A stretch of 64,000 nt of DNA from Lichina pygmaea (lineage: Eukaryota > Ascomycota > Lichinomycetes > Lichinales > Lichinaceae): positions 1,860,001 to 1,924,000 of the forward strand of contig OY730170.1 of the NCBI GenBank assembly GCA_963422465.1, read 5' to 3'. The notes under the pieces were generated by a model, which saw only the letters and a program-made list of their open reading frames with translations, was not told the origin of the DNA and made no database searches. This document shows positions 1 through 64,000 of the stretch, piece by piece; the stretch's first letter is position 1, and every line of letters starts with the position of its first letter. The position numbers were made by a program, and so were the translations under genes.

Positions 1-1119
1 GTTCTTGCCTCCTGATGTTGCCAGTTGGTGGGCTGCTTCCAATGTCTGATTGTAGTTGTCCCATTGTTCGAGGGATAGCTGAGCCTCTCCTGGTGGGTCC
101 TCTGGCTTGATGACATTCCAGTCTCTGTCAAGCGTATTAAGTTGCTGTCAGTGCACCTTGTTCTTTGAACAACAGTCTTTCACCATGTGGCCTAGCTTGC
201 CACAGGCATAGCACTTCAGTGCTTTCCTTTTTTTGTTGTTCCTTCCCTTTGTGAACCTTCCCTTGTGGTGGACTGCATCCAGTTCCATGGGTGCATAGCC
301 ATATGGATCATGTGGTGGTGCCTTGTTAGGTGGCTTGTAGTGGTTGCTCACATGCCATGCAGGGTGGCTGTATCCTCCGTCGTGGTGTTTCTCCATTGCT
401 CGCTTGAATAGTTTGTCATCAATGTTGATTGCTTGTGCGATGAGTTCATCCAGTGTGTTGACTGCTCGTCTGTTGAAGGTGATTTCATCCTTCACGTTTT
501 CCTTGAGTCCACGTCAGTACATGACCATCAGGGCGTTGTCGTCCCAGTCAGTCAGTACTGAGTATTGTTTGAACTGCGTGGTGTACTCTGCGGCTGAGCG
601 TTGTTGTTTGATGTGCTGGATCATTCGTATAGCCACTTTATCTTTGTTAGATAGTCCAAGGATCCTTTTGATCTCATCCTTGAATCATGTCCATTTCGTC
701 ATCCATTCTGTTGTGCTGTCGTGGTCTCCGTTCTCTGAGAGATGTTTGTTGACGTAGGGTTTGATCCATCGATAAGCATTGCCTCTCATGTAAGTGGTTG
801 CAAAGAGGGGCCACTTTTCCTTAGGCAGCTTCGTCTCTGGTTGGAATTGAAAGTAGACTTGGAGTTGCATGAGCCAGTCGTTGACCTTGTTTCTTTCACC
901 GTAGAACAGGTCTGGCTTGGCGACGCTAATCTTTCCATCTGGGAAGTTGGGGTTGGTTGCTCCTGAGGTACTCATCCTTGAGGGTCTTCAAAGTGTTGCG
1001 GTCTGTACCGTACTGTCCTATCTGAGTATAGGATTAGGGCGAGAGGTGGAAGGCGGGTTGGTTCTCGCAGGAGAGGAGTGTCAAGGAGCGCGAAGGGGTT
1101 TGGTGGAACGTGGTGGTGG

Positions 1120-1592
1120 TGACACCTGATCAATGGCTTTGTACAAAGGATTGTATTGAAGTAGATCTAGTTGTCTGGATCACAACATGAGTTGAAGACG
1201 ATCGTTCCATAAGGGAACTATCGCCTGACTATATAGTGCTGGCCTGTCAAGATGATCAAGATTGTCTTGACAGTCTTGACGTCAAGACAGGTGAGATTGT
1301 CTTGACAGTCCCACCATGTTATGCACCCTGTGTCAAGACTGGTGAGATTGTCTTGATGCTTCATACATCATGCGTCAAGACTGGTGAGATTGTCTTGATA
1401 CTTCATGCATCATGCGTCAAGACTGGTGAGATTGTCTCGATGCTTCATGCATCATGCGTCGAGACTCCTGTGTGTGTCTCAACAGTCACGTGACCCCTTG
1501 TTGGTTGGTCACTTGACTTCCATGGTGTCCTCTTGCCTGGCCCACGGCCTGATTGCCTATAAATGAGTGGCTCCCATCCCTGGGTTGTAACA
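1120..1592 (-). repeat. LTR of Ty3/gypsy family I, copy 1
   Basis: The repeat begins TGACACC and ends TAACA on the plus strand (TGTTA...GGTGTCA in the element's own orientation), so it has TG...CA ends. It is 473 bp. The same sequence recurs at 4958-5855. It contains a tandem array of a unit of about 42 bp around GTCAAGACTGGTGAGATTGT between about 1240 and 1475. Confidence 0.8.
1240..1475. repeat. 42-bp minisatellite inside LTR I
   Basis: About five imperfect units of roughly 42 bp follow one another, each beginning GTCAAGACTGGTGAGATT (the first units carry CAGG instead of CTGG). A longer and more degenerate array occupies the matching place in the second LTR, at about 5080-5345. Confidence 0.8.
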
Positions 1593-2301
1593 ATCCTCAA
1601 CTATCTCTCCTAAGTGGAAATTCACTTGGTTAAGTCAAATAACTACTAACCAGGCTAGTTCAAAGAAAGAACTACAAAAGCTTTTTACTAAAGAGTGGGA
1701 AGACCAATAGGAAGAGAAGAAAAGAAGAAGCTATCCAGGCTGGCAGACTTTCTGTCAAAAGCCACACAAAAACAATCTGAAGCTCTACAAAGAGTTACAG
1801 AAAGCTGAGGCAAGTCTGCTACTGCAAATCAGGACTGGAAGAATTGGTCTGGCAAGTTTTCTTTTCAGAGTGGGAGTTCCTGACTTCCCTACCCCACTAT
1901 GTGTGTGTGGCCAAGCAGAAGAAACTGCAAAACATATCACCTCTTCATGCTCTCTTTATTCAAGACAGACAACAAGTCTCTTTTAATCCCCAAGACTTCA
2001 CCACTATTATTTCAAACCCAGAGCTACTACAGAAGTTCTTGTACTGGTTTATGTCTTTGAAAAGACTAAACCAGTTTAATCTAGCTTTCAAACTCCACTA
2101 TTCCCAATCCAATACCTAGATTCTCTTCTCTTACCAGAAACTTCAAGATTCCTTTTGTTACATTCCCTAGTCACACCCTGCCTTCAGTTTTTATCCCCTC
2201 AAAGGTTTTCTGAAGAAGTTCACTATTAGCTAGAAGATCTGCATGGCTGTAAAGCTACTACCAGTGTAAGAATCAAATAAATAAAATAAATAAAAATAAA
2301 A
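1593..2301 (+). mobile_element. LINE 3' end fragment (Tad-like), A-rich tail
   Basis: This is the 3' end of a non-LTR retrotransposon. It reads through the C-terminal end of ORF2, including the Cys/His motif CVCGQAEETAKHITSSC at about 1905-1955, with an in-frame TAG near 1708. It then has a short 3' UTR and a tail of AATAAA-like repeats ending at 2301. The same LINE subfamily forms the 3' part of the chimeric insert at 11,800-12,544, nearly identical by eye. Its left edge is the LTR of Ty3 copy 1, which probably inserted into it. Its right edge lies inside the reverse transcriptase region of Ty3 copy 2, so the LINE probably inserted there first. Confidence 0.8.
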
Positions 2302-4957
2302 TCAGGTTGTATACTTCTTTCAAGTCCAGCTTGGTGAAGATTATGGCTTGGCTGATCCTGTCTTGCAATTTGTTCACATTTGGTAATAGATATCAGTTTT
2401 TGATAGTAATGTTGTTGAGTTTCCTGTAATCCACACAAAGTTGAAGACTTCTGTCTTTCTTTGGTGCAAATAGTATTGGGTATCCTGCTGGTGATTGAGA
2501 TTCTTGAATGAAACTCTTTTTCAGGTTTTCCTCCAGGTACTCACGAAGTACTTGAAGCTCTTTCTCTGATAACTGGTAAATTGGTCTAAATCCTGGCTCT
2601 GTCCCTGGTTGCAACTTGATCTCATGATCCCAAGGTTGGTGCTTAGGCAACACTGCTGTTGTTGTCTCTTCCTGAAAGAGGTTATTATACCCAGGTCAGT
2701 ACTCTTCAGGGATCTCCAGAGGGTTAACAACTTCCTCTCTCTTCATCTCTGACTGTTTGGCCACCTGGTTCCAGAGTGTGCCTGTCAAGGTGGACTTTTT
2801 CTCTTGAGAGTTGTCCTTTCTGTCAGTGAGGTTCCACTGAAGACTCTTTCCCTTATCTGTCCATGCCTTCTGTGGCTGGTAACAGGTCTGAGCTGTGTTG
2901 TTAGTGCAGTTTCCAAATGTGAGTACTCCTGTCTTCCAGTTAACAACTGGGTTGTACTTCTTTAGCCAAGGTATCCCCAAATAGATATTCTGAGTGGCCA
3001 ACTTGACAATATCAAGGTGGATCCTTTCAGTATAGTGTCCAGTAACTATTTCCATTGGCTGTGTCTCATGGCAGACTAGCTCTGTCTGTCCATTTACCAT
3101 CGCAAGCTGGTAGGGCTGTTGCTTACATCTCTTTCCAGTGCTAAGGGTATTGTAAAATTGTCTTGAAATATAGTTTCCACTGGCTCCAGAGTCAACAAGT
3201 GCATATATCTGTATTGGCGTGTTGGTGTGTAGTGACACAGGCAATCGCAGGTGCTTTGTGTTGCTAGAGGTCATGTTGTTGAGCTCCTGATGTCACCCCT
3301 TGACAAGGGAGTTCAGTCTTTTCCTGATTGAAGTGTTTTTCCACTGACTGGGCAATGGGTCCAGCTATTCCTATCAGTTCTGAGGAATCTGTTTATGAAT
3401 TTGTCTTGCTGATGCTTGTCGCATCCAGGCTTGAGGCAGTACTGCCAATTATCAACATAGCAGTTGTGGTTGTTGCCTTGCTATAGGAACATAAGGTGTT
3501 CGTGCCAATCATGTGTGTGCCCGGGGAATGTGGTGTGTTGGTGTTTGTTCCAGAGATAGGTTTCACACGTATCCTTCTTGCAATTGACCCAATGTTTGTG
3601 GCAGGTGGTGTGGTAGGGTGAATGTCCTCCGTACTTTTGTAGTTGTTTGTGGTAGGTGCAGTAGTACTTTGTGCAAAACCTCCACTGCAGTTCACTGTGC
3701 TGTAGGTTTTGTGGGTCTATGCTGTAAGTATAGCTTCCTTGTAGTATTTCTTCTTTGATAGACACAGGTTTGTCTCAGTCCCCATCAGAGGTGGTTAAGG
3801 GCTCCTGTCCCTTGTCCTGACCTGTTAGTTCTGGTAGGTCCTTGCCTCCTGATGTTGCCAGTTGGTGGGCTACTTCCAATATCTGATTGTAGTTGTCCTA
3901 TTATTCAAGGGATAGCTGAGCCTCTCCTGGCAGGTCCTCTGGCTTGATGACATTCCAGTCTCTGTCAAGTGTATTAAGTTGCTGTCAGTGCACCTTGTTC
4001 TTTGAACAACAGTCTTTCACCATGTAGCCTAGCTTGCCACAGGCATAGCACTTCAGTGCTTTCCTCTTTTTGTTGTTTCTTCCCTTTGTGAACCTTCCCT
4101 AATGGTGGACTGCATCCAGTTCTATGGGTGTATAGCTATATGAGTTATGTGGCAGTGCCTTGTTAGGTGGCTTGTAGTGGTTGCTCACATGCCATGCGGG
4201 GTGGCTGTATCCTCTGTTGTGGTGTTTCTCCATCACTTACTTGAATAGTTTGTCATCAATGTTGATTGCTTGTGCGATGAGTTTGTCCAGTGTCTTGACC
4301 ACTCATCTGTCAAAGGTGATTTTATTCTTCATGTTTTCCTTGAGTCCACATCAGTACATGACCATCAGAGCATTATTGTCCCAATCAGTCAGTACTGAGT
4401 ATTGTTTGAACTGCGTGGTGTACTCTGTGGCTGAGTGTTGTTGTTTGATGTGCTGGATCATTTGTATAGCCACTTTGTCTTTGTTAGATAGTCCAAGAAT
4501 CCTCTTGATCTTGTCTTTGAATCATGTCCATTTCATCATCCATTCTGATATGCCATCATGGTCTCTGTTTCCTGAGAGATGTTTGTTGACGTAGAGCTTG
4601 ATCTATCAATAAGTATTACCTCTCATGTAAGTGGTTGCGAAGAGGGGCCACTTCTCCTTAGGCAGCTTCATCTCTGGTTAGAATTGAAAGTAGACTTGGA
4701 GTTGCATAAGCCAGTCATCAACCTTGTTTCTTTCACTGTAGAACAGGTCTGGCTTGGCAACACTAATCTTTCCATCTGGGAAGTCAGGGTTGGTTACTCC
4801 TGAGGTACTCATCCTTGAGGGTCTTCAAAGTGTTGCAGTCTGTACTGTGCTGTCCTAACTGAGTATAGGATTAAGGACAAGATGTGGAAGTCAGGTTGGT
4901 TCTCGCAGGAGAGGAGTGTCAAGGAGTGCGAAGGGGTTTGGTAGAATGTGGTGGTGG

Positions 4958-5855
4958 TGACACCTGATCAATGGCTTTGTACAAAGGATTGTATTGAAGT
5001 AGATCTAGTTGTCTGGATCACAACATAAGTTGAAGACAATTGTTCTATAAGGGAACTATCACTGGACTATATAGTGCTGGCTGGTCAAGACAATCAAGAT
5101 TGTCTTGACAGTCTTGACATCAAGACAGGTGAGATTGTATTGACAGTCCCACCATGTTATACACCCTGTGTCAAGATGGGTGAGATTGTCTTGACAGTTC
5201 CACCATGTTATGCACCCTGTGTCAAGACAGGTGAGATTGTCTTGATGCTTCATGCATGCTGTGTCAAGACTGGTAAGGCTGTCTTGATACTTTCTGTATC
5301 CTGTATCAAGACTGGTGAGATTGTCTTGATGCTTCATGCATGCTGCGTGTTAAAGGCCAGTCCACGTTCACACAGAATGTGGGTGGTCCTGTCTTCGACC
5401 GAGGAGGGCAGGGACTCAATAGATGAATAGCAAGTGGGGTAACTCTCTTGCTATTGTCGCTCGTAATGTGCGTTCAGCCTGGAGAGCTAATCCCTCCGGG
5501 CTCTTTGGGGGTCTTTATACAGATGCCCCAGGGGGGGGGTCTCCTCGAGGGGTATCATCCTTTTGCGTGGACGAGCTCCTCGCTTAGCTCCTGCTCGTCC
5601 ACCGGACGAGCTCCTCGCTTAGCTCTTGCTCGTCCACCAGATCGGTCGGATGTTGTTCCGCATGACTAACACCTCTCCCTCGCTTACCTGGGCCGTTCCG
5701 GCCTAGGCCTTAACACTGCGTTGAGCCACCTGTGTGTGTCTCGACAGTCACATGACCCCTTGTTGGTTGGTCACTTGACTTCCATGGTGTCCTCTTGCCT
5801 GGCCTGTGGCCTGATTACCTATAAATAAGTGGCTCCTGTACCAGGGGTTGTAACA
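4958..5855 (-). repeat. LTR of Ty3/gypsy family I, copy 2, with nested solo LTR
   Basis: The ends match the LTR at 1120-1592 (TGACACC...TAACA). The extra length is explained by a 368-bp solo LTR of family II at 5348-5715, its 5-bp target duplication, and extra minisatellite units at about 5080-5345. Confidence 0.8.
5348..5715 (-). repeat. Solo LTR of Ty3/gypsy family II, TSD CTGCG
   Basis: The segment begins TGTTAAAGGCC and ends GGCCTTAACA, the same termini as the LTRs at 16,488-16,957 and 22,313-22,712. CTGCG at 5343-5347 is repeated at 5716-5720, a clean 5-bp target duplication. No internal region is present, so this is a solo LTR left by LTR-LTR recombination. It carries two copies of the 35-bp hairpin unit found in this LTR family. 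Confidence 0.9.
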
Positions 5856-6194
5856 CTCTCCTAAAAGTGAGAAACATCCACCAACAAGGAGATCAGAGCT
5901 CCCAGGATAAGAGGAATAGTTTAGAACTTGCCTCTAGTGCTGGTAGAGTTGAAAAACTCTAGGAAAGCTCAGGCAGGGGGTGTGGTCCCTAGCTTGAGTT
6001 AATACAACCAGATTTCCCTAGAGTCTAGTTGGAAAAGACTGCCCAGGAAAGTACAGTCTTGGGGAGTGGTCCCAGGATTGTGCAACTACTGCTAGGAACC
6101 AGGTGACCCTTTGTGAACAACTGGAAGAAGCCTCCAAAAAAGCCTCACCAATCCCAGCCAAAAAGAACTGCTGGAAGACACCCAAAATCATATA

Positions 6195-7598
6195 ATGTCA
6201 AAGAAAAAACCAGAGAAAGAGAAAGAAAACCAGCCTTCTCCAAGCTCCCAGCAATCCCCAGTGGCTAACTCCCTGACAGACCAATCCCAGACTCAAGAAA
6301 AAGAAGAAGAGAAGGGGCTGACACCTCCCCAGCTAGTGGAAGAATAGCTTATCCACACAAAAGCTCCCCAACACATCAAAAAAGCATGGGATAGTATTCT
6401 GTCCAAAGTGGCAGAAGCTCTGGACAAAGATATCTCTACTCACTCACCTAACTCCCAGAGTCTCCAGAAGATACTTGAGAGACTGGACAGCATTGAGAAA
6501 CAAGTCCAAAAACAAAACACCAAGCCAACATATGCCCAGGCAGCCCAGAAAACAGTAGGACAGGAAATCCCTGTTCCAACCAGAATCCACAGTGAAATCA
6601 CTATCAGACCTGGAACTCAGACTGGCCAGTTAGCAAACAGAACACCAGCCCAGCTCATGGAAGCTCTCAAGAAGAAAACACCACTCTCCTGCCAAAAAGA
6701 AATAAGAGCAGCCAGAAAACTACCCTCAGGAGATATTATAATCTCTCTGGAAACTCCTCAAGCCAAGACTCAGCTAGAGGAAAACAAGGACTGGATCCCA
6801 GCTGTCTTTACAGCAGAGGCCAAGATATCACCCAGAATCTTTCCAGTGCTAGTCCATGGGGTGCAGACAAAAGACTTCAAGCCAGAAAACCTGGAGGAAA
6901 CAAAAAAGACAATCTTCTCCCAAAACCCTGGGATGGAAAGTAAGGTCAACATCCTAAGAACCTACTGGTCCAGAAAAGCCAAACTCCTCCAGAAGCCAGT
7001 CACATCTCTACATCTGGATCTAGCCACCCCAGAGCAAGCAAACCTCCTAATTGAGAAAGGAGTAGTTCTAGGATACACTCTACATGAAGTAGAACCAACC
7101 CTGCTAGCAACATCAGTCACCCAGTGCTACAAATGTGCTAGGTTTGGACACCAAGCACGCACTTGCCAAGCCCAAGCCCAGTGCACAGCCTGTGGAGGAA
7201 AGTATGCCAGAAGAGACTGCCAGACTTCTCCAGAAACTCTAACACCAAAATGTGCAAACTGCAAGGGAAACCACCCAGCCTGGTCAAAGTCCTGCCAGAA
7301 AAAACAGGAAGCAATCCAGAAAGCAAGAGAGGTATGGCTAGCAAGACCAGGGAGGTACACAATAGCTCCCAGACTAGCTCTACCTCAGACTCCCTCAACA
7401 CAAGAAAAAAAGCCAAGTCTACAAGACAGACAAGAAGCTAAGAAAAGAAAACAAGGGGAAGTACTAAGAGTATACTCAAGCTCAAGACTGAACACTCAGC
7501 TCCCCACTTTCCCACTTGCACAGAACTCAGAGTTCCAAATCAACATACCCAGAAAAAAAGCTACTGAGATCTTGGAAGACTCTAGCCAAGAGGATTAA
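6195..7598 (+). pseudogene. LINE-1 ORF1 (gag-like, zinc-knuckle RNA-binding protein)
   Basis: ORF1 of a LINE makes an RNA-binding protein that packages the element RNA. The ATG at 6195 (MSKKKPEKEKEN) is followed in frame by a TAG at 6345-6347. The rest stays open to the TAA at 7596-7598. The N-terminal part is Lys/Gln rich with a short coiled-coil stretch (LERLDSIEKQVQKQ). The C-terminal half has three clustered CCHC knuckles: CYKCARFGHQARTC, a less regular CTACGGKYARRDC, and CANCKGNHPAWSKSC. LINE-2 carries the same three. The stop codon overlaps the ORF2 start as TAATG. Confidence 0.8.
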
Positions 7599-10544
7599 TG
7601 AGTTACTCCACACTTAACCTTCTCCAGTACAATGTCCAGAAAAGCCAGATATGCCAAGAACTTCTACTGGCAAACTCTAGACTACAGGAAGTGGACATTA
7701 TCACTCTGCAAGAACTCTGGAAAAACCCCCACCAAGAATCAAGCATCTCTACAACATTCTCAGCCTTCTACCCTTTACAAAGCCAGGAGCTAGGGAGAAC
7801 ACTTGTTCTTGTTAACAGAATAATTTTGCGGTTATCTATAAGCCCAATTTTCTGGAGTAAAGATCTAGTCTCCTTGGAGATAAGAGTTCAAACAAAGTTA
7901 TTCTGGATCCACAACCTCTATTTCGCACCCACAAGCCAAAGGAACTATAGAGAGTCAGCTCAGACTCTTCTAGACCTACTGGAACAAGCTATCCAAAAAG
8001 AGGGTGAACATATTCTCCTGACAGACTCAAATCTCCACCACCCAAGTTGGTCAAAGTCAAGCCAGCTATACTCAGAACTGGCCTTATCCTTCAAGAACCT
8101 AACAGACAAATAGGGACTAGAGCTGGCAATAGCTCCCTACACACCAACAAGAGCAAGAACTCTTCTAGAACCACCTTCATCAGCAATTGATCTTTCTTTT
8201 ATTTCAAGTCCTTTACTTAATTCTCTTATTTACTCACAAATTAACATGAGATTCCACACAGGGTCAGACCACAGACCAGTGCACACAATTCTCAGTCTGG
8301 AAACTCCAAGAAAAACCAGAACAGACAAAAAGAACTGGAGAACTCTGGATGCTAGTCAAGCAAGACAAGAAGCTGATAACCTACCACCTATTCTATCTCT
8401 AACCAGCAAGAAAGAAGTGGATGATTACCTGGAAAGACTGGACAAAACTCTCCAAGAAATTGCAAACAAGACAACCCAACCTTGCAAAGAGTCCAGGTAT
8501 GCAGTACCATGGTGGAACCAGGAAATTAAAGAAATAATCCAGGAGGAAAGAAAATTAAGAAGAAAAGTACTCCAAGGCCAAGAGGAAACCACCAGACTAG
8601 AGGAGATAACTAAAAAGAAAAAGAGTCTGATCAGACAGGCCAAAAGAAAGACATTCAGAACACATCTCCACCAGCTAGCAGAAACCCAGGACTACTGGAG
8701 AATTACCAAATAGGGAAAAGAAAAAGCCGGCAAAGTTCCTGACCTACCAATAGTCCCAGAACTTATAGGACAACAAGGACAGCTGGCAAAGTCTTTTGAA
8801 GAGAAAACAGAAGCTTTCAGGACTCAATTCTTCCCTCTTCCCCTACAGCCAGAGCTAGAGGAACAGGACCTGCCAGAAGAAACCCAGGAATAGCAACTAT
8901 CCCAAGAAGTCTCCAAGGAAGAAGTACAAGAGGTTCTAAAGAAGAAAAAACCTCTCTCAGCACCAGGCCAAGATACTCTACCAAATGGATTTCTAAGAGC
9001 ACTGGGAGACTCTTTCAACAAAAGAATTGCTAAGGTTTTGGAGGCTTGCTGGAGACTGGAATACTTTCCAGACAGGTACAAGTCAGCCAAGACAATCTGC
9101 CTAAGGAAACCTGGCAAGGGATCCTACTGTCAAGCAAAAGCATGGCGCCCTATAGCTCTCCTGAATACAATTGGGAAGCTAATAGAAGCTATTGCAGCTG
9201 CAAGACTAAGTGAACTAGCTGAGAAAGAAAATCTCTTGCCAGAAATCCAGATGGGATTCAGAAAAGGAAGATCAACAGAATCAGCACTTTTTCTTCTGAC
9301 CTCCCAGGTAGAAAAGATCTGGAAAGAAGGAATGGTTGCTAGTCTTCTCTCTCTAGACATCTCTGGAGCCTATGACAGAGTCTTGCCAGAAGTTCTCAGA
9401 AAGATCCTGATTAAGAGAAAGATTCCTAAGTGGTTTGTATCCTGGATCTTTTCCTTCACTACTTCACGTACTACCTCTCTGGTGTTTGATGACTCAGAAT
9501 CCCCCCAGTTCCCTATATACTGTGGAGTCTCTCAAGGATCACCTTTCTCTCCTATTCTATTTCTTTTCTATATCTCAGAACTGCACAATACTGTACACAC
9601 CCCTGAGAAAGGAGTTTCAGCACTTGGTTTTGCAAATAACACTAATCTTCTTGCATTCTCCTCTTTCTTGAAAAGCAACCTTCTCAAGTTGAAGTCTACA
9701 TATTCCAAATATCAGAACTGGGCAAGAAAACATGGTATGAAGTTTGCACCTGAAAAGTATGAACTTCTCCATTTTTCTAGAAGAAGAAGAGACAATCTTC
9801 AACTCAGTCTAAGACTTGGAGAAGTGGTACTTCAACCAAAAGAAGAAGTGCGCATCTTGGGACTTTACTTTGACTCAAAACTTGTCTGGAAAAAACACCA
9901 AAAAATCATGTCACAGAAAGCTTCCAAATATTTCTCAGCTTTATCCAGAACAACCTACTCTACTTAGGGACTACCAGTCCTAACAGCACATCATGTCTAC
10001 ACTGCTATACTAAGATCTCTTCTTAGTTATGCAGTAGGAGTCTGGTTCAATCCCCAAAAGAAACTCTCTAATATTATTTCATTATCTACTTTCCAAAATA
10101 AATGTTTAAGAACTATAGGAGGTGTCTTTAAAGCCACTCCTATTTTCCTACTTGAATCAGAACTATTTCTACCCCCTCTAGACTTATACTTCAAGCTGAG
10201 AACAGCATGTTTTCTTTCATCTTTCTATTCAAACACACTACCCAACTCTCCTTCTACACTTCTCCACAAACTACACAGTCAAATTTCTCTCTATGTTTCT
10301 TCTCTCAGAACTACACCAAAGTCTCTGACAACTATTTCTCTAAACTGGAGAACAGTCTGGCTGGAACAACTAACTACTAACCAAGACTTCTCAAAGAAAA
10401 GTCTACAGGAGGTTTTCCACAAAGAATGGGAAGCCAGATGGCAGGTAAGCAGAGGAAATTGTTCTGCTATTTGGGACATGTTCACCAGAAGGCCACAGAC
10501 GAAAAACCTCAATATCTTCAAAGATTTGAGAAAAGCTGAGTCTA

Positions 10545-10613
10545 GTCTATTTCTTCAAATTCTGTCAGCAAGAATAGAACGTCTATTTCTTCAAATTCTG
10601 TCAGCAAGAATAG
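10545..10613 (+). repeat. 36-bp tandem duplication in LINE-1 ORF2
   Basis: A block beginning GTCTATTTCTTCAAATTCTG occurs at 10,545 and again at 10,581. At protein level it repeats LFLQILSARIER. The related LINE 3' fragments at 1593 and 11,800 have a single copy, so this is a private in-frame duplication. Confidence 0.85.
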
Positions 10614-10676
10614 GACTGGCCAGTTTTCTTTTCAGAGCAAATGTTCCAGACTTTAACTCCCCTCTATGCACCTGTG

Positions 10677-10787
10677 GTCCTGCGACGACTCAAACCTCCA
10701 CGTGGTGCAGGCTGGGAACCTCGGGGCAGCGATGGCAGGCAGTCTCCCAAGCTGCTTGTAGTCGCTGCACCGAGAGCTAATTGAGTC
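10677..10787 (+). ncRNA. HDV-like self-cleaving ribozyme, copy A
   Basis: The 5' end of the module folds by hand into the nested double pseudoknot of hepatitis-delta-like ribozymes. P1 is 10,677-10,683 with GCAGGCT at 10,707-10,713. P2 is GACTCAA (10,687-10,693) with TTGAGTC (10,781-10,787). P3 is ACC (10,694-10,696) with GGT (10,704-10,706) around loop TCCACGT. GGGAAC follows at 10,714-10,719. P4 is CTCGGGGCAGCGA (10,720-10,732) with TCGCTGCACCGAG (10,762-10,774), one mismatch. J4/2 is AGCTAA with the expected catalytic C at 10,777. Here the first two bases are GT instead of GG, which coincides with the edge of the target duplication. Copy B has the full GG. Confidence 0.75.
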
Positions 10788-11799
10788 ACCGGTCGAGCTG
10801 CTGGTGCCCGCGGAGCGACGGGCCGCCGGAGGTGTCGCGCAGGCACCCTGGACACCCCCGTGAAGCGACATCAGCAGAACAGAGGACTTCGACCAAACTG
10901 GTTATGAAAAACACCCGACGGATGTCTACCGTGTACGCTACGGTCTGAAGCCAGCCTTGCAACTGGTGGATGTGAAGTCTAGACACCTGACAGGGCACCT
11001 CTGGAGTAGACGAGAGGAGTTCCTATCGCACACCCCCCTTCTAGCAGAGTCTCCAGCAGCTGATGCATCGAGGATCTTGTTCTAGGAGGGGAGTGATGTC
11101 TGTACCGCGGTGTTGTTAATCGAACAGGGACTACGTGTTAAAGAAGGCGAGCAGGTGGCACGAAGGGTTTCCGCCGCTCCAGTACCTAAGGGCCGTGTGA
11201 TAGTCAAAGTGCTGGCTTGATGGTTTTGCCTAAGGTCTTGCCACGGATTCTCTTCAGGCCACCTACGGACCGGGGCCAGGGCACTGGATCTCCAGTGGGC
11301 CACCACGTACAACCGGGGCCCCACAGGCGACAGCGGGCAGACGGAGACTTCTCCCTACTTGGTTAGTGGGCTGGAAAGGCAGTCCTGCAGGTGCTGGCAT
11401 GGCCTGCAGGGTCCGTAGAGCCTGCGAGGCATGGTCGGCCTCTGTACGAGAGATCTACAGAGGTAACGTGAAACAGCGAGAGCTGCGGGGCGTGGCATAT
11501 AATGGCAGTGACAGCAGTAGGGTCTGGGCCTACTACGAGACTGTCTATATGGCCTGAGAGGACGGAAGCGCATGCCGGTCCGTACAGAGTGCAGGCTCAG
11601 GCTGCAAATGACGGGCTCAAGGAGCAAACTGCAGTTGGAGCGTGGGCTCCGGGCTGGCAACCCGGCGCTCCGAAGCAGGACCTAGGGGTGAGCGTACACG
11701 GCGGAGCGCAAAAGGCCTGAGGACTGCGGAGAAGCGTGGCAGAGACCCTGCAAGGGATAGCGACTCTGCGCTATGCCTCGGCATAGCTCAACTGTGGCC
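10679..11799 (+). repeat. 1.1-kb non-coding module, copy A
   Basis: It matches 59,181-60,320 on the opposite strand. Several GC-rich hairpins are visible, among them GGAGCG...CGCTCC around 11,637-11,672 and the terminal GCTATGCC-TC-GGCATAGC at about 11,770-11,787. Its GC content is well above that of the surrounding LINE-1. Confidence 0.85.
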
Positions 11800-12544
11800 A
11801 GCTATACCTCTCTCTTGAAGAAACCTTTAAAGGAATCCTCAACTATCTCTCCTAAGTGGAAATTCACTTGGTTAAGTCAAATAACTACTAACCAGGCTAG
11901 TTCAAAGAAAGAACTACAAAAGCTCTTTACTAAAGAGTGGGAAGACCAATGGGAAGAGAAGAAAAGAAGAAGCTATCCAGGCTGGCAGACTTTCTGTCAA
12001 AAGCCACACAAAAACAATCTGAAGCTCTACAAAGAGTTACAGAAAGCTGAGGCAAGTCTGCTACTGCAAATCAGGACTGGAAGAATTGGTCTGGCAAGTT
12101 TTCTTTTCAGAGCTGGAGCTTCTGACTTCCCTACCCCACTATGTGTGTGTGGCCAAGCAGAAGAAACTGCAAACATATCACCTCTTCATGCTCTCTTTAT
12201 TCAAGACAAAGACAACAAGTCTCTTTTAATCCCCAAGACTTCACCACTATTATTTCAAACCCAGAGCTACTACAGAAGTTCTTGTACTGGTTTATGTCTT
12301 TGAAAAGACTAAACCAGTTTAATCTAGCTTTCAAACTCCACTATTCCCAATCCAATACCTAGATTCTCTTCTCTTACCAGAAACTTCAAGATTCCTTTTG
12401 TTACATTCCCTAGTCACACCCTGCCTTCAGTTTTTATCCCTTCAAAGGTTTTCTGAAGGAGTTCACTATTAGCTAGAAGATCTGCATGACTGTAAAGCTA
12501 CTACCAGTGTAAGAATCAAATAAAATAAAAATAAATAAAAAAAA
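11800..12544 (+). repeat. LINE 3' end forming the 3' part of chimera A
   Basis: The segment encodes the C-terminal part of a LINE ORF2 in one frame (SYTSLLKKPLKESS, then LQIRTGRIGLASFLFRAG and the motif start CVCGQAEE near 12,138-12,165). It ends with WFMSLKRLNQFNLAF, a short UTR and an A-rich tail. It matches 1593-2301 with few differences but starts about 35 bp further upstream in the LINE. Confidence 0.85.
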
Positions 12545-12956
12545 ATGCACCTGTGGTTTTGGAGAAGAAACAGCCCAACACATCACTTTTTTCTGTAACA
12601 AATTTTCAAACCAAAGACAACAAGTCCAATTCCCTCTACAAGATTTCCCATCTATCTTATTCTCCTCCAAGCTACTTCCTAAACTTCTTTTCTGGTTTAT
12701 GTCTTTGAAAAGACTTGACCAGTTCAACCTAGCCCACCAACTCTCTTTCTAAGCTCTACCAAGTCAACTGTTTGTTTTAACAAATAGCTACATGTACAAA
12801 TTTCCTTAGCTACTGTATATTCCACAAGATTTTCCCTAGTCTCTCCCAAGCTCCAGTTTTTATTCCTCCAAAGGTTTTCTGGAGAAACAAATATGTACCT
12901 AGAAGTTCTGCATGGCTCTACAGCTAAATCAGTGTAAGAATAAAATAAAAATAAAA

Positions 12957-14264
12957 TTGTCTCAGACAGAGGAGGTCAGTTTGTCAGCTTATTCTGGAAA
13001 GTACTCTGTGCCTATTTTGACGTCATGCTACAACTATCCTCAGAACACCACCCAGAGACAGATAGTCAGACAGAACAAGAGAATCAGGAGCTTGAACACT
13101 ACCTGAGATTCTATGTCAACTATCTCCAAGATGACTGGGTCCAATGGCTTCCTCTGGCAGAGTTCACGCAGAACAACTCCCAGTCTGATCCCTCTGGCAT
13201 GTCACTGTTCTTTGCCAACAAAGGGTTCCATCCACAGCTCAGCATCACACCCACAAGTGAAGCCTGCAACCAAGATGCTATGGAAATCTCTGGAGAAATA
13301 ACGCAGATTCTGGAACAGTTGCAAGCTGAACTCCGACTATCCCAGAAAGCTCAAGCTCACACCACCAATTTGCATCAAGTCCTGTCACTGTCCTATCAAA
13401 CTGGAGATCTTGTTTGGCTGAATAGCAAGAACATCAGGACATGCCACCCATGCAAAAAGCTTGACAACAAGTGGATTGGACTATTCAAGGTGTTGAAGAT
13501 AATCGGAAGCTGTGCCTGCCATCTGGAGCTTCCACACACTCTCAAGATCCACCCTGTCTTTCATGTTTCCCTTCTACGTCTGACACCTGCTAATCCTATC
13601 CCTGGCCAATCAAATGAACACCCTGGCCCTGTCATTGGTCAAGACACAGATGAAGAGTTCCAGGTTGAAGAAATCCTTGACTCCAAGCCAGCAATGTCTT
13701 GACAGAAGTTCAAGTACCTGGTCAAATAGTCTGGATGGCCAATTGAAGATGCCACTGAAGAGCCTATTGAGCATCTTGACAACACCAAAGACACTATCTA
13801 CAACTTCCATAAGAAATACCCAAGGAAACCACAGCCATGGAACTACGCCCACAAGCGGCCTGAGGCTCACAGGAGTTCGCCATGTGAAGAAGGGGGGTAA
13901 TGTCACAGTTCTGGCCCAGTTGCATATCTGGCACAAGTCACACACCTTGCCGGGAAGTCCTATCTGCACTGTTACCTGCTTGCTCCGCTGTTGTCACGGT
14001 TCTGGCCCAGTTGCATATCTGGCACAAGTCACGCACCTTGCTGGGAAGTCTTATCTGCACTGTTGCCTGCTTGCTCTGCCGTTGCCTGATCCCCTGCCTA
14101 TGAGAACTTCTCCTGCTTCCCCAGCTTCTTCTCTTCTTCTTTTCTCTTTTCCTTCCTTGCCTTTCGTCTTGTACATCAATCCAAGTCTCAAGTCTCAAGC
14201 CAAGTCAGGTCAAGGTTACCAAATCAGTTAGGCTCGAGTTCTGCTCTGCCATTGCCTCGTCACA
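12957..14264 (+). mobile_element. Ty3/gypsy family III, 3' remnant (integrase end, chromodomain, 3' LTR)
   Basis: A plus-strand fossil missing its 5' part. It opens in the integrase core (SDRGGQF, then SSEHHPETD at about 13,031-13,058). It continues through the integrase C-terminal region (HPVFHVSLLR near 13,552) into a chromodomain-like stretch at about 13,650-13,800. A purine-rich tract (AAGAAGGGGGGTAA) lies just before the 3' LTR at 13,901-14,264. The 5' edge coincides with the tail of LINE-1, which therefore probably inserted into this element's integrase. The copy is broken. Its LTR is unlike those of families I and II. Confidence 0.8.
13901..14264 (+). repeat. 3' LTR of Ty3/gypsy family III, with a 91-bp tandem duplication
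   Basis: It begins TGTCACAGTTCTGG after a polypurine tract and ends CTCGTCACA. The first 91 bp (13,901-13,991) are repeated from 13,992 with a few transitions, so the true LTR start could be either copy. Confidence 0.65.
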
Positions 14265-16487
14265 CCAAGTACCTTCAGAAACCCATTAGGTAGAGTGTCT
14301 TTTCCAGAGGCTGTGTAAGGTTTCTTTCTATTCAGAATTTCTTGAACTTCTTCTTTGGAGATTTCCTGGGATAGCTGGTGTTGTTGGTAGTTGGCTGACT
14401 GTTCTTGAGGTTCTGGTTCTGGTTGCAGAGAAAAAGGGAAGAACTGGGTCTTGAAGACTTCTGCTTTCTCAGCAAAAGTTGTAGCAATTCCTCCATCATG
14501 CTTTGTGAGCTCTGGAACAATAGGAAGTTCTGGTAGCTTGCCAGCTTTTTCTTTTCCCCATCTGGCAATCTTCCAATACTTCTGGGTCTCTGCTATATTC
14601 TGGAGCTGTGTTCTGAAAGTTTTCCTTTTGGCATTCTTGATCAGAGACTTCTTTTCTTTTATCACCTTTTCAAGTTTCTGCACAGGCTCTTGGTTCTGAA
14701 GAACTTTTCTTCTTAGCTTTCTCTCCTTTTTGATCTTGTCTTTGATCTTCTAGTTCCACCAGGGAACAGTGTACTTTGAGTCTCTCAGAGGTTTTGTTGT
14801 CTTGTCTGCCAAGTCTTGCAGAGCTTTATCCAGATTCTCCAGGTAGTTGTCCACTTCCTCTCTGCTAAGTAAAGATGGTACTGCAGGTAGAGTTTTAGCT
14901 TCCTCTCTAGCTTGGCTTGGGTTCAGTGTTCTCCAATTTCTCTGGCAGACTCTAGACTTCTTTGGTGTCTCCAGACTCAGTATTGCCTGTACTGGTCTGT
15001 GGTCTGAACCTGTGTGGAAGTCCAGGTTAATCTGGGAAGAAATAAAAGAATTAAGAAGTGAAATAGAAATAAAAGATAGGTCAATAGCAGAGAAGGAAGA
15101 CTCTGCCAGTTTTCTTACTCTTGTGGGTGTGAAGAGTGCTATTGCCAGCTCTAGTCCTTGATCATCTGTGAGTTCTTTGAACTTGGTAGCTAGTTCAGAG
15201 TAGAGTTGAGATGATTTTGACCAGGATAGGTGGTGGAGGTTTGAGTCAGTCAGAAGAATGTGTTCTCCCTGTTTCTCCAGAGCTTGAGCTAGTACATCCA
15301 GTAGAGCTTCTGCTGATGTCTTGTAGTCTTCCTGGCTTGTGGGAGTGAAGTACAAGTTATGTACCCAGAACACTTTATTCTGCACTCTTATCTCCAGAGA
15401 GACTAGATCTTTATTCCAGAACACTGGAGTAATAGCTGACTTCTGTATTCTTCTGTTAATCAGGACTAGAGTTCTCCCTAGCACTTGGTCTTGAAGAGAG
15501 TAGAAAGCTGAGAAGACTGTTGAAGTACTTGATTCTTGGTATAGGTTTTTCCAAGGTTCTTGGAGTGCAATCAGATCCACTTCTTGGAGTCTTGGATTAG
15601 CCAGTAGAAGATCTTGGCATGTCTGGCTTTTCTGCACATTGTACTGAAGAAGGTTAAAAGTTGGTGTACTTATCAGTCTTCTTGACTGGAGTCCACAAAG
15701 ATCTCAAAAGAGTTTTTTCTCTGTTGGTTGATAGCTACCTCCAGATTTGTGTTGGAGAGTGTGAGGATAGCTTGGGAGGCCAGTCTTGCACTAGATCTTG
15801 TTTTGATTAGCTCTCCCTGCTTTCTCTTCTTTCCAATCTCTCTGTCTGGTAGGTTTGGACTACTCCCAGTCTTGTTAGACTGATTTGGAGAGAAGGTGAA
15901 GGTGGAGCTGTTGTCTTGACTTGTGGTGTACTTTCCTGGTCTGGTAAGCCAGACTTCTCTAGCTTTCTGGGTAGCTTCTTGTTTCTTTGGACAGATCTTT
16001 GCCCAGGCAGAGTGGTTGCCTTTGCAGTTAGCACACTTGGGAGTGAGCTTTTCTGGTGGGATATGGCAGTCTCTTCTGGCATGATTGCCTCCACATGCCA
16101 GACACTGGGCCTGGGCTTGGCAAGTGTGTGCTTGGTGGCCAAATCTGGCACACTTATAGCACTGGATCATAGAGGTGTCCAGGAGAGCAGGCTCCACTTC
16201 ATGGATTGTGTAGTCTAGTACTACACCTTTCTTGATAAGTAGGTTAGCCTGCTCTGGAGTTGCCAGATCTAGGTGGAGAGATGTCACAGCTTTTTTCAGA
16301 AGCTTTGACTTTCTGGACCAGTAAGCTCTGAGGATTTTGATCTAGGTTTCTATACCTGGGTTTTGGCTGTAGATGTTCCTGGTTGTTTCTTCCAGATTTT
16401 CTGGATTAAAGTCCTTTGTCTGGACTCCATGCACCATCACTGGGAAGATTCTTGGAGAGACTTTGGCTTGGGTAGAGAACACTGCAG
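14265..16487 (-). mobile_element. LINE-2, 3'-proximal part (end of ORF1, endonuclease, start of RT)
   Basis: This minus-strand LINE is related to LINE-1. ORF1 continues at 15,673-16,440 with knuckles CYKCARFGHQAHTC, CLACGGNHARRDC and CANCKGNHSAWAKIC. ORF2 begins near 15,665. Its endonuclease region at 14,750-15,637 includes LQEPWKN and TGSDHRPVQ and is open for 295 codons. The element stops inside the early RT region at 14,265, against the LTR of Ty3 family III, so the 3' half is missing. It is split from its 5' part (22,713 to about 23,750) by Ty3 family II. Several in-frame stops are present. Confidence 0.85.
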
Positions 16488-16957
16488 TGTTAAAGGCCGG
16501 GCTGGGTTCACACAGAAGGTGGTACAGTCTTTCTGCTTCGTAGGGCAGATTCTGGACAGGGGCTTGGTAGAGGAATAGACAGGTGGGGTAACTGTCCTGT
16601 GCTATTGTCTCAGTACGATGTGTGCATCAGTGTGTATTTGTGTTCAGCCTGGAGAGCTAATCTCTCCGGACTCTTTGGGGAGTCTTTATACAGATGCCCT
16701 GAGGGGGGGGGTCTCCTCAAGGGGTATCATCCTTTTGCGTGGACAAGCTCCTCGCTTAGCTCCTGCTTGTCCACCGGACAAGCTCCTCGCTTAGCTCCTG
16801 CTTGTCCACCAGACAAGCTCCTCGCTTAGCTCCTGCTCGTCCACCAGACAAGCTCCTCGCTTAGCTCCTGCTTGTCCACCAGATCAGTCAGATATTATTC
16901 CGCATGACTAACACTTCTCCCTCACTTACCTGGGCTGTTCCGGCCTAGGCCTTAACA
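16488..16957 (-). repeat. 3' LTR of Ty3/gypsy family II
   Basis: It runs TGTTAAAGGCC...GGCCTTAACA over 470 bp. It holds four units of a 35-bp repeat at about 16,740-16,880, against two in the 5' LTR. This accounts exactly for the 70-bp length difference between the LTRs. Confidence 0.9.
16740..16880. repeat. 35-bp hairpin minisatellite in LTR II
   Basis: Each unit starts GGACAAGC and ends GCTTGTCC plus a short spacer, so each is an 8-bp inverted repeat around a loop. Four units occur here, two in the LTR at 22,313-22,712, and two in the solo LTR at 5348-5715. In the solo LTR the arms read GGACGAGC and GCTCGTCC, changed on both sides. Confidence 0.85.
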
Positions 16958-17040
16958 CTATCCTCTCTCTCCAAGAGTTCTGTCCCCAGATCCTTTTTGT
17001 TCCTGCTCCTCTTTTGTCATGAACCAAGATCAGACAACTT

Positions 17041-17414
17041 GAACTTGTCATCGCAGTTCTCTTTCTTGTCGCATTGGCAAAATAGGCAAGGAATCAAAAA
17101 TCACATGTGGTGCTTGTTGTCACGACCACGCCAAGTGTGTCATGAGCTCTGCATCATCTTTTTGTCGCCGGTGTGTTGAGAAAGGTTGTCGCTGTGACCT
17201 CCATCTCTCAGAATCAGAATGGAAGAAGATGGAACTTGAGTGCGAGCAGCTTGAGACTCAGCTGCGAGAGACTGATGACCAATTGTCGAAGTTGCTTCCC
17301 CGGCAGATCCACCTCCGCCGGCAGCTGGGTCATCTCTCTCAGAAAGAGGCTGATGCCATCTGTCGTGAGCTGTCAGCTATCAAGGATCAAGAATCCCTTG
17401 ATGCTCAGAAGTAG
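17041..17414 (+). CDS. Antisense open frame inside Ty3 family II, Zn2Cys6-like cluster plus coiled coil
   Basis: The frame lies between the end of pol and the 3' LTR, on the strand opposite to the element. It is open from about 17,041 to the stop at 17,414, with its only ATG at 17,142. The codons from 17,106 spell C-x2-C-x6-C-x8-C-x2-C-x6-C, the spacing of the fungal Zn(II)2Cys6 binuclear cluster. A Glu/Leu-rich coiled-coil stretch follows (ELECEQLETQLRETDDQ). The first half of the cluster is upstream of the ATG, so a spliced or earlier start would be needed to include it. Small Cys-rich, coiled-coil predicted proteins of this look are common in filamentous fungi. Whether it is expressed is unknown. 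Confidence 0.45.
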
Positions 17415-20400
17415 GAGGCTCTCTGCGTTATTCGCGAACAGGAGGCCAATCAGGCTACTGCTCCTCTGTCCTTTGAGGATGTCTTCTCCTCAGAGACTTT
17501 GGCTCCTCTCAAGCTGTTGTCACTGTCAGACCTGGTCACTGCGGGTTTGCTTGGTGGTAATCCACCAGCTTCTGGTTCATCACAGGGCTGAAGTTCTTGG
17601 TTGGTTTCCACAAATTCTCTTCTTTGTTGAATCCTAACCACTTCACCAGGTACTTGATTTTCTGTCTGTTCCTTCAGCCATCCAGGATCCTTTCAATGTT
17701 GTACTCTTCTTCATTGTTCTCGAAGTTCCATTCTGTTTCAATCTCTGCGTCACTGGGTGCTGGTTCAAGCAGCAAGACGTGGAATACTCAGTGTATCCTT
17801 GCTTTTTGTGGTAGTCTCAGTCAGTAGTTGACCTTCCCAGTGCGCTTCTTGATTTTGAATAGTCTGATTCGTACGTGGTCCAGCTTTTTGCTCAGTTGCT
17901 TTGAGCGCAGGTTTTTCGTTGATAGGTAGACCTTATCCCCTCTTTCCAGGGTTGGTCCCTTCAACCTTTTGTCATGTAATCAGTGGGCAGTAGTGTTCTG
18001 GGCATGGTTGATTGTTGTTTTCATCATCTTGTGCATAGCAGCAAGTTTATCAATGTTGACAATATTGCCTCCTGCTGTTGCCTGCCATCAGGGGTTTCTT
18101 CCGTAGTTCACAAAGAACAGTGTTGTCCCTGTCATGCTGTGTTGCTGGTTGTTGTACGCAAACTGTGCTATTGGTAGCAGCTCCACCCAGTTGTCCTGCT
18201 GGTGGTTGACATAGTGTTGTAGATACTGCTCTATCGTCTGGTTTGTCTGCTCAGTTTGTCTGTCGGTCTGTGGGTGGTAGGCTGTTGACATCCTTGTATC
18301 AATGCCAAGTTGCCTTGTCCACGTGTTCCAGAATTTTGAGGTGAAGAGTTTGTCTTGATCTGAGATGATCATCTTTGGTAGCCCTCGGTGGCTTACTAAC
18401 TCTTTGAGTAGGATATTCGCAAGTTTGTTCGCAGTTCCTGACTCTTTCTATGGGACCAGGTGGGTGTATTTGGTGAGCTTGTCAACAATCACCAAAATGC
18501 TATCGTACATCACCTTTGTTGCTGGGTCTGTTGACTTTGGCAACTTGACTACAAAATCCATCATGATAGTTTCCCATAGTGCCTTGGGTAGGTCTATCTG
18601 CTGTGCCTGCCCGTAGGGCTTATGTCTTGATGGTTTGTTCTTCACACACTGTTCGCAGTTGCAAATAAACTCTGTCACCTTGCACTTCATTCTGTCAAAG
18701 TGGTAGTTCCTTTAGATTTTCTCCAAGGTTTTATCTTGCCCGGGGTGTCTGTGCAAAGGCCTGTCATGGTGCCTCCAGATCACCTCCTCTTGTGCTCTTT
18801 CTGGCACAATTTCCTTTTTGTTTGCCACCTTGTGGCCAAGAGTAAGGAGTGGACTCTTTGTTTCAGTTGTTGCCAGTTGGGGTTAGGCATAGACCAAAGT
18901 TTGTCCTTTTGTTGTTAGGATTGGGTGTTCCTCTGTTGTTTTCTCATCCATCAGGTCTGGTCACCTGCTGAGTGTGTCCGCTTGGGCATTCTCAGTACCC
19001 TTTCAGTAGAGGATTTGAAAGTTGTATAATGCCAACAACTCTGCCCATTGAACTTGTCGTCAGTTTAGCGTCTTCGTCATTGTGAAGTAAGCTAAGTTCT
19101 TGTGGTCTGAGTACACATCCACTGTGTATTTTGCCCTCTCCAAGTAAGGCCTCCATTCTTGGAATACGTCAACAATTGCTAACAACTCTTTGTCGTGAAC
19201 ATCATACCTCAGTTCTGGGCCAGAGAACTTTCTTGATTGATACGCGACAGGGTGTAAGCGGTTGTCGGTGTCTGGTTGACACAAGCAGGATCCCAATGCT
19301 TAGTCTGAGGTATCAGTTTCCAGAGTGATCCTCTTCTCAGGATTAAACAATGCTAAAATGGGTGTGGAGATGAATTTATCCTTCAACTCCTGGAAGGCCA
19401 CTTGTTGGCTCTCCCCCCACCTGAAAGATTCATTCTTTCTGGTTAACTCTGTCAAGACTGCTGCTGTTCTCAAGTAGTTCTTGATGAATTGTTAGTAGAA
19501 GTTTGCAAATCCTAGAAAGGATTGTACTTCTTTGAGACTTTTGGGTGTTGGCCAGTCTTGTACTGCTGCCGTCTTCGTGTCATCTATTCGGATTCCTTCT
19601 GTTGTTAGGATCAACCCTAAATATTCCACTTCTTTCGTGTGGAAAACACTCTTATCAAGGTGTAACCTCATGCCTGCTCTCTGGAGCGCATGTAGGATCT
19701 TCTTAACATGCTGTTTATACTCCTCCAAGGTTCCATTGGTGTATACCAAGATGTTGTCGATGTAGACGGTGACAAATATGTCTAAGTATTGTCGGAGGAT
19801 AGTGTTAATAAGTGATTGGAATGTCGCTGGTGCATTCGTAAGGCCAAATAGCATCACAGTATACTTGTAGTGCCTGTACCTTGTACGAAAGGCTGTCTTC
19901 CATTCTTCGCTGTCTTTCATCTTAACCAGGTTGAAAGCGCCTTGAATATTGAACTTGGTAAACTATTTGGCTTCTTGGATCTGGTCTTGGATTTCTGATA
20001 TCAATAGCAGTGGGTAGTGGTTTTTCACTGTAATCACATTTAGCCACTGATAATCAACACACAGTTGAAGTTTACTGTCTTTCTTTAGCACAAACAATAT
20101 TGGGTATCCAGCTGGTGATGTTGAAGGTCTTATGAACTCTTTCACTAGGTTCTTGTCCAGGTAGTCTCTCAGGGCCTCAAGCTCTTTTGCTGACAGAGCG
20201 TAGATAGGGCTGTGTGTGGGTTTTTTTCTGTCTTCCAGTGGAATCTTGTGGTCCCACTCCTGATGTCCCGGTAGTGTCGCGATTGCTGTTTCTTCGAACA
20301 TCTCCTGGTATTCTTTATACTCACTTGGCAACTGCGGTGCCTGAGTCTTGCCCACGGTGTCTTGCGTGGTGCAAAGTTGTTGTGTTCAGGGCTTCATCCA

Positions 20401-22312
20401 GGCTACACAGGCCTACCCTTGCTGGTGGTATTTCTTCCACTGTGTTAGTGAGATTTCCTTAATCATCACTCCTGGTTCTGACTTGACCAGTGTCTCATCC
20501 GGAAAGACTAGTTGCCTTCTTTTCCAGTCAATCCTTGGGTTTTGCTTCTCCAACCACAGAAGTCCCAATATAACTTTGTGTGGTATCCGGACCAAGTTGA
20601 ATTCCTCTGTTCTGATTGTCATGCCATGGACACTCAGTCTCAGGCTCTTGGTCTTCTTCATCACTTGTCCTTCGTCTTTGGAGAGTGGTGTTCTGTCCAC
20701 TACTGTCAACTGGTAAGGGTCTTTCTTGCCCTGGACTGGAACCTTGTTTCTTCTGGCAAAGCTTTCTGACATGAAGTTGCCAGTCGCACCAGAGTTGATC
20801 ATGGCCTTAGCCAACCGCCCATTGACTCTGATCTTGATGCGAAAGTGCAGACTGCAGACTGTTGCGTCAAGGCTTGGCTTGACTCCTTCCTCCCGGGGTG
20901 TTGTCTTGCCTGCTCTTCCAACCCCAGTTTTGAAGAGTGCTGCTAGTTTTTTGAGCCACCTAGGCCCTGGGCCTGACACTCTACCACGTGTTGTTTGCAT
21001 TGTGTAGTGGTGTCTTTGACCTGTGTGACGCTAAGAGTATCATCAACCCATCATGACACTTGCGTCTTCTCTATTTCTGATAGGGTTGTGTCCTGTCGTT
21101 GAAGGACAGGTTTGTCGGGGACTGGTGGTGGCTGGGCTTCTTCGTCATCAACCTGTTCCTCCATGTAGCCTGTTGTGTCAAACTCGGAGATCAGGTCGTT
21201 CTCCCAGTAGATTCTGTCAACCTTCCTTCGGACTTTGTCAAGGTGGTCCAAGGTTTCTTGGAGCATGGTCTCAAGTTTTTCGGCGTGCTGTCAGAGGTTA
21301 TCCTCTTCTCTGAGGAGTGCTACCTCAGGGTGATTGTGGGGCAGTGTGCCTTGGGGAGCCCTCTGGGGTTCCTCCATCTCTCTGCCTTTCCAGGCACTTG
21401 TGGTGTTCAACTGCTTCCCTTTGCCTTTCTTGTTCTTCTTCTTGCTCCTGCAGTTCACCGCAAGGTGGCCCACTCTCTGACAGTTGTAACACTTCTGTGT
21501 CTTCTTCTTTCATGGTTCTGCCACATCAATCTCCATGGGTACCAAGCTGTAGTTATCTTTGGCTGGTGTTGGGTTTTTCTTCACCTATAGTTTTGTCTGC
21601 TTGCCTCGCTTCTCAAGCTCTCTCTCAAACTGTCAGTCGTCGATGTGAGCCGCAGTCTTGATCATTTTGTAGAGCTTGGTTGGTCAGTCTCCTCGCACGA
21701 TGTCATCCTTGACTTGTTCCTTGAGGCCTTGGTAGAACAGCGCCGTTAGTGCACTGTCTCCCCACTGAGTTCTCACTGCTAGTTGTTGGAACTTTGCTGC
21801 GAACTCTGATGCTGATCCTGTTTGCTGCAGTGCTTGGAGCTTTTGTTCCGCATCTCTTTCCTTGTCGAGGATCCCAAACATCTTTCTCATAGCTGTCTTA
21901 AAGGTCTTCAAGCTTCCTATAACCTGTCGGGTATTGTCTTCTTGCTTCTTGGGGTCTGCCTGATTGTCTAGGTAATCCCTTAAGTAGATGTTGAACCAAG
22001 CGAAGGCTGGTCCTTCCAGGTAGAAGACTGCGAATAGCACCTTCTCCTGGTCTGTCGGGAACTGGGCTGTGTTGAACCTATAGTAAAGCTCCAGTTGTGA
22101 GAAGAACAACTCCAGTCCTCCCCTGGATCCATCGTACCTCTTCGGGGCACCTACCTTCAAGGGTTTCAGGGGTAGGTTAACAATAGGTGCCGCCTGGACA
22201 GCCTGGGCCTGAGCCGCCTGAGCAGCTTGGGCTTGAGCTGTCTGAGAAGGGGTAGAGCTTTGTGGATCCACCATCGTATCAAGTCAGTGTCCTGTATGTT
22301 AGAGGCTGAAAC

Positions 22313-22712
22313 TGTTAAAGGCCGGGCTGGGTTCACACAGAAGGCGGTACAGTCTTTCTGCTTTGTAGGGTGGATTCTGGACAGGGGCTTGGTAGAGGAA
22401 TAGACAGGTGGGGTAACTCTCCTGTGCTATTGTCTCAGTACGATGTGTGCATCGATGTGCATTTGTGTTCAGCCTGGAGAGCTAATCCCTCCGGGCCCTT
22501 TGGGGGGTCTTTATACAGATGCCCCGAGGGGGGGGGTCTCCTCGAGGGGTATCATTCTTTTGTGTGGACAAGCTCCTCACTTAGGGACTGCTTGTCCACC
22601 GGACAAGCTCCTCGCTTAGCTCCTGCTCGTCCACCGGATCGGTCGGATGTTGTTCCGCATGACTAACACTCCTGCCTCGCTTACCTGGGCTGTTCCGGCC
22701 TAGGCCTTAACA
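22313..22712 (-). repeat. 5' LTR of Ty3/gypsy family II
   Basis: A 400-bp LTR with the same termini as the 3' LTR and two 35-bp units at about 22,565-22,635. It is followed on the right by TGCAG, the target duplication. Confidence 0.9.
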
Positions 22713-23750
22713 TGCAGGAACCCACTCCTGGTTCTGTTCCAGAAGAGTTTTTGTCTGGGGGGAGTCCAGGGAGATTATGATATCTCCTGAAGGTAGTTTT
22801 CTCACTACTCTCACATCTTTCTGGCAAGACACTGGAACTTTGTTCTTGATAGCTTCTACTAGCTGGGATAGTGTTCTGTTGGCTGTTTGTCCAGATTAGA
22901 CTCCAGGTCTGATTGTGACCTCACTGAAGATTCTTTGGGGTACTGGCACTTCTTGTCCTGTTTGTTTCTGCACTGCCTGGGAGTGGGAGAGTTTGGGTTC
23001 TGGTTTCTGCAGATTCTTCTCAATTCTGTCCAATCTTTGGAGAACTTTCTGCATATCTTGGCCAGTGGTGAGTGGTATGGCTGGGGTATTTGCTAGTTGT
23101 GAGGTGATTGTCTTCCATGTCTGTTGGATTTCTTGGGAAGCTTTAGTGTGGTGAAGCCAGGCTTCCACTAGCTGGACTGGCTGGGCTGGAGCTTTTTCAG
23201 CTTGTTGGGTAGCTGCTTGCTGGGAAGATTGTTAGTGGGTTTTCTGGGAAGAGAGGATAGCTAGTGGGTTATCTTTTTCACCACTTTTTTTCTTAGCTAT
23301 TGCTCAGACTGGAGTTTGACAGATAACCCAGAGCTGGTGTTCAAATAATACTTTTAGAAAGTTGAAAAAGATAAGGATAAGAGAGGGAGAGGGAAGAGTA
23401 CCCTGACTTCCCAGCAGTAATAACCAAGTTCTGAGTCCAGACCTCAGAGCTAGACTTTCCTCGGCAGCTTCTTCCTTCTAAGCTCTGGGTTGGGTCTGGG
23501 AGTATTCACCTAGACTAGGGACCAGACCCCCTGTCTAGACTTTCCTTGAATCCTTAGATTCTACCAGTCAAGAGCAAAGCTCAAGTTATTCCACTTTTCC
23601 ACTCTTTTCCTCTTGAACTGGGAGTACTTGCTCAATCCTGGGACCACACCCCAAGACAGAGTGTTCCTAGGTAATTGAGGCCTGTCCCCAGTTCTTCAGA
23701 AGGCCACTGGCCTCCCTCTCTCTTGTTGTTGGTAGTCTGTTACTTGTTGA
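22713..23750 (-). mobile_element. LINE-2, 5' part (5' UTR and start of ORF1)
   Basis: ORF1 sequence at about 22,713-23,310 matches LINE-1 ORF1 (LQRLDRIEKNLQKPEPKLS and QEVPVPQRIFSEVTIRPG). The codon at the ORF1 start position reads ATA where LINE-1 has ATG, near 23,300. The upstream part shares the GGGGGTCTGGTCCCTAG-like stretch with the LINE-1 5' UTR. The 5' edge is only approximate (about 23,750). Confidence 0.75.
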
Positions 23751-24524
23751 AGTTAAGGAGTCTGGGATCACAACTTTTGACAAACAGGTTGAGTTTTCCA
23801 AAGTGATGGGGGTTCACTTTAAGGTTTTGGTGGTTTCAGGGTGGAACTCGGCTCGTTTCCAGGACTTATGACAAAATGCGCTGATTGTCAAAAGTAGTGG
23901 TCCTTGAACGTAGTTGACTGGTGAAAGTAGTCAGCCTGAGTCCTGATATCTTGACGATATAGCTTTACACACCAGAAGGCGTGGTGATGCTTCTACTACT
24001 ACTACTACTACTCCTACTACAACTTCTGTCTATTTCTTCAATCACCTCAGCCCAAGTCAATGGCATTGCTTCCGGATGCTAGGATCCAACCAACCCTTGA
24101 GATTAGTCGATGCAGAACGGCCTTCAATTAGTTCTCTACGTACAGCACGACATGGACTTTCACCGAGGATTCGTAGCTGTACAGTACGTAAAACAGGTCT
24201 GTCCAACCACCTGATGTTCAAGAACCCCCCCCCGGCAGTCTTGCCCTCGCCTCCCCATCCCTCTTTGGAAATGTACAACGGTTGCTTTTCACTTCTGTTC
24301 GCCGACTTTCAATGTCTGTATTCCCTGTTTTTGCCTATGTTCATGCACGCTCGCCCAGCCCAACCCCCATGCAATCCGCACAGGTCCTTCCTTTCCTTTT
24401 TGAGAATGTTGGGACGACGGAGGCAGAGACGAAAAACCCGAAATGCGATGGCGCTGGTCTAAGCAAAGAATTGATGTGGCATCGGTACGGAAGTACGGTC
24501 GGCGCGGCCGTGACTCTTATCCAA
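23751..24524. other. Intergenic boundary between the transposon block and host genes
   Basis: I see no gene here. The stretch contains a short (TAC)n run near 23,996-24,016, and base composition changes from the AT-richer transposon block to the GC-richer gene block. It includes the 3' side of KGD1. Confidence 0.5.
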
Positions 24525-27500
24525 TCATTCGCCCTTGTACTTCGCTTGGTACACCTTGAACGCCGTGTCGAGCAGGTCCTGCTCTTCCTTGAGATGGCTG
24601 GCCTTGAGGCCCGTCGCGACCGAGGCGCTTGGGTTGCGCCCGGCGTAGAGCACGTGCTTCCGGCTGTGGTGCTCGGTCGTGTTCAGGAGCGTCTCGATGC
24701 GCGGCTGGGTGAAGCTCCAGGCACCCGCGTTCAGCGGCTCCTCTTGGCACCACACGATGTTCTTGGCGTTCGGATACAGGTCGAGGTTCTTCTTGAGCTG
24801 AGCCCACGGGAACGGGTTCAGCTGTTCGATCCGCGTGATTGCCGCGTTCTTGATGCCCTTGTTCTCGCGGTACTTGTGAAGGGCGGCGTAGACCTGCCCG
24901 GTGCAGAGGATGACCCGTTCGACCGAGTCGCGATCGACCATGGACTTGCCGTCCTCAGGGTCGGGGATGATCCACCGGAAGTGCGAGTCACCCGTGAGGT
25001 CGTCTATCGACGACCGCGCAAGAGGATGTCGCAAGAGCGACTTGCTGAAGAAGATGATCAACGCTGCGCCGAGCCCCCGCCGTCAGCTTCGCCCAACGCT
25101 GTCGGGGCCTTCTGGAAGGGGACACCCACGCTTTCGGAATTGACGTTTTATCTGTCGCCGCAGAGCATGGAAGAGGTTTGCCGGCGTGGTCATGTACACG
25201 ACCTGCATGTTGCAGTCCTGATGCTGACGTTCCAGCTTGTCGGGGCTGGGGAAGATGCGCGGATCCTCGTTGGAGAGCTGCAGGTACCGTTCCATCCTTC
25301 CCGACGAGTGCTCGGGCCCCTGGCCGTCGTAGCCGTGCGGTAGAGACATGACGAGTCCCGACCGTTGGAGCCACTTGACCTCTCCCGACGCGATGAACTG
25401 ATCGATGATGCATTGGGCGTTGTTGGCAAAGTCGCCAAACTGCGCTTCCCAGACGACCAGGGCGTTGGGGGACGACAGCGAATAACCGTACTCGAACCCG
25501 AGCCTAGAAGGCAAACCCCCCTCCGGCGTCAGTCCGGGATCGAAAGCTACCGATCCGCCATTCTGAGCACTTACACGCCAAACTCGCTCAGGTTGGAGTT
25601 CGAGATGATGAAGCTCGCCTGGTCCTCGCCGAGATGCTGGAGAGGCGTGTATGTCTGTTCGTTCTCTTGGTCGTGCAGGACCGCATGCCGCTGAGAGAAG
25701 GTTCCGCGCTCGACGTCCTGGCCCGACACGCGAACGTGGTGCCCATCCATCGCGAGCGAGCCGAAGGCCAAAGCCTCGGCGGTCGACCAGTCGATCCCTT
25801 CACCCTCGGCGACGGTCTTCTTGCGGTTGGCTAGGATCCGGTTCAGGTTCCGATGCACGTGGAACCCTTCCGGCAGGTCGCTCATGACAGAAGCGATGTG
25901 CCTCAACCGATCGGCCGGAACGCTGGTGGGCAGATGCGACAGCACCTCGGTCGCGAGCTCCTTGGGCGACTTGAAGCCGTTCCAGGCCGACGTGAGCCAC
26001 TCCCTTGCGCTCGGCTGGTAGTCCTTGGCCTTCTCGAAGCTCTCCTCGAGCATGCCCCAGACCCACTTCTTGTGCTCCTCGATGTCGTCCTCGGTGAAGG
26101 TCTTGTCCTCGAGGAGCTTGTTGATGTACTTCTTCAGCTGGGTTTCCTGGGCCGCGATGCGCTTGTACATGAGCGGCTGGGTGAAGGACGGCTGATCGGT
26201 CTCGTTGTGGCCGTACTTGCGGTAGCAGACGAGGTCGATGACGACGTCGCGCTTGAAGGTGGCGCGCCAGTCGGCCGCCATCTGGCAGACGAAATTGAGC
26301 GCTTCGACGTCGTCCGAGTTGACGTGGAACACGGGCGCCTCGATAGCCTTGGCGATGTCGGAGCAGTACGGGGTCGAGCGGGCGAAGCGGGGGTCGGTGG
26401 TGAAGCCAATCTGATTGTTGACGATCAGGTGGATGGTGCCGCCGGTCGAGTAGGCCGGCAGGGCATGGAAGCCCAGGGTCTCGTATACGATCCCTTGGGC
26501 CGCGAAGGCCGCGTCACCGTGGATCAAGAGGCCCATGGCCGACCTGAACTCCTTCTCGTCGTCGTTGTAGTGCTGGATGGCCCGAGTCTTGCCCAAGACC
26601 ACCGGGTCCTCGGCCTCGAGATGGGACGGATTGGCAACGAGCGACAGCTGCACCCGCTTGCCCGACGGCGTCGGGCGCTCGAAGTTCATGCCCAAGTGGT
26701 ACTTGACGTCGCCAGAGCCCTCGTCGCCCGGCTCGGTCGTGCCTCCAAACTCGCTGAAGATGGACTCGTTCGGCTTGCGCACGACGTTGCTGAGCACGTT
26801 CAGCCGACCACGATGCGGCATGCCGATGATGATGTCCTTGACGCCGTAGTCGACGCTTCTGTCGATCAGGGCCTTCATGCCCGGGACGAGGGCCTCGCAC
26901 CCTTCCAGACCGAAGCGCTTGTCGTTCGGATACTTCGTCGCCAGAAAGCTCTCGAAGCTGGAGCTCCAGATGAGCCGATCTAGGATCCTTCGCCGGTCAT
27001 CCGTCGAGTACCTGTACGGCTGCGGGATCTCGACGCGTTCCCTGATCCAGTCGCACTGCTCCCGATCGGAGATGTGTATGTACTCGATTCCGTACGACCC
27101 ACAATAGATCCTCTCGGACGCCGTGATGATCTCGCGAAGGGTCATCTTCTCCCTGCCCTCTCGCTTGAAGCGGGGCAATATGCCGGGGCCGAGCTCGAAC
27201 TCTTCGTCCATGTCCTTCTCGGTGAAGCCGTAATGATCCAGCTCCAGCTCCTTCGGCCGGCGGTACCCGATGGCCTCGCCCTCTGTCCGGATGCCCAGGG
27301 GATCGGTCTTGGCCTTGTGGTGTCCACGCGCTTGATACGCCCGGACGAGTAGTTGGACCTTGAGATGCTTCGTGACCTCGGAACCCTCGCTGGCAGCCAT
27401 ACCGGGCATGAAGCTCGGTACGCCACCAGTCACGTTTGGGACGATGGTGGGTGGGGGCTGAAATGCCTGCGACGTGGGCATGTCGCCGGCTTCCATGTTT

Positions 27501-27921
27501 CGGAAGTATACCTGCCACGACACGTGCACGCTCGAGGGATCCTTCTTCCACTGCACGTACATCTCGTCGACATAGTTCGCCGCGTTGCCCTGGAGAAAGG
27601 AGTCGTTGGGGTCCTGTACGCATCCTATCAGTGCTTTGCGACATCGCCACACGGTGATGGCCACGAGCACGATGATGGGGCGGCCTCAGGGGCCGCACGT
27701 CTCGGACATACCACGCCGTTGTCATTCTTGGTCTGTTCTACTGCCACTGCATATTGTCTTCGCTGCGATGCCTGAGCATGCCGACTCTGACTCGAGCCAT
27801 GTGTGCGCTTTACTGCTGGAATCGCCGAGGCTGCTTGGAGGCTTCGCGCTCCAAGCGTACAGGGCCTCGAGCAGTAGCGAGCAGCGCAGCTGCCGCGTGC
27901 GAGGATTGAGGTCCGCAACAT
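24525..27921 (-). CDS. KGD1: 2-oxoglutarate dehydrogenase E1 subunit, mitochondrial
   Basis: E1 of the 2-oxoglutarate dehydrogenase complex decarboxylates 2-oxoglutarate with thiamine diphosphate and passes the succinyl group to E2, in the mitochondrial TCA cycle. Four exons fit: 27,921-27,712, 27,613-25,575, 25,503-25,130 and 25,063-24,525. All junctions are GT-AG and the frame closes to 1,053 residues, normal for the family. The N-terminus ([20 protein letters not shown]) is a typical Arg/Ser-rich import signal. Then come [27 protein letters not shown], the ThDP-binding part [20 protein letters not shown] and [17 protein letters not shown], and the C-terminal pyrimidine-binding domain around [20 protein letters not shown]. 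No break is seen. Long open frames on the opposite strand are shadows of its GC-rich codons. Confidence 0.97.
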
Positions 27922-29795
27922 CTTGACATCAGGATCGTAACCCTATGTTTTCAACGACATCAATGCTGCGCCGGTTGCTGGCCGTTGTTCAACTACAAAA
28001 GAGTGACGGTGGCGCACCAAAGTACCATAAATGGCGCTGACGTTGTGGAAATCTTTTACGACATCACGCGATTTTGGATCACGTCAGCACCGTGCGGTAT
28101 TAACGCGTCGAGACATTTGACTAGTCACCTCGTCTCCCAGCGTCATTGGTCTTTATCAACTGTGATCAAGCCCCATCACGGATGTACGCTTACAAAAGTG
28201 TGCCTGAAAGCCAGTCCCCAGTGCCAGCTAAACAGAAATGGAAATGGAGAGTCAAGAAGAGTGGACCCATTAGTTCAAGCTCTGCCTAGTCAACAGGACA
28301 ATGTTTTCAGCCCAGAAATCGAAAAGCAAAGACTTTTTGATATCTTATCTCTAGGGACAGATTCATGGTGGCCATACGTAGATCAGCTTAGTTTCGGGAA
28401 CAGCGCTGTGAGTGTCTAAAGTTGAATGAACCACGTGCTTATAATGAGGGCTGGACAGCAGATGTGAGTTACCGTACGGAGTACTCCGTACAGTACGTAC
28501 GTCATGGCTGGACAGTGCGGTTCCATAATCCCGGGTTCCAGTTTGGCGCCCATCGTCAGTGGTTCACTTGGTATAACTCGTGACTGGCTAATTACTGTAG
28601 CGAGTATACATATTTCTGGCCAAAGATCCACCTTCTGGGGCAAGTTCCAACTCAATTGAGCAGATCCCAATTGAAGCTACCCAAGCCTGACGACTGTGTC
28701 TGGCTATGTTGTTGAGTGCTTGATTTGAAAGCTGACTGGCAACCCCAAGAGTCCCAGGAAAGTCGTGAGACTGTTCAAAGCCTCAAGGAAGGGTGTGAGA
28801 GTACTGCAACTCTTGAAGTGGCTGTGGGTCGTCCAAGTGTTGATATCTTGCTCCTCCGCCCAGCTTGAAGAAGCTGTGCCACGGTAGCAAACCCCTTTCC
28901 TGATGCTGGAAATGCGGGCTTGGCAATGACGATGGCAGTTTTGAGGCGACAGTACAGTATACTCCACGGGTGCCCTGGGTATGACCAGCGGGTCCTCTAT
29001 CGGGCACGAATCTTGACCTCCAGAAGCAGCCGCACCGCATTGTGAGAAAAGAGGTCGGCAGTTGAGCCTCACCGTGAGAATAGCGAGAGGTAGTGTATGT
29101 GGTCATACCATGGCAGCAGCAGTTGTCACACCACCCTCCTGTGCCTCTGATCCCACGCCTTATTGCGCGAACAACTTGTAGGACCCAGCTTGAGCCGTTG
29201 GCGATTCCTTTGCGAGCGGCAAGTGTCAGACTTTTCCCGCATAAGATGGAAGCTGACCAGGTGCATCTTCTGGCTCTCCCTTCGCAAGTTCATACAGCCC
29301 GGCCCTTCCATGACGATTGTGGAGATTCGGCGCACCGACTTCGTCACCGTGTGGAAACCAATCATCCTTGACGTTCGAACATGACCTGCACGGGCAGGAC
29401 CACCATGCTTCACGACTGTAGGAGCAGAACAACAGTCTTCGCGGGGTCGATCGTCGACAACTGCGATCGTCCGCCATCGTCGACGATGGGGTAATCGTTT
29501 CCAGGCGAGGTGGGGGTGGGAGTGGCCAGACACTGCCAGGTTGTCGAGCTCGACTCGATCGACCCTGCCGGCAGCCTGGATACCCAAAAGGGGACGGGAA
29601 TATCGGACAAGGAAACGTGTTGGCGATGACTTCGATGCCATCATCGTCGAGTGTCGCAGCGTAGAATGAGAGGCCACGTCCAGAGCCGAACGAGGCGGGA
29701 CTGGAGGCGGTTCCCTTGAGTAGACCCCGAGAATCGATCACCTCCGTCGACGCTGCCCGATCGTCTATATAGTGACCCTTCTTGAGCCCCTCCGA
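27922..29795. other. Intergenic region between KGD1 and the hydrophobin gene
   Basis: I recognise no gene here. Open frames on both strands at 28,700-29,825 overlap each other and match no family I know. Palindromic GTAC-rich sequence lies at about 28,470-28,503. A TATATAG box at 29,766-29,772 probably serves the hydrophobin gene. Confidence 0.5.
29766..29772 (+). promoter_or_regulatory. TATA box of the hydrophobin gene
   Basis: TATATAG lies 24 bp before the first in-frame ATG (29,796), at the usual distance from a start of transcription near 29,795-29,800. The leader that follows is CA-rich, as is common in strongly expressed fungal genes. Confidence 0.5.
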
Positions 29796-30444
29796 ATGCT
29801 CATCCTCATCAGTAGCCATCAGCACTCCCTTCGATCATCATCAGCAACAACAGCAACCTTCAGCGCAACATTCAGACCGCTTTCCCACTCTAGCGCTCTC
29901 TCACACGATGCTCTCCCAAGCCTCTTGTCGAGAAATCTAGTTCAAACAACCTACTCAGCCAAAACCCATTTCCAGAGCATCGTTGCTGTTCCCTCCGTCG
30001 CCGCCACCGCCGCGGCCGCGGCCGCCGTCGCTCATTCGGCTCTCGCCGAGCGTACTACCGGTCCAGAGGCTCAGCAACGGTGCGGCAACAACCTCGAGGT
30101 GAAGTGCTGCAACAGCGGTCAGCAAGCCCTCATCAACCTCGTCCCCATCCAGTTCGGATTCGGCTGCAGCCCCCATCAACGGTAAGCTGAGCGTGGTCAC
30201 TCCGATAACCAGTGATCATTCCAGGGAAGAGATGACTGATCCGCACGCACCAACAGTCCTCTCGCTCAATTACATCACTGATCAGTGCTCAGATGAGGTC
30301 GTCTGCTGCCAGTCGGGTCCCCAGGTGTGTGAAGTGAAGGACATTTCTCCCGGCCCAGGGTCACGTTGCAATATCGACTACCTTTTTCTGCTTTCCAGGT
30401 CTGGCCTCGTCAACATCGGTACCGTCTGCCCCAAGGTCCTCTAG
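29796..30444 (+). CDS. Class I hydrophobin
   Basis: Hydrophobins are small secreted proteins that coat spores and aerial hyphae with an amphipathic film. Exons end and begin at 30,181/30,257 and 30,326/30,399, and the stop is TAG at 30,442-30,444. The eight cysteines have the spacing C-x7-CC-x18-C-x14-C-x5-CC-x15-C, within the class I range. Segments are CGNNLEVKCC, LINLVPIQFGFGC, DQCSDEVVCC and GLVNIGTVC. A hydrophobic, Ala-rich signal-like stretch (SIVAVPSVAATAAAAAAVAH) precedes the cysteines but has no ATG directly before it. The nearest in-frame ATG is 29,796, which gives an odd Ser-rich extension of about 60 residues. The start is therefore uncertain: an unrecognised upstream intron or a lost start codon are both possible. 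Confidence 0.85.
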
Positions 30445-31187
30445 GTGGCTCCCGCTGCAATGGGAGTGTCGCGTTTTGGCCGATCAGCGTCAAAATTGCT
30501 TCTGGGAAGAAAACGGATTGTCGGACTCAGACGACGAAGAGCGCATGGACGAGGGAGTGTGAACTGGCTGCAACAGGGGCTTCCGACAAAAGCAGTTATC
30601 TTGCGGCTGACATTCACTTCTTCGGACGTTTTCCTTTCGTGGGCCACGCTCCTTTCGGGTCATCTCCTCGGTGCGTCTTATGTTGTCCTTTTTGGATTTG
30701 ACCGCTTCTGCCTTGCTCTTGTCCATGGCACTGCTCACTCCAGCTGAAGAAAAGTTAGGCGTAGCCTACCTTAACGGACATTATACCAGCGCTGACAGCA
30801 ATCCAAATCAATTTTCCCGCTCCTGTGGCCTAATATGAAACTAAAATTTGCCAAACCTCTATTTGCAAGTTTGTGAGCAATGTTGATAGAACAGCATTTG
30901 TGATAGCAAGTGTGGGACTTCACTTCTTGATAGGTGTACCTTCGAGTGAGACATGACCAGCCCGGATTCAGAACCGGATGTACAAGAGCTTAAGTTTTAA
31001 ACCTCTGTGTCCACAGATCAACAGAAACTCTTCCGGGTTGGAATCCGATCAACTGGGTGCCATGGGCCTTGCCATAAGTCCTTTATAGAAGTCGGCCAAC
31101 CCGTGAGGGAGAGGCTTGAAGAAAGAAAAAGTGGTCAAGAGGGGAAGCCCAGATCAAGATTGTCTGTTGTAAGACAGGATAGACGCT
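30445..31187. other. Intergenic region
   Basis: No recognisable gene. A Lys/Arg/Glu-rich open frame of 82 codons on the minus strand (30,490-30,738) has no support beyond its openness. Confidence 0.45.
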
Positions 31188-32058
31188 TCAGTTAAAGCGG
31201 TGCTCCGCCGCTTTCCAGTTGACAACGTCCCATATGGCGCTGAAGTACTCTGCCTTGCGGTTCTCGTACTGCAGACTATAGCCTCAAATCAGCATGTCGA
31301 GTTGCTGTGTTTGTATTCCAGATCATCGCGACTCACTAGTAGGCATGCTCCCACGCATCAACACCGAGCAGTGGCTTAAACCTTCCCACAACCGGGTCCT
31401 GGTTCTAAAGCGGACAAAGATGTTTAGAGATTTGCACGGCCCGAACGAGGGAGCTATACGATCGTACCGCATATGTTCTGATGGTGATTTGATTGTTGTC
31501 CAGGTCCTTGACGAGCCATGCCCAGCCGCTACCCTGGATGCCCGCAAGCGCGGTGTTGAACCTGGCCTTGACCTCGCCCAGATCGCCGTACGTTCGATTT
31601 ATGGCGTCTGCCAAGGGTCCCGACGGAGGTTCGCCGCCGCCGGAGCCTTTTGGTGCCAGATTCTCCCAAAATAAGCTATGATTCACGTGGCCACCACCAT
31701 GGAAGTTCAGCAGCGGGTTGAGAGCAAGCTGGCCGGCGATGTCCGATTGAGACAGCGCTGTGGCAAGCTTCTCGGATGCGTCGTTGAAAGAGTTGACGTA
31801 GGTCTGGTGATGCTTCTTATGGTGAAGCTCCATGATCTTGCCGGAGATGGCTGGCTCAAGCGCTCCATAGTCATCTAATCAACCACAATATCATGGGTCA
31901 GATATCTCGACGACAGAGAATCTTGGTTTAGAGAGGCCATCCTTACAGGGGAGATCCGGGAGGGTGGCCTTGGTTCGGACAAAACCAAGACCAGCTGTTA
32001 CCGTCCGTGACGTCAATTGCGACCTGGCTATGACGCGGGCGACTGAGGTTCGAATCAT
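31188..32058 (-). CDS. SOD2: Mitochondrial manganese superoxide dismutase
   Basis: The enzyme converts superoxide to hydrogen peroxide and oxygen in the mitochondrial matrix. Four exons fit: 32,058-31,947, 31,874-31,468, 31,404-31,337 and 31,275-31,188, giving 224 residues with all GT-AG junctions. The N-terminus (MIRTSVARVIARSQLTSRT) is an import signal, and mature sequence starts near ATLPDLPYDYGALEP. Metal ligands are visible in KIMELHHKKHHQTYV, NFHGGGHVNHSLFWENL and the signature DAWEHAYY. The C-terminus is WDVVNWKAAEHRFN. It is divergent from PSF3, with 244 bp between the two ATGs, so they may share a promoter. No break is seen. Confidence 0.96.
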
Positions 32059-32302
32059 GACTGTTGACTTTTGGGGAAGGCTAGGCTGAGTGAGGATCCT
32101 GAGGACGTCGTTATGGGTTACGTAGTGGTTAGGTAATCAGCGCTCTCTGGTGAGTACATAAGCAAATAAGGTACTGCGGTACGGTACGGTACCGTATAGT
32201 ACATACGGTATGTACCTTCGTACCATAGCGACGAATACAGCGTCGAGCACGTGAAAGTGGATTGGAACTCAGCCCTACATTCCAAGTGCTGTCAGCCTTA
32301 TC
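32059..32302. promoter_or_regulatory. Shared divergent promoter of SOD2 and PSF3
   Basis: Only 244 bp separate the two start codons. The middle part (about 32,170-32,222) is a run of GGTACGGTACGGTACC-like short repeats. The regulatory meaning is inferred from position alone. Confidence 0.4.
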
Positions 32303-33137
32303 ATGAGCTCCTACTACGATATCGACTCCATCTTGACCGATGCTCAGGCAAGAGATGTAGAATTATCTCAAGCTGTCCACAGCTGACGGTGGAACACAGA
32401 AGATCCCATGTACCTTTGCAATGACGATCCCAAGCTTGGGTCACCTTGATGGCAATTCTGGCGGTGATGTCTGCTCGAACCCTTCTACCGTGATAGCAGC
32501 CCACTCAGCTGACCAGGCCGGAAAAGTTGAAAGGTGGAACACGGCTGGAGCTTCCACTATGGCTGGGAGAGATGCTGGCCGTCAGGTAAAGAGAGCCCAG
32601 AAATGACCATGTGCTACGACGCAGCCAACTGGAGAGTGCGGCAGCCAGCGCCTTGGAACGGCTCCGTTGGTCACGCTTGACATCCCCGGCGCGCTCTCGT
32701 CACGCGCCATCAACGCGCTCAGAGCGAACCCTCGGACGGTCGATATCCGAGCCCTGGCTCCTCACTTCTACAGCTTTGCGGCTAGGCTGTTCGAGCTCTT
32801 CGATGAAGATGAGATGGTCGAAATCATGGGCGAGGTATTGTCTCACTCAGCGCACGAGATCTGGTCGGCCTTTTGACGATCTCTCTGCCTGTCACGTCCA
32901 GACCTTCCAGCAGAGGCTCGTGGAGATTGCCGATCATGCCCACAATTCAAAGGGCATGCTCAGCGAAGGGATAGAGTTCTTACGAGGTCTAGATGAGACC
33001 GAAAGAAGAGGTTGGCTCCCTCATTCCGTGGCTTCAGGGCTTTTTCGGAGACTGAATCTCGACTGGGGGCAGTGTTTCGCTCGGCGCATGAGAGCTCCAA
33101 GGCCGTGCGATTGTGGATCAACAACCTCAAGAAATGA
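32303..33137 (+). CDS. PSF3: GINS complex subunit Psf3
   Basis: Psf3 is one of the four GINS subunits that hold Cdc45 and MCM together in the replicative helicase. Six exons fit: 32,303-32,347, 32,400-32,468, 32,509-32,585, 32,645-32,834, 32,902-33,010 and 33,073-33,137, giving 184 residues, close to the family size. Recognisable pieces are SSYYDIDSILTDAQ at the start, IPSLGHLDGNSGGD, LPLWLGEMLAVSQRLGT, LVTLDIPGALSSRAINALRA and APHFYSFAARLFELFDEDEM. The last two are EIADHAHNSKGM and FRSAHESSKAVRLWINNLKK. Intron 1 begins GCAAGA, a GC-AG intron. The second intron (GTCTGC...CACTCAG) is the least certain junction. Confidence 0.88.
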
Positions 33138-33949
33138 TCGCAGCTGCGGCAGTCGTTTCTAAAGATTGGTCAGCGGAATGAAAAGTAGCGGGATTCTGCT
33201 ATCGCCTAGGAAGATCAAATGGTGAGGCCCATCAAGCTTCTGGTACTGATATCTTGCGGTTCGACTTGAGTCGTAGCTAAGGTGTCTCTTTTAGACCGTG
33301 ATTGGCACTGTTACCTTTGCATTGAAGACCAAGCCAGTCGACTACAGGCCCATCAGTTGGTATTTCAGTGAACTCACATTTTTCTTCTCCACCTCTCAAG
33401 GTCTATGTACACTATACAAGACCTTCCACTACTTGATGCCCATCAATCTGATCATGTGTATCGTATCATCCTGATCTACCCTGCCCATTCGAAATGATTC
33501 ACATCAGTCATGCAGTCTACATGCAAACATCATCAGAAGTCCAAGAGAAGTTACTCCTCGTCGAATTTGTGACGATGAGGAGAACTTACTTTCCATCAGA
33601 CATACAACGATGACAGGTGGCTGAAAGATAATCGGGTGAGCTATAGGTTGAGCTCTCGTCCAGGTTTCCAAGGAAAACTCCCATAGCATTCATCATATGT
33701 GTTCACTGTTTTATTTCTTTTCACTCTTGGGCTGCTTAGACCTACTTGCGTACGTAGATTCTTGGTGCGATTCAAGCAATAGCTACGATGTGTAATGAGC
33801 TCCTTGTGGATGGTGGAGGTACAATTCTCAGTTGACTCTATTGACAATCTTGCATTGGTGTAAGGTAGACAGACGCCGCTACGAGTATGTTGGAAATCGT
33901 CGAACAATTGAAGACTTGTTCACGTATGGAGTGCATTCCAACCAGGTTC
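33138..33949. other. Intergenic region between convergent PSF3 and TPK
   Basis: Both genes end here. I see no further gene. Open frames at 33,504-33,907 on the minus strand are short and unrecognised. Confidence 0.5.
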
Positions 33950-34913
33950 TTACGAAGGCAGCGTCTCTGACAGCTCCACCGTAAAGAGGACATTGACATC
34001 TACCGTCACACTGACGGTGTCCTTCTTGATGTGGTTGCTTGTGCTGACCTGTTTGCCAAACTCGGTGTGCCAATGCTGGACGTCCCACTCCAGTCCATCC
34101 GTGCTGATCACGGCAGGGCGACCCAAGGGGATGATGCCCACGTTCTCCGTCAAGTAGCCTCCGGCTAACGGCGTGGTTATCCGATTGCATCCCGGTTGTA
34201 GAACAAAGCTGATGCTCCGGTCGGAGTATAGCATGATGTTCTCGGTCCCCGGTGCTTGATCGTCCTCGGCCAGCGCGCATAGTTGATGCATCACGGCAAA
34301 CCCTTGATCAACCCGACCACCTAGTCCGCCAAGGATGACAATGTCGAGGGGCTCTGAAAGGGCTGTGATACCACCAGTCTCAACTTGTTTTCCGCTCAGT
34401 CGGGATATCTTGATGCGCTCGACGCATTTCGCAAAGTCTGTTGCGTACTGGCTCGGCTTGTGCACTATATCCACATCACGATCGCGATAAAACCCTGCTA
34501 CCTCTGGACGGAGCGAGTCTAAGTCTCCGCATATCTCGTCGGGAAGCTGCACGGTCCCCATCATCGTCAGACATATCTGCGATGAGATGGTGAGCCAGAG
34601 AGGGTGGACATACATACATGTCATCGCCATTCTGAGAGTTGGCCTTGCTAAAGCTGTCGTACAGATGATTTGCACCGCCATCAGCACAGATTCGGAACTC
34701 AGCTATGATTTCAGAGGCGAGAAGAAACTGTCTGTCAGCAATGTCTACGCCGGAAATTTATTCGTGATCGAGTCACATACAGTGTTTCCATAGTCTTTCA
34801 AATATAGAGACTTCCCGTAAGGGTTGATTCAGTATTAGGAGCGCACATCGGCTCCTGCCATGTCGGAGGGGGCTGGTTGGATGCCATTGTCGATAGCTTT
34901 CATTGTTGATCAT
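33950..34913 (-). CDS. THI80: Thiamine pyrophosphokinase
   Basis: The enzyme transfers pyrophosphate from ATP to thiamine, making thiamine diphosphate, the cofactor of KGD1 and transketolase. Three exons fit: 34,913-34,781, 34,702-34,614 and 34,546-33,950, giving 272 residues. The start MINNESYRQWHP leads into the family's CALLILNQPL stretch. Further motifs are FRICADGGANHLYD, EICGDLDSLRPEV, YATDFAKCVERI, ILGGLGGRVDQ and the C-terminal STDGLEWDV. The first two exons use GTATGT donors. It is divergent from the ATIC gene, with an intergenic stretch of 576 bp. No break is seen. Family assignment is firm; the yeast symbol is by analogy. Confidence 0.93.
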
Positions 34914-35489
34914 GTTCGGCCCTCGTTTGTAGAAGGAAGGTGGGGCAGGCGGGTGTGGGGTACGTAAATACCGTAAGGTCCGGACAGTACGAGTACGTAT
35001 GTACGTTCCGTACTAGTGGGGAACTTTGGTGATGTCACCACTCTACAGGAGATCAAGCAGAGTGTTTGCAGAGCTTGTAAGAATCAGAGCCTTTCATCTA
35101 CACCGACGATACAGCTCAGAATTTACGACACTGAGGCTTAAGATAGCCGCTCAACAAAGTCACTGGGTGGTGTGGAAATACTGTACGTTACGTACCTCCG
35201 TACTATCGAAGTCTTGTACTTGATACGTACGAAGTGCAGTAGCGTGGGTGGTGGGGGCTCGTTTGATTACATAAGAATGTCCGATTGGGGTTGCGGGTAC
35301 GTACCAGTGGGGCAGGCTGAAGTTTTACTGCGACCTACAGCATAATTAGGCTGGTGCAGCCCTGACTGCTAGACCTTTGAGAGAAATGTCACGAGTACGC
35401 ATCAGCTGTGGGGAGGTCTTGGTACGAAGTGCCGACGACGTCGGCGATCAACATACCCAGTTTCATCTTCCACACGATGGCGCCCCAGG
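34914..35489. promoter_or_regulatory. Divergent intergenic region of TPK and ATIC
   Basis: The stretch contains GTACGTAC-like palindromic clusters at about 34,966-35,012 and 35,180-35,233. No riboswitch of the thiamine type is apparent by eye. The rest shows nothing I can name. Confidence 0.35.
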
Positions 35490-37498
35490 ATGCTCGTGCA
35501 ACCGGTACGCTGCCACGTCCTCATTCCTGGTTCGAATCACTACACGGCAAAGAAGACTTCTAACAGACGTGATTCCATAGCAATCCTGTCCGTGTACAAC
35601 AAGACGGGCCTGCTCGACCTTGCAAAAGGGCTCACACGAAATCATGTCCGCCTGCTTGGGTCTGGTGGTACGGCGAAGATGATCCGGGATGCCGGCCTCG
35701 AGATTGAGTTGGTCTCAGCAGACTCCTTTTCTTCTATGGGAGTGATGAGCCTGACGCGGATTCCGATTGATCAGAGACATTTCCAATGTCACGAAGGCGC
35801 CAGAGATGCTAGGCGGACGGGTCAAAACACTTCATCCGGCTGTCCATGCTGGCATTCTGGCCCGCGACATCGAGAGTGATCTGAAAGACCTCACGGAACA
35901 GAGCATGCGAAAGGTTGATTTTGTTGTGTGCAATCTGTATCCTTTCCAGGAGACCGTAGCAAAGGTCAACGTCACCGTCGCCGAGGCTGTTGAGGATGTT
36001 GATATCGGTGGTGTGACGCTCCTTCGAGCAGCGGCCAAGAACCACTCGCGGGTTACCGTCCTCTGCGACCCGAACGACTATGCCGAGTTTGTGAGCAGGC
36101 TCGATCAAGGCGAGATCACAGAACAGAGCCGGCAGCTATACGCGCTGAAAGCTTTTGAGCTCACGAGCAACTATGACACGGCCATTGCGGGTTTCTTCCG
36201 GAAACATTATGCCAGTAACGGGCAGCAACACATCTCCTTACGATATGGGGTCAATCCACATCAAGCTCCCGCTTCGGCGTATGCCAATGGTCAGGCTTTA
36301 CCGTTCCAGGTCCTAGCAGGTTCTCCAGGTTACATCAATCTGCTGGATGCTCTTAATGCCTGGCCTCTAGTCAAGGAGCTGAAAGAAGCTCTGGGTGTCG
36401 CAGCTGCCGCAAGCTTCAAGCACGTGTCTCCTGCTGGGGCAGCCGTCGGGGTGCCTTTGAGCACGGCTGAAAAGACGGTCTTCATGGTCGAGGACATTGA
36501 TGGCCTGTCTGACTCTCTGCTTGCTCAGGCCTACGCGAGAGCTCGAGGCGCGGATCGCATGAGCAGCTTTGGGGATATGATTGCTCTTAGCGACGAAGTA
36601 GATGTCGCGACAGCGAGAATCATCAGTCGGGAAGTATCAGATGGCGTGATCGCCCCGGCATACCATCCAGAAGCCTTGAAGATTCTAGCGCAGAAGAAGG
36701 GTGGGAAATACCTTGTGCTGCAGATGGACCCAGCATACACACCACCTGAGCGAGAGACTCGGACGGTGTATGGACTCACGTTGGCGCAGAAACGCAACGA
36801 CGCCAAGATCAAGCCCGAGGCGAGCTTTGGCAACATCATCACCCCGAAGGAGGCACCACCTCTTCCCCAGTCGGCATTGAGAGATCTCACCGTCGCCACA
36901 ATCGCCTTGAAGTACACGCAGAGTAACTCGGTCTGCTACGCGCTCAATGGGCAGACCATCGGCCTAGGCGCAGGTCAGCAGTCCCGGATCCACTGCACAC
37001 GCTTGGCTGGTGATAAGGCGGACAACTGGTGGATGCGCTTCCATGACCGTGCGCTCAACCTCAAGTTCAATAAGGGGACCAAACGGCCAGACAAGAGCAA
37101 CGTCATCGACCAGCTCTGCAGCGGCGAAGTCGCCAGTTCGGGACCGGAAAGAAAAGCCTACGAGGCAATCTTCGCCGAGGTGCCAGCAGACTTCACGAAG
37201 GACGAGCGGCAAGAGTGGCTGACCAAGCTGGGCGAAGTGGCCGTCTCGAGCGACGCGTTTGTAAGAGTTTCTGTCTCATGCGGCCTCTCTTTCAGAGCAT
37301 TCCCCAGGTCGAGACCTGACTGATATCTTTGGAATAATGCAGTTCCCTTTCCCCGACAACATCTTCCGAGCAGCAAGATCGGGGGTCAAATATGTCACGG
37401 CTCCAGGGGGGAGTGTCAACGACCACGCAGTTCACGAAGCAGCGGAGAACATGGGCATCACCTTCGTCGAGCAGACCACGCGGCTTTTCCACCATTAG
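35490..37498 (+). CDS. ADE17: Bifunctional AICAR transformylase / IMP cyclohydrolase
   Basis: The enzyme carries out the last two steps of purine synthesis: formylation of AICAR with 10-formyl-tetrahydrofolate, then ring closure to IMP. Exons are 35,490-35,707, 35,775-37,260 and 37,343-37,498, in frame throughout, giving 619 residues. The N-terminal MGS-like cyclohydrolase domain shows [51 protein letters not shown] and VVCNLYPF. The transformylase domain shows [39 protein letters not shown] and [11 protein letters not shown]. Intron 1 starts GTTGGT. The start is uncertain: ATG 35,490 is the in-frame one and adds about 25 residues to the usual length, while an ATG at 35,477 is out of frame. 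Confidence 0.95.
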
Positions 37499-39593
37499 AG
37501 GACATAGCCCCTACACCTATCTATTTGCGCACCTTCCCCTGAACTCATTTCCACCTCTGTCGGTGTCATGGGCAACCTCTTGTTTGTTTTGGTCTGGCGT
37601 CCTGGTTTCCTACCAGTCGTCTCTGGACGAGTCATGGATGAAGCAGCCCTACCGCGATATGGTCCCTTTCAGAATACAAGCCTCTATCGCGGTGTCTTTG
37701 TCTTGTTCATGCTCAATACTCTTTGAACATTGTGGAGCCCTAACCGCAGATATATGGCATTGTTCTCAAACAATCGGGGACAATGATTCTTGTTTCTGTC
37801 GAAGAAATAGACAATGCATCTAGCAAGTCATACTATACCTCTGGATCGTGTATATAAACTGGTCCCAGATCCTCCTACCCATCTCCATCTCGATCGAGCA
37901 ACAACACGAGGGAAGAGTAGGAAGTACAACAGCCTGCGCAACTACTCTCCTATCCTTGTTTCTGCCTTTGGTTTGATACCGAGGTAACAGATAACAGTCA
38001 CCGCTTCCACATTCCCGGAGGATAAGGATTACATCCCTGGAAGATAAGGACAAAGGGAAGTCAGCCACAGAACCTCCCACACATCGGCGCCTCAACGGTA
38101 CGTGTCCCCCTCTCTGCACCAAGTTACTAACAGAGCCACAGAAAACCCGCGGACCCAAGAGGGGGGTATCAGCAGAGATGTGTGAGATCATCCACACCCA
38201 ATACGCGTGCAAGCACGTCGTGACGGCAATCGTTCCGTGCGGCTGTCCTTGGTGTCGTCCGACGACTCGACGTAGGAGCTCCCAGGAGTCATGCAGGAGA
38301 TGCCAGACTGGCGACATGCCCGAGATGACGAAGACGATGAGACCGAAACCTCGCAAGTTCACTGTGGTGGGATTGCCGTCGTCGTACGCGCAGCGGTAGT
38401 GGTGGTGACTGGTGAGTGAGCAACGAACGTCTGTGCTTGCTAATCTGGATGCTTTCTTAGCGCTGTTCTCTTGGAGGGATGGCAGCTATCCCTTGGAGAG
38501 ATGATAGACATCCGTCGGAGAAACGACTCGATGAGATAATTACCCAACTACAGCAGTAGCCTTACAAGGTCGATATCCGAGCGAAACGACAACCGTCTGT
38601 CTTCACCGAATACTTGTTTTACGCATACCCATTGTAGAGTATTGCCTCTACCATCTCTACTTATCACCAGGTCTTGCCCAGACAGAAGAATAGAGTTCTC
38701 TAGACAGTTAAATACTACCACGTCTTACTCAGACAAAAGAATCTTTCCCTCTAGATAGTAAAACAAGGAGCAATGCAGTTTTATCTGAACCACAACTTGT
38801 ATCTATCGTCGCAAAGCTCCCCCTTTCAACCCTTCCAGATCACTACGGCAGAACCGATCGAGTAGTACGTACGAGTACGTACGTACGCACGTACAGTAGT
38901 CGCTCTGCCCCCTGAGTGAGTGATGAGTGCGAGGCTATCACTACGGGACTACCGTACGTAGCCTTGTATTCTTGCTTGTGCTGTCAAGTTTGCTTGCTTG
39001 TGCTGTCCACTTTTGCTTGCTTGTGCTGCCAGTGTTCAAGCCATGCGGTGTTCGATGCCGTCCAGCTACATACGTACAAAAGTCCTTGTCCACAACACAA
39101 ACCATTTTTTGTGAGGTCTTGTTGTTCTTTGTGCATCTTGTGCTTGGAAATCATTTGTCATCATCCTCTGTAGGATAACTTGATGGTCGGCGTGTCTCCT
39201 GTTGCCCGATCCAAGGAAAAGCTTTCAATTTGCTGATTTTCATGTATCTTTTGGTCTTGTGGGGAAGGAAGGGGGGGGGGGGGGGGGGGGGATCTCTTTC
39301 ATCCAATAACTTGAAAGAAGTGAGTATCATAGTGATAAATGACAAGATGTAATTTGCCACCTTGACAAAAGACATCAGAGGAGAACTTGACTGGCCATGC
39401 TGTCGAGGAGTGTTTACACCAGTCGGTGTAGGTAGGAAGTTGTTCTTACCGATACGTTCAACTGCCCGATTGCCCCAGCTTTTTACGTCCAAGAAACCGA
39501 CAAGACGGAGATTGCGGGCGTCGCGTCATGTCATGGCTATTCCCAAAAAAAAAGAGAGAAGAAATCTATATGGAACAGCCTTGTCCACATCTC
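37499..39593. other. Intergenic region between ATIC and LYS4
   Basis: The stretch holds one small candidate gene (38,178-38,399), a GTACGTACGTACG cluster at about 38,865-38,895, repeated CTTGCTTGTGCTGTC-like segments at 38,970-39,030, and a run of about 21 G at 39,271-39,291. Nothing else is recognised. Confidence 0.5.
38178..38399 (+). CDS. Possible small Cys-rich protein
   Basis: A 73-codon frame starts MCEIIHTQYACKH. Seven cysteines fall in the first 42 residues, in pairs such as CGCPWC and CRRC, which suggests metal binding. Small fungal proteins opening with MC-x7-9-C-x-H are common among uncharacterised predictions, but I do not recognise a named family. There is no intron within the frame. 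The evidence is the composition only. Confidence 0.35.
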   Translation: MCEIIHTQYACKHVVTAIVPCGCPWCRPTTRRRSSQESCRRCQTGDMPEMTKTMRPKPRKFTVVGLPSSYAQR

Positions 39594-42035
39594 TTACCGG
39601 CCTCCCCCCTGCCCGTCGATTTGCTTGCGGACCCACCTCTCGAGACCACCTTCGGCGACGATCTCCTGCACGTTCGCGGGCAGCTCGCCAACTCTCTGCT
39701 CCCACGTCGGGCCGTCCTTGCCCTCGCGGACGCAGATCGTGCTCCGTCGTATGTTCCACGTGAACGTCCAGTCTGTGCGCGTCGTCGGCGACGGTGGCGC
39801 TTTGTCAGTACCCACGGCGTTGACGGTCGACGTCGGAGACGAAGGCGGAGAGTCCAAAGACTCTTTGTTACCGCTTGGCTCGGTCACAGCCTGAGGTGTC
39901 GTGTCAGGGGTCGGCGTGCTCCCAAAGACCTCTCGAAGCCTGCCGATCAAGCGTGGCACCTCGACGCCCATCAAGCCGTTGTTGATGCTGTTGCGGGAGA
40001 AGATGTTCCCAAAACTGCCCGCCACCACAAGCGGGATTTTCTTGGCCAGGATCGCAGTCGCCGCTTGCTCACGGGAGCTGCCGCAGCCAAAGTTGTAGCC
40101 GGCGACGAGGACGTCGCCCGCTTGCGCGACCGACGAGAAGGAAGGGTCGTAATTCGACATGCAGACCTGCGCCATCTGAGAGACGCTGACGTTGTCCTGG
40201 TACGTGTACTTCCCCGGGTAGATGCCGTCCGTGTTGATGTTGTCCGCATCGCAGAACACTATGGTACCTTGGATCCTCTCCGGGAAGCCAGGCAGAATCT
40301 CCGTTGTCGCTGCTCGTGCTTGGCTCCGTTCGGTTTTAGATTGTCCCAGCACCGCCATCTCCGCGCCTTCGACAATAGTGTCGGCTTGAGCAACAAGCTG
40401 CTCCAATCCATCTTGAACGGACACGACACGGTCTGTCGCGGTGTGGCCCTCTCCGAACCCTCGCAACACGTCGTCGACGTCGCCAGGCTTCTCGTACCAG
40501 CCCGGTCCGCAGATCTTGCCGCTGAGGGCGCTGGCAGCAACGACTTCAGCGCTGGCAAGATAGGCCTTGGCCTCGGTCGAGCCCATGCGGCCCTTGAAAT
40601 TCCGGTTGCTTGCGCTGATACCAATCTCTCCCGGCTCCAAAAGGCCGGTACCGAGCCCGATACAGGGCCCACAGCCAGCCGGCAGCGGCCTCGCACCGGC
40701 ACGTAACAACGTCTGCCAATCGCCTGCCTCCTCTGCCGCTCGCTGCTCCAGCTGAGATGCTGCCGCGATGTAGAACTGAATCCCCTCCGCCACCTGCGCC
40801 GCACGACCCCGTGCCTGAGATGCTGCCGCCTCCTTGAAGACCCTGGCGGCCGCGGCAATGTCCGAGGCTCGAGAGTTGGTACACGAGACGAGGTATGCCT
40901 TGTCGATCTTGATCTCTCGGCTCTCCAGGTCGCTGACGGGCGTCACGACCTTGACAGAGTTGGGCCCAGAGACGTGCGGCGAGAGCGTCGAGAGGTTCAG
41001 GTACAGGCGTTTGCTGTACTTCGCTCCTCGATCGGCAGATACCGGGTTGGCAAAGAGCCCGTCGAGCCGGGCCTGCGTAAACCTCGGGTGACCTGCACCG
41101 GCCACGAGCGACTGCTGACCGGCGGCATGGGCTTTGCTGCGTAGCCAGCTTTGCAGAACGCCGTCCAGCGGGAAAAGGCCTGAGAGCGCACCCCATTCCG
41201 TGGTCATGTTGGCAATGGCCAGGCGGTCATCGACCCCCAAGCTGCGCATCGTCTCCTCGGACCCAGTAAACTCTATGGCGTGGTTGAGTACCTCGTCGTG
41301 GTTGAAGAGACCACACAGCGCCACGATCACGTCCTTCCCCGTGACCCCCTTTGGTAGCGAGCCGAGGAGCATGACCTGAGCAACCGGTGGAACCTGCCAC
41401 CACGTGCGGCCCGTCGCCCAGATGCTCGCTGCGTCTGTTCTGACCACGGGCGTGCCCAAGCAGGCCACGCCACCGTACATGTTGCTGTGGCTGTCCGAGG
41501 CAACGGCCAACGTCCCCGGCCACGCGTAACCCTCCTCGACCATGATCTGGTGCCCGATTCCTCGGCCGGCCGGATAGAAGTCGACTCCCTGGCTCCTGGC
41601 AAAGTCCTCGATTCGCCGGTACTTTGCAAGGTTGGTCTCGCTTGTGTTCTGAACATCGTGATCGAGGGTCATGACCACCTGCGACGGCCGATGGATCTTG
41701 GACGCGCCAATGGACTTGAACTTGAGCGCCACAGGCCACGAATTGTCGTGGGTCATGCAGCGAGAGGGCGATATCGTGACATAATCCCCAGATCTGACGA
41801 CCTTGTCCTTGGACAGACCAACGGAATGCCGCTGTACAATCTTCTCCGTCAACGTCTGCGGCTCCCTGGCAGGTGTCTTGAAAGTTGACAGCAACGACGC
41901 CGACGACGGATCCTCCAATTGGGCGTGGAAGATATCCTGTCGCAAGCCTGCTGGCCCGGTGTGAAACCCCTGTTGCCATTGCCGCGAGAAACGGGATTGC
42001 CAGGAGGAGACGAGCTGGCTGCGAGACCTGAACAT
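39594..42035 (-). CDS. LYS4: Homoaconitase, mitochondrial
   Basis: Homoaconitase converts cis-homoaconitate to homoisocitrate in the fungal alpha-aminoadipate route to lysine, in mitochondria. It is a single exon of 813 residues, slightly longer than many homologues because of a Ser/Thr/Pro-rich insert near the C-terminus (about residues 695-745). The N-terminus (MFRSRSQLVSSWQSRFSRQW) is an import signal. Motifs include MTHDNSWPVALKF, GRGIGHQIMVEEGYAWPG, ASDSHSNMYGG, SCTNSRASDI with the first [4Fe-4S] cysteine, and CGPCIGLG with the other two. GYNFGCGSSREQAATAI of the swivel domain follows. The frame is whole. A long open frame on the plus strand (39,528-40,706) is its shadow. Confidence 0.97.
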   Translation of the reverse strand: MFRSRSQLVSSWQSRFSRQWQQGFHTGPAGLRQDIFHAQLEDPSSASLLSTFKTPAREPQTLTEKIVQRHSVGLSKDKVVRSGDYVTISPSRCMTHDNSWPVALKFKSIGASKIHRPSQVVMTLDHDVQNTSETNLAKYRRIEDFARSQGVDFYPAGRGIGHQIMVEEGYAWPGTLAVASDSHSNMYGGVACLGTPVVRTDAASIWATGRTWWQVPPVAQVMLLGSLPKGVTGKDVIVALCGLFNHDEVLNHAIEFTGSEETMRSLGVDDRLAIANMTTEWGALSGLFPLDGVLQSWLRSKAHAAGQQSLVAGAGHPRFTQARLDGLFANPVSADRGAKYSKRLYLNLSTLSPHVSGPNSVKVVTPVSDLESREIKIDKAYLVSCTNSRASDIAAAARVFKEAAASQARGRAAQVAEGIQFYIAAASQLEQRAAEEAGDWQTLLRAGARPLPAGCGPCIGLGTGLLEPGEIGISASNRNFKGRMGSTEAKAYLASAEVVAASALSGKICGPGWYEKPGDVDDVLRGFGEGHTATDRVVSVQDGLEQLVAQADTIVEGAEMAVLGQSKTERSQARAATTEILPGFPERIQGTIVFCDADNINTDGIYPGKYTYQDNVSVSQMAQVCMSNYDPSFSSVAQAGDVLVAGYNFGCGSSREQAATAILAKKIPLVVAGSFGNIFSRNSINNGLMGVEVPRLIGRLREVFGSTPTPDTTPQAVTEPSGNKESLDSPPSSPTSTVNAVGTDKAPPSPTTRTDWTFTWNIRRSTICVREGKDGPTWEQRVGELPANVQEIVAEGGLERWVRKQIDGQGGGR

Positions 42036-43520
42036 GGCTGTTGGCCACTGTAGGCTAATTGGCCCAAAGGCCGTCTGTGTGATGATCGTGAGCTGATGGT
42101 GCTGGTACGTACGTATTACAGCTCCAGTACGTACATGCGTACGATACTTCCGTATACGATATATGGGGAGGCACCGTATGACTAAGCCGACACTCCCTTA
42201 CGTAATAGATTGGTTGCGAGGCAGCATGGCGTCACATGACTGTCTGACTCAGCTGATTAGCTCAGCACCGGGATTTTCAGCGACCCTTCGTAATGTTCTA
42301 CCCACAGGCCTCCGTTGAACACATGCATGAGGGTACAAGGATACCCTCGTACACTGAGGATCATCCTGGCCACTTTTCAACAAATAAGAGCCCTAGGACG
42401 TCGAAGCCGCGGAGCAACTTGGCCTGATTGGTGATCACGAGCTCGCACGGCCCGGAAGCACGGGAACGATGCGGTAACACAGGATAAGCTTTTCGCAAAG
42501 GTGACGAGATATCTGGCATTTAGGTTACTCGTAACCACTGTATTTAGGCACCATCGCAGGCTAGGTATCGATTAGGTACAGGGCTAGTATGCTAAAGGTC
42601 GACACTACATGAGAAGTAGTCTAACTGTAATTACGTACCTACAGTACGGAGTAGAGCATGTAGACATAGGTGGCGCCGGTGGATGAGCCGCCAAGGCATG
42701 GTTAGCCAAGAGCCTAACTTAGGGGCATCTGAGAGGCATCGATGCCTCTCTGCTAGGCGGTCTACCCCCCCCCCCCCCCCCCCCCCCCCCTTCGGGTGTT
42801 GTAACTGACACGCCATGGTGTTGTCGTCCCCGGAAATACGTACAAACTAGTATCCTTGGCGAACAAAACCAGCCCTTGCGAAGTCCATCTATGTTCGCCG
42901 ACGCTTCCTCGAGCATTCTCAAGATGCGGGACAAGGCGAGCGGGGTCGGATACCGAAGCCCCTGGTGGACCTTCTGCGCTGTTGGTCGGCCGAACCACCG
43001 CCTGCATACGTAGTAGCTCTTTGTTGTTTGACGCCGTCGATCCTCATTCCCCCGGACACCTCTTCCAATTCAGGGGTTGGGATTCCGGCTCTTCGCACGA
43101 TTGTCATCTGACGATGCATGGGATCAAGAGAACGGACATTTGCCGCAGCTCGAGCTGGGCCTGTTTGAGGAGGAGCGACGTATCACGTGTGCGCTGAAAC
43201 TGAGGAGTTCTGACTGGGGTATAGCAAATTAGGCAGGGTCCGAATGTCGTGCGATCCGAAGCCGACGACCGCTTGCGGAGGAACCGTCTCAAGACTTTCG
43301 TGACCGTCATAAAGGAGGCGAGACGGCACGAAAAGCCAACACCAAGTACGTAACGTACGTAGGACCGATCGTCAAGGAGGGAAGGATGAAGAAGCAATAC
43401 GACAACGGACCCGATGTTATTCGTTGCTCAAGGGACGCTCCGCGGAGCCTTCCCAGGAGGACGAGCAGGAGGGCAGCTGGCCGACGCAAGAGATACTATC
43501 AAAAATGTCACAACCCCATC
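42036..43520. other. Intergenic region between LYS4 and the SAM/HMG-box gene
   Basis: GTACGTAC-like clusters lie at about 42,104-42,165. A run of about 26 C lies at 42,765-42,790. Short open frames on both strands are unrecognised. I see no gene. Confidence 0.5.
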
Positions 43521-45374
43521 TCATCGACCGAATCTGATGTCGGCCTTCGTGTCCGGGTCTGTCGTGGCCGCCGCGGCCCATGCGCTTGTGGCTTGACCCG
43601 AGCTGCTGGTCAAGGCGGCGGTGTTGCCAGGATTGACGACGCCTCCGGGAGCGACGGCGGTGAGGCTGGCGAACTCGTGCCACGTACATGGCCACGCCGT
43701 CATCCAGCCCCAGTCCGTTGGTGCGTCTGTCGGGACGGCGGCGGCGGCGGGCGACGACGGCGAGGGCCCGTAGCTGGCCGGGTGATGAGGCCGAGGTGAG
43801 TAAGGATTGGTCGGCCGCGGCGGCGCCATCATGCCGACGCCGTACCTCGTTGCCGATATAGCCGTCGTCGACGCCGGCGAGCGGTCGTGTGTCGAGTCGA
43901 GCGAGGTCACGAAGCCCAGATCCGGGCTGAAGGACGCGTTGCTCGACCCCACCGACGCAGCCCAGTCGTTCATCCGAGACCGGCTGTCGTTTGCGGTTCC
44001 CGGACTCGATGGGTCGCTTTCGCCACCGCTGCGCATCGATGTCCTTTCTCCAGGTCGATGCTCGTCCTCGTTTCCTTCCTCGGTGTCAGCACCTAGGTGA
44101 ACATGTATACGTGTTTGTGCGTATATATGATGCAGACGTTCCCTCGCTCTCACCCTCTCTCTCTCTCTCTTTCTCTCTTCTTCTCCTCCTTCTCCAACTC
44201 TATGGACATATGGATGTACAAGTATGTGCATCATCTTGCTAGCGGATCTCGTCATGTCTACGGAGATGGCTGATCGAGACACACTCACGCTTCTGTTGGC
44301 GATGCTGCTTCCGGCCGTGCTTCACTTTCCAGTCGACCAGATATTTTTGGTGCTGCTCGTACTCTCTGGACTTTTTGTACTCGGCCATGCAGTTGCTGTA
44401 CGCAGCCTTGGCCGCCGTCGACTGGGCATGGTAGTGCTCCTTGCGCTCGGGCGGCAGGTTCCTCCACAGTTTGCCGATGTGTCTCGCCGTATCGGCGAAC
44501 GACCATGTGGAGTAGTCACGCTCGCTGCGTTGGTCTGTCATACCCCCCCCCCCCCAATGTCAGGGTCTCGCTCGGAAGAATGTTGCCTTCCGAGGGCGCG
44601 TGCCAGGCTTACCGTTGGCGAATGCTGCATATGCTGAAAGAGCGCGTTTTGGCGCATTTGGATCCGGCTACAGAGAGCCGGAGTTAGCCTTTGACGGCCA
44701 AGAGGAGACTGCCACAAAGGGGAGGAGGAGGAGGAGGAGGAGAAGAAGAGAGGGGGAGGGGGGAAGCGGCTAGCATGACCTCACCTTCGGGTGACGGACG
44801 TACTTCCTCTTGCAGGGCCGCGCGCTCGGATCCTCCATCTCGTTGGTCCAGTCGAGGATCGGCTGGCTGCGTTTCTTGTCCGCGGATGGCTCGGAATCGT
44901 CGACGAGGTATCCCTGTTCGCCCATGATGCGGTGCTGCAATCTCTGTTTGGCCGGAGCCGCGTGTCAGTGCCTCGCTCAGCCGACGTCCGGGTCACTTGG
45001 TCGGATGGAGAGGAGGAAATGGAGAGAGGGGAACGACCCGACGTACTCGTCGATGGCCGAGTTTGACGTTGAGGGCGTCCCTGGAGATGTTCCGGCGTTA
45101 GGATCGCTGGTTCCACATGCCTCCCTCCCCGCCGTGAGCAATTCAGGATCAGCTCGTACAGGTCACTCTCCCGGATCTGACACAGCACCTCCCAGTCCTC
45201 GAAGCCGGCTTCGACAAAGTCCCAGAGATACTGGCCCATGTTGAGCTCCTCCAGCGTCCGAGACAGGGCTGCCGTCTTGGACGATTCGTTGCTGTGACTG
45301 CTCCTGCGCTTTCCGTCGCCCTCCCTCTTCTCATCGCCTGGTGCACGGGTGGCCTTGGCGCGAGCGTTGTCCAT
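43521..45374 (-). CDS. SAM-domain plus HMG-box DNA-binding protein
   Basis: This is a probable nuclear architectural or transcription factor. Six exons fit: 45,374-45,160, 45,080-45,047, 44,943-44,785, 44,667-44,613, 44,534-44,289 and 44,092-43,521, giving 426 residues with every junction GT-AG. The SAM domain spans the first three exons (LEELNMGQYLWDFVEAGFED, then ESDLDALNVKLGHRRRLQHRI). The HMG box follows: KRKYVRHPK, PNAPKRALSAYAAFAN, SFADTARHIGKLWRNLPPER, YSNCMAEYKKSREYEQHQKY. The tail is Ser/Pro/Ala-rich and looks disordered. The SAM-then-HMG order is a known fungal family, some of whose HMG relatives act in sexual development. The ATG chosen lies just after a possible splice acceptor, so an upstream exon cannot be excluded. 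Confidence 0.88.
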
Positions 45375-48300
45375 TTCGTTCTACAGCGACGTGGATGGTC
45401 AGCCAGGACCATGGCGAGGGCAAGATGACAAGGAGGCTTCGTCGGATCATGGGCAGAAGCCTCTTCCCGCCGTCCCACGGTCGTCCCCATGGCGTACCGG
45501 TCTTCGAAGATTCAGGCTGGAGCTTCTCACATCTGGCACCGGTGAAGGACCACCCTCCATTCTATGCTCTGCTGCACGGTATGCGGCCGTTTCACCTCCT
45601 CGGAGACTCCGCGGAAAAGAAGTGGAGGGCAGGACCCGGCGTTTGTCCGATGGCGCGAGGATCTGGATCGGTTAGAAATCTGTGGCGGGGCGCCCTGGTC
45701 CTCGGCTGGACAGATGGGATAGCGCCTGAGCCCTTCCTTTTTCTTTTCCTCCCCTCCTCGGGCGGCGGTGGCATGCGATAGGGTGATCCGAGACCAAAAA
45801 CAAGATCCGGGGATTATATGGCAAATGTTGGGGGGATGGGGGGGGGGGGGGGATATCGGGATCTAGGAAGGTCGAAAAAGAGACGGAGCTTTGCCAAGGA
45901 CTCTGTGTCCCCGGAACAGAAGTCCGTCTGGAACTCGTACGGGGTGACGACGCCAGATGTCAGGCATGCGGAGTAGAAGAGGGGGGGTACTAACGACCCT
46001 GCATACGGATTATACGCGGACCGGCCGGGCTTTTTCATCGGACGGCGATCGGCAGCAAACCCACACACCACTACGTTCCTTCGTTGCTGCAGTATACGAT
46101 CCAAAGCGCCACCGTCTTCGCTGGGGGTGTGGCTGCTGCTGCTGGTGCCTCTGCTTCTGGCGGCGCCGCTGTCATGACCGGTACCAACGTCACCACGACG
46201 GCTGCCTCGACCGCGGTCGTGGCCCTTGCGTGACACCGAGATCTGGATGAAGGAAGCGTCAGGCCGAGTGGCAGACGGTGTCGATCGTGGCATCGTTGCT
46301 TCGTCATGCTATCCAAGGACGATTCCACGCAGGCCGGGACAGGAGAGCACAGAGCAAGAAACGAAGAAAAGGCGTTAGAGATCCCGCATGGCACCTCGGC
46401 TTTGGCCCTCCGAGGACCCTTTCTCCTCTTGCTTTTCACCGTTGTGCGATTGTCGCCACCCGTCGTCCCTTCGGAGTCGGACCCCAGCTCCCCGTCTCAC
46501 CGTGAGTGATCGTCTCACCGAAACGACCCACGATATCATAAGTCATGAGAAAGCCGGCCCCAGAGCACCGCTCCTGGTGTAAACTTACGAGGTTCACCGG
46601 GGAGTCTCTCCGAGCTGCCATGCACGGCAGTCCAGGGACGTCAAAGCCGGAGCTATGCAGCCGGTGCCTTGTCGTGGTAAGTACCAATTGCAGCCGGGGC
46701 AGGCCCAAGATACTCGGAGAGTATGTATCTTCGTACGAATGTACGAAGGCCCAGGTTAGCCTACGGATTGCTGCACAGATCGTCATCTGGCCGGGTTGTT
46801 CAGTCCGCCAAGCTCTCGGACTGTTTTTCATACGGATGACTTGAGCTGACAGTCATCCGATACCACATCGTATCACTCAACTGCTATAGTTCCAGGATTT
46901 GTCACATCAGAGATGAAGAACAGTCTCTTTCGAGAAGACTCGTGAAGTACAGGGATACGATGTATGACCTTCTTCAGCTTTGCCGTGAAACACTGGGACA
47001 ACTCTACCTGTGGTATGCTGTCTCCATATATCAAGTGAGTGTGCAAGGCTGTTCTATGAACTGACGTCAATTCCAACAAGCTAGATATTTAAAACATCAA
47101 TCTGTCATGTACAAAGCTACTATTAGTCTCTTTCTTGGGAGCAATTTCAACTGACAGCCGAAGTTTTTAGCTGAAGCATCCAGCAAGATTCAAACTTGTG
47201 GGCAAACTTGAGACAGACAACGGAGTTACAGTTTTGAGTACTACGTCGTTGTGTTGAAGGTTGGTCTGCTGAGCCAGTGATCTGAGACCACGGTGCCAGA
47301 TCAAGACGTTTGAGGTATGAAGCTGCGTTCTATTCGAAGAGTCCTCTCTTGCTATGTAGCCTGGTCTATCGTGCAATTCTCGCCTGGCATATATTATTCA
47401 GTTGCAAGTTGCTCTATGTAGTGGGTTACATGACTGAGCCCTGAGGTTTCTCACCGAACATATCTAAACACATGATGATGGTGATTTGTCTCCTACAGTA
47501 GGTGAGAGCTCATCAAAAATTAAGCAAGCTTTGAACTGTCGCATGATCTGAGTGACAACAACAGTACGTCCCAACTTATCATATCAGAATCTCATCAACA
47601 ACCATGTGAGATCTTGACATGCAGCATCCGCCATTCCAGCTTGCTTTACAAGTTTTCTACAGGAAAAATTGTTGGATCCTCGGGTGCGCCAAGATACAAT
47701 CAGGCCTAGCCCTCATACAACAGGAAGACTTACAATCTAGATCATGTCCAGATCTGCTGCGATTTGCAAACAACAACTGGACATCTACTATTGTTATCTG
47801 AGTGAGTCGACAGTGGTACGTTACGTACAGTACGCCCTACCCTGTACCCCGAGAAGAGACCCCTCTCTATCTGGTCACAGTGTGTGAGTCACGATAAGGC
47901 ATGGTCTTCTGATCCAACAGATCAAGCGTCTAAAGAGCATCGCACGGACCAAACACCAACAACAACCTTCCCCACCACACCGACCTCTGTGCCCAGTGCC
48001 TCTTGTGCCTCTGTACCGTACGCCTGCTCTGCACGGAGTACCTCTCTTCGGAGCAACAAGTCGTGACCTGCGAGTTCTCCTCATATCAAAACTCAAAACT
48101 GTTCGGCGCGCGCGTCACGCTTTCGGAGACGAGGTGCGCGCAGACGGACGTACCGTATCTGCCAGATCGACATGGAAGGGGAACCTATCGGGATGCACTA
48201 GCAGTAGCCGGCCCAGCGCCACCGCCACGCCACCGCAATGCCACTGAAACGCCACTGGAATGCCACCCGGAGTTCTTGTCCGTCGTCCGGGTCTCTTGAG

Positions 48301-49948
48301 AGCCACTGGTCTGGGAATACGGAGGCGTGTACGAGTATGGACGAAGTAGAAGATCACTACGGTACAGGCCGAAGACGGCGGGGGCTCTGCTTGTGGCGTA
48401 CAGTACCTATACGTACGTAATACTGTATGCTTTTACCGTACTCCGTACGGGCTGTCGTCGGTCAAGTCTGGGTAGAAACTACCCCGAGATGATCATTCTG
48501 TTGTTCTGCGAACTGAACTCGTACAAGTACAGTACCTACAGTACGTACGTTACGTACGTGCATACGTACGGAGTACGCCCCGTACGTATGGTGATTACGC
48601 TGGTACTGTACACCAGTACGCCAGTACTTACGTACATACATACAGAGCTGTGCGAGCGTACAAGTACATGCCGTAGAAGGATGAGACACTTGCCAGCCGT
48701 GCCACTTGAGTTGTGCTGCGGCGTCCTGGATGGGCTGCTTAGTCAATGACCAGTCAGCTGAGATTAGTCATGCGAGTCGGGCGCTTGATACAGCAGCCCT
48801 GCACAATTGACTTACCGTACCTCGTACATCCAGAATATCACGTGTTGCGTAGCGGAAGACTCGTAGGCCGTGGTGGGTAGCATAAGCAGGCATGCCTACG
48901 AGTAATTGCTCAAGCAAGACCCTAGACTGATATTCGCGACATGACAACCATCACGAGGGTGTCACCAGTCCTACCGGTACCGGTACGGCACCGTATAGCT
49001 TGGTGCTACGGTAGCGCCGTGCTCTCACCTCGACTGCGAGCCCATCCGCGCAGCATACCGTACGTACAGTACTACGAGTACTTGCAGGATCAGACAGCAG
49101 AAACACATGGCCTAACCCCGTACGTAGGCAAGCATCGTGCAACGTAGCCAAGCACTCGTCGTGCGAAGAAGAAGAAGAGCCAAGGGTGACGGAGTCTGGA
49201 TGGGGTCTCACGAGGGCACATCCCACAGCAAGAGAATACCAATCGTCTCGGACACCGACAAGACCAAGGCTAAGAACCCCGAGCCAGGACCCATGGTATG
49301 GTACGATAGCCGGTATGGCTGGTAAGAGGTCAGTCCCAGTACGGTCCGGTCCTCGCACGTATGTGTTGCTCCACCATGGACTCTTCGAGACGTGCAACTA
49401 TGACTTGTTCACAGGGTCGAAAGGACCGGCGTCGTCTTGAAGGTTCTCTGCCTGTCGGACGGAGAAGAGCAGCAAATGCTCCTTTGATGTAGCTCCCCGC
49501 CAAGAGCGAAGGCGAGGCGCCTCGGTGTGTTGACATGGCCGTAGACAGAGGCGGCGAGCGTGGGCATAGGCATAGGCCGAGCATACTGAAGATGATCGAG
49601 GCCAGTCAGTCGGCATCGATGCGGTACGATAGTCGGCAGACAACCAGTCGTCCCGAACGACACGTAACATCAACGTTCCGTCACGGTTCGTGATCCACAG
49701 TTCATCATTCACGATTCAAGACTCCATTGGTTTGGCAGAAAGAAAGGAAGAAACAAAGGAAGCCGTTCGTGACTCCCACAAACGCGTGCTGCCCGAGCAG
49801 GGTGGAAGCTTGCTATATACGAGCATTGTGCAGCGCCAGATGTGTATCTGACAATCCGCCGTGCGGATGAGATGGGACTGGTGGTGCACGACACGGACGC
49901 GCAAAACGGGCGTCGGAGGATCGTGAGAGGCTCAGATCTCAATGTCCG
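45375..49948. other. Long gene-poor stretch
   Basis: No gene is recognised in these 4.6 kb. A 159-codon minus-strand frame at 45,814-46,293 is Pro/Arg-rich and unsupported. G-runs lie near 45,834-45,852. GTACGTAC-type palindromes are dense at 47,815-47,835 and 48,405-48,655 and recur at 49,060-49,075. Confidence 0.5.
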
Positions 49949-51595
49949 TCAAGGTCGCCGCACCAGTCGTTTGTTCTCGAGCCTCCGCTTGATCTTGCCC
50001 GTCTCTCGTCGGCGCCGCCTCCAGACGTGGTTCGTGTGGGTCCGCCGCTCCCAGAACGATTCTTCGAAGCCCTTCTCCGCGATTTCCGGCTCGGGCTCGG
50101 CTGCTTGGACAACAATATGCTCTTCCTCTCCTGGAGCTTCGAGGCTTGTTCCTTGGCCACCTTGCGTCTTTTGGTCCGTCGGCACAGGCGGGTCGGTGCT
50201 GTCTGCCATGGCGTCCACATCCTCATCCTCATCGTCGTCCTCGTCCTCTTCCTCATCGACGTTGTCCTGGCGCCATGAGAAGGAGAACCGCTTTCCCGGA
50301 GCGGCGGTGTCAGGCGTGGGTGCTGCGCTTCGAATCCCTCGATGAAGAAAGTCTTGCTGGGTGAAAGGAGTCGCAGGCACCTGCGGCGCGTGAGCCGTCC
50401 TCTCGGCGTCTTGCGGCCCGAAAAAGTTGAAGGGGGGTTCAGACCCGACCCTTGTTTTGGGTGCCCCTTTGGCATCCACGGGCAACGTAGGCTTCTTGAA
50501 GATTGACTCGAGAGGGTGGACTTCTCTGGGCAGCGGCATGTCTGGAGAGGGGATCTTGATGCTCAGGTTCGGAGCCGTCCGCGGAGGGACCGGCGTCGAC
50601 ACGATCGACGGTCCTGATGCATTTGGAGGGTTCGAATGTTTTCTAGCATTCGTCTTTCCCTCTGATCCGCCTCGCTTTGCCTGCTTTCTCGGTCTCTCCT
50701 GCGACCTGGGTGACGCAGTCCCATCCTCTCCACGATCGCTGCCTTTTGGAGCGGTTCCCTGGCGTTGATCTGCAACAGACTCCTCGACCACCGTGGCCAG
50801 GGGTGCAGCCCTCGACGAGCGACGAGCGACGCTCTCGACAACATTGCCATCTTCATCCACCCAGCCTCTACCATCCACGAACTGGGTGACTATTTTCCTA
50901 TCCGGACCGACCTGTCGATCTTTCAAGAAAGTTGGAGCCTTCTTTGTAGACGAAAACTCACGGACGGTGACTGTGCTATCCGATGCGTGCTTAGTTCGTC
51001 TCTTGCCCATCTTCGCCGGCCTTTTGGAGATGGACGGCGGCAAGCGGGCCAAGATGTTGGGAGGTGCCCGTGTACGAAAGATGCAGTGGGATTGTGGTTC
51101 TGAAGTGGAACTGTGACCGGAAGTCTTGCGGGTAGGCTTTGCGGCCGAGCGTGGTTTCGTCCAGCCTCGTTGTACGCGCCTGCTGTTCGGGAGGACAAGG
51201 GCCCGAAACACACCGCTCGGCTGTCTGCTGCGAACCGACGATGCTGTTGGACGACCTGAAGCTGATGGTGACCTACGGGGTCCAGACTCAAGCGCACCGA
51301 CGCAGAGGTTCCACGGTGGGCGTGCTTCCTCGACCCGTAACCTACAGCCTCTCAGAATCGAACCATGGAGCTTCCTTTTCAGGCGCCCAGCTTCGGCGGC
51401 TGGGAGGTCAACGAATCCGTAATCGGCCTCTGGGTAAGTCTGTATGGTATGATAGGAGATGTTGCTGGCGGACTTCCGAAGCTCAGGATTGAAAATCGTG
51501 ACAAGGAGCGACGGGTTGAGTGGCGATATGTGCAGTCTGGTTCGACGAGCTTCGGGGTTGCAGGTAGATTCTTGCTGGCCTTGAGCACTGTTCAT
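49949..51595 (-). CDS. RRM-type nucleolar protein (family often annotated SRP40 suppressor)
   Basis: One exon of 548 residues. The N-terminus carries a divergent RRM (RLHISPLNPSLLVTIF, NISYHTIQTYPEADYGFVDL, KRKLHGSILRGCRLRVEEAR). Further on are KKAPTFLKD, RGWVDEDGNVVE, HPLESIFKKPT, FNFFGPQD and PFTQQDF. Then come SAAPTPDTAAPG, an acidic run rich in Glu and Asp, and a basic C-terminus FEESFWERRTHTNHVWRRRR. This order matches a fungal family I know from annotations as suppressor protein SRP40 or an RRM nucleolar protein. A role in ribosome biogenesis is inferred from the family name only. The frame is whole. Confidence 0.78.
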   Translation of the reverse strand: MNSAQGQQESTCNPEARRTRLHISPLNPSLLVTIFNPELRKSASNISYHTIQTYPEADYGFVDLPAAEAGRLKRKLHGSILRGCRLRVEEARPPWNLCVGALESGPRRSPSASGRPTASSVRSRQPSGVFRALVLPNSRRVQRGWTKPRSAAKPTRKTSGHSSTSEPQSHCIFRTRAPPNILARLPPSISKRPAKMGKRRTKHASDSTVTVREFSSTKKAPTFLKDRQVGPDRKIVTQFVDGRGWVDEDGNVVESVARRSSRAAPLATVVEESVADQRQGTAPKGSDRGEDGTASPRSQERPRKQAKRGGSEGKTNARKHSNPPNASGPSIVSTPVPPRTAPNLSIKIPSPDMPLPREVHPLESIFKKPTLPVDAKGAPKTRVGSEPPFNFFGPQDAERTAHAPQVPATPFTQQDFLHRGIRSAAPTPDTAAPGKRFSFSWRQDNVDEEEDEDDDEDEDVDAMADSTDPPVPTDQKTQGGQGTSLEAPGEEEHIVVQAAEPEPEIAEKGFEESFWERRTHTNHVWRRRRRETGKIKRRLENKRLVRRP

Positions 51596-51899
51596 GCCTA
51601 CCTATTGTGTACGGAGCATATGCCACCGAGATGGAAGGGCTGAGCTGTTTTTAGTTTCAGTTGCGCACGGGTGGGGATAGCTGCGCGGCTGTTCATTGGT
51701 CGACTAGCCGCCAGGTTAGCGCTTGCCATTGACACATGTTTACTAAGCAGTCCCTGTAAGGCAGGTCAATAGGAGCTTCATTCAAAGACTTGCTGGCTGG
51801 CAATAGATCGTTGTTCTCAGAACTAGTTGCTAGTTCAAGCAATACTACAAGTCCTTGTAGATTGATTTATCACTTCTCTCCATTCACAAGTCATTCACC
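51596..51899. other. Short intergenic region
   Basis: Upstream side of both the RRM gene and the decayed STAND-type gene. Nothing specific is seen. Confidence 0.4.
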
Positions 51900-52890
51900 A
51901 TGGACCCGTTCAGCATCACAGCCTCTATTGCTGGCCTCCTAGTCTCAGTGGCAAGATCACAGTCGTGCTCAAAGACGTTGTCTCCAACATTGACAATGCA
52001 CCAAAATCAGCGCTGTCTACTCTCTCGACGGTCAGATAGATGGAATTTGCGCTCTCCCGCACGGAAGCTTCTTGCAAATCTCTCCTCTCTTCGACCTCGC
52101 CGCAAAGTCATCATTGAGCTTGACCCTCTCGTTGTTACCATGACACAGTCTATGGCCATACTCACAGAGCTTGAAGCACTCATGCGTCCTTTGACGGTCG
52201 GATCGAGCTTGGACTGTTCGACCTGCGAGCGACCGAGATGAGCTTGGAGGGAGGAAGAGATTTCTCGATCGGTCAGGTGGCTAGAGAGCCATAAGGCATC
52301 AACGTCGCTTATGTGAAATATCCTTCGATGGTACTTCCGTACATCACCTACCATTCCTATGGCTCCTCATGTATGTCGTATCGAATCCAGTCAAGTGGCC
52401 ATGGATTCTCGCAAAGAACTCGAGTCATTGATGAAACAAGCACTCGAGCAGAAAGAGGACATGCGAGAACGGCTGGCCCAGGTCGAGCATACCATCTTTG
52501 AAGCACTTGGACGATGGGGGCTCGACTATCAGGCCTTGCACCGGCAAAGCCGGTGTGACGGAGCAGCCGAGCCCAAGCAGCCTGGAAGGCGGTGTTCCGG
52601 ACTTTCCAACTCGGCGAGACTTCAAAGTGGATCTTGAAGCATGACGATTGTATCAGAAGACTGCAAAAAACGCCAGTGATCCGTCGTTGGCAAGTTTAGC
52701 TCTCGGGACGCATGCTTGGAGTGTACTCTCGGGTCTGAGTCTTGTCGACATCTCAATCATCTCCGTCATCGCTCTGCCCTTTTCATCCCAAGAGATCGTA
52801 TCCATGCAGCCGTCCACTATTACAGGCGCGGAGACTGGTAACACAGACATTTCTCAGATGCTCTCCTGGCCAGGAGAGACCTTCAACAAT
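51900..52890 (+). pseudogene. Decayed STAND-type gene (fungal N-terminal domain)
   Basis: The sequence opens MDPFSITASIAGLL, the hallmark start of the fungal N-terminal domain found on STAND/NACHT-type and ankyrin proteins. The continuation KITVVLKDVVSNIDNAPKSA and later VRWLESHKASTSLM lie in other frames with stops between, so the frame is broken at least three times. Further down, KELESLMKQALEQKEDMRERL and [20 protein letters not shown] match the stretch that follows this domain in related proteins. Such genes belong to fungal self/non-self recognition and turn over quickly. A few short introns could explain part of the frame changes, but in-frame stops also remain. Confidence 0.65.
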
Positions 52891-52939
52891 TAACCCAAAA
52901 GTGGCAAGGACATCAGCGACGACGGCCAACCGTTCTCAG

Positions 52940-53643
52940 CCACTCGTCCAACCTCGGCCACATCATGCAGCGGCCGCATATACCACAGCGAAGTTTCATG
53001 CTACCAGCCAACAAACGTGGGCAAGGCCTTCCCCCACTTGGCTGCGCGAAGTCCCTACACTCACCTTCCTTTACGAGCTCGGCCAGCTCACACCCTTCTC
53101 CTTGCCGGCTTACGCGCCCTGCGTCTCGCACAACAATACGATCGGTCTCATCCGTCAAAACATCACTAGACTCGAGGTTGGTTGCATTTTCAACGCAACC
53201 GGCGGGTCACTCATCGGCGGCGACGGCGTCGATGGTGCAAATCATCGTGCCGCTGAACCCCCGAGCTTTTCAAGGAACGTGCGAAGCTGAAAGGCTGCGA
53301 CGTCGGTGACGCCAAGATCACGAACGCGTGCAGGCTACCGTGCAGCAAGGTGATCCGGGCGGTGGGCCCGAAGTACAGCAAGTCGAACAGGGACTGGCAT
53401 GGAAGAAATCTTACTGAATTGCTACAGGAGCCCCGAATTGGCAGCCGAAACCGACTGCGGAAGCGTCGCTTTCGGCGCCATAGGTACGGGGCGCCTACGA
53501 TATCCCTGTGTGGAGGCCGCGAATGCTGCCGTCGACAACCTACGCAAGTTTCTGGATGGGAGGACGGGCGCAGCCTTGAACGAATCGTCTCCTGTAACTT
53601 TGTCGAGAAGAACTTAAGGGTCTATCGGCAGGTCATACCGTAA
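52940..53643 (+). pseudogene. Decayed macro-domain (ADP-ribose binding) gene
   Basis: One frame gives [40 protein letters not shown] and [19 protein letters not shown], the N-terminal half of a macro-domain protein of the O-acetyl-ADP-ribose deacetylase type. The rest (ITNACRLPCSKVIRAVGPKY, GSVAFGAIGTG, NEIVSCNFVEKNLRVYRQV) lies in other frames, so at least two frameshifts separate the parts. The substrate-binding Asn-Ala-Ala-Asn stretch reads NATG. It follows the decayed STAND-type gene on the same strand. Confidence 0.65.
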
Positions 53644-54031
53644 CTGCCATTTTCCTGCTCGAGCGGCCATCTTGGATGACGAGTGCCTGTGCTGACTCTG
53701 ATGCCGGAAAAAAAAGGAGGACCCTCCCACAGGCGGTAGGGCAAGCTCGCCTCCCACGATATCCTGTGACGGTAGGACAGCAGCATCAGAGACTACAGCC
53801 TATTTGGATGGAGACGACCAGCTCAGATCCCTTTTGTTGGTACCGAGAAAAGCATTCCAAAATGCGAGGCAAGGATTCAAAAATCAGGATAGAGCCAGAG
53901 AGCTAGGCTGACGCAAAGCTTGAATGCTCCCTCTAGCGGCTTGGTAAGAAATTCACAGAGCAATGCACGCAGATCCATCATCATCCCATCCAAGGGACCC
54001 GGTTGGTAAGAGCACCACGTCTCGAGAGAAA
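53644..54031. other. Intergenic region
   Basis: No gene seen. This is the 3' side of the macro-domain relic and of the kelch gene. Confidence 0.4.
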
Positions 54032-55336
54032 TCAGCATGCAAGATTCAACGTCCACCCATGGCCAATGCGGTTGTTCTCAGAGTCGACCCCACCCCATAT
54101 CGTCACCGCTGCTGGATCGATGTCCGATGTTGCGCTAGCAAACCATCCGCACTCGATTGGCTTGTGCGTCCTACCGTCCACGTCTTCGGTGGCCACCAAC
54201 TCCACTTTCGACCATCGATATTCCGCCATATCTTTCCCCACGATCATCTTGGTCGCCTCCGTCAGACTGGCGGTCGTCATTCCCTCCGGCCTCAACCGAA
54301 AGGCCCATATGTCGCTGAAGAACCCGCCAGCCCCTTCGTGTCCAGATGAGCTTGGAGCACCCTCCCCGAACAAGAGTACAAGGTACGATCGTCCTTGGCC
54401 GGTGGTGACCTGCTGAAATCCTGCGACGCTCCGAGGGCCGGGGCTGGGCATGCCCTCGGTTGTCTCGATGCTGTTCCAAACGCCAGAATGGGGCGAGACA
54501 CACAGCTCGCCCACGCCGCCTTGGTCGTCAAACTTGGCGACGGTTAGGTCGAGGTAGTCGACCTGACCGCCCAGCTCCTTGTCGCCGTCAAAGCCACCAT
54601 AGACCCAGATTCGATCCTGTGCAAAGGCAAAACATGGGCCCCCTCGGCCAGGCCCAGGCGCATCGGGAAACCGTGTCCATGTCCTGGCGGCAACATCGAA
54701 CGCCCATACTTCGGAGACACGACCGCCTGACGCGGTACAGCCGCCATGAACGAAGACTGTACCATGCCCCTCGGCCGTCTCCGGAGGGTTGACTTCCTCG
54801 TCTGGCACAATAGGACGAACTGTCCCGTCTCGAGGATCCGGCAGAGGGTGTTCGGTCGACGTTGAGGCGTGGTACGATCGTGGTTCGGGAAAGGGCGTGT
54901 CGGGCATCGGGTCGAGATGGCTCCATCTGGACTTTCTCGTGTCGAATACCCATACCCTCCCCTTCTCTTCCAAAGGCTTCATGTCGACACCATCTCTCCC
55001 TCCGAAGATGTAGATCTTACGACCCGCTACAGCGGCCGTGTGCCCCAATCTTGGGGGAGGCACCTCGTTGTCATCGGTGTCGGACCTGGCAGGTATGACC
55101 TGATGATCCGCATCGCGTATGGACGAGGACGGAAGAATCAAGACATGTATCGAGTTGTCTACCGGCTCTCTGGGCTTTACCTCGCCGCCGAAGATGTAGG
55201 CGCGTCCGTCGACGATGGACAGCGAATGAGACGAGCGTGGAAGAGGTTCCCCGGCGGAGAAGCGAGACCAGTTCGCCTTCAGGTCAGCAGGACGGTCCGA
55301 GGTGCTGCTGGTACTGATTCCGAGAGATGATAGCAT
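54032..55336 (-). CDS. Kelch-repeat beta-propeller protein
   Basis: A single exon of 434 residues. Kelch blades are visible as repeated Gly-Gly plus spaced Tyr/Trp motifs: RSSHSLSIVDGRAYIFGGE, LGHTAAVAGRKIYIFGGRDG, VWVFDTRKSRWSHL, GTVFVHGGCT, VWAFDVAARTWTRFP, RIWVYGGFDGDKELGG and a last VTIWGGVD. No signal peptide or membrane segment is seen, so it is probably cytosolic or nuclear. Proteins of this type serve as interaction scaffolds, and the partner cannot be read from the sequence. The frame is whole. Confidence 0.85.
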   Translation of the reverse strand: MLSSLGISTSSTSDRPADLKANWSRFSAGEPLPRSSHSLSIVDGRAYIFGGEVKPREPVDNSIHVLILPSSSIRDADHQVIPARSDTDDNEVPPPRLGHTAAVAGRKIYIFGGRDGVDMKPLEEKGRVWVFDTRKSRWSHLDPMPDTPFPEPRSYHASTSTEHPLPDPRDGTVRPIVPDEEVNPPETAEGHGTVFVHGGCTASGGRVSEVWAFDVAARTWTRFPDAPGPGRGGPCFAFAQDRIWVYGGFDGDKELGGQVDYLDLTVAKFDDQGGVGELCVSPHSGVWNSIETTEGMPSPGPRSVAGFQQVTTGQGRSYLVLLFGEGAPSSSGHEGAGGFFSDIWAFRLRPEGMTTASLTEATKMIVGKDMAEYRWSKVELVATEDVDGRTHKPIECGWFASATSDIDPAAVTIWGGVDSENNRIGHGWTLNLAC

Positions 55337-55689
55337 CCTGAGCTATGGGGCAGTTGTAATTTGTGAGCTCCGGCAATACTCGGACGGTGCGGCTTTACCC
55401 CGCCCCGCCCACGCCCGCGCCCGGCGTGCAAATGGCGAAGGGCGGGTAAGCTAACGCTTTTGAGATTAGCGGATCCCGCACATCATGACTCAGCTGCTGC
55501 TGCTTAGTCATTTGTTGACATTGACTATTTACCCGCCCAACCCACTACTGGTGAAGCCGCGCAACATTGCGAATCACAGTTACAGAACCTTCAAGGCGAC
55601 ACTCCGTCGTTGGGGCCTACCACAGTATCCTGAGGAAGGTCAGCTCCTCTTAACAGTATCCTATTGTTAAGCCTCAAATTCTATTGGTG
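55337..55689. other. Divergent intergenic region of the kelch and coiled-coil genes
   Basis: A GC-rich CCCGCCCCGCCCACGCCCGC stretch at about 55,399-55,418 could be a promoter element. A 61-codon open frame at 55,485-55,670 may be a leader exon or noise. Confidence 0.35.
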
Positions 55690-57945
55690 ATGGCAGCGCC
55701 ACTGACACCGTTATCGGCGGCGGACCTGAACTTGAAATCGCCCTCTCGATCTGTACGACGGAATACGCTGCCTGAGCCAGCGGGTCTGACACCGAAGGAT
55801 TGCACTGAAGATCTCGAGAACAAGGGGTCATCTTCAAGAAGAAGCTTATCGAACAAAAGTGCGGAAAGCCGCTCGACCTCTCCAGTGAAAGCGCAAGAAC
55901 ACCCAGCAAAAGCGCTTAGCCACGGCACCGTTAGGACTCCATCCAAGCCATCCCAGCCCGCCCTGCTGGTGGAAGTCTCGCCCGAGACAAAGACCCCAGG
56001 CCCAGCGCAGACTGTTGAATCGAGCTTCATCCGGGACGACGAGGGCCTCACCGGAGCCTTCGAAAGAATGGAAAGGGAGAGCAAGCCCAGAGATGTGGAT
56101 GATGTGTTTGACGACGACGACGACGATGGCGTGACCGCCGTCGGAGCGGACTTTGCCAGCAACATCATGGACGATAGCGCGCTTAGCGGCTTCTCTGCAG
56201 TACCCAATATGGACATGACCCTTTTTGCGCGCTTAGGCCAGGGTCAGACCTGGTCGCGGAGCGGCAGTCCAAGCAAGCATTCGACCATGGGCACACCACA
56301 GCGCGGTGCCGGTCCTGTGAGTAGTTCTGCTGCCGTGGCGCAGCCAGAAGCTGTCTACCCGGGCTAACTTTTCGTGGCAGGAGCGCACTCCACCTCGTAG
56401 TCAACTCAGCTACACACCTGCTACCGGTCGTCGAACGTACGTCGATGACCAAACAGCGTCCCCCTCACCAACCCCACGCGGGAAACCAGCAGCCTCTCTT
56501 GAGCCCGACACCACCGATCTGATTCTGGACTTCACCGACCAATTCAATGCCCTGGCTGCATCTTCCACCTCCTACGCGTGCGCGACCCCGTCCAGGCGAG
56601 CGCGGCTCTCGCCCACAAAGTCGCAGACACAACCGAGCTTGGCCCTCCACATGGCCCGTGCCAGAACGCCATCGCCCGCGAAGAGGGCGCTCCCGCCTGC
56701 AACGCCGTCGGAACGGCGAAACTTGGCGACGCTGCTTGATTTCGACATACCACCGGCGCCCACGCCTCGGTCGCTGCCGACCGTCACGGCCCGGGAACTC
56801 GAGTCCCTCAAATCGAGCTACCTGTCGCAGATCTCATCTCTCAAGGCCTCCCTCAGCGGCAAGGAAGCCGAGACGAGATGCCTGATGGAGGCCGTCGCCG
56901 ATGCCGAGCGGCGCGTGGGCGAGGCGCAGGAAGGCCTGCGGGAGGATCGCGGCGCGAGAGAAGTGCTGCAGACGGAGAAGGACAGCTGGGAACAACGGGC
57001 CAAGGAGATGGAATCGGTGATCCGCGGCGTCAAGGACGAAGTCCTGAGCGGCGAACGGGAGCGGGCCGAGCTGACGACCAAGGTGGAGGAGGCCGAGCGG
57101 CGTCGCGAGGAGGCCGAGACCAAAGCGGCCGCGGCCGAGAGCCGCATGGGCGCGATGAAGACGAGCCGCTCGACGTCCGACAGCTCTCCTGGCGCGTCTC
57201 CGAAGGACGGCGGCAAAGAGGTCGAAGCGGCCGTGGAGAAGGTCGCGCGCGAGCTGCACGCGCTGTACAAGGCCAAACACGAGACCAAGGTCGAAGCGCT
57301 GAAGAAGAGCTACGGCACACGATGGGAGAAGCGCGTGCAGGAGCTGGAGCAGAGGCTGGAGGCGGCCACCAACGAGGTCGAGGAGCTGAGGACGAGCCGG
57401 GACTTGACGCTGACGGGGGTGCTGCCCTCGAACGCGCACGCGGACCTCGACGCGCACGAGGAAGCGATGGCCAGGGCCGAAGAGACGCGCGCCGCGCTCG
57501 AGGAAGCCAAGGCCAGGATGACGGGGCTCGCGGAGGAGCTCGCCAGCGTCAAGCGCGACAACGACCTCCTCATCCACGAGCTCGAGAAGGAGCGGGTCGA
57601 GAAGGGCGAGCTCGTCGCCGCCGTCGAGGAGCTGCTGTCGATGCAGGGCAACTCGAGCGTCGTCGTCCCTGCCGCCGGAGCTGCTGCTGGCGCCGATGAC
57701 GGTGGCGGTGGTGGGGGTGACGGCGGTGATACGGGGAACACGACCGGTCTTGCCAGCGCAGGCCTCGACACGGGCGTGTCCGCAAGCGGCAGCACCGCGG
57801 TCGTAGCTGCCCTCGGCCCAGACTCGTTCCGCAGCAGCCTCACGAGGCCGTCGAGTCGAAGGGCGCGTACGGTGGTTGGTGGGAGCGGCATCACGGCGGG
57901 CCATTCCAGGATCGGCCGCGTCGGCGGCGGCGGCGGCGGCGCAGG

Positions 57946-57986
<41 letters not shown>

Positions 57987-58102
57987 GGGGTCTTTTACGA
58001 AGTCAAAGCGGCGGGGCTGCCTCCATCGGCGGCGGCGGCGCGACCAAGAGCGGGATCATGAGCAACATTGAACGGATGGGCAAGGGAGGTAGTCTGCACT
58101 AG
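55690..58102 (+). CDS. Long coiled-coil protein, possible cytoskeleton/spindle role
   Basis: Two exons fit: 55,690-56,316 and 56,381-58,102 (GTGAGT...GGCAG), giving 782 residues. The N-terminal part is disordered, with SSFIRDDEGLTGAFERMERE, an Asp run, and DMTLFARLGQGQTWSRSGSP. The middle has SPTPRGKPAAS, TTDLILDFTDQFNAL and TPSERRNLATLLDFDIPPAP. From about residue 360 a Glu/Arg-rich coiled coil runs to about 640 (SSYLSQISSLKASLSGKEAE; VEAAVEKVARELHALYKAKH). The tail is Gly/Ser/Thr low complexity with a 12-Thr run encoded by (ACG)n at 57,948-57,981. I know the family from fungal annotations as an M-repeat or KAP-like protein; its role is not established. ATG 55,690 is the first good start, but AG just after it could be a splice acceptor. 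Confidence 0.8.
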
Positions 58103-58575
58103 AAACCGTTTCCACGTCCCTATCTACACATGTACACCGCCGCGTTCCCTCGTTCCTTGCTCTCTGTGACCTTTTTTTCCACATCTTTCGGGGGTTGTGT
58201 AGTCTGGCGTCGGATGGTCGTGGCTGGTGTGGGCGGGTATGGGATGGCCTGTGCTTGGTTGTGCTAAGCTGGTTTGTGCTGAGCTGGATTGAGCTGGGCA
58301 GGGGACTTGTCACAAGAGTCGTTCAGCAAGCAAACCCCCCCCCCAAAAAAAAAAAACAAAAGCGAGCCCCGTCATGAAACCCGACTGTGTTTATACAACA
58401 GACAATGATGATTGTTGGCATGACTTTCAACAGGCCAGACTGGCCTGGTCTGTGGCTACGGCTCAGGCTGCGTAGCTGAAGGTGTTTTGGCACAGTTGTT
58501 TGTTTGGTTGTTGGCACAACTACAAGGCGTCGGTCTATCGAGAGGGGGAGAAGTCTGCTCCATTGAAGCTCTCGA
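58103..58575. other. 3' region of the coiled-coil gene
   Basis: A C-run followed by an A-run (about 58,336-58,360) and TTGTGCTAAGCTGG-like repeats occur; no gene is seen. It ends at the target duplication of retro-insert B. Confidence 0.4.
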
Positions 58576-58759
58576 GTACTCGAGCACTTGATTGATTGAT
58601 TGAATTCCTACACCGTTCTAGCTCTAGTGTATCTAGGCTATGCCGGGTCAACTATAAAATCAGGCTAGGAAAACTCCAACGAGTAAAAAAACCTCTCCCT
58701 GCAGCACCTAAGGCAGTGCTATCCTATCGAGTAATCTGTGAAACATGGGGGGTGACTGG

Positions 58760-59180
58760 CTAGTAGCCAGTCTCCAGCTGCTCCTGAGCCCAGGAGAACT
58801 GCGGAAGGACACCGTGGCGTAGGATCCACGAGGTGAGGGCGGCGGCGGGCCGTGGGCGTGATATCATCGCCTGGTAGTCAGTAGTAGCCGCCGCAGTGTA
58901 TAAACTGCGGCGTACTCGCTGCAGCCGTGGGCAGTCTAGGATGACATGCTTGGCAGTCTCCCACTGTGCCCCGCAGCTGCAGGCAGGCGTCGGGAAGCCA
59001 GGGACTCGACGCTTGCAAAGAAAGGCAGCCAGCCCGACCTTACCTGTACGTATCTGCGTTAAGATACTGCTCTGCGCTTTGGAGAGGCCAGCTCGGAGCC
59101 GGAGAGTTGCCCGGTATGGCATCTTGTCCGGCTTCCAATTATCACCACCTCCGGGGTCTGGGTCGAGCAGTTGCACCTGC
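58760..59180 (-). pseudogene. C-terminal end of a GC-rich LINE ORF2 (3' part of chimera B)
   Basis: From the junction on, the frame reads PQVQLLDPDPGGGDNWKPDK and continues open to the TAG/TAA at 58,760. The C-x-C...H...C motif CSCGAQWETAKHVILDC is the usual C-terminal Cys/His element of fungal LINEs. The upstream ORF2 (endonuclease, RT) is absent, so the copy is 5'-truncated and non-autonomous. Codon use is much more GC-rich than in LINE-1 and LINE-2, marking a separate LINE family. Confidence 0.8.
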
Positions 59181-60320
59181 GGCCACAGTTGAGCTATGCC
59201 GAGGCATAGCGCAGAGTCGACATCCCGTGCAGGGTCTCTGCCACGCTCCCCCGCGGTCCTGAGGCCTTTTGCGCTCCGCCGTGTACGCTCACCCCTAGGT
59301 CCTGCTTCGGAGCGCCGGGTTGCCAGCCCGGAGCCCACGCTCCAACTGCAGTTTGCTCCTTGAGCCCGTCATTTGCAGCCTGAGCCTGCACTCTGTACGG
59401 ACCGGCATGCGCTTCCGTCCTCTCGGGCCATCTAGACAGTCTCGTAGTAGGCCCAGACCCTACTGCCGTCACTGCCATTATATGCCACGCCCCGCAGCTC
59501 TCGCTGTTTCGCGTTACCTCTGTAGATCTCTCGTACAGAGGCCGACCATGCCTCGCAGGCTCTACGGACCCTGCAGGCCATGCCAGCACCTGCAGGACCG
59601 CCTTTCCAGCCCACTAACCAAGTAGGGAGGAGTCTCAATCTGCCCGCTGTCGCCTGTGGGGCCCCGGTTGTACGTGGTGACCCACCGGAGAACCTCCGAA
59701 CAGAGAATCTCCGGTGCCCCGGCCCCGGTCCGCAGGCAGTCCGAAGGGAACCCGTGGCAAGGCCTTAGGCAAAACCATCAAGCCAGCACTTTGGCTATCA
59801 CACGGCCCTTAGGCACTGGAGCGGCGGGCTTCCTCCGGGCTGCCTGCTCGCCTTCTTGAACACGTATTCCCCGTTCGATTAACAATGCCGCGGTGTAGAT
59901 ATCGCTCCCCTCCTAGAACAAGATCCTCGACGCATTAGCTGCTGGAGACTCTGCTAGGGGGGGTTGTGCGATGAAAACTCCTCTCGACTACTCCAGAGGT
60001 GCCCTGTCGGATGCCTAGACTTCACATCCACCAGCTGCAGGGCTGGCTTCGGGCCGTAGCGTACACGGTAGACATCCGTCGGGTGGTTTTCATAACCAGT
60101 TTGGTCGCAGTCCTCTGTTCTGCTGATGTCGCTTCACGGGGGCGTCCAGGGTGCCTGCGCGACACCTCCGGTGGCCCGTCGCTCCACGGGCACCAGCAGC
60201 TCGACCGGTGACTCAATTAGCTCTCGGTGCAGCGACTACAAGCAGCTTGGGAGACTGCCTGCCATCGCTGCCCCGAGGTTCCCAGCCTGCACCGCGTGGA
60301 GGTTTGAGTCGTCGCAGGCC
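59181..60320 (-). repeat. 1.1-kb non-coding module, copy B
   Basis: This is the same sequence as 10,679-11,799 in inverted orientation, about 95% alike by eye outside the first 110 bp and nearly identical inside them. It has no long open frame in common that looks like a protein. It ends in a perfect 8-bp hairpin GCTATGCC-TC-GGCATAGC followed by TCAACTGTGGCC. Confidence 0.85.
60210..60320 (-). ncRNA. HDV-like self-cleaving ribozyme, copy B
   Basis: Counting from G1 at 60,320, the elements are as follows. P1 GGCCTGC (1-7) pairs with GCAGGCT (31-37), closing in a G1-U37 wobble as in the HDV ribozyme. P2 GACTCAA (11-17) pairs with TTGAGTC (60,216-60,210). P3 ACC (18-20) pairs with GGT (28-30) around loop TCCACGC. 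GGGAAC follows P1. P4 CTCGGGGCAGCGA pairs with TCGCTGCACCGAG with one mismatch. J4/2 is AGCTAA, where the C would be catalytic. The predicted cleavage site is just before G1, exactly at the element's 5' edge next to the target duplication. Confidence 0.82.
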
Positions 60321-60333
60321 GTACTCGAGCACT

Positions 60334-63300
60334 ACTGTACGTATATGCCCCTTATCTAGCTGACCAACGCTACTGACTAAGCCAGGCTAGCCCCAGGCCC
60401 TACCTAGGGCCGCAACAGTTGTTCACAGTTCATCTGTTCAGTATCTGTGATGTTTGTCTGTTTCTCCATCACTATCATCGTCATCACCATCAACATCCCC
60501 ACCGTTCCACATACAAGAGTTGTAAGGAGAAAACTATCTTCAGCTCCAGAACACTGGAAGCAGATAATACCAGAACAGCGGTGGTGGTGATGAGCGAATT
60601 GTCTACTCGTAGTGTATGTAGGTGTGGTGCCATCAAGCTCAGCTACTCCTACATGAGCTACGAATCATTCTCACTTTTAGCTAGGTTTGCAATAGTAGAC
60701 TCTGTGATGTTCCAAGTGATGGTCATGAGGGTTCTGTGATTACAGGCAGTAAGTAGGTCTGACCTCTCTGCTGCTTGGGATTGGCATGTTTGCGGGATAA
60801 AGTGGTCAGTGTTCTATAATATACCGTACGAGTAGTGGTGTTGTGTGCCTTATACTTGGAATGGATATTTTGATATAGCTACACTTCGGAGAGAGGCTGT
60901 AGGTTCGTAGTAGCTGACTAGTATAGTGTCCATTGGTTATTGTTGCGATTAGGTACGGATGGGTCACTCGTGTGGGGATCCACAAAATACCGGGTGTCCA
61001 GTTTTGTAGCCACTGGCATGAAAGAAAGCAAAAGAAGAGTAGACCAGAAGGTCGACTTCAATTACCTTGCCTTCCTAGCAAAGTGAGCAGTCACATGGAC
61101 GCATGCACACTATAACTCCTGGCTCTGATTTGGACTCCTTGCGTACGCGGTTCCATGGACTTGTCACCCAAGTTGGTAGTGGCTGTGTGCAACACGGCCC
61201 TGTTGCAAATTCAGCAGTGTTGTCATCATACTACATGCTGTAAGGGAAGTGGTTGGCCAACCCTGTTCGAGGACACGATTAGCTGATCTGATCTGTGCGC
61301 CCTTGCAGACACTCGGGGTCGGACCACCGCCCCACAAAACAGTGATTGCATCAAGCAAGATGGCTGTACTCTCGGCAACCAACAATCGCAGACGTTGGGG
61401 CACGCAAGGAGACTGCAGTCCCTAGCCTCCAATCTATGGATGGTGGTGTGCTGCTAACCTGTCAAGAGTCTGGTCGCTACGGTATTGGCCGGTACGGCGG
61501 GTAGTGGAGGGCTGGAAAAACTCTTGTTTTTTCCCTGGGACCCGCAGAGATTGTTTGATGCTCACCAGAGGGAGTGGACAAGAACGGAGATGTCGATCCT
61601 GGGCCTGCATCGACGGCGAGTCATCCTGCACATGTGTGGATCTCCCCGCTGTGGTCGGTTCAGCCATGGCCCAATCGACTCCTCACGTTCTTCCAAAGGC
61701 AGCAAGCGTCGCGGTTCTCAAGGTGCAAGAACCGAAATCAGCAGTACAGAGTCGCCCGCAGCTACTTATCGAGGATGAAGTTCAGAATTTTCCAGTGTTG
61801 TCTCCGAGTGTCGACCTTCGCGTATTGATCATCACGGACGATCGGCATGGAAAAAAAGCATCAGATATCGTCGAATAGTACCCCCCCGCAACATCTCCAG
61901 TCGTTGCAGCTGAAACAACAACCACAGCCACGGCCACGGCTCGACGTTGGTGTTTTGTGTTGGGTCGAATGTTTCATGCTCGAGCGCGGTGGGCCGAGTC
62001 GCAGCTTTTCTTGGAAGTCACCGTATGACGATACGAGAGTCTCGAAAGACGGTCCCGACGGACTCGGCGGTGGTTGCACGAAACGTCTTTCCATGCAAGG
62101 GCAGAGTTCTGTACTGACGTACTGACGTACTGACGTACTGACGTACTGACGTACTGACGTACGTACGTCACTTGGGACAGGACAACACCCACCACGATTT
62201 CCTGTGGAGGGTGCGGCTCGGGTCGTCATATCGCGGACAATGTTTTGTTTTCCGGTTCAGCCAAGAAGCACAGTCAGACCACGACCACTAGCACCGCCCT
62301 ACCAGTACGTAGTACCTTCGTACGTATGGACAGTTGCTCTCGCATCCGACTTCTGTGCTACGGAAGTACAGAACGTATGGAGCTACTGTGGCTGACGATG
62401 CCAGCCCCTGTCTGACCTGGACCCAGGAGCTACAGTGCTGCTAAGCTCGGTTGTCTTTCATCGAGAAACTTGGTGGCAGATGGAGTCAGCTGCTTCTCAG
62501 CTGTGCCATCGAACGCCAAGAGCCGACGGCTTCAAGCACGGACTCGATGCTCTCACAAGACCTCTGGCAATGGCTTCCGACGTCACAGCCCATGAACCTC
62601 GGCGTTGCGAGTTACTACAGTACCGTACTCCCGTACGCTCCGGACGTGTGTACGGAACTAGGGAAGTGTGGCCGCCGCACTTACAGGCCCAAAGACTATC
62701 CTTGGGCTGGGCTTACCTCGTACGTACAGTATGTACTACGTACGACTGGCAGGCTTCCGAGGAACAGCTCGCTGGCATCCACGATGCCGCCTGACGCCGC
62801 GGGAAGCGGAGAGAGCACCGCGGACAGTGGTGAAGTGGTGATCGGCCTGGGTTCCTTGGTTCTGGCGCCCACCTACCGGCTTCGTTCGGGTTCGGCGTCG
62901 ACCCGATCGAACTAGACGGACACAGAAAACAAACGAACGGATGGAGCAGCTCCGGCCTCCCGCTGTTGAAGGGCGGCTCGTCGGCAATCACGCCTCCCGA
63001 ACTCGGTCACGCCTCTGAACTCTGAACGGTCGTCCAGCCAGGCCAGCAACTGCTTCAATCGACCGATCACCTCACGATTGGAATTTACATGATTGCCGAC
63101 CACTTCACATCGGGTGAAAGTCTCATGGCCGATTGAGTATGACGATAACAACATTGGCGCATCTTCCCACGCTGCGGCTGGGGGGGCAGGAGAACCCAAC
63201 GAGCCCAAGCCATGCGACTCAGCACGCCCCCGAGGAACTTGATACGGCATACATCGACATCAGTGACCATCGACGGCATTCCAATCCGACATGCCTCCGC

Positions 63301-64000
63301 ACTCCGCGACACTCACGAACGCAGGAGCAGTGCAGGCTGGACGAGCTGAAACGTGCCTCGGTGTCTCGAGAGCTCTTGGTCGCCGGCTCGGAATGCCGGA
63401 TGCTTGCTCGCGGAGGCGAAAGAAATCTCGACCGCCTATAGTACGACGACAGTATCGGCGGATTGGCCGCCACATAGCGGCCGGAAGCGGCCCGGAGTGG
63501 CTCCTGGCCGAGCCGCGACGGACATGGGACAGCCTTGCAAGTATGCTCATCACATTGGTCGAAGCCCAAGAGTGGATTGGATCAATCGACATCTCGCAGC
63601 AGGAGATTGGAAATCGCAGACGGCGAGAAGCGACTTCCAAGTCGATCTGCCGGGTCTTGGCTGCCCCTGAATGTGAGAATGCCGAGCCGGCCGTCCCTGC
63701 GACACTGTTGGCTAGGAAATTCCATGTCACGAAAGCACCGGCGTTGGCTTGGGGGCCGTCTCTGGCTCTCTCTCCGTCTCTGTGTCGTGCGTACATAACT
63801 TACGTACTGTACGTATATACGAATGTACTCCGCACGTACGTACATACGTACTGTAGGATGTCGATGCCGGCTCGACAACTCACGGGACGTCTCACATTGT
63901 CCGCATCGTCGATACCAATACAGAGCCGAGGAGCCTTTACGTAGGTATGTTACGACGAGACGAGGCGTCGCGGTACGGAATACGTAACGCAGATGATGCA
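60334..64000. other. Gene-poor right end
   Basis: No gene is recognised. Open frames of 124 (61,504-61,878 +), 154 (62,451-62,915 +), 217 (63,291-63,944 +) and 178 codons (63,260-63,796 -) overlap or match no family I know. GTACGTAC-type clusters occur at 62,310-62,325, 62,715-62,745 and 63,790-63,860. Confidence 0.5.
62111..62168. repeat. 8-bp tandem repeat (GTACTGAC)n
   Basis: Six and a half direct copies of GTACTGAC are followed by GTACGTACGTCA. The unit keeps the GTAC core that is abundant in intergenic DNA of this window. Confidence 0.9.

What the first reader, a model, noticed from the sequence alone, without database searches (positions are those of the whole stretch)
60210..60320. 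HDV-like self-cleaving ribozyme at the exact 5' end of a fungal retro-module
Seen in sequence: all five helices of the HDV-type fold can be drawn with perfect or nearly perfect pairing. The spacing is that of HDV itself (P1 closing at position 37 with a G-U wobble, a 3-bp P3 with a TCC-starting loop, J4/2 AGCTAA). The cleavage site would fall at the first base of the insert, right beside its target duplication. Established knowledge: HDV-like ribozymes sit at the 5' ends of R2, some other non-LTR elements and L1Tc-type elements and define their RNA 5' ends. Inference: this module's RNA is released by self-cleavage before retro-integration. I know of no report of it on this kind of fungal element.
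Basis: partly seen in the sequence, partly recalled or inferred. Interest (0 to 1): 0.93.

Follow-up and report, generated by a model that had tools for sequence, protein, structure and literature searches.

The report
Self-cutting RNA heads fungal retro-hitchhiker
A piece of fungal DNA that looks copied back from RNA begins, to the base, with what looks like a self-cutting RNA of the hepatitis-delta type, and the RNA it heads appears to have spread by being joined to the tails of different jumping genes.

Summary
On the minus strand, base 60320 is both the first base after a 13-bp target duplication and position 1 of an HDV-like fold with P1, P2, P3 and P4, room for P1.1, and the J4/2 cytosine (60220). 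Rfam's HDV model gives 41.2 bits over its full length (E 5e-4 in a 2-kb search; below its gathering score of 50). The second copy scores 31.3 bits. No other RF00094 match appears in the window at E up to 10.

The wider anatomy changes the reading. The ribozyme heads a ~1,140-nt non-coding module present twice (67 substitutions in 1,120 aligned bases). Both copies end at the same base, then continue into 3' ends of two different LINEs, each insert with its own 13-bp duplication. That is the architecture of the WEIRD-MGL "MINE" chimeras of Magnaporthe, whose 1.1-kb 5' RNA has no known function or gene, and it resembles the R2/R1 hybrid SIDEs of Drosophila.

Best reading: a ribozyme-processed RNA picked up by LINE reverse transcriptase through template jumps. 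Fungal HDV ribozymes are already published; a link to such a module was not found in my searches. Cleavage is untested. Copy 2 lacks the first two bases and is probably inactive.

The parts
60210..60320 (-). HDV-like ribozyme of copy 1; predicted cleavage 5' of G60320
   Evidence: RF00094 41.2 bits, model 1-89 of 89, at 60322-60207; helices listed; single site found by my descriptor
60314..60320 (-). P1 5' strand GGCCUGC, pairs with 60290-60284
   Evidence: 7 of 7 pairs, G1-U37 wobble
60304..60310 (-). P2 5' strand, pairs with 60216-60210
   Evidence: 7 of 7 pairs
60291..60303 (-). P3 (3 bp) and L3 UCCACGC; CC can form P1.1 with GG after P1 (by inspection); L3 holds the conserved U and G
   Evidence: the L3 G-U reverse wobble as a conserved feature is from PMC3774820 section 12
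60223..60277 (-). P4 hairpin
   Evidence: -36.6 kcal/mol
60217..60222 (-). J4/2 AGCUAA, candidate catalytic C at 60220
   Evidence: aligned to the conserved GGCuAA of RF00094; position
59181..60320 (-). 1,140-nt non-coding module, copy 1
   Evidence: shared with copy 2 from base 3 to the end; stops in all three forward frames
58589..59180 (-). 3' end of LINE A: C-terminal zinc-finger coding part, 3' UTR, TCAA-repeat tail
   Evidence: protein 58763-59182 is related to LINE B (28 of 56 identical, 3e-17); Pfam gives only matches below cut-off: VMAP-M8 E 0.0067 (taken as chance) and zf-RVT E 0.013
60321..60333 (.). target duplication of copy 1, 5' side
   Evidence: AGTGCTCGAGTAC
58576..58588 (.). 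target duplication of copy 1, 3' side
   Evidence: AGTGCTCGAGTAC
10679..11799 (+). module copy 2, lacking the first 2 bases and an 18-nt stretch in the middle
   Evidence: RF00094 31.3 bits at 10674-10790
11800..12544 (+). 3' end of LINE B with A-rich tail
   Evidence: 98% identical to the separate copy at 1592-2302; protein similarity to LINE C begins at residue 3 of the B piece, at the junction
10666..10678 (.). target duplication of copy 2, 5' side
   Evidence: ATGCACCTGTGGT
12545..12557 (.). target duplication of copy 2, 3' side
   Evidence: ATGCACCTGTGGT

Best explanation
The site is an HDV-like self-cleaving ribozyme that makes the 5' end of a ~1,140-nt non-coding fungal RNA. That RNA is not itself a LINE. 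While a LINE reverse transcriptase was copying its own RNA from the 3' end at a nicked target, it left that RNA early, jumped to the 3' end of the module RNA, copied it to (or to within two bases of) its ribozyme-made 5' terminus and integrated there. This happened at least twice, from two different LINEs. Shown here: the fold, its position at the exact insert start of copy 1, the shared module with the same 3' end, two different LINE tails in the same orientation, and 13-bp duplications on both inserts. Inferred: that the RNA cleaves, that cleavage makes the free module RNA, that the joining was by template jump, and that the module ends are those of a real RNA.
For: RF00094 match over the full model at the insert start and at the start of copy 2, no other RF00094 match in the window at E up to 10. 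All four helices, the U and G of L3, and the C of J4/2 are present. Descriptor background 4 hits in 200 simulated windows. Ribozyme region (module 1-113): 1 substitution in 111 aligned bases, in L3, against 66 in 1,009 elsewhere; binomial P 0.005 under a uniform rate. The module ends at the same base in both copies, then different LINEs follow. LINE B protein similarity begins at the junction. A LINE B copy without a module lies at 1592-2302. The same architecture is described for Magnaporthe MINEs: full-length 1.1-kb non-coding WEIRD, 5'-truncated LINE, duplications of 10-20 bp, explained by template switching (PMC2104539, sections 3, 5, 9).
Against: The score is below Rfam's gathering score (41.2 against 50; 31.5 bits and E 1.2 in the whole-window run). 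My descriptor does not find copy 2. Only two copies, nearly identical in the ribozyme, so there is no covariation. The low-divergence argument is weak: the rate is not uniform, the 3' part of the module is also conserved (15 substitutions over 681-1140) and 114-226 has only 4. Copy 2 lacks the first two bases. The pseudoknot-free minimum-energy fold keeps P1 and P4 but not P3. No RNA data, no other genome, no homologue found: 4 DNA patterns and 2 LINE proteins in viral contigs and 1 DNA pattern in genome contigs found nothing (32, 33; 35), though by description those collections hold viruses, bacteria and archaea, not fungi. With two inserts, an internal jump from one LINE onto a copy-1-type RNA would also give a shared module end. 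In copy 1 LINE similarity starts only at 59119, so the module end could lie up to about 60 bases further on there.
Confidence: 0.7

Rival explanations
1. The module is the 5' untranslated part of an autonomous LINE not present in this window, which carries an R2-like ribozyme. The two inserts are hybrid short elements of the SIDE type, mobilised as units by LINE A and LINE B.
For: R2, R2 SIDEs and R2/R1 SIDEs have this logic: ribozyme at the 5' end and, in the hybrids, a foreign LINE 3' end (PMC3414825, passages).
Against: Both fusions use the same 3' end of a 1.14-kb stretch with stops in all frames. The two LINEs with reading frames recognised in the window (6.4-10.7 kb plus strand, 14.2-16.5 kb minus strand) have no module copy or RF00094 match near them except the nested copy 2 itself.
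Confidence: 0.15
2. Copy 1 is a single non-autonomous element (module plus LINE A tail). Copy 2 arose when LINE B's reverse transcriptase jumped onto an internal point of such an RNA, so the module has no 3' end of its own.
For: With two inserts this needs no free module RNA.
Against: The jump would have to land within about 60 bases of the LINE A junction (similarity of A to other LINEs starts at 59119, module identity ends at 59181). In Magnaporthe the 5' RNA is reported as full length while LINE truncation varies (PMC2104539).
Confidence: 0.12
3. A chance or long-dead HDV-like fold without activity.
For: Below gathering score; copy 2 has a broken P1; no activity data.
Against: Full-model match, placement at the exact insert boundary, descriptor background of 4 in 200 windows, 1 substitution in 111 bases between copies.
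Confidence: 0.06

Closest known systems
WEIRD-MGL chimeras (MINE) of Magnaporthe (PMC2104539: sections 3, 5 and 9 read, other passages)
   Same: ~1.1-kb non-coding 5' RNA, full length, fused in the same orientation to 5'-truncated LINE 3' ends, duplications of 10-20 bp
   Different: No ribozyme is reported for WEIRD (the word has 0 occurrences in that text); there 31 of 33 chimeras have one LINE (MGL) as tail; sequence relation to WEIRD could not be tested
R2/R1 hybrid SIDEs of Drosophila (PMC3414825, passages)
   Same: HDV-like ribozyme at the 5' end, foreign LINE 3' end, 14-bp duplication (13 bp here)
   Different: Their R2 part is only the ribozyme plus 5-8 downstream bases, they sit in rDNA, and their authors think DNA recombination the likelier origin; here a 1.14-kb module, no rRNA match in the window
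HDV-like ribozyme of R2 elements (PMC3774820: abstract, outline, sections 12, 18 and 19)
   Same: Cleavage site at or near the element 5' end; 5' junctions vary where cleavage is exactly at the end, compare copy 2
   Different: R2 is an autonomous site-specific animal element
Fungal HDV ribozyme variants (PMC5640933, passages)
   Same: Fungal, HDV-like; an extra base between P2 and P3 if P2 is counted as 6 bp
   Different: Here G-U and not C-G at the cleavage site, and no loop E was recognised in P4 (no motif search run); no link to retro-insertion in that main text

Membership tests
HDV-like self-cleaving ribozyme | Nested double pseudoknot: P1 ~7 bp, P2, 3-bp P3, P4, P1.1 | tested here: met
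   All pairs listed; RF00094 full-length match. P1.1 by inspection only. Copy 2 has a broken P1.
HDV-like self-cleaving ribozyme | Catalytic C in J4/2, U and G in L3 | tested here: met
   C at 60220; L3 UCCACGC
HDV-like self-cleaving ribozyme | Score at or above the curated RF00094 cut-off | tested here: not met
   41.2 of 50 bits; 0 matches at gathering score. I take the cut-off to be fitted to HDV itself; that is recalled, not from a call.
HDV-like self-cleaving ribozyme | Self-cleavage 5' of P1 | not testable with these tools
   Needs in vitro transcription
HDV-like self-cleaving ribozyme | Covariation among relatives | tested here: inconclusive
   Two copies, identical at the paired positions present in both
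Fungal HDV variant of Li and Breaker | C-G pair at the cleavage site | tested here: not met
   G1-U37
Fungal HDV variant of Li and Breaker | Loop E motif in P4 | tested here: inconclusive
   Fold shows a hairpin with mismatches; no motif search was run
WEIRD-LINE chimeras (MINE) | ~1.1-kb non-coding RNA, full length, at the 5' end | tested here: met
   1,140 and 1,121 nt, same end, stops in all frames; 'full length' rests on two copies, one lacking its first 2 bases
WEIRD-LINE chimeras (MINE) | 5'-truncated LINE 3' end in the same orientation, duplications of 10-20 bp | tested here: met
   Two LINE tails, 13-bp duplications
WEIRD-LINE chimeras (MINE) | Sequence homology to WEIRD | not testable with these tools
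R2/R1 SIDE | R2-derived ribozyme, insertion in rDNA | tested here: not met
   Insertion in rDNA: copy 2 lies in a LINE, and the window has no rRNA match in the Rfam run at gathering score. R2 descent of the ribozyme was not tested.

The most novel reading that the evidence does not exclude
The module is a selfish or host RNA that spreads only by being the acceptor of LINE template jumps: its ribozyme cuts it out of any read-through transcript with an exact 5' end, and its fixed 3' end receives the jumping reverse transcriptase, whichever LINE that belongs to. WEIRD of Magnaporthe would be the same kind of RNA with an unrecognised ribozyme at its 5' end, which would explain why it is full length at that end and how it can be made without a gene of its own, none having been found.
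Probability: 0.3. Interest if true: 0.87.

Novelty: new variant of a known kind. Interest (0 to 1): 0.72.

Why it matters
If active, it links three things known apart: fungal HDV ribozymes whose role is unclear (published as having widely variable gene associations), the chimeric fungal retro-inserts with a 5' RNA of unknown origin, and LINE template jumping. It gives a direct test: does WEIRD begin with an HDV-like ribozyme, and are the 230 published fungal ribozymes at the 5' ends of retro-inserts? It would also show a way for a non-coding RNA to spread with several LINEs without carrying any one LINE's 3' recognition sequence.

Tried and rejected
Relatives: four DNA patterns in viral contigs and one in genome contigs gave 0 matches each (35). 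LINE A C-terminus and LINE C reverse transcriptase in viral contigs: 8 and 2 pattern hits, no confirmed relative. Own genome: none held, so copy number is unknown.

Rejected: single retro-element family (different LINE tails); repeat-induced point mutation in its classical CpA context as the cause of the copy differences (bases that are C in copy 1 and T in copy 2, both strands together: CpG 16, CpC 12, CpA 8, CpT 2; reverse direction CpA 6, CpC 5, CpG 3, CpT 1; that CpA is the classical context is recalled); sequence constraint unique to the ribozyme (the 3' part is conserved too).

Weak points kept: pseudoknot energies were not computed; without P2 the nested part scores -50.2 against a minimum of -51.8 kcal/mol for the whole stretch, the best fold keeping P1 and P4 but not P3. 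The fold z-score of module 1-228 is -3.7 against 60 shuffles, the other four segments -1.1 to -2.2. Gogvadze et al. give GCC|A/U as the donor-side switching motif and saw no microhomology; the module here ends in GGCC, followed by G in copy 1 and A in copy 2, but the donor LINEs' own sequence at these points is not in hand, so this could not be tested.

Literature: 9 searches. No listed title or abstract start joins an HDV-like ribozyme to a fungal retro-insert; one search listed 20 of 100 papers and 15 of 20; one search asked for 4 of 5 terms, so a paper with only 'ribozyme' and 'WEIRD' would not show. The library holds open-licence papers only; two works on HDV-like ribozymes were asked for and not held, so the claim of novelty is limited. 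Passages of PMC3978060 were seen and not used.

Full report
What was checked. The letters bear this out. P1 pairs 60320-60314 with 60290-60284, 7 of 7, closed by a G-U pair at ribozyme position 37. P2 pairs 60310-60304 with 60216-60210, 7 of 7. P3 is 3 bp with loop UCCACGC. P4 is a long hairpin from 60277 to 60223. J4/2 is AGCUAA with the candidate catalytic C at 60220. The two C of the loop can pair with the GG that follows P1 to give P1.1 (by inspection).

Is it more than chance? In a 2,001-base search, Rfam's RF00094 matched all 89 model positions with 41.2 bits and E 5.2e-4. This is below the family's gathering score of 50, and the run at gathering score listed nothing. The permissive whole-window run saw the same site with only 31.5 bits and E 1.2, and copy 2 with 31.3 bits and E 1.3. 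In that run these were the only two RF00094 matches at E up to 10 in 64 kb. A descriptor of my own, written after seeing the site, found this place only (registers 60320 and 60321), missed copy 2, and gave 4 hits in 200 simulated 64-kb windows, both strands. The predicted cleavage site falls on the first base of the insert, an independent fact that makes chance very unlikely.

Boundaries. Copy 1 runs 60320 to 58589 (minus) between two copies of AGTGCTCGAGTAC (60333-60321, 58588-58576) and ends in a TCAA-repeat tail. Copy 2 runs 10679 to 12544 (plus) between two copies of ATGCACCTGTGGT (10666-10678, 12545-12557) and ends in an A-rich tail; it lies inside the C-terminal coding part of another LINE. 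Copy 2 begins at module base 3. The target gives G-T where P1 needs G-G, so one P1 pair is lost and P1 weakens from -11.8 to -7.6 kcal/mol. P1 mismatches are uncommon in HDV-like ribozymes and have been proposed to explain missing activity (PMC3774820 section 12), so copy 2 is probably inactive. Variable 5' junctions are what R2 shows where cleavage is exactly at the element end (same paper, abstract).

The module. The two inserts share 1,140 and 1,121 nt (67 substitutions in 1,120 aligned bases, plus gaps). The identity stops in both at ...CAACTGTGGCC. Beyond it, copy 1 carries the C-terminal zinc-finger part of LINE A and copy 2 that of LINE B. These two proteins are related but distinct (28 of 56 identical); Pfam gives the LINE A piece only matches below cut-off, zf-RVT at E 0.013 behind an unrelated family at E 0.0067. 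LINE B occurs without a module, 5'-truncated, at 1592-2302 (98% identical). Protein similarity of LINE B to LINE C begins at residue 3 of the B piece, that is at the junction; for LINE A similarity to the other LINEs begins 62 bases after the junction. The module has stops in all three forward frames. In ribozyme positions 1-113 there is 1 substitution in 111 aligned bases, in the loop L3, against 66 in 1,009 elsewhere (P 0.005 for a uniform rate). But the rate is not uniform: 4 in 114-226, 9 in 227-340, 38 in 341-680 and 15 in 681-1140. So the two ends of the module are conserved and its middle is less so.

Mechanism. The simplest account: a free module RNA with two defined ends, the 5' end made by the ribozyme, was copied by LINE reverse transcriptase after a template jump from a partly copied LINE RNA. 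Gogvadze et al. proposed this template switch for the WEIRD-MGL chimeras of Magnaporthe (PMC2104539; sections 3, 5, 9). There a 1.1-kb non-coding RNA, described as full length, sits in front of 5'-truncated LINE ends with duplications of 10-20 bp, and no solo copy of it was found. That text does not contain the word ribozyme. The agreement in size, position, non-coding nature and truncation pattern is close, but sequence kinship with WEIRD could not be tested, so this is 'works like', not 'is'.

What is known. Fungal HDV ribozymes: 230 of a variant type in 26 species, two shown to cleave, 11 canonical ones before (PMC5640933, passages). Ours has G-U and not C-G at the cleavage site and so does not fit the variant type. 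Ribozyme plus foreign LINE 3' end: R2/R1 SIDEs (PMC3414825, passages). The combination here, a ribozyme heading a long non-coding module that is joined to different fungal LINEs, was not seen in the listings of nine searches of the open library (two searches listed only part of their papers); subscription papers are mostly not covered.

Limits. Only two copies; no genome, no relatives and no RNA data were available. No covariation can be claimed.

Noticed in passing
window 1592-2302: 5'-truncated LINE B copy with A-rich tail, 98% identical to the tail of copy 2, without module
   Followed up: yes
window 59181-59640 (minus) and the matching end of copy 2: The 3' 460 nt of the module are also conserved between copies (15 substitutions) and contain a palindromic stretch, GCTATGCCTCGGCATAGC, close to the module end, which could form a 7-bp hairpin; it may be a landing site of the reverse transcriptase
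   Followed up: partly
window 6400-12960: LINE C with endonuclease and reverse transcriptase frames, interrupted by copy 2 in its zinc-finger codons; a second, 73% similar LINE on the other strand at 14.3-16.5 kb
   Followed up: partly
window 13025-13702: Frame with a Tf2-1-like SH3 domain (Pfam 1.5e-18), perhaps remains of an LTR element in the same repeat cluster
   Followed up: no
copy 2, 10679-11799: 38 positions where copy 1 has C (either strand) and copy 2 has T, against 15 the other way; CpG is the commonest context (16 of 38)
   Followed up: partly
window 62110-62165: Short tandem array of TACTGACG units
   Followed up: no
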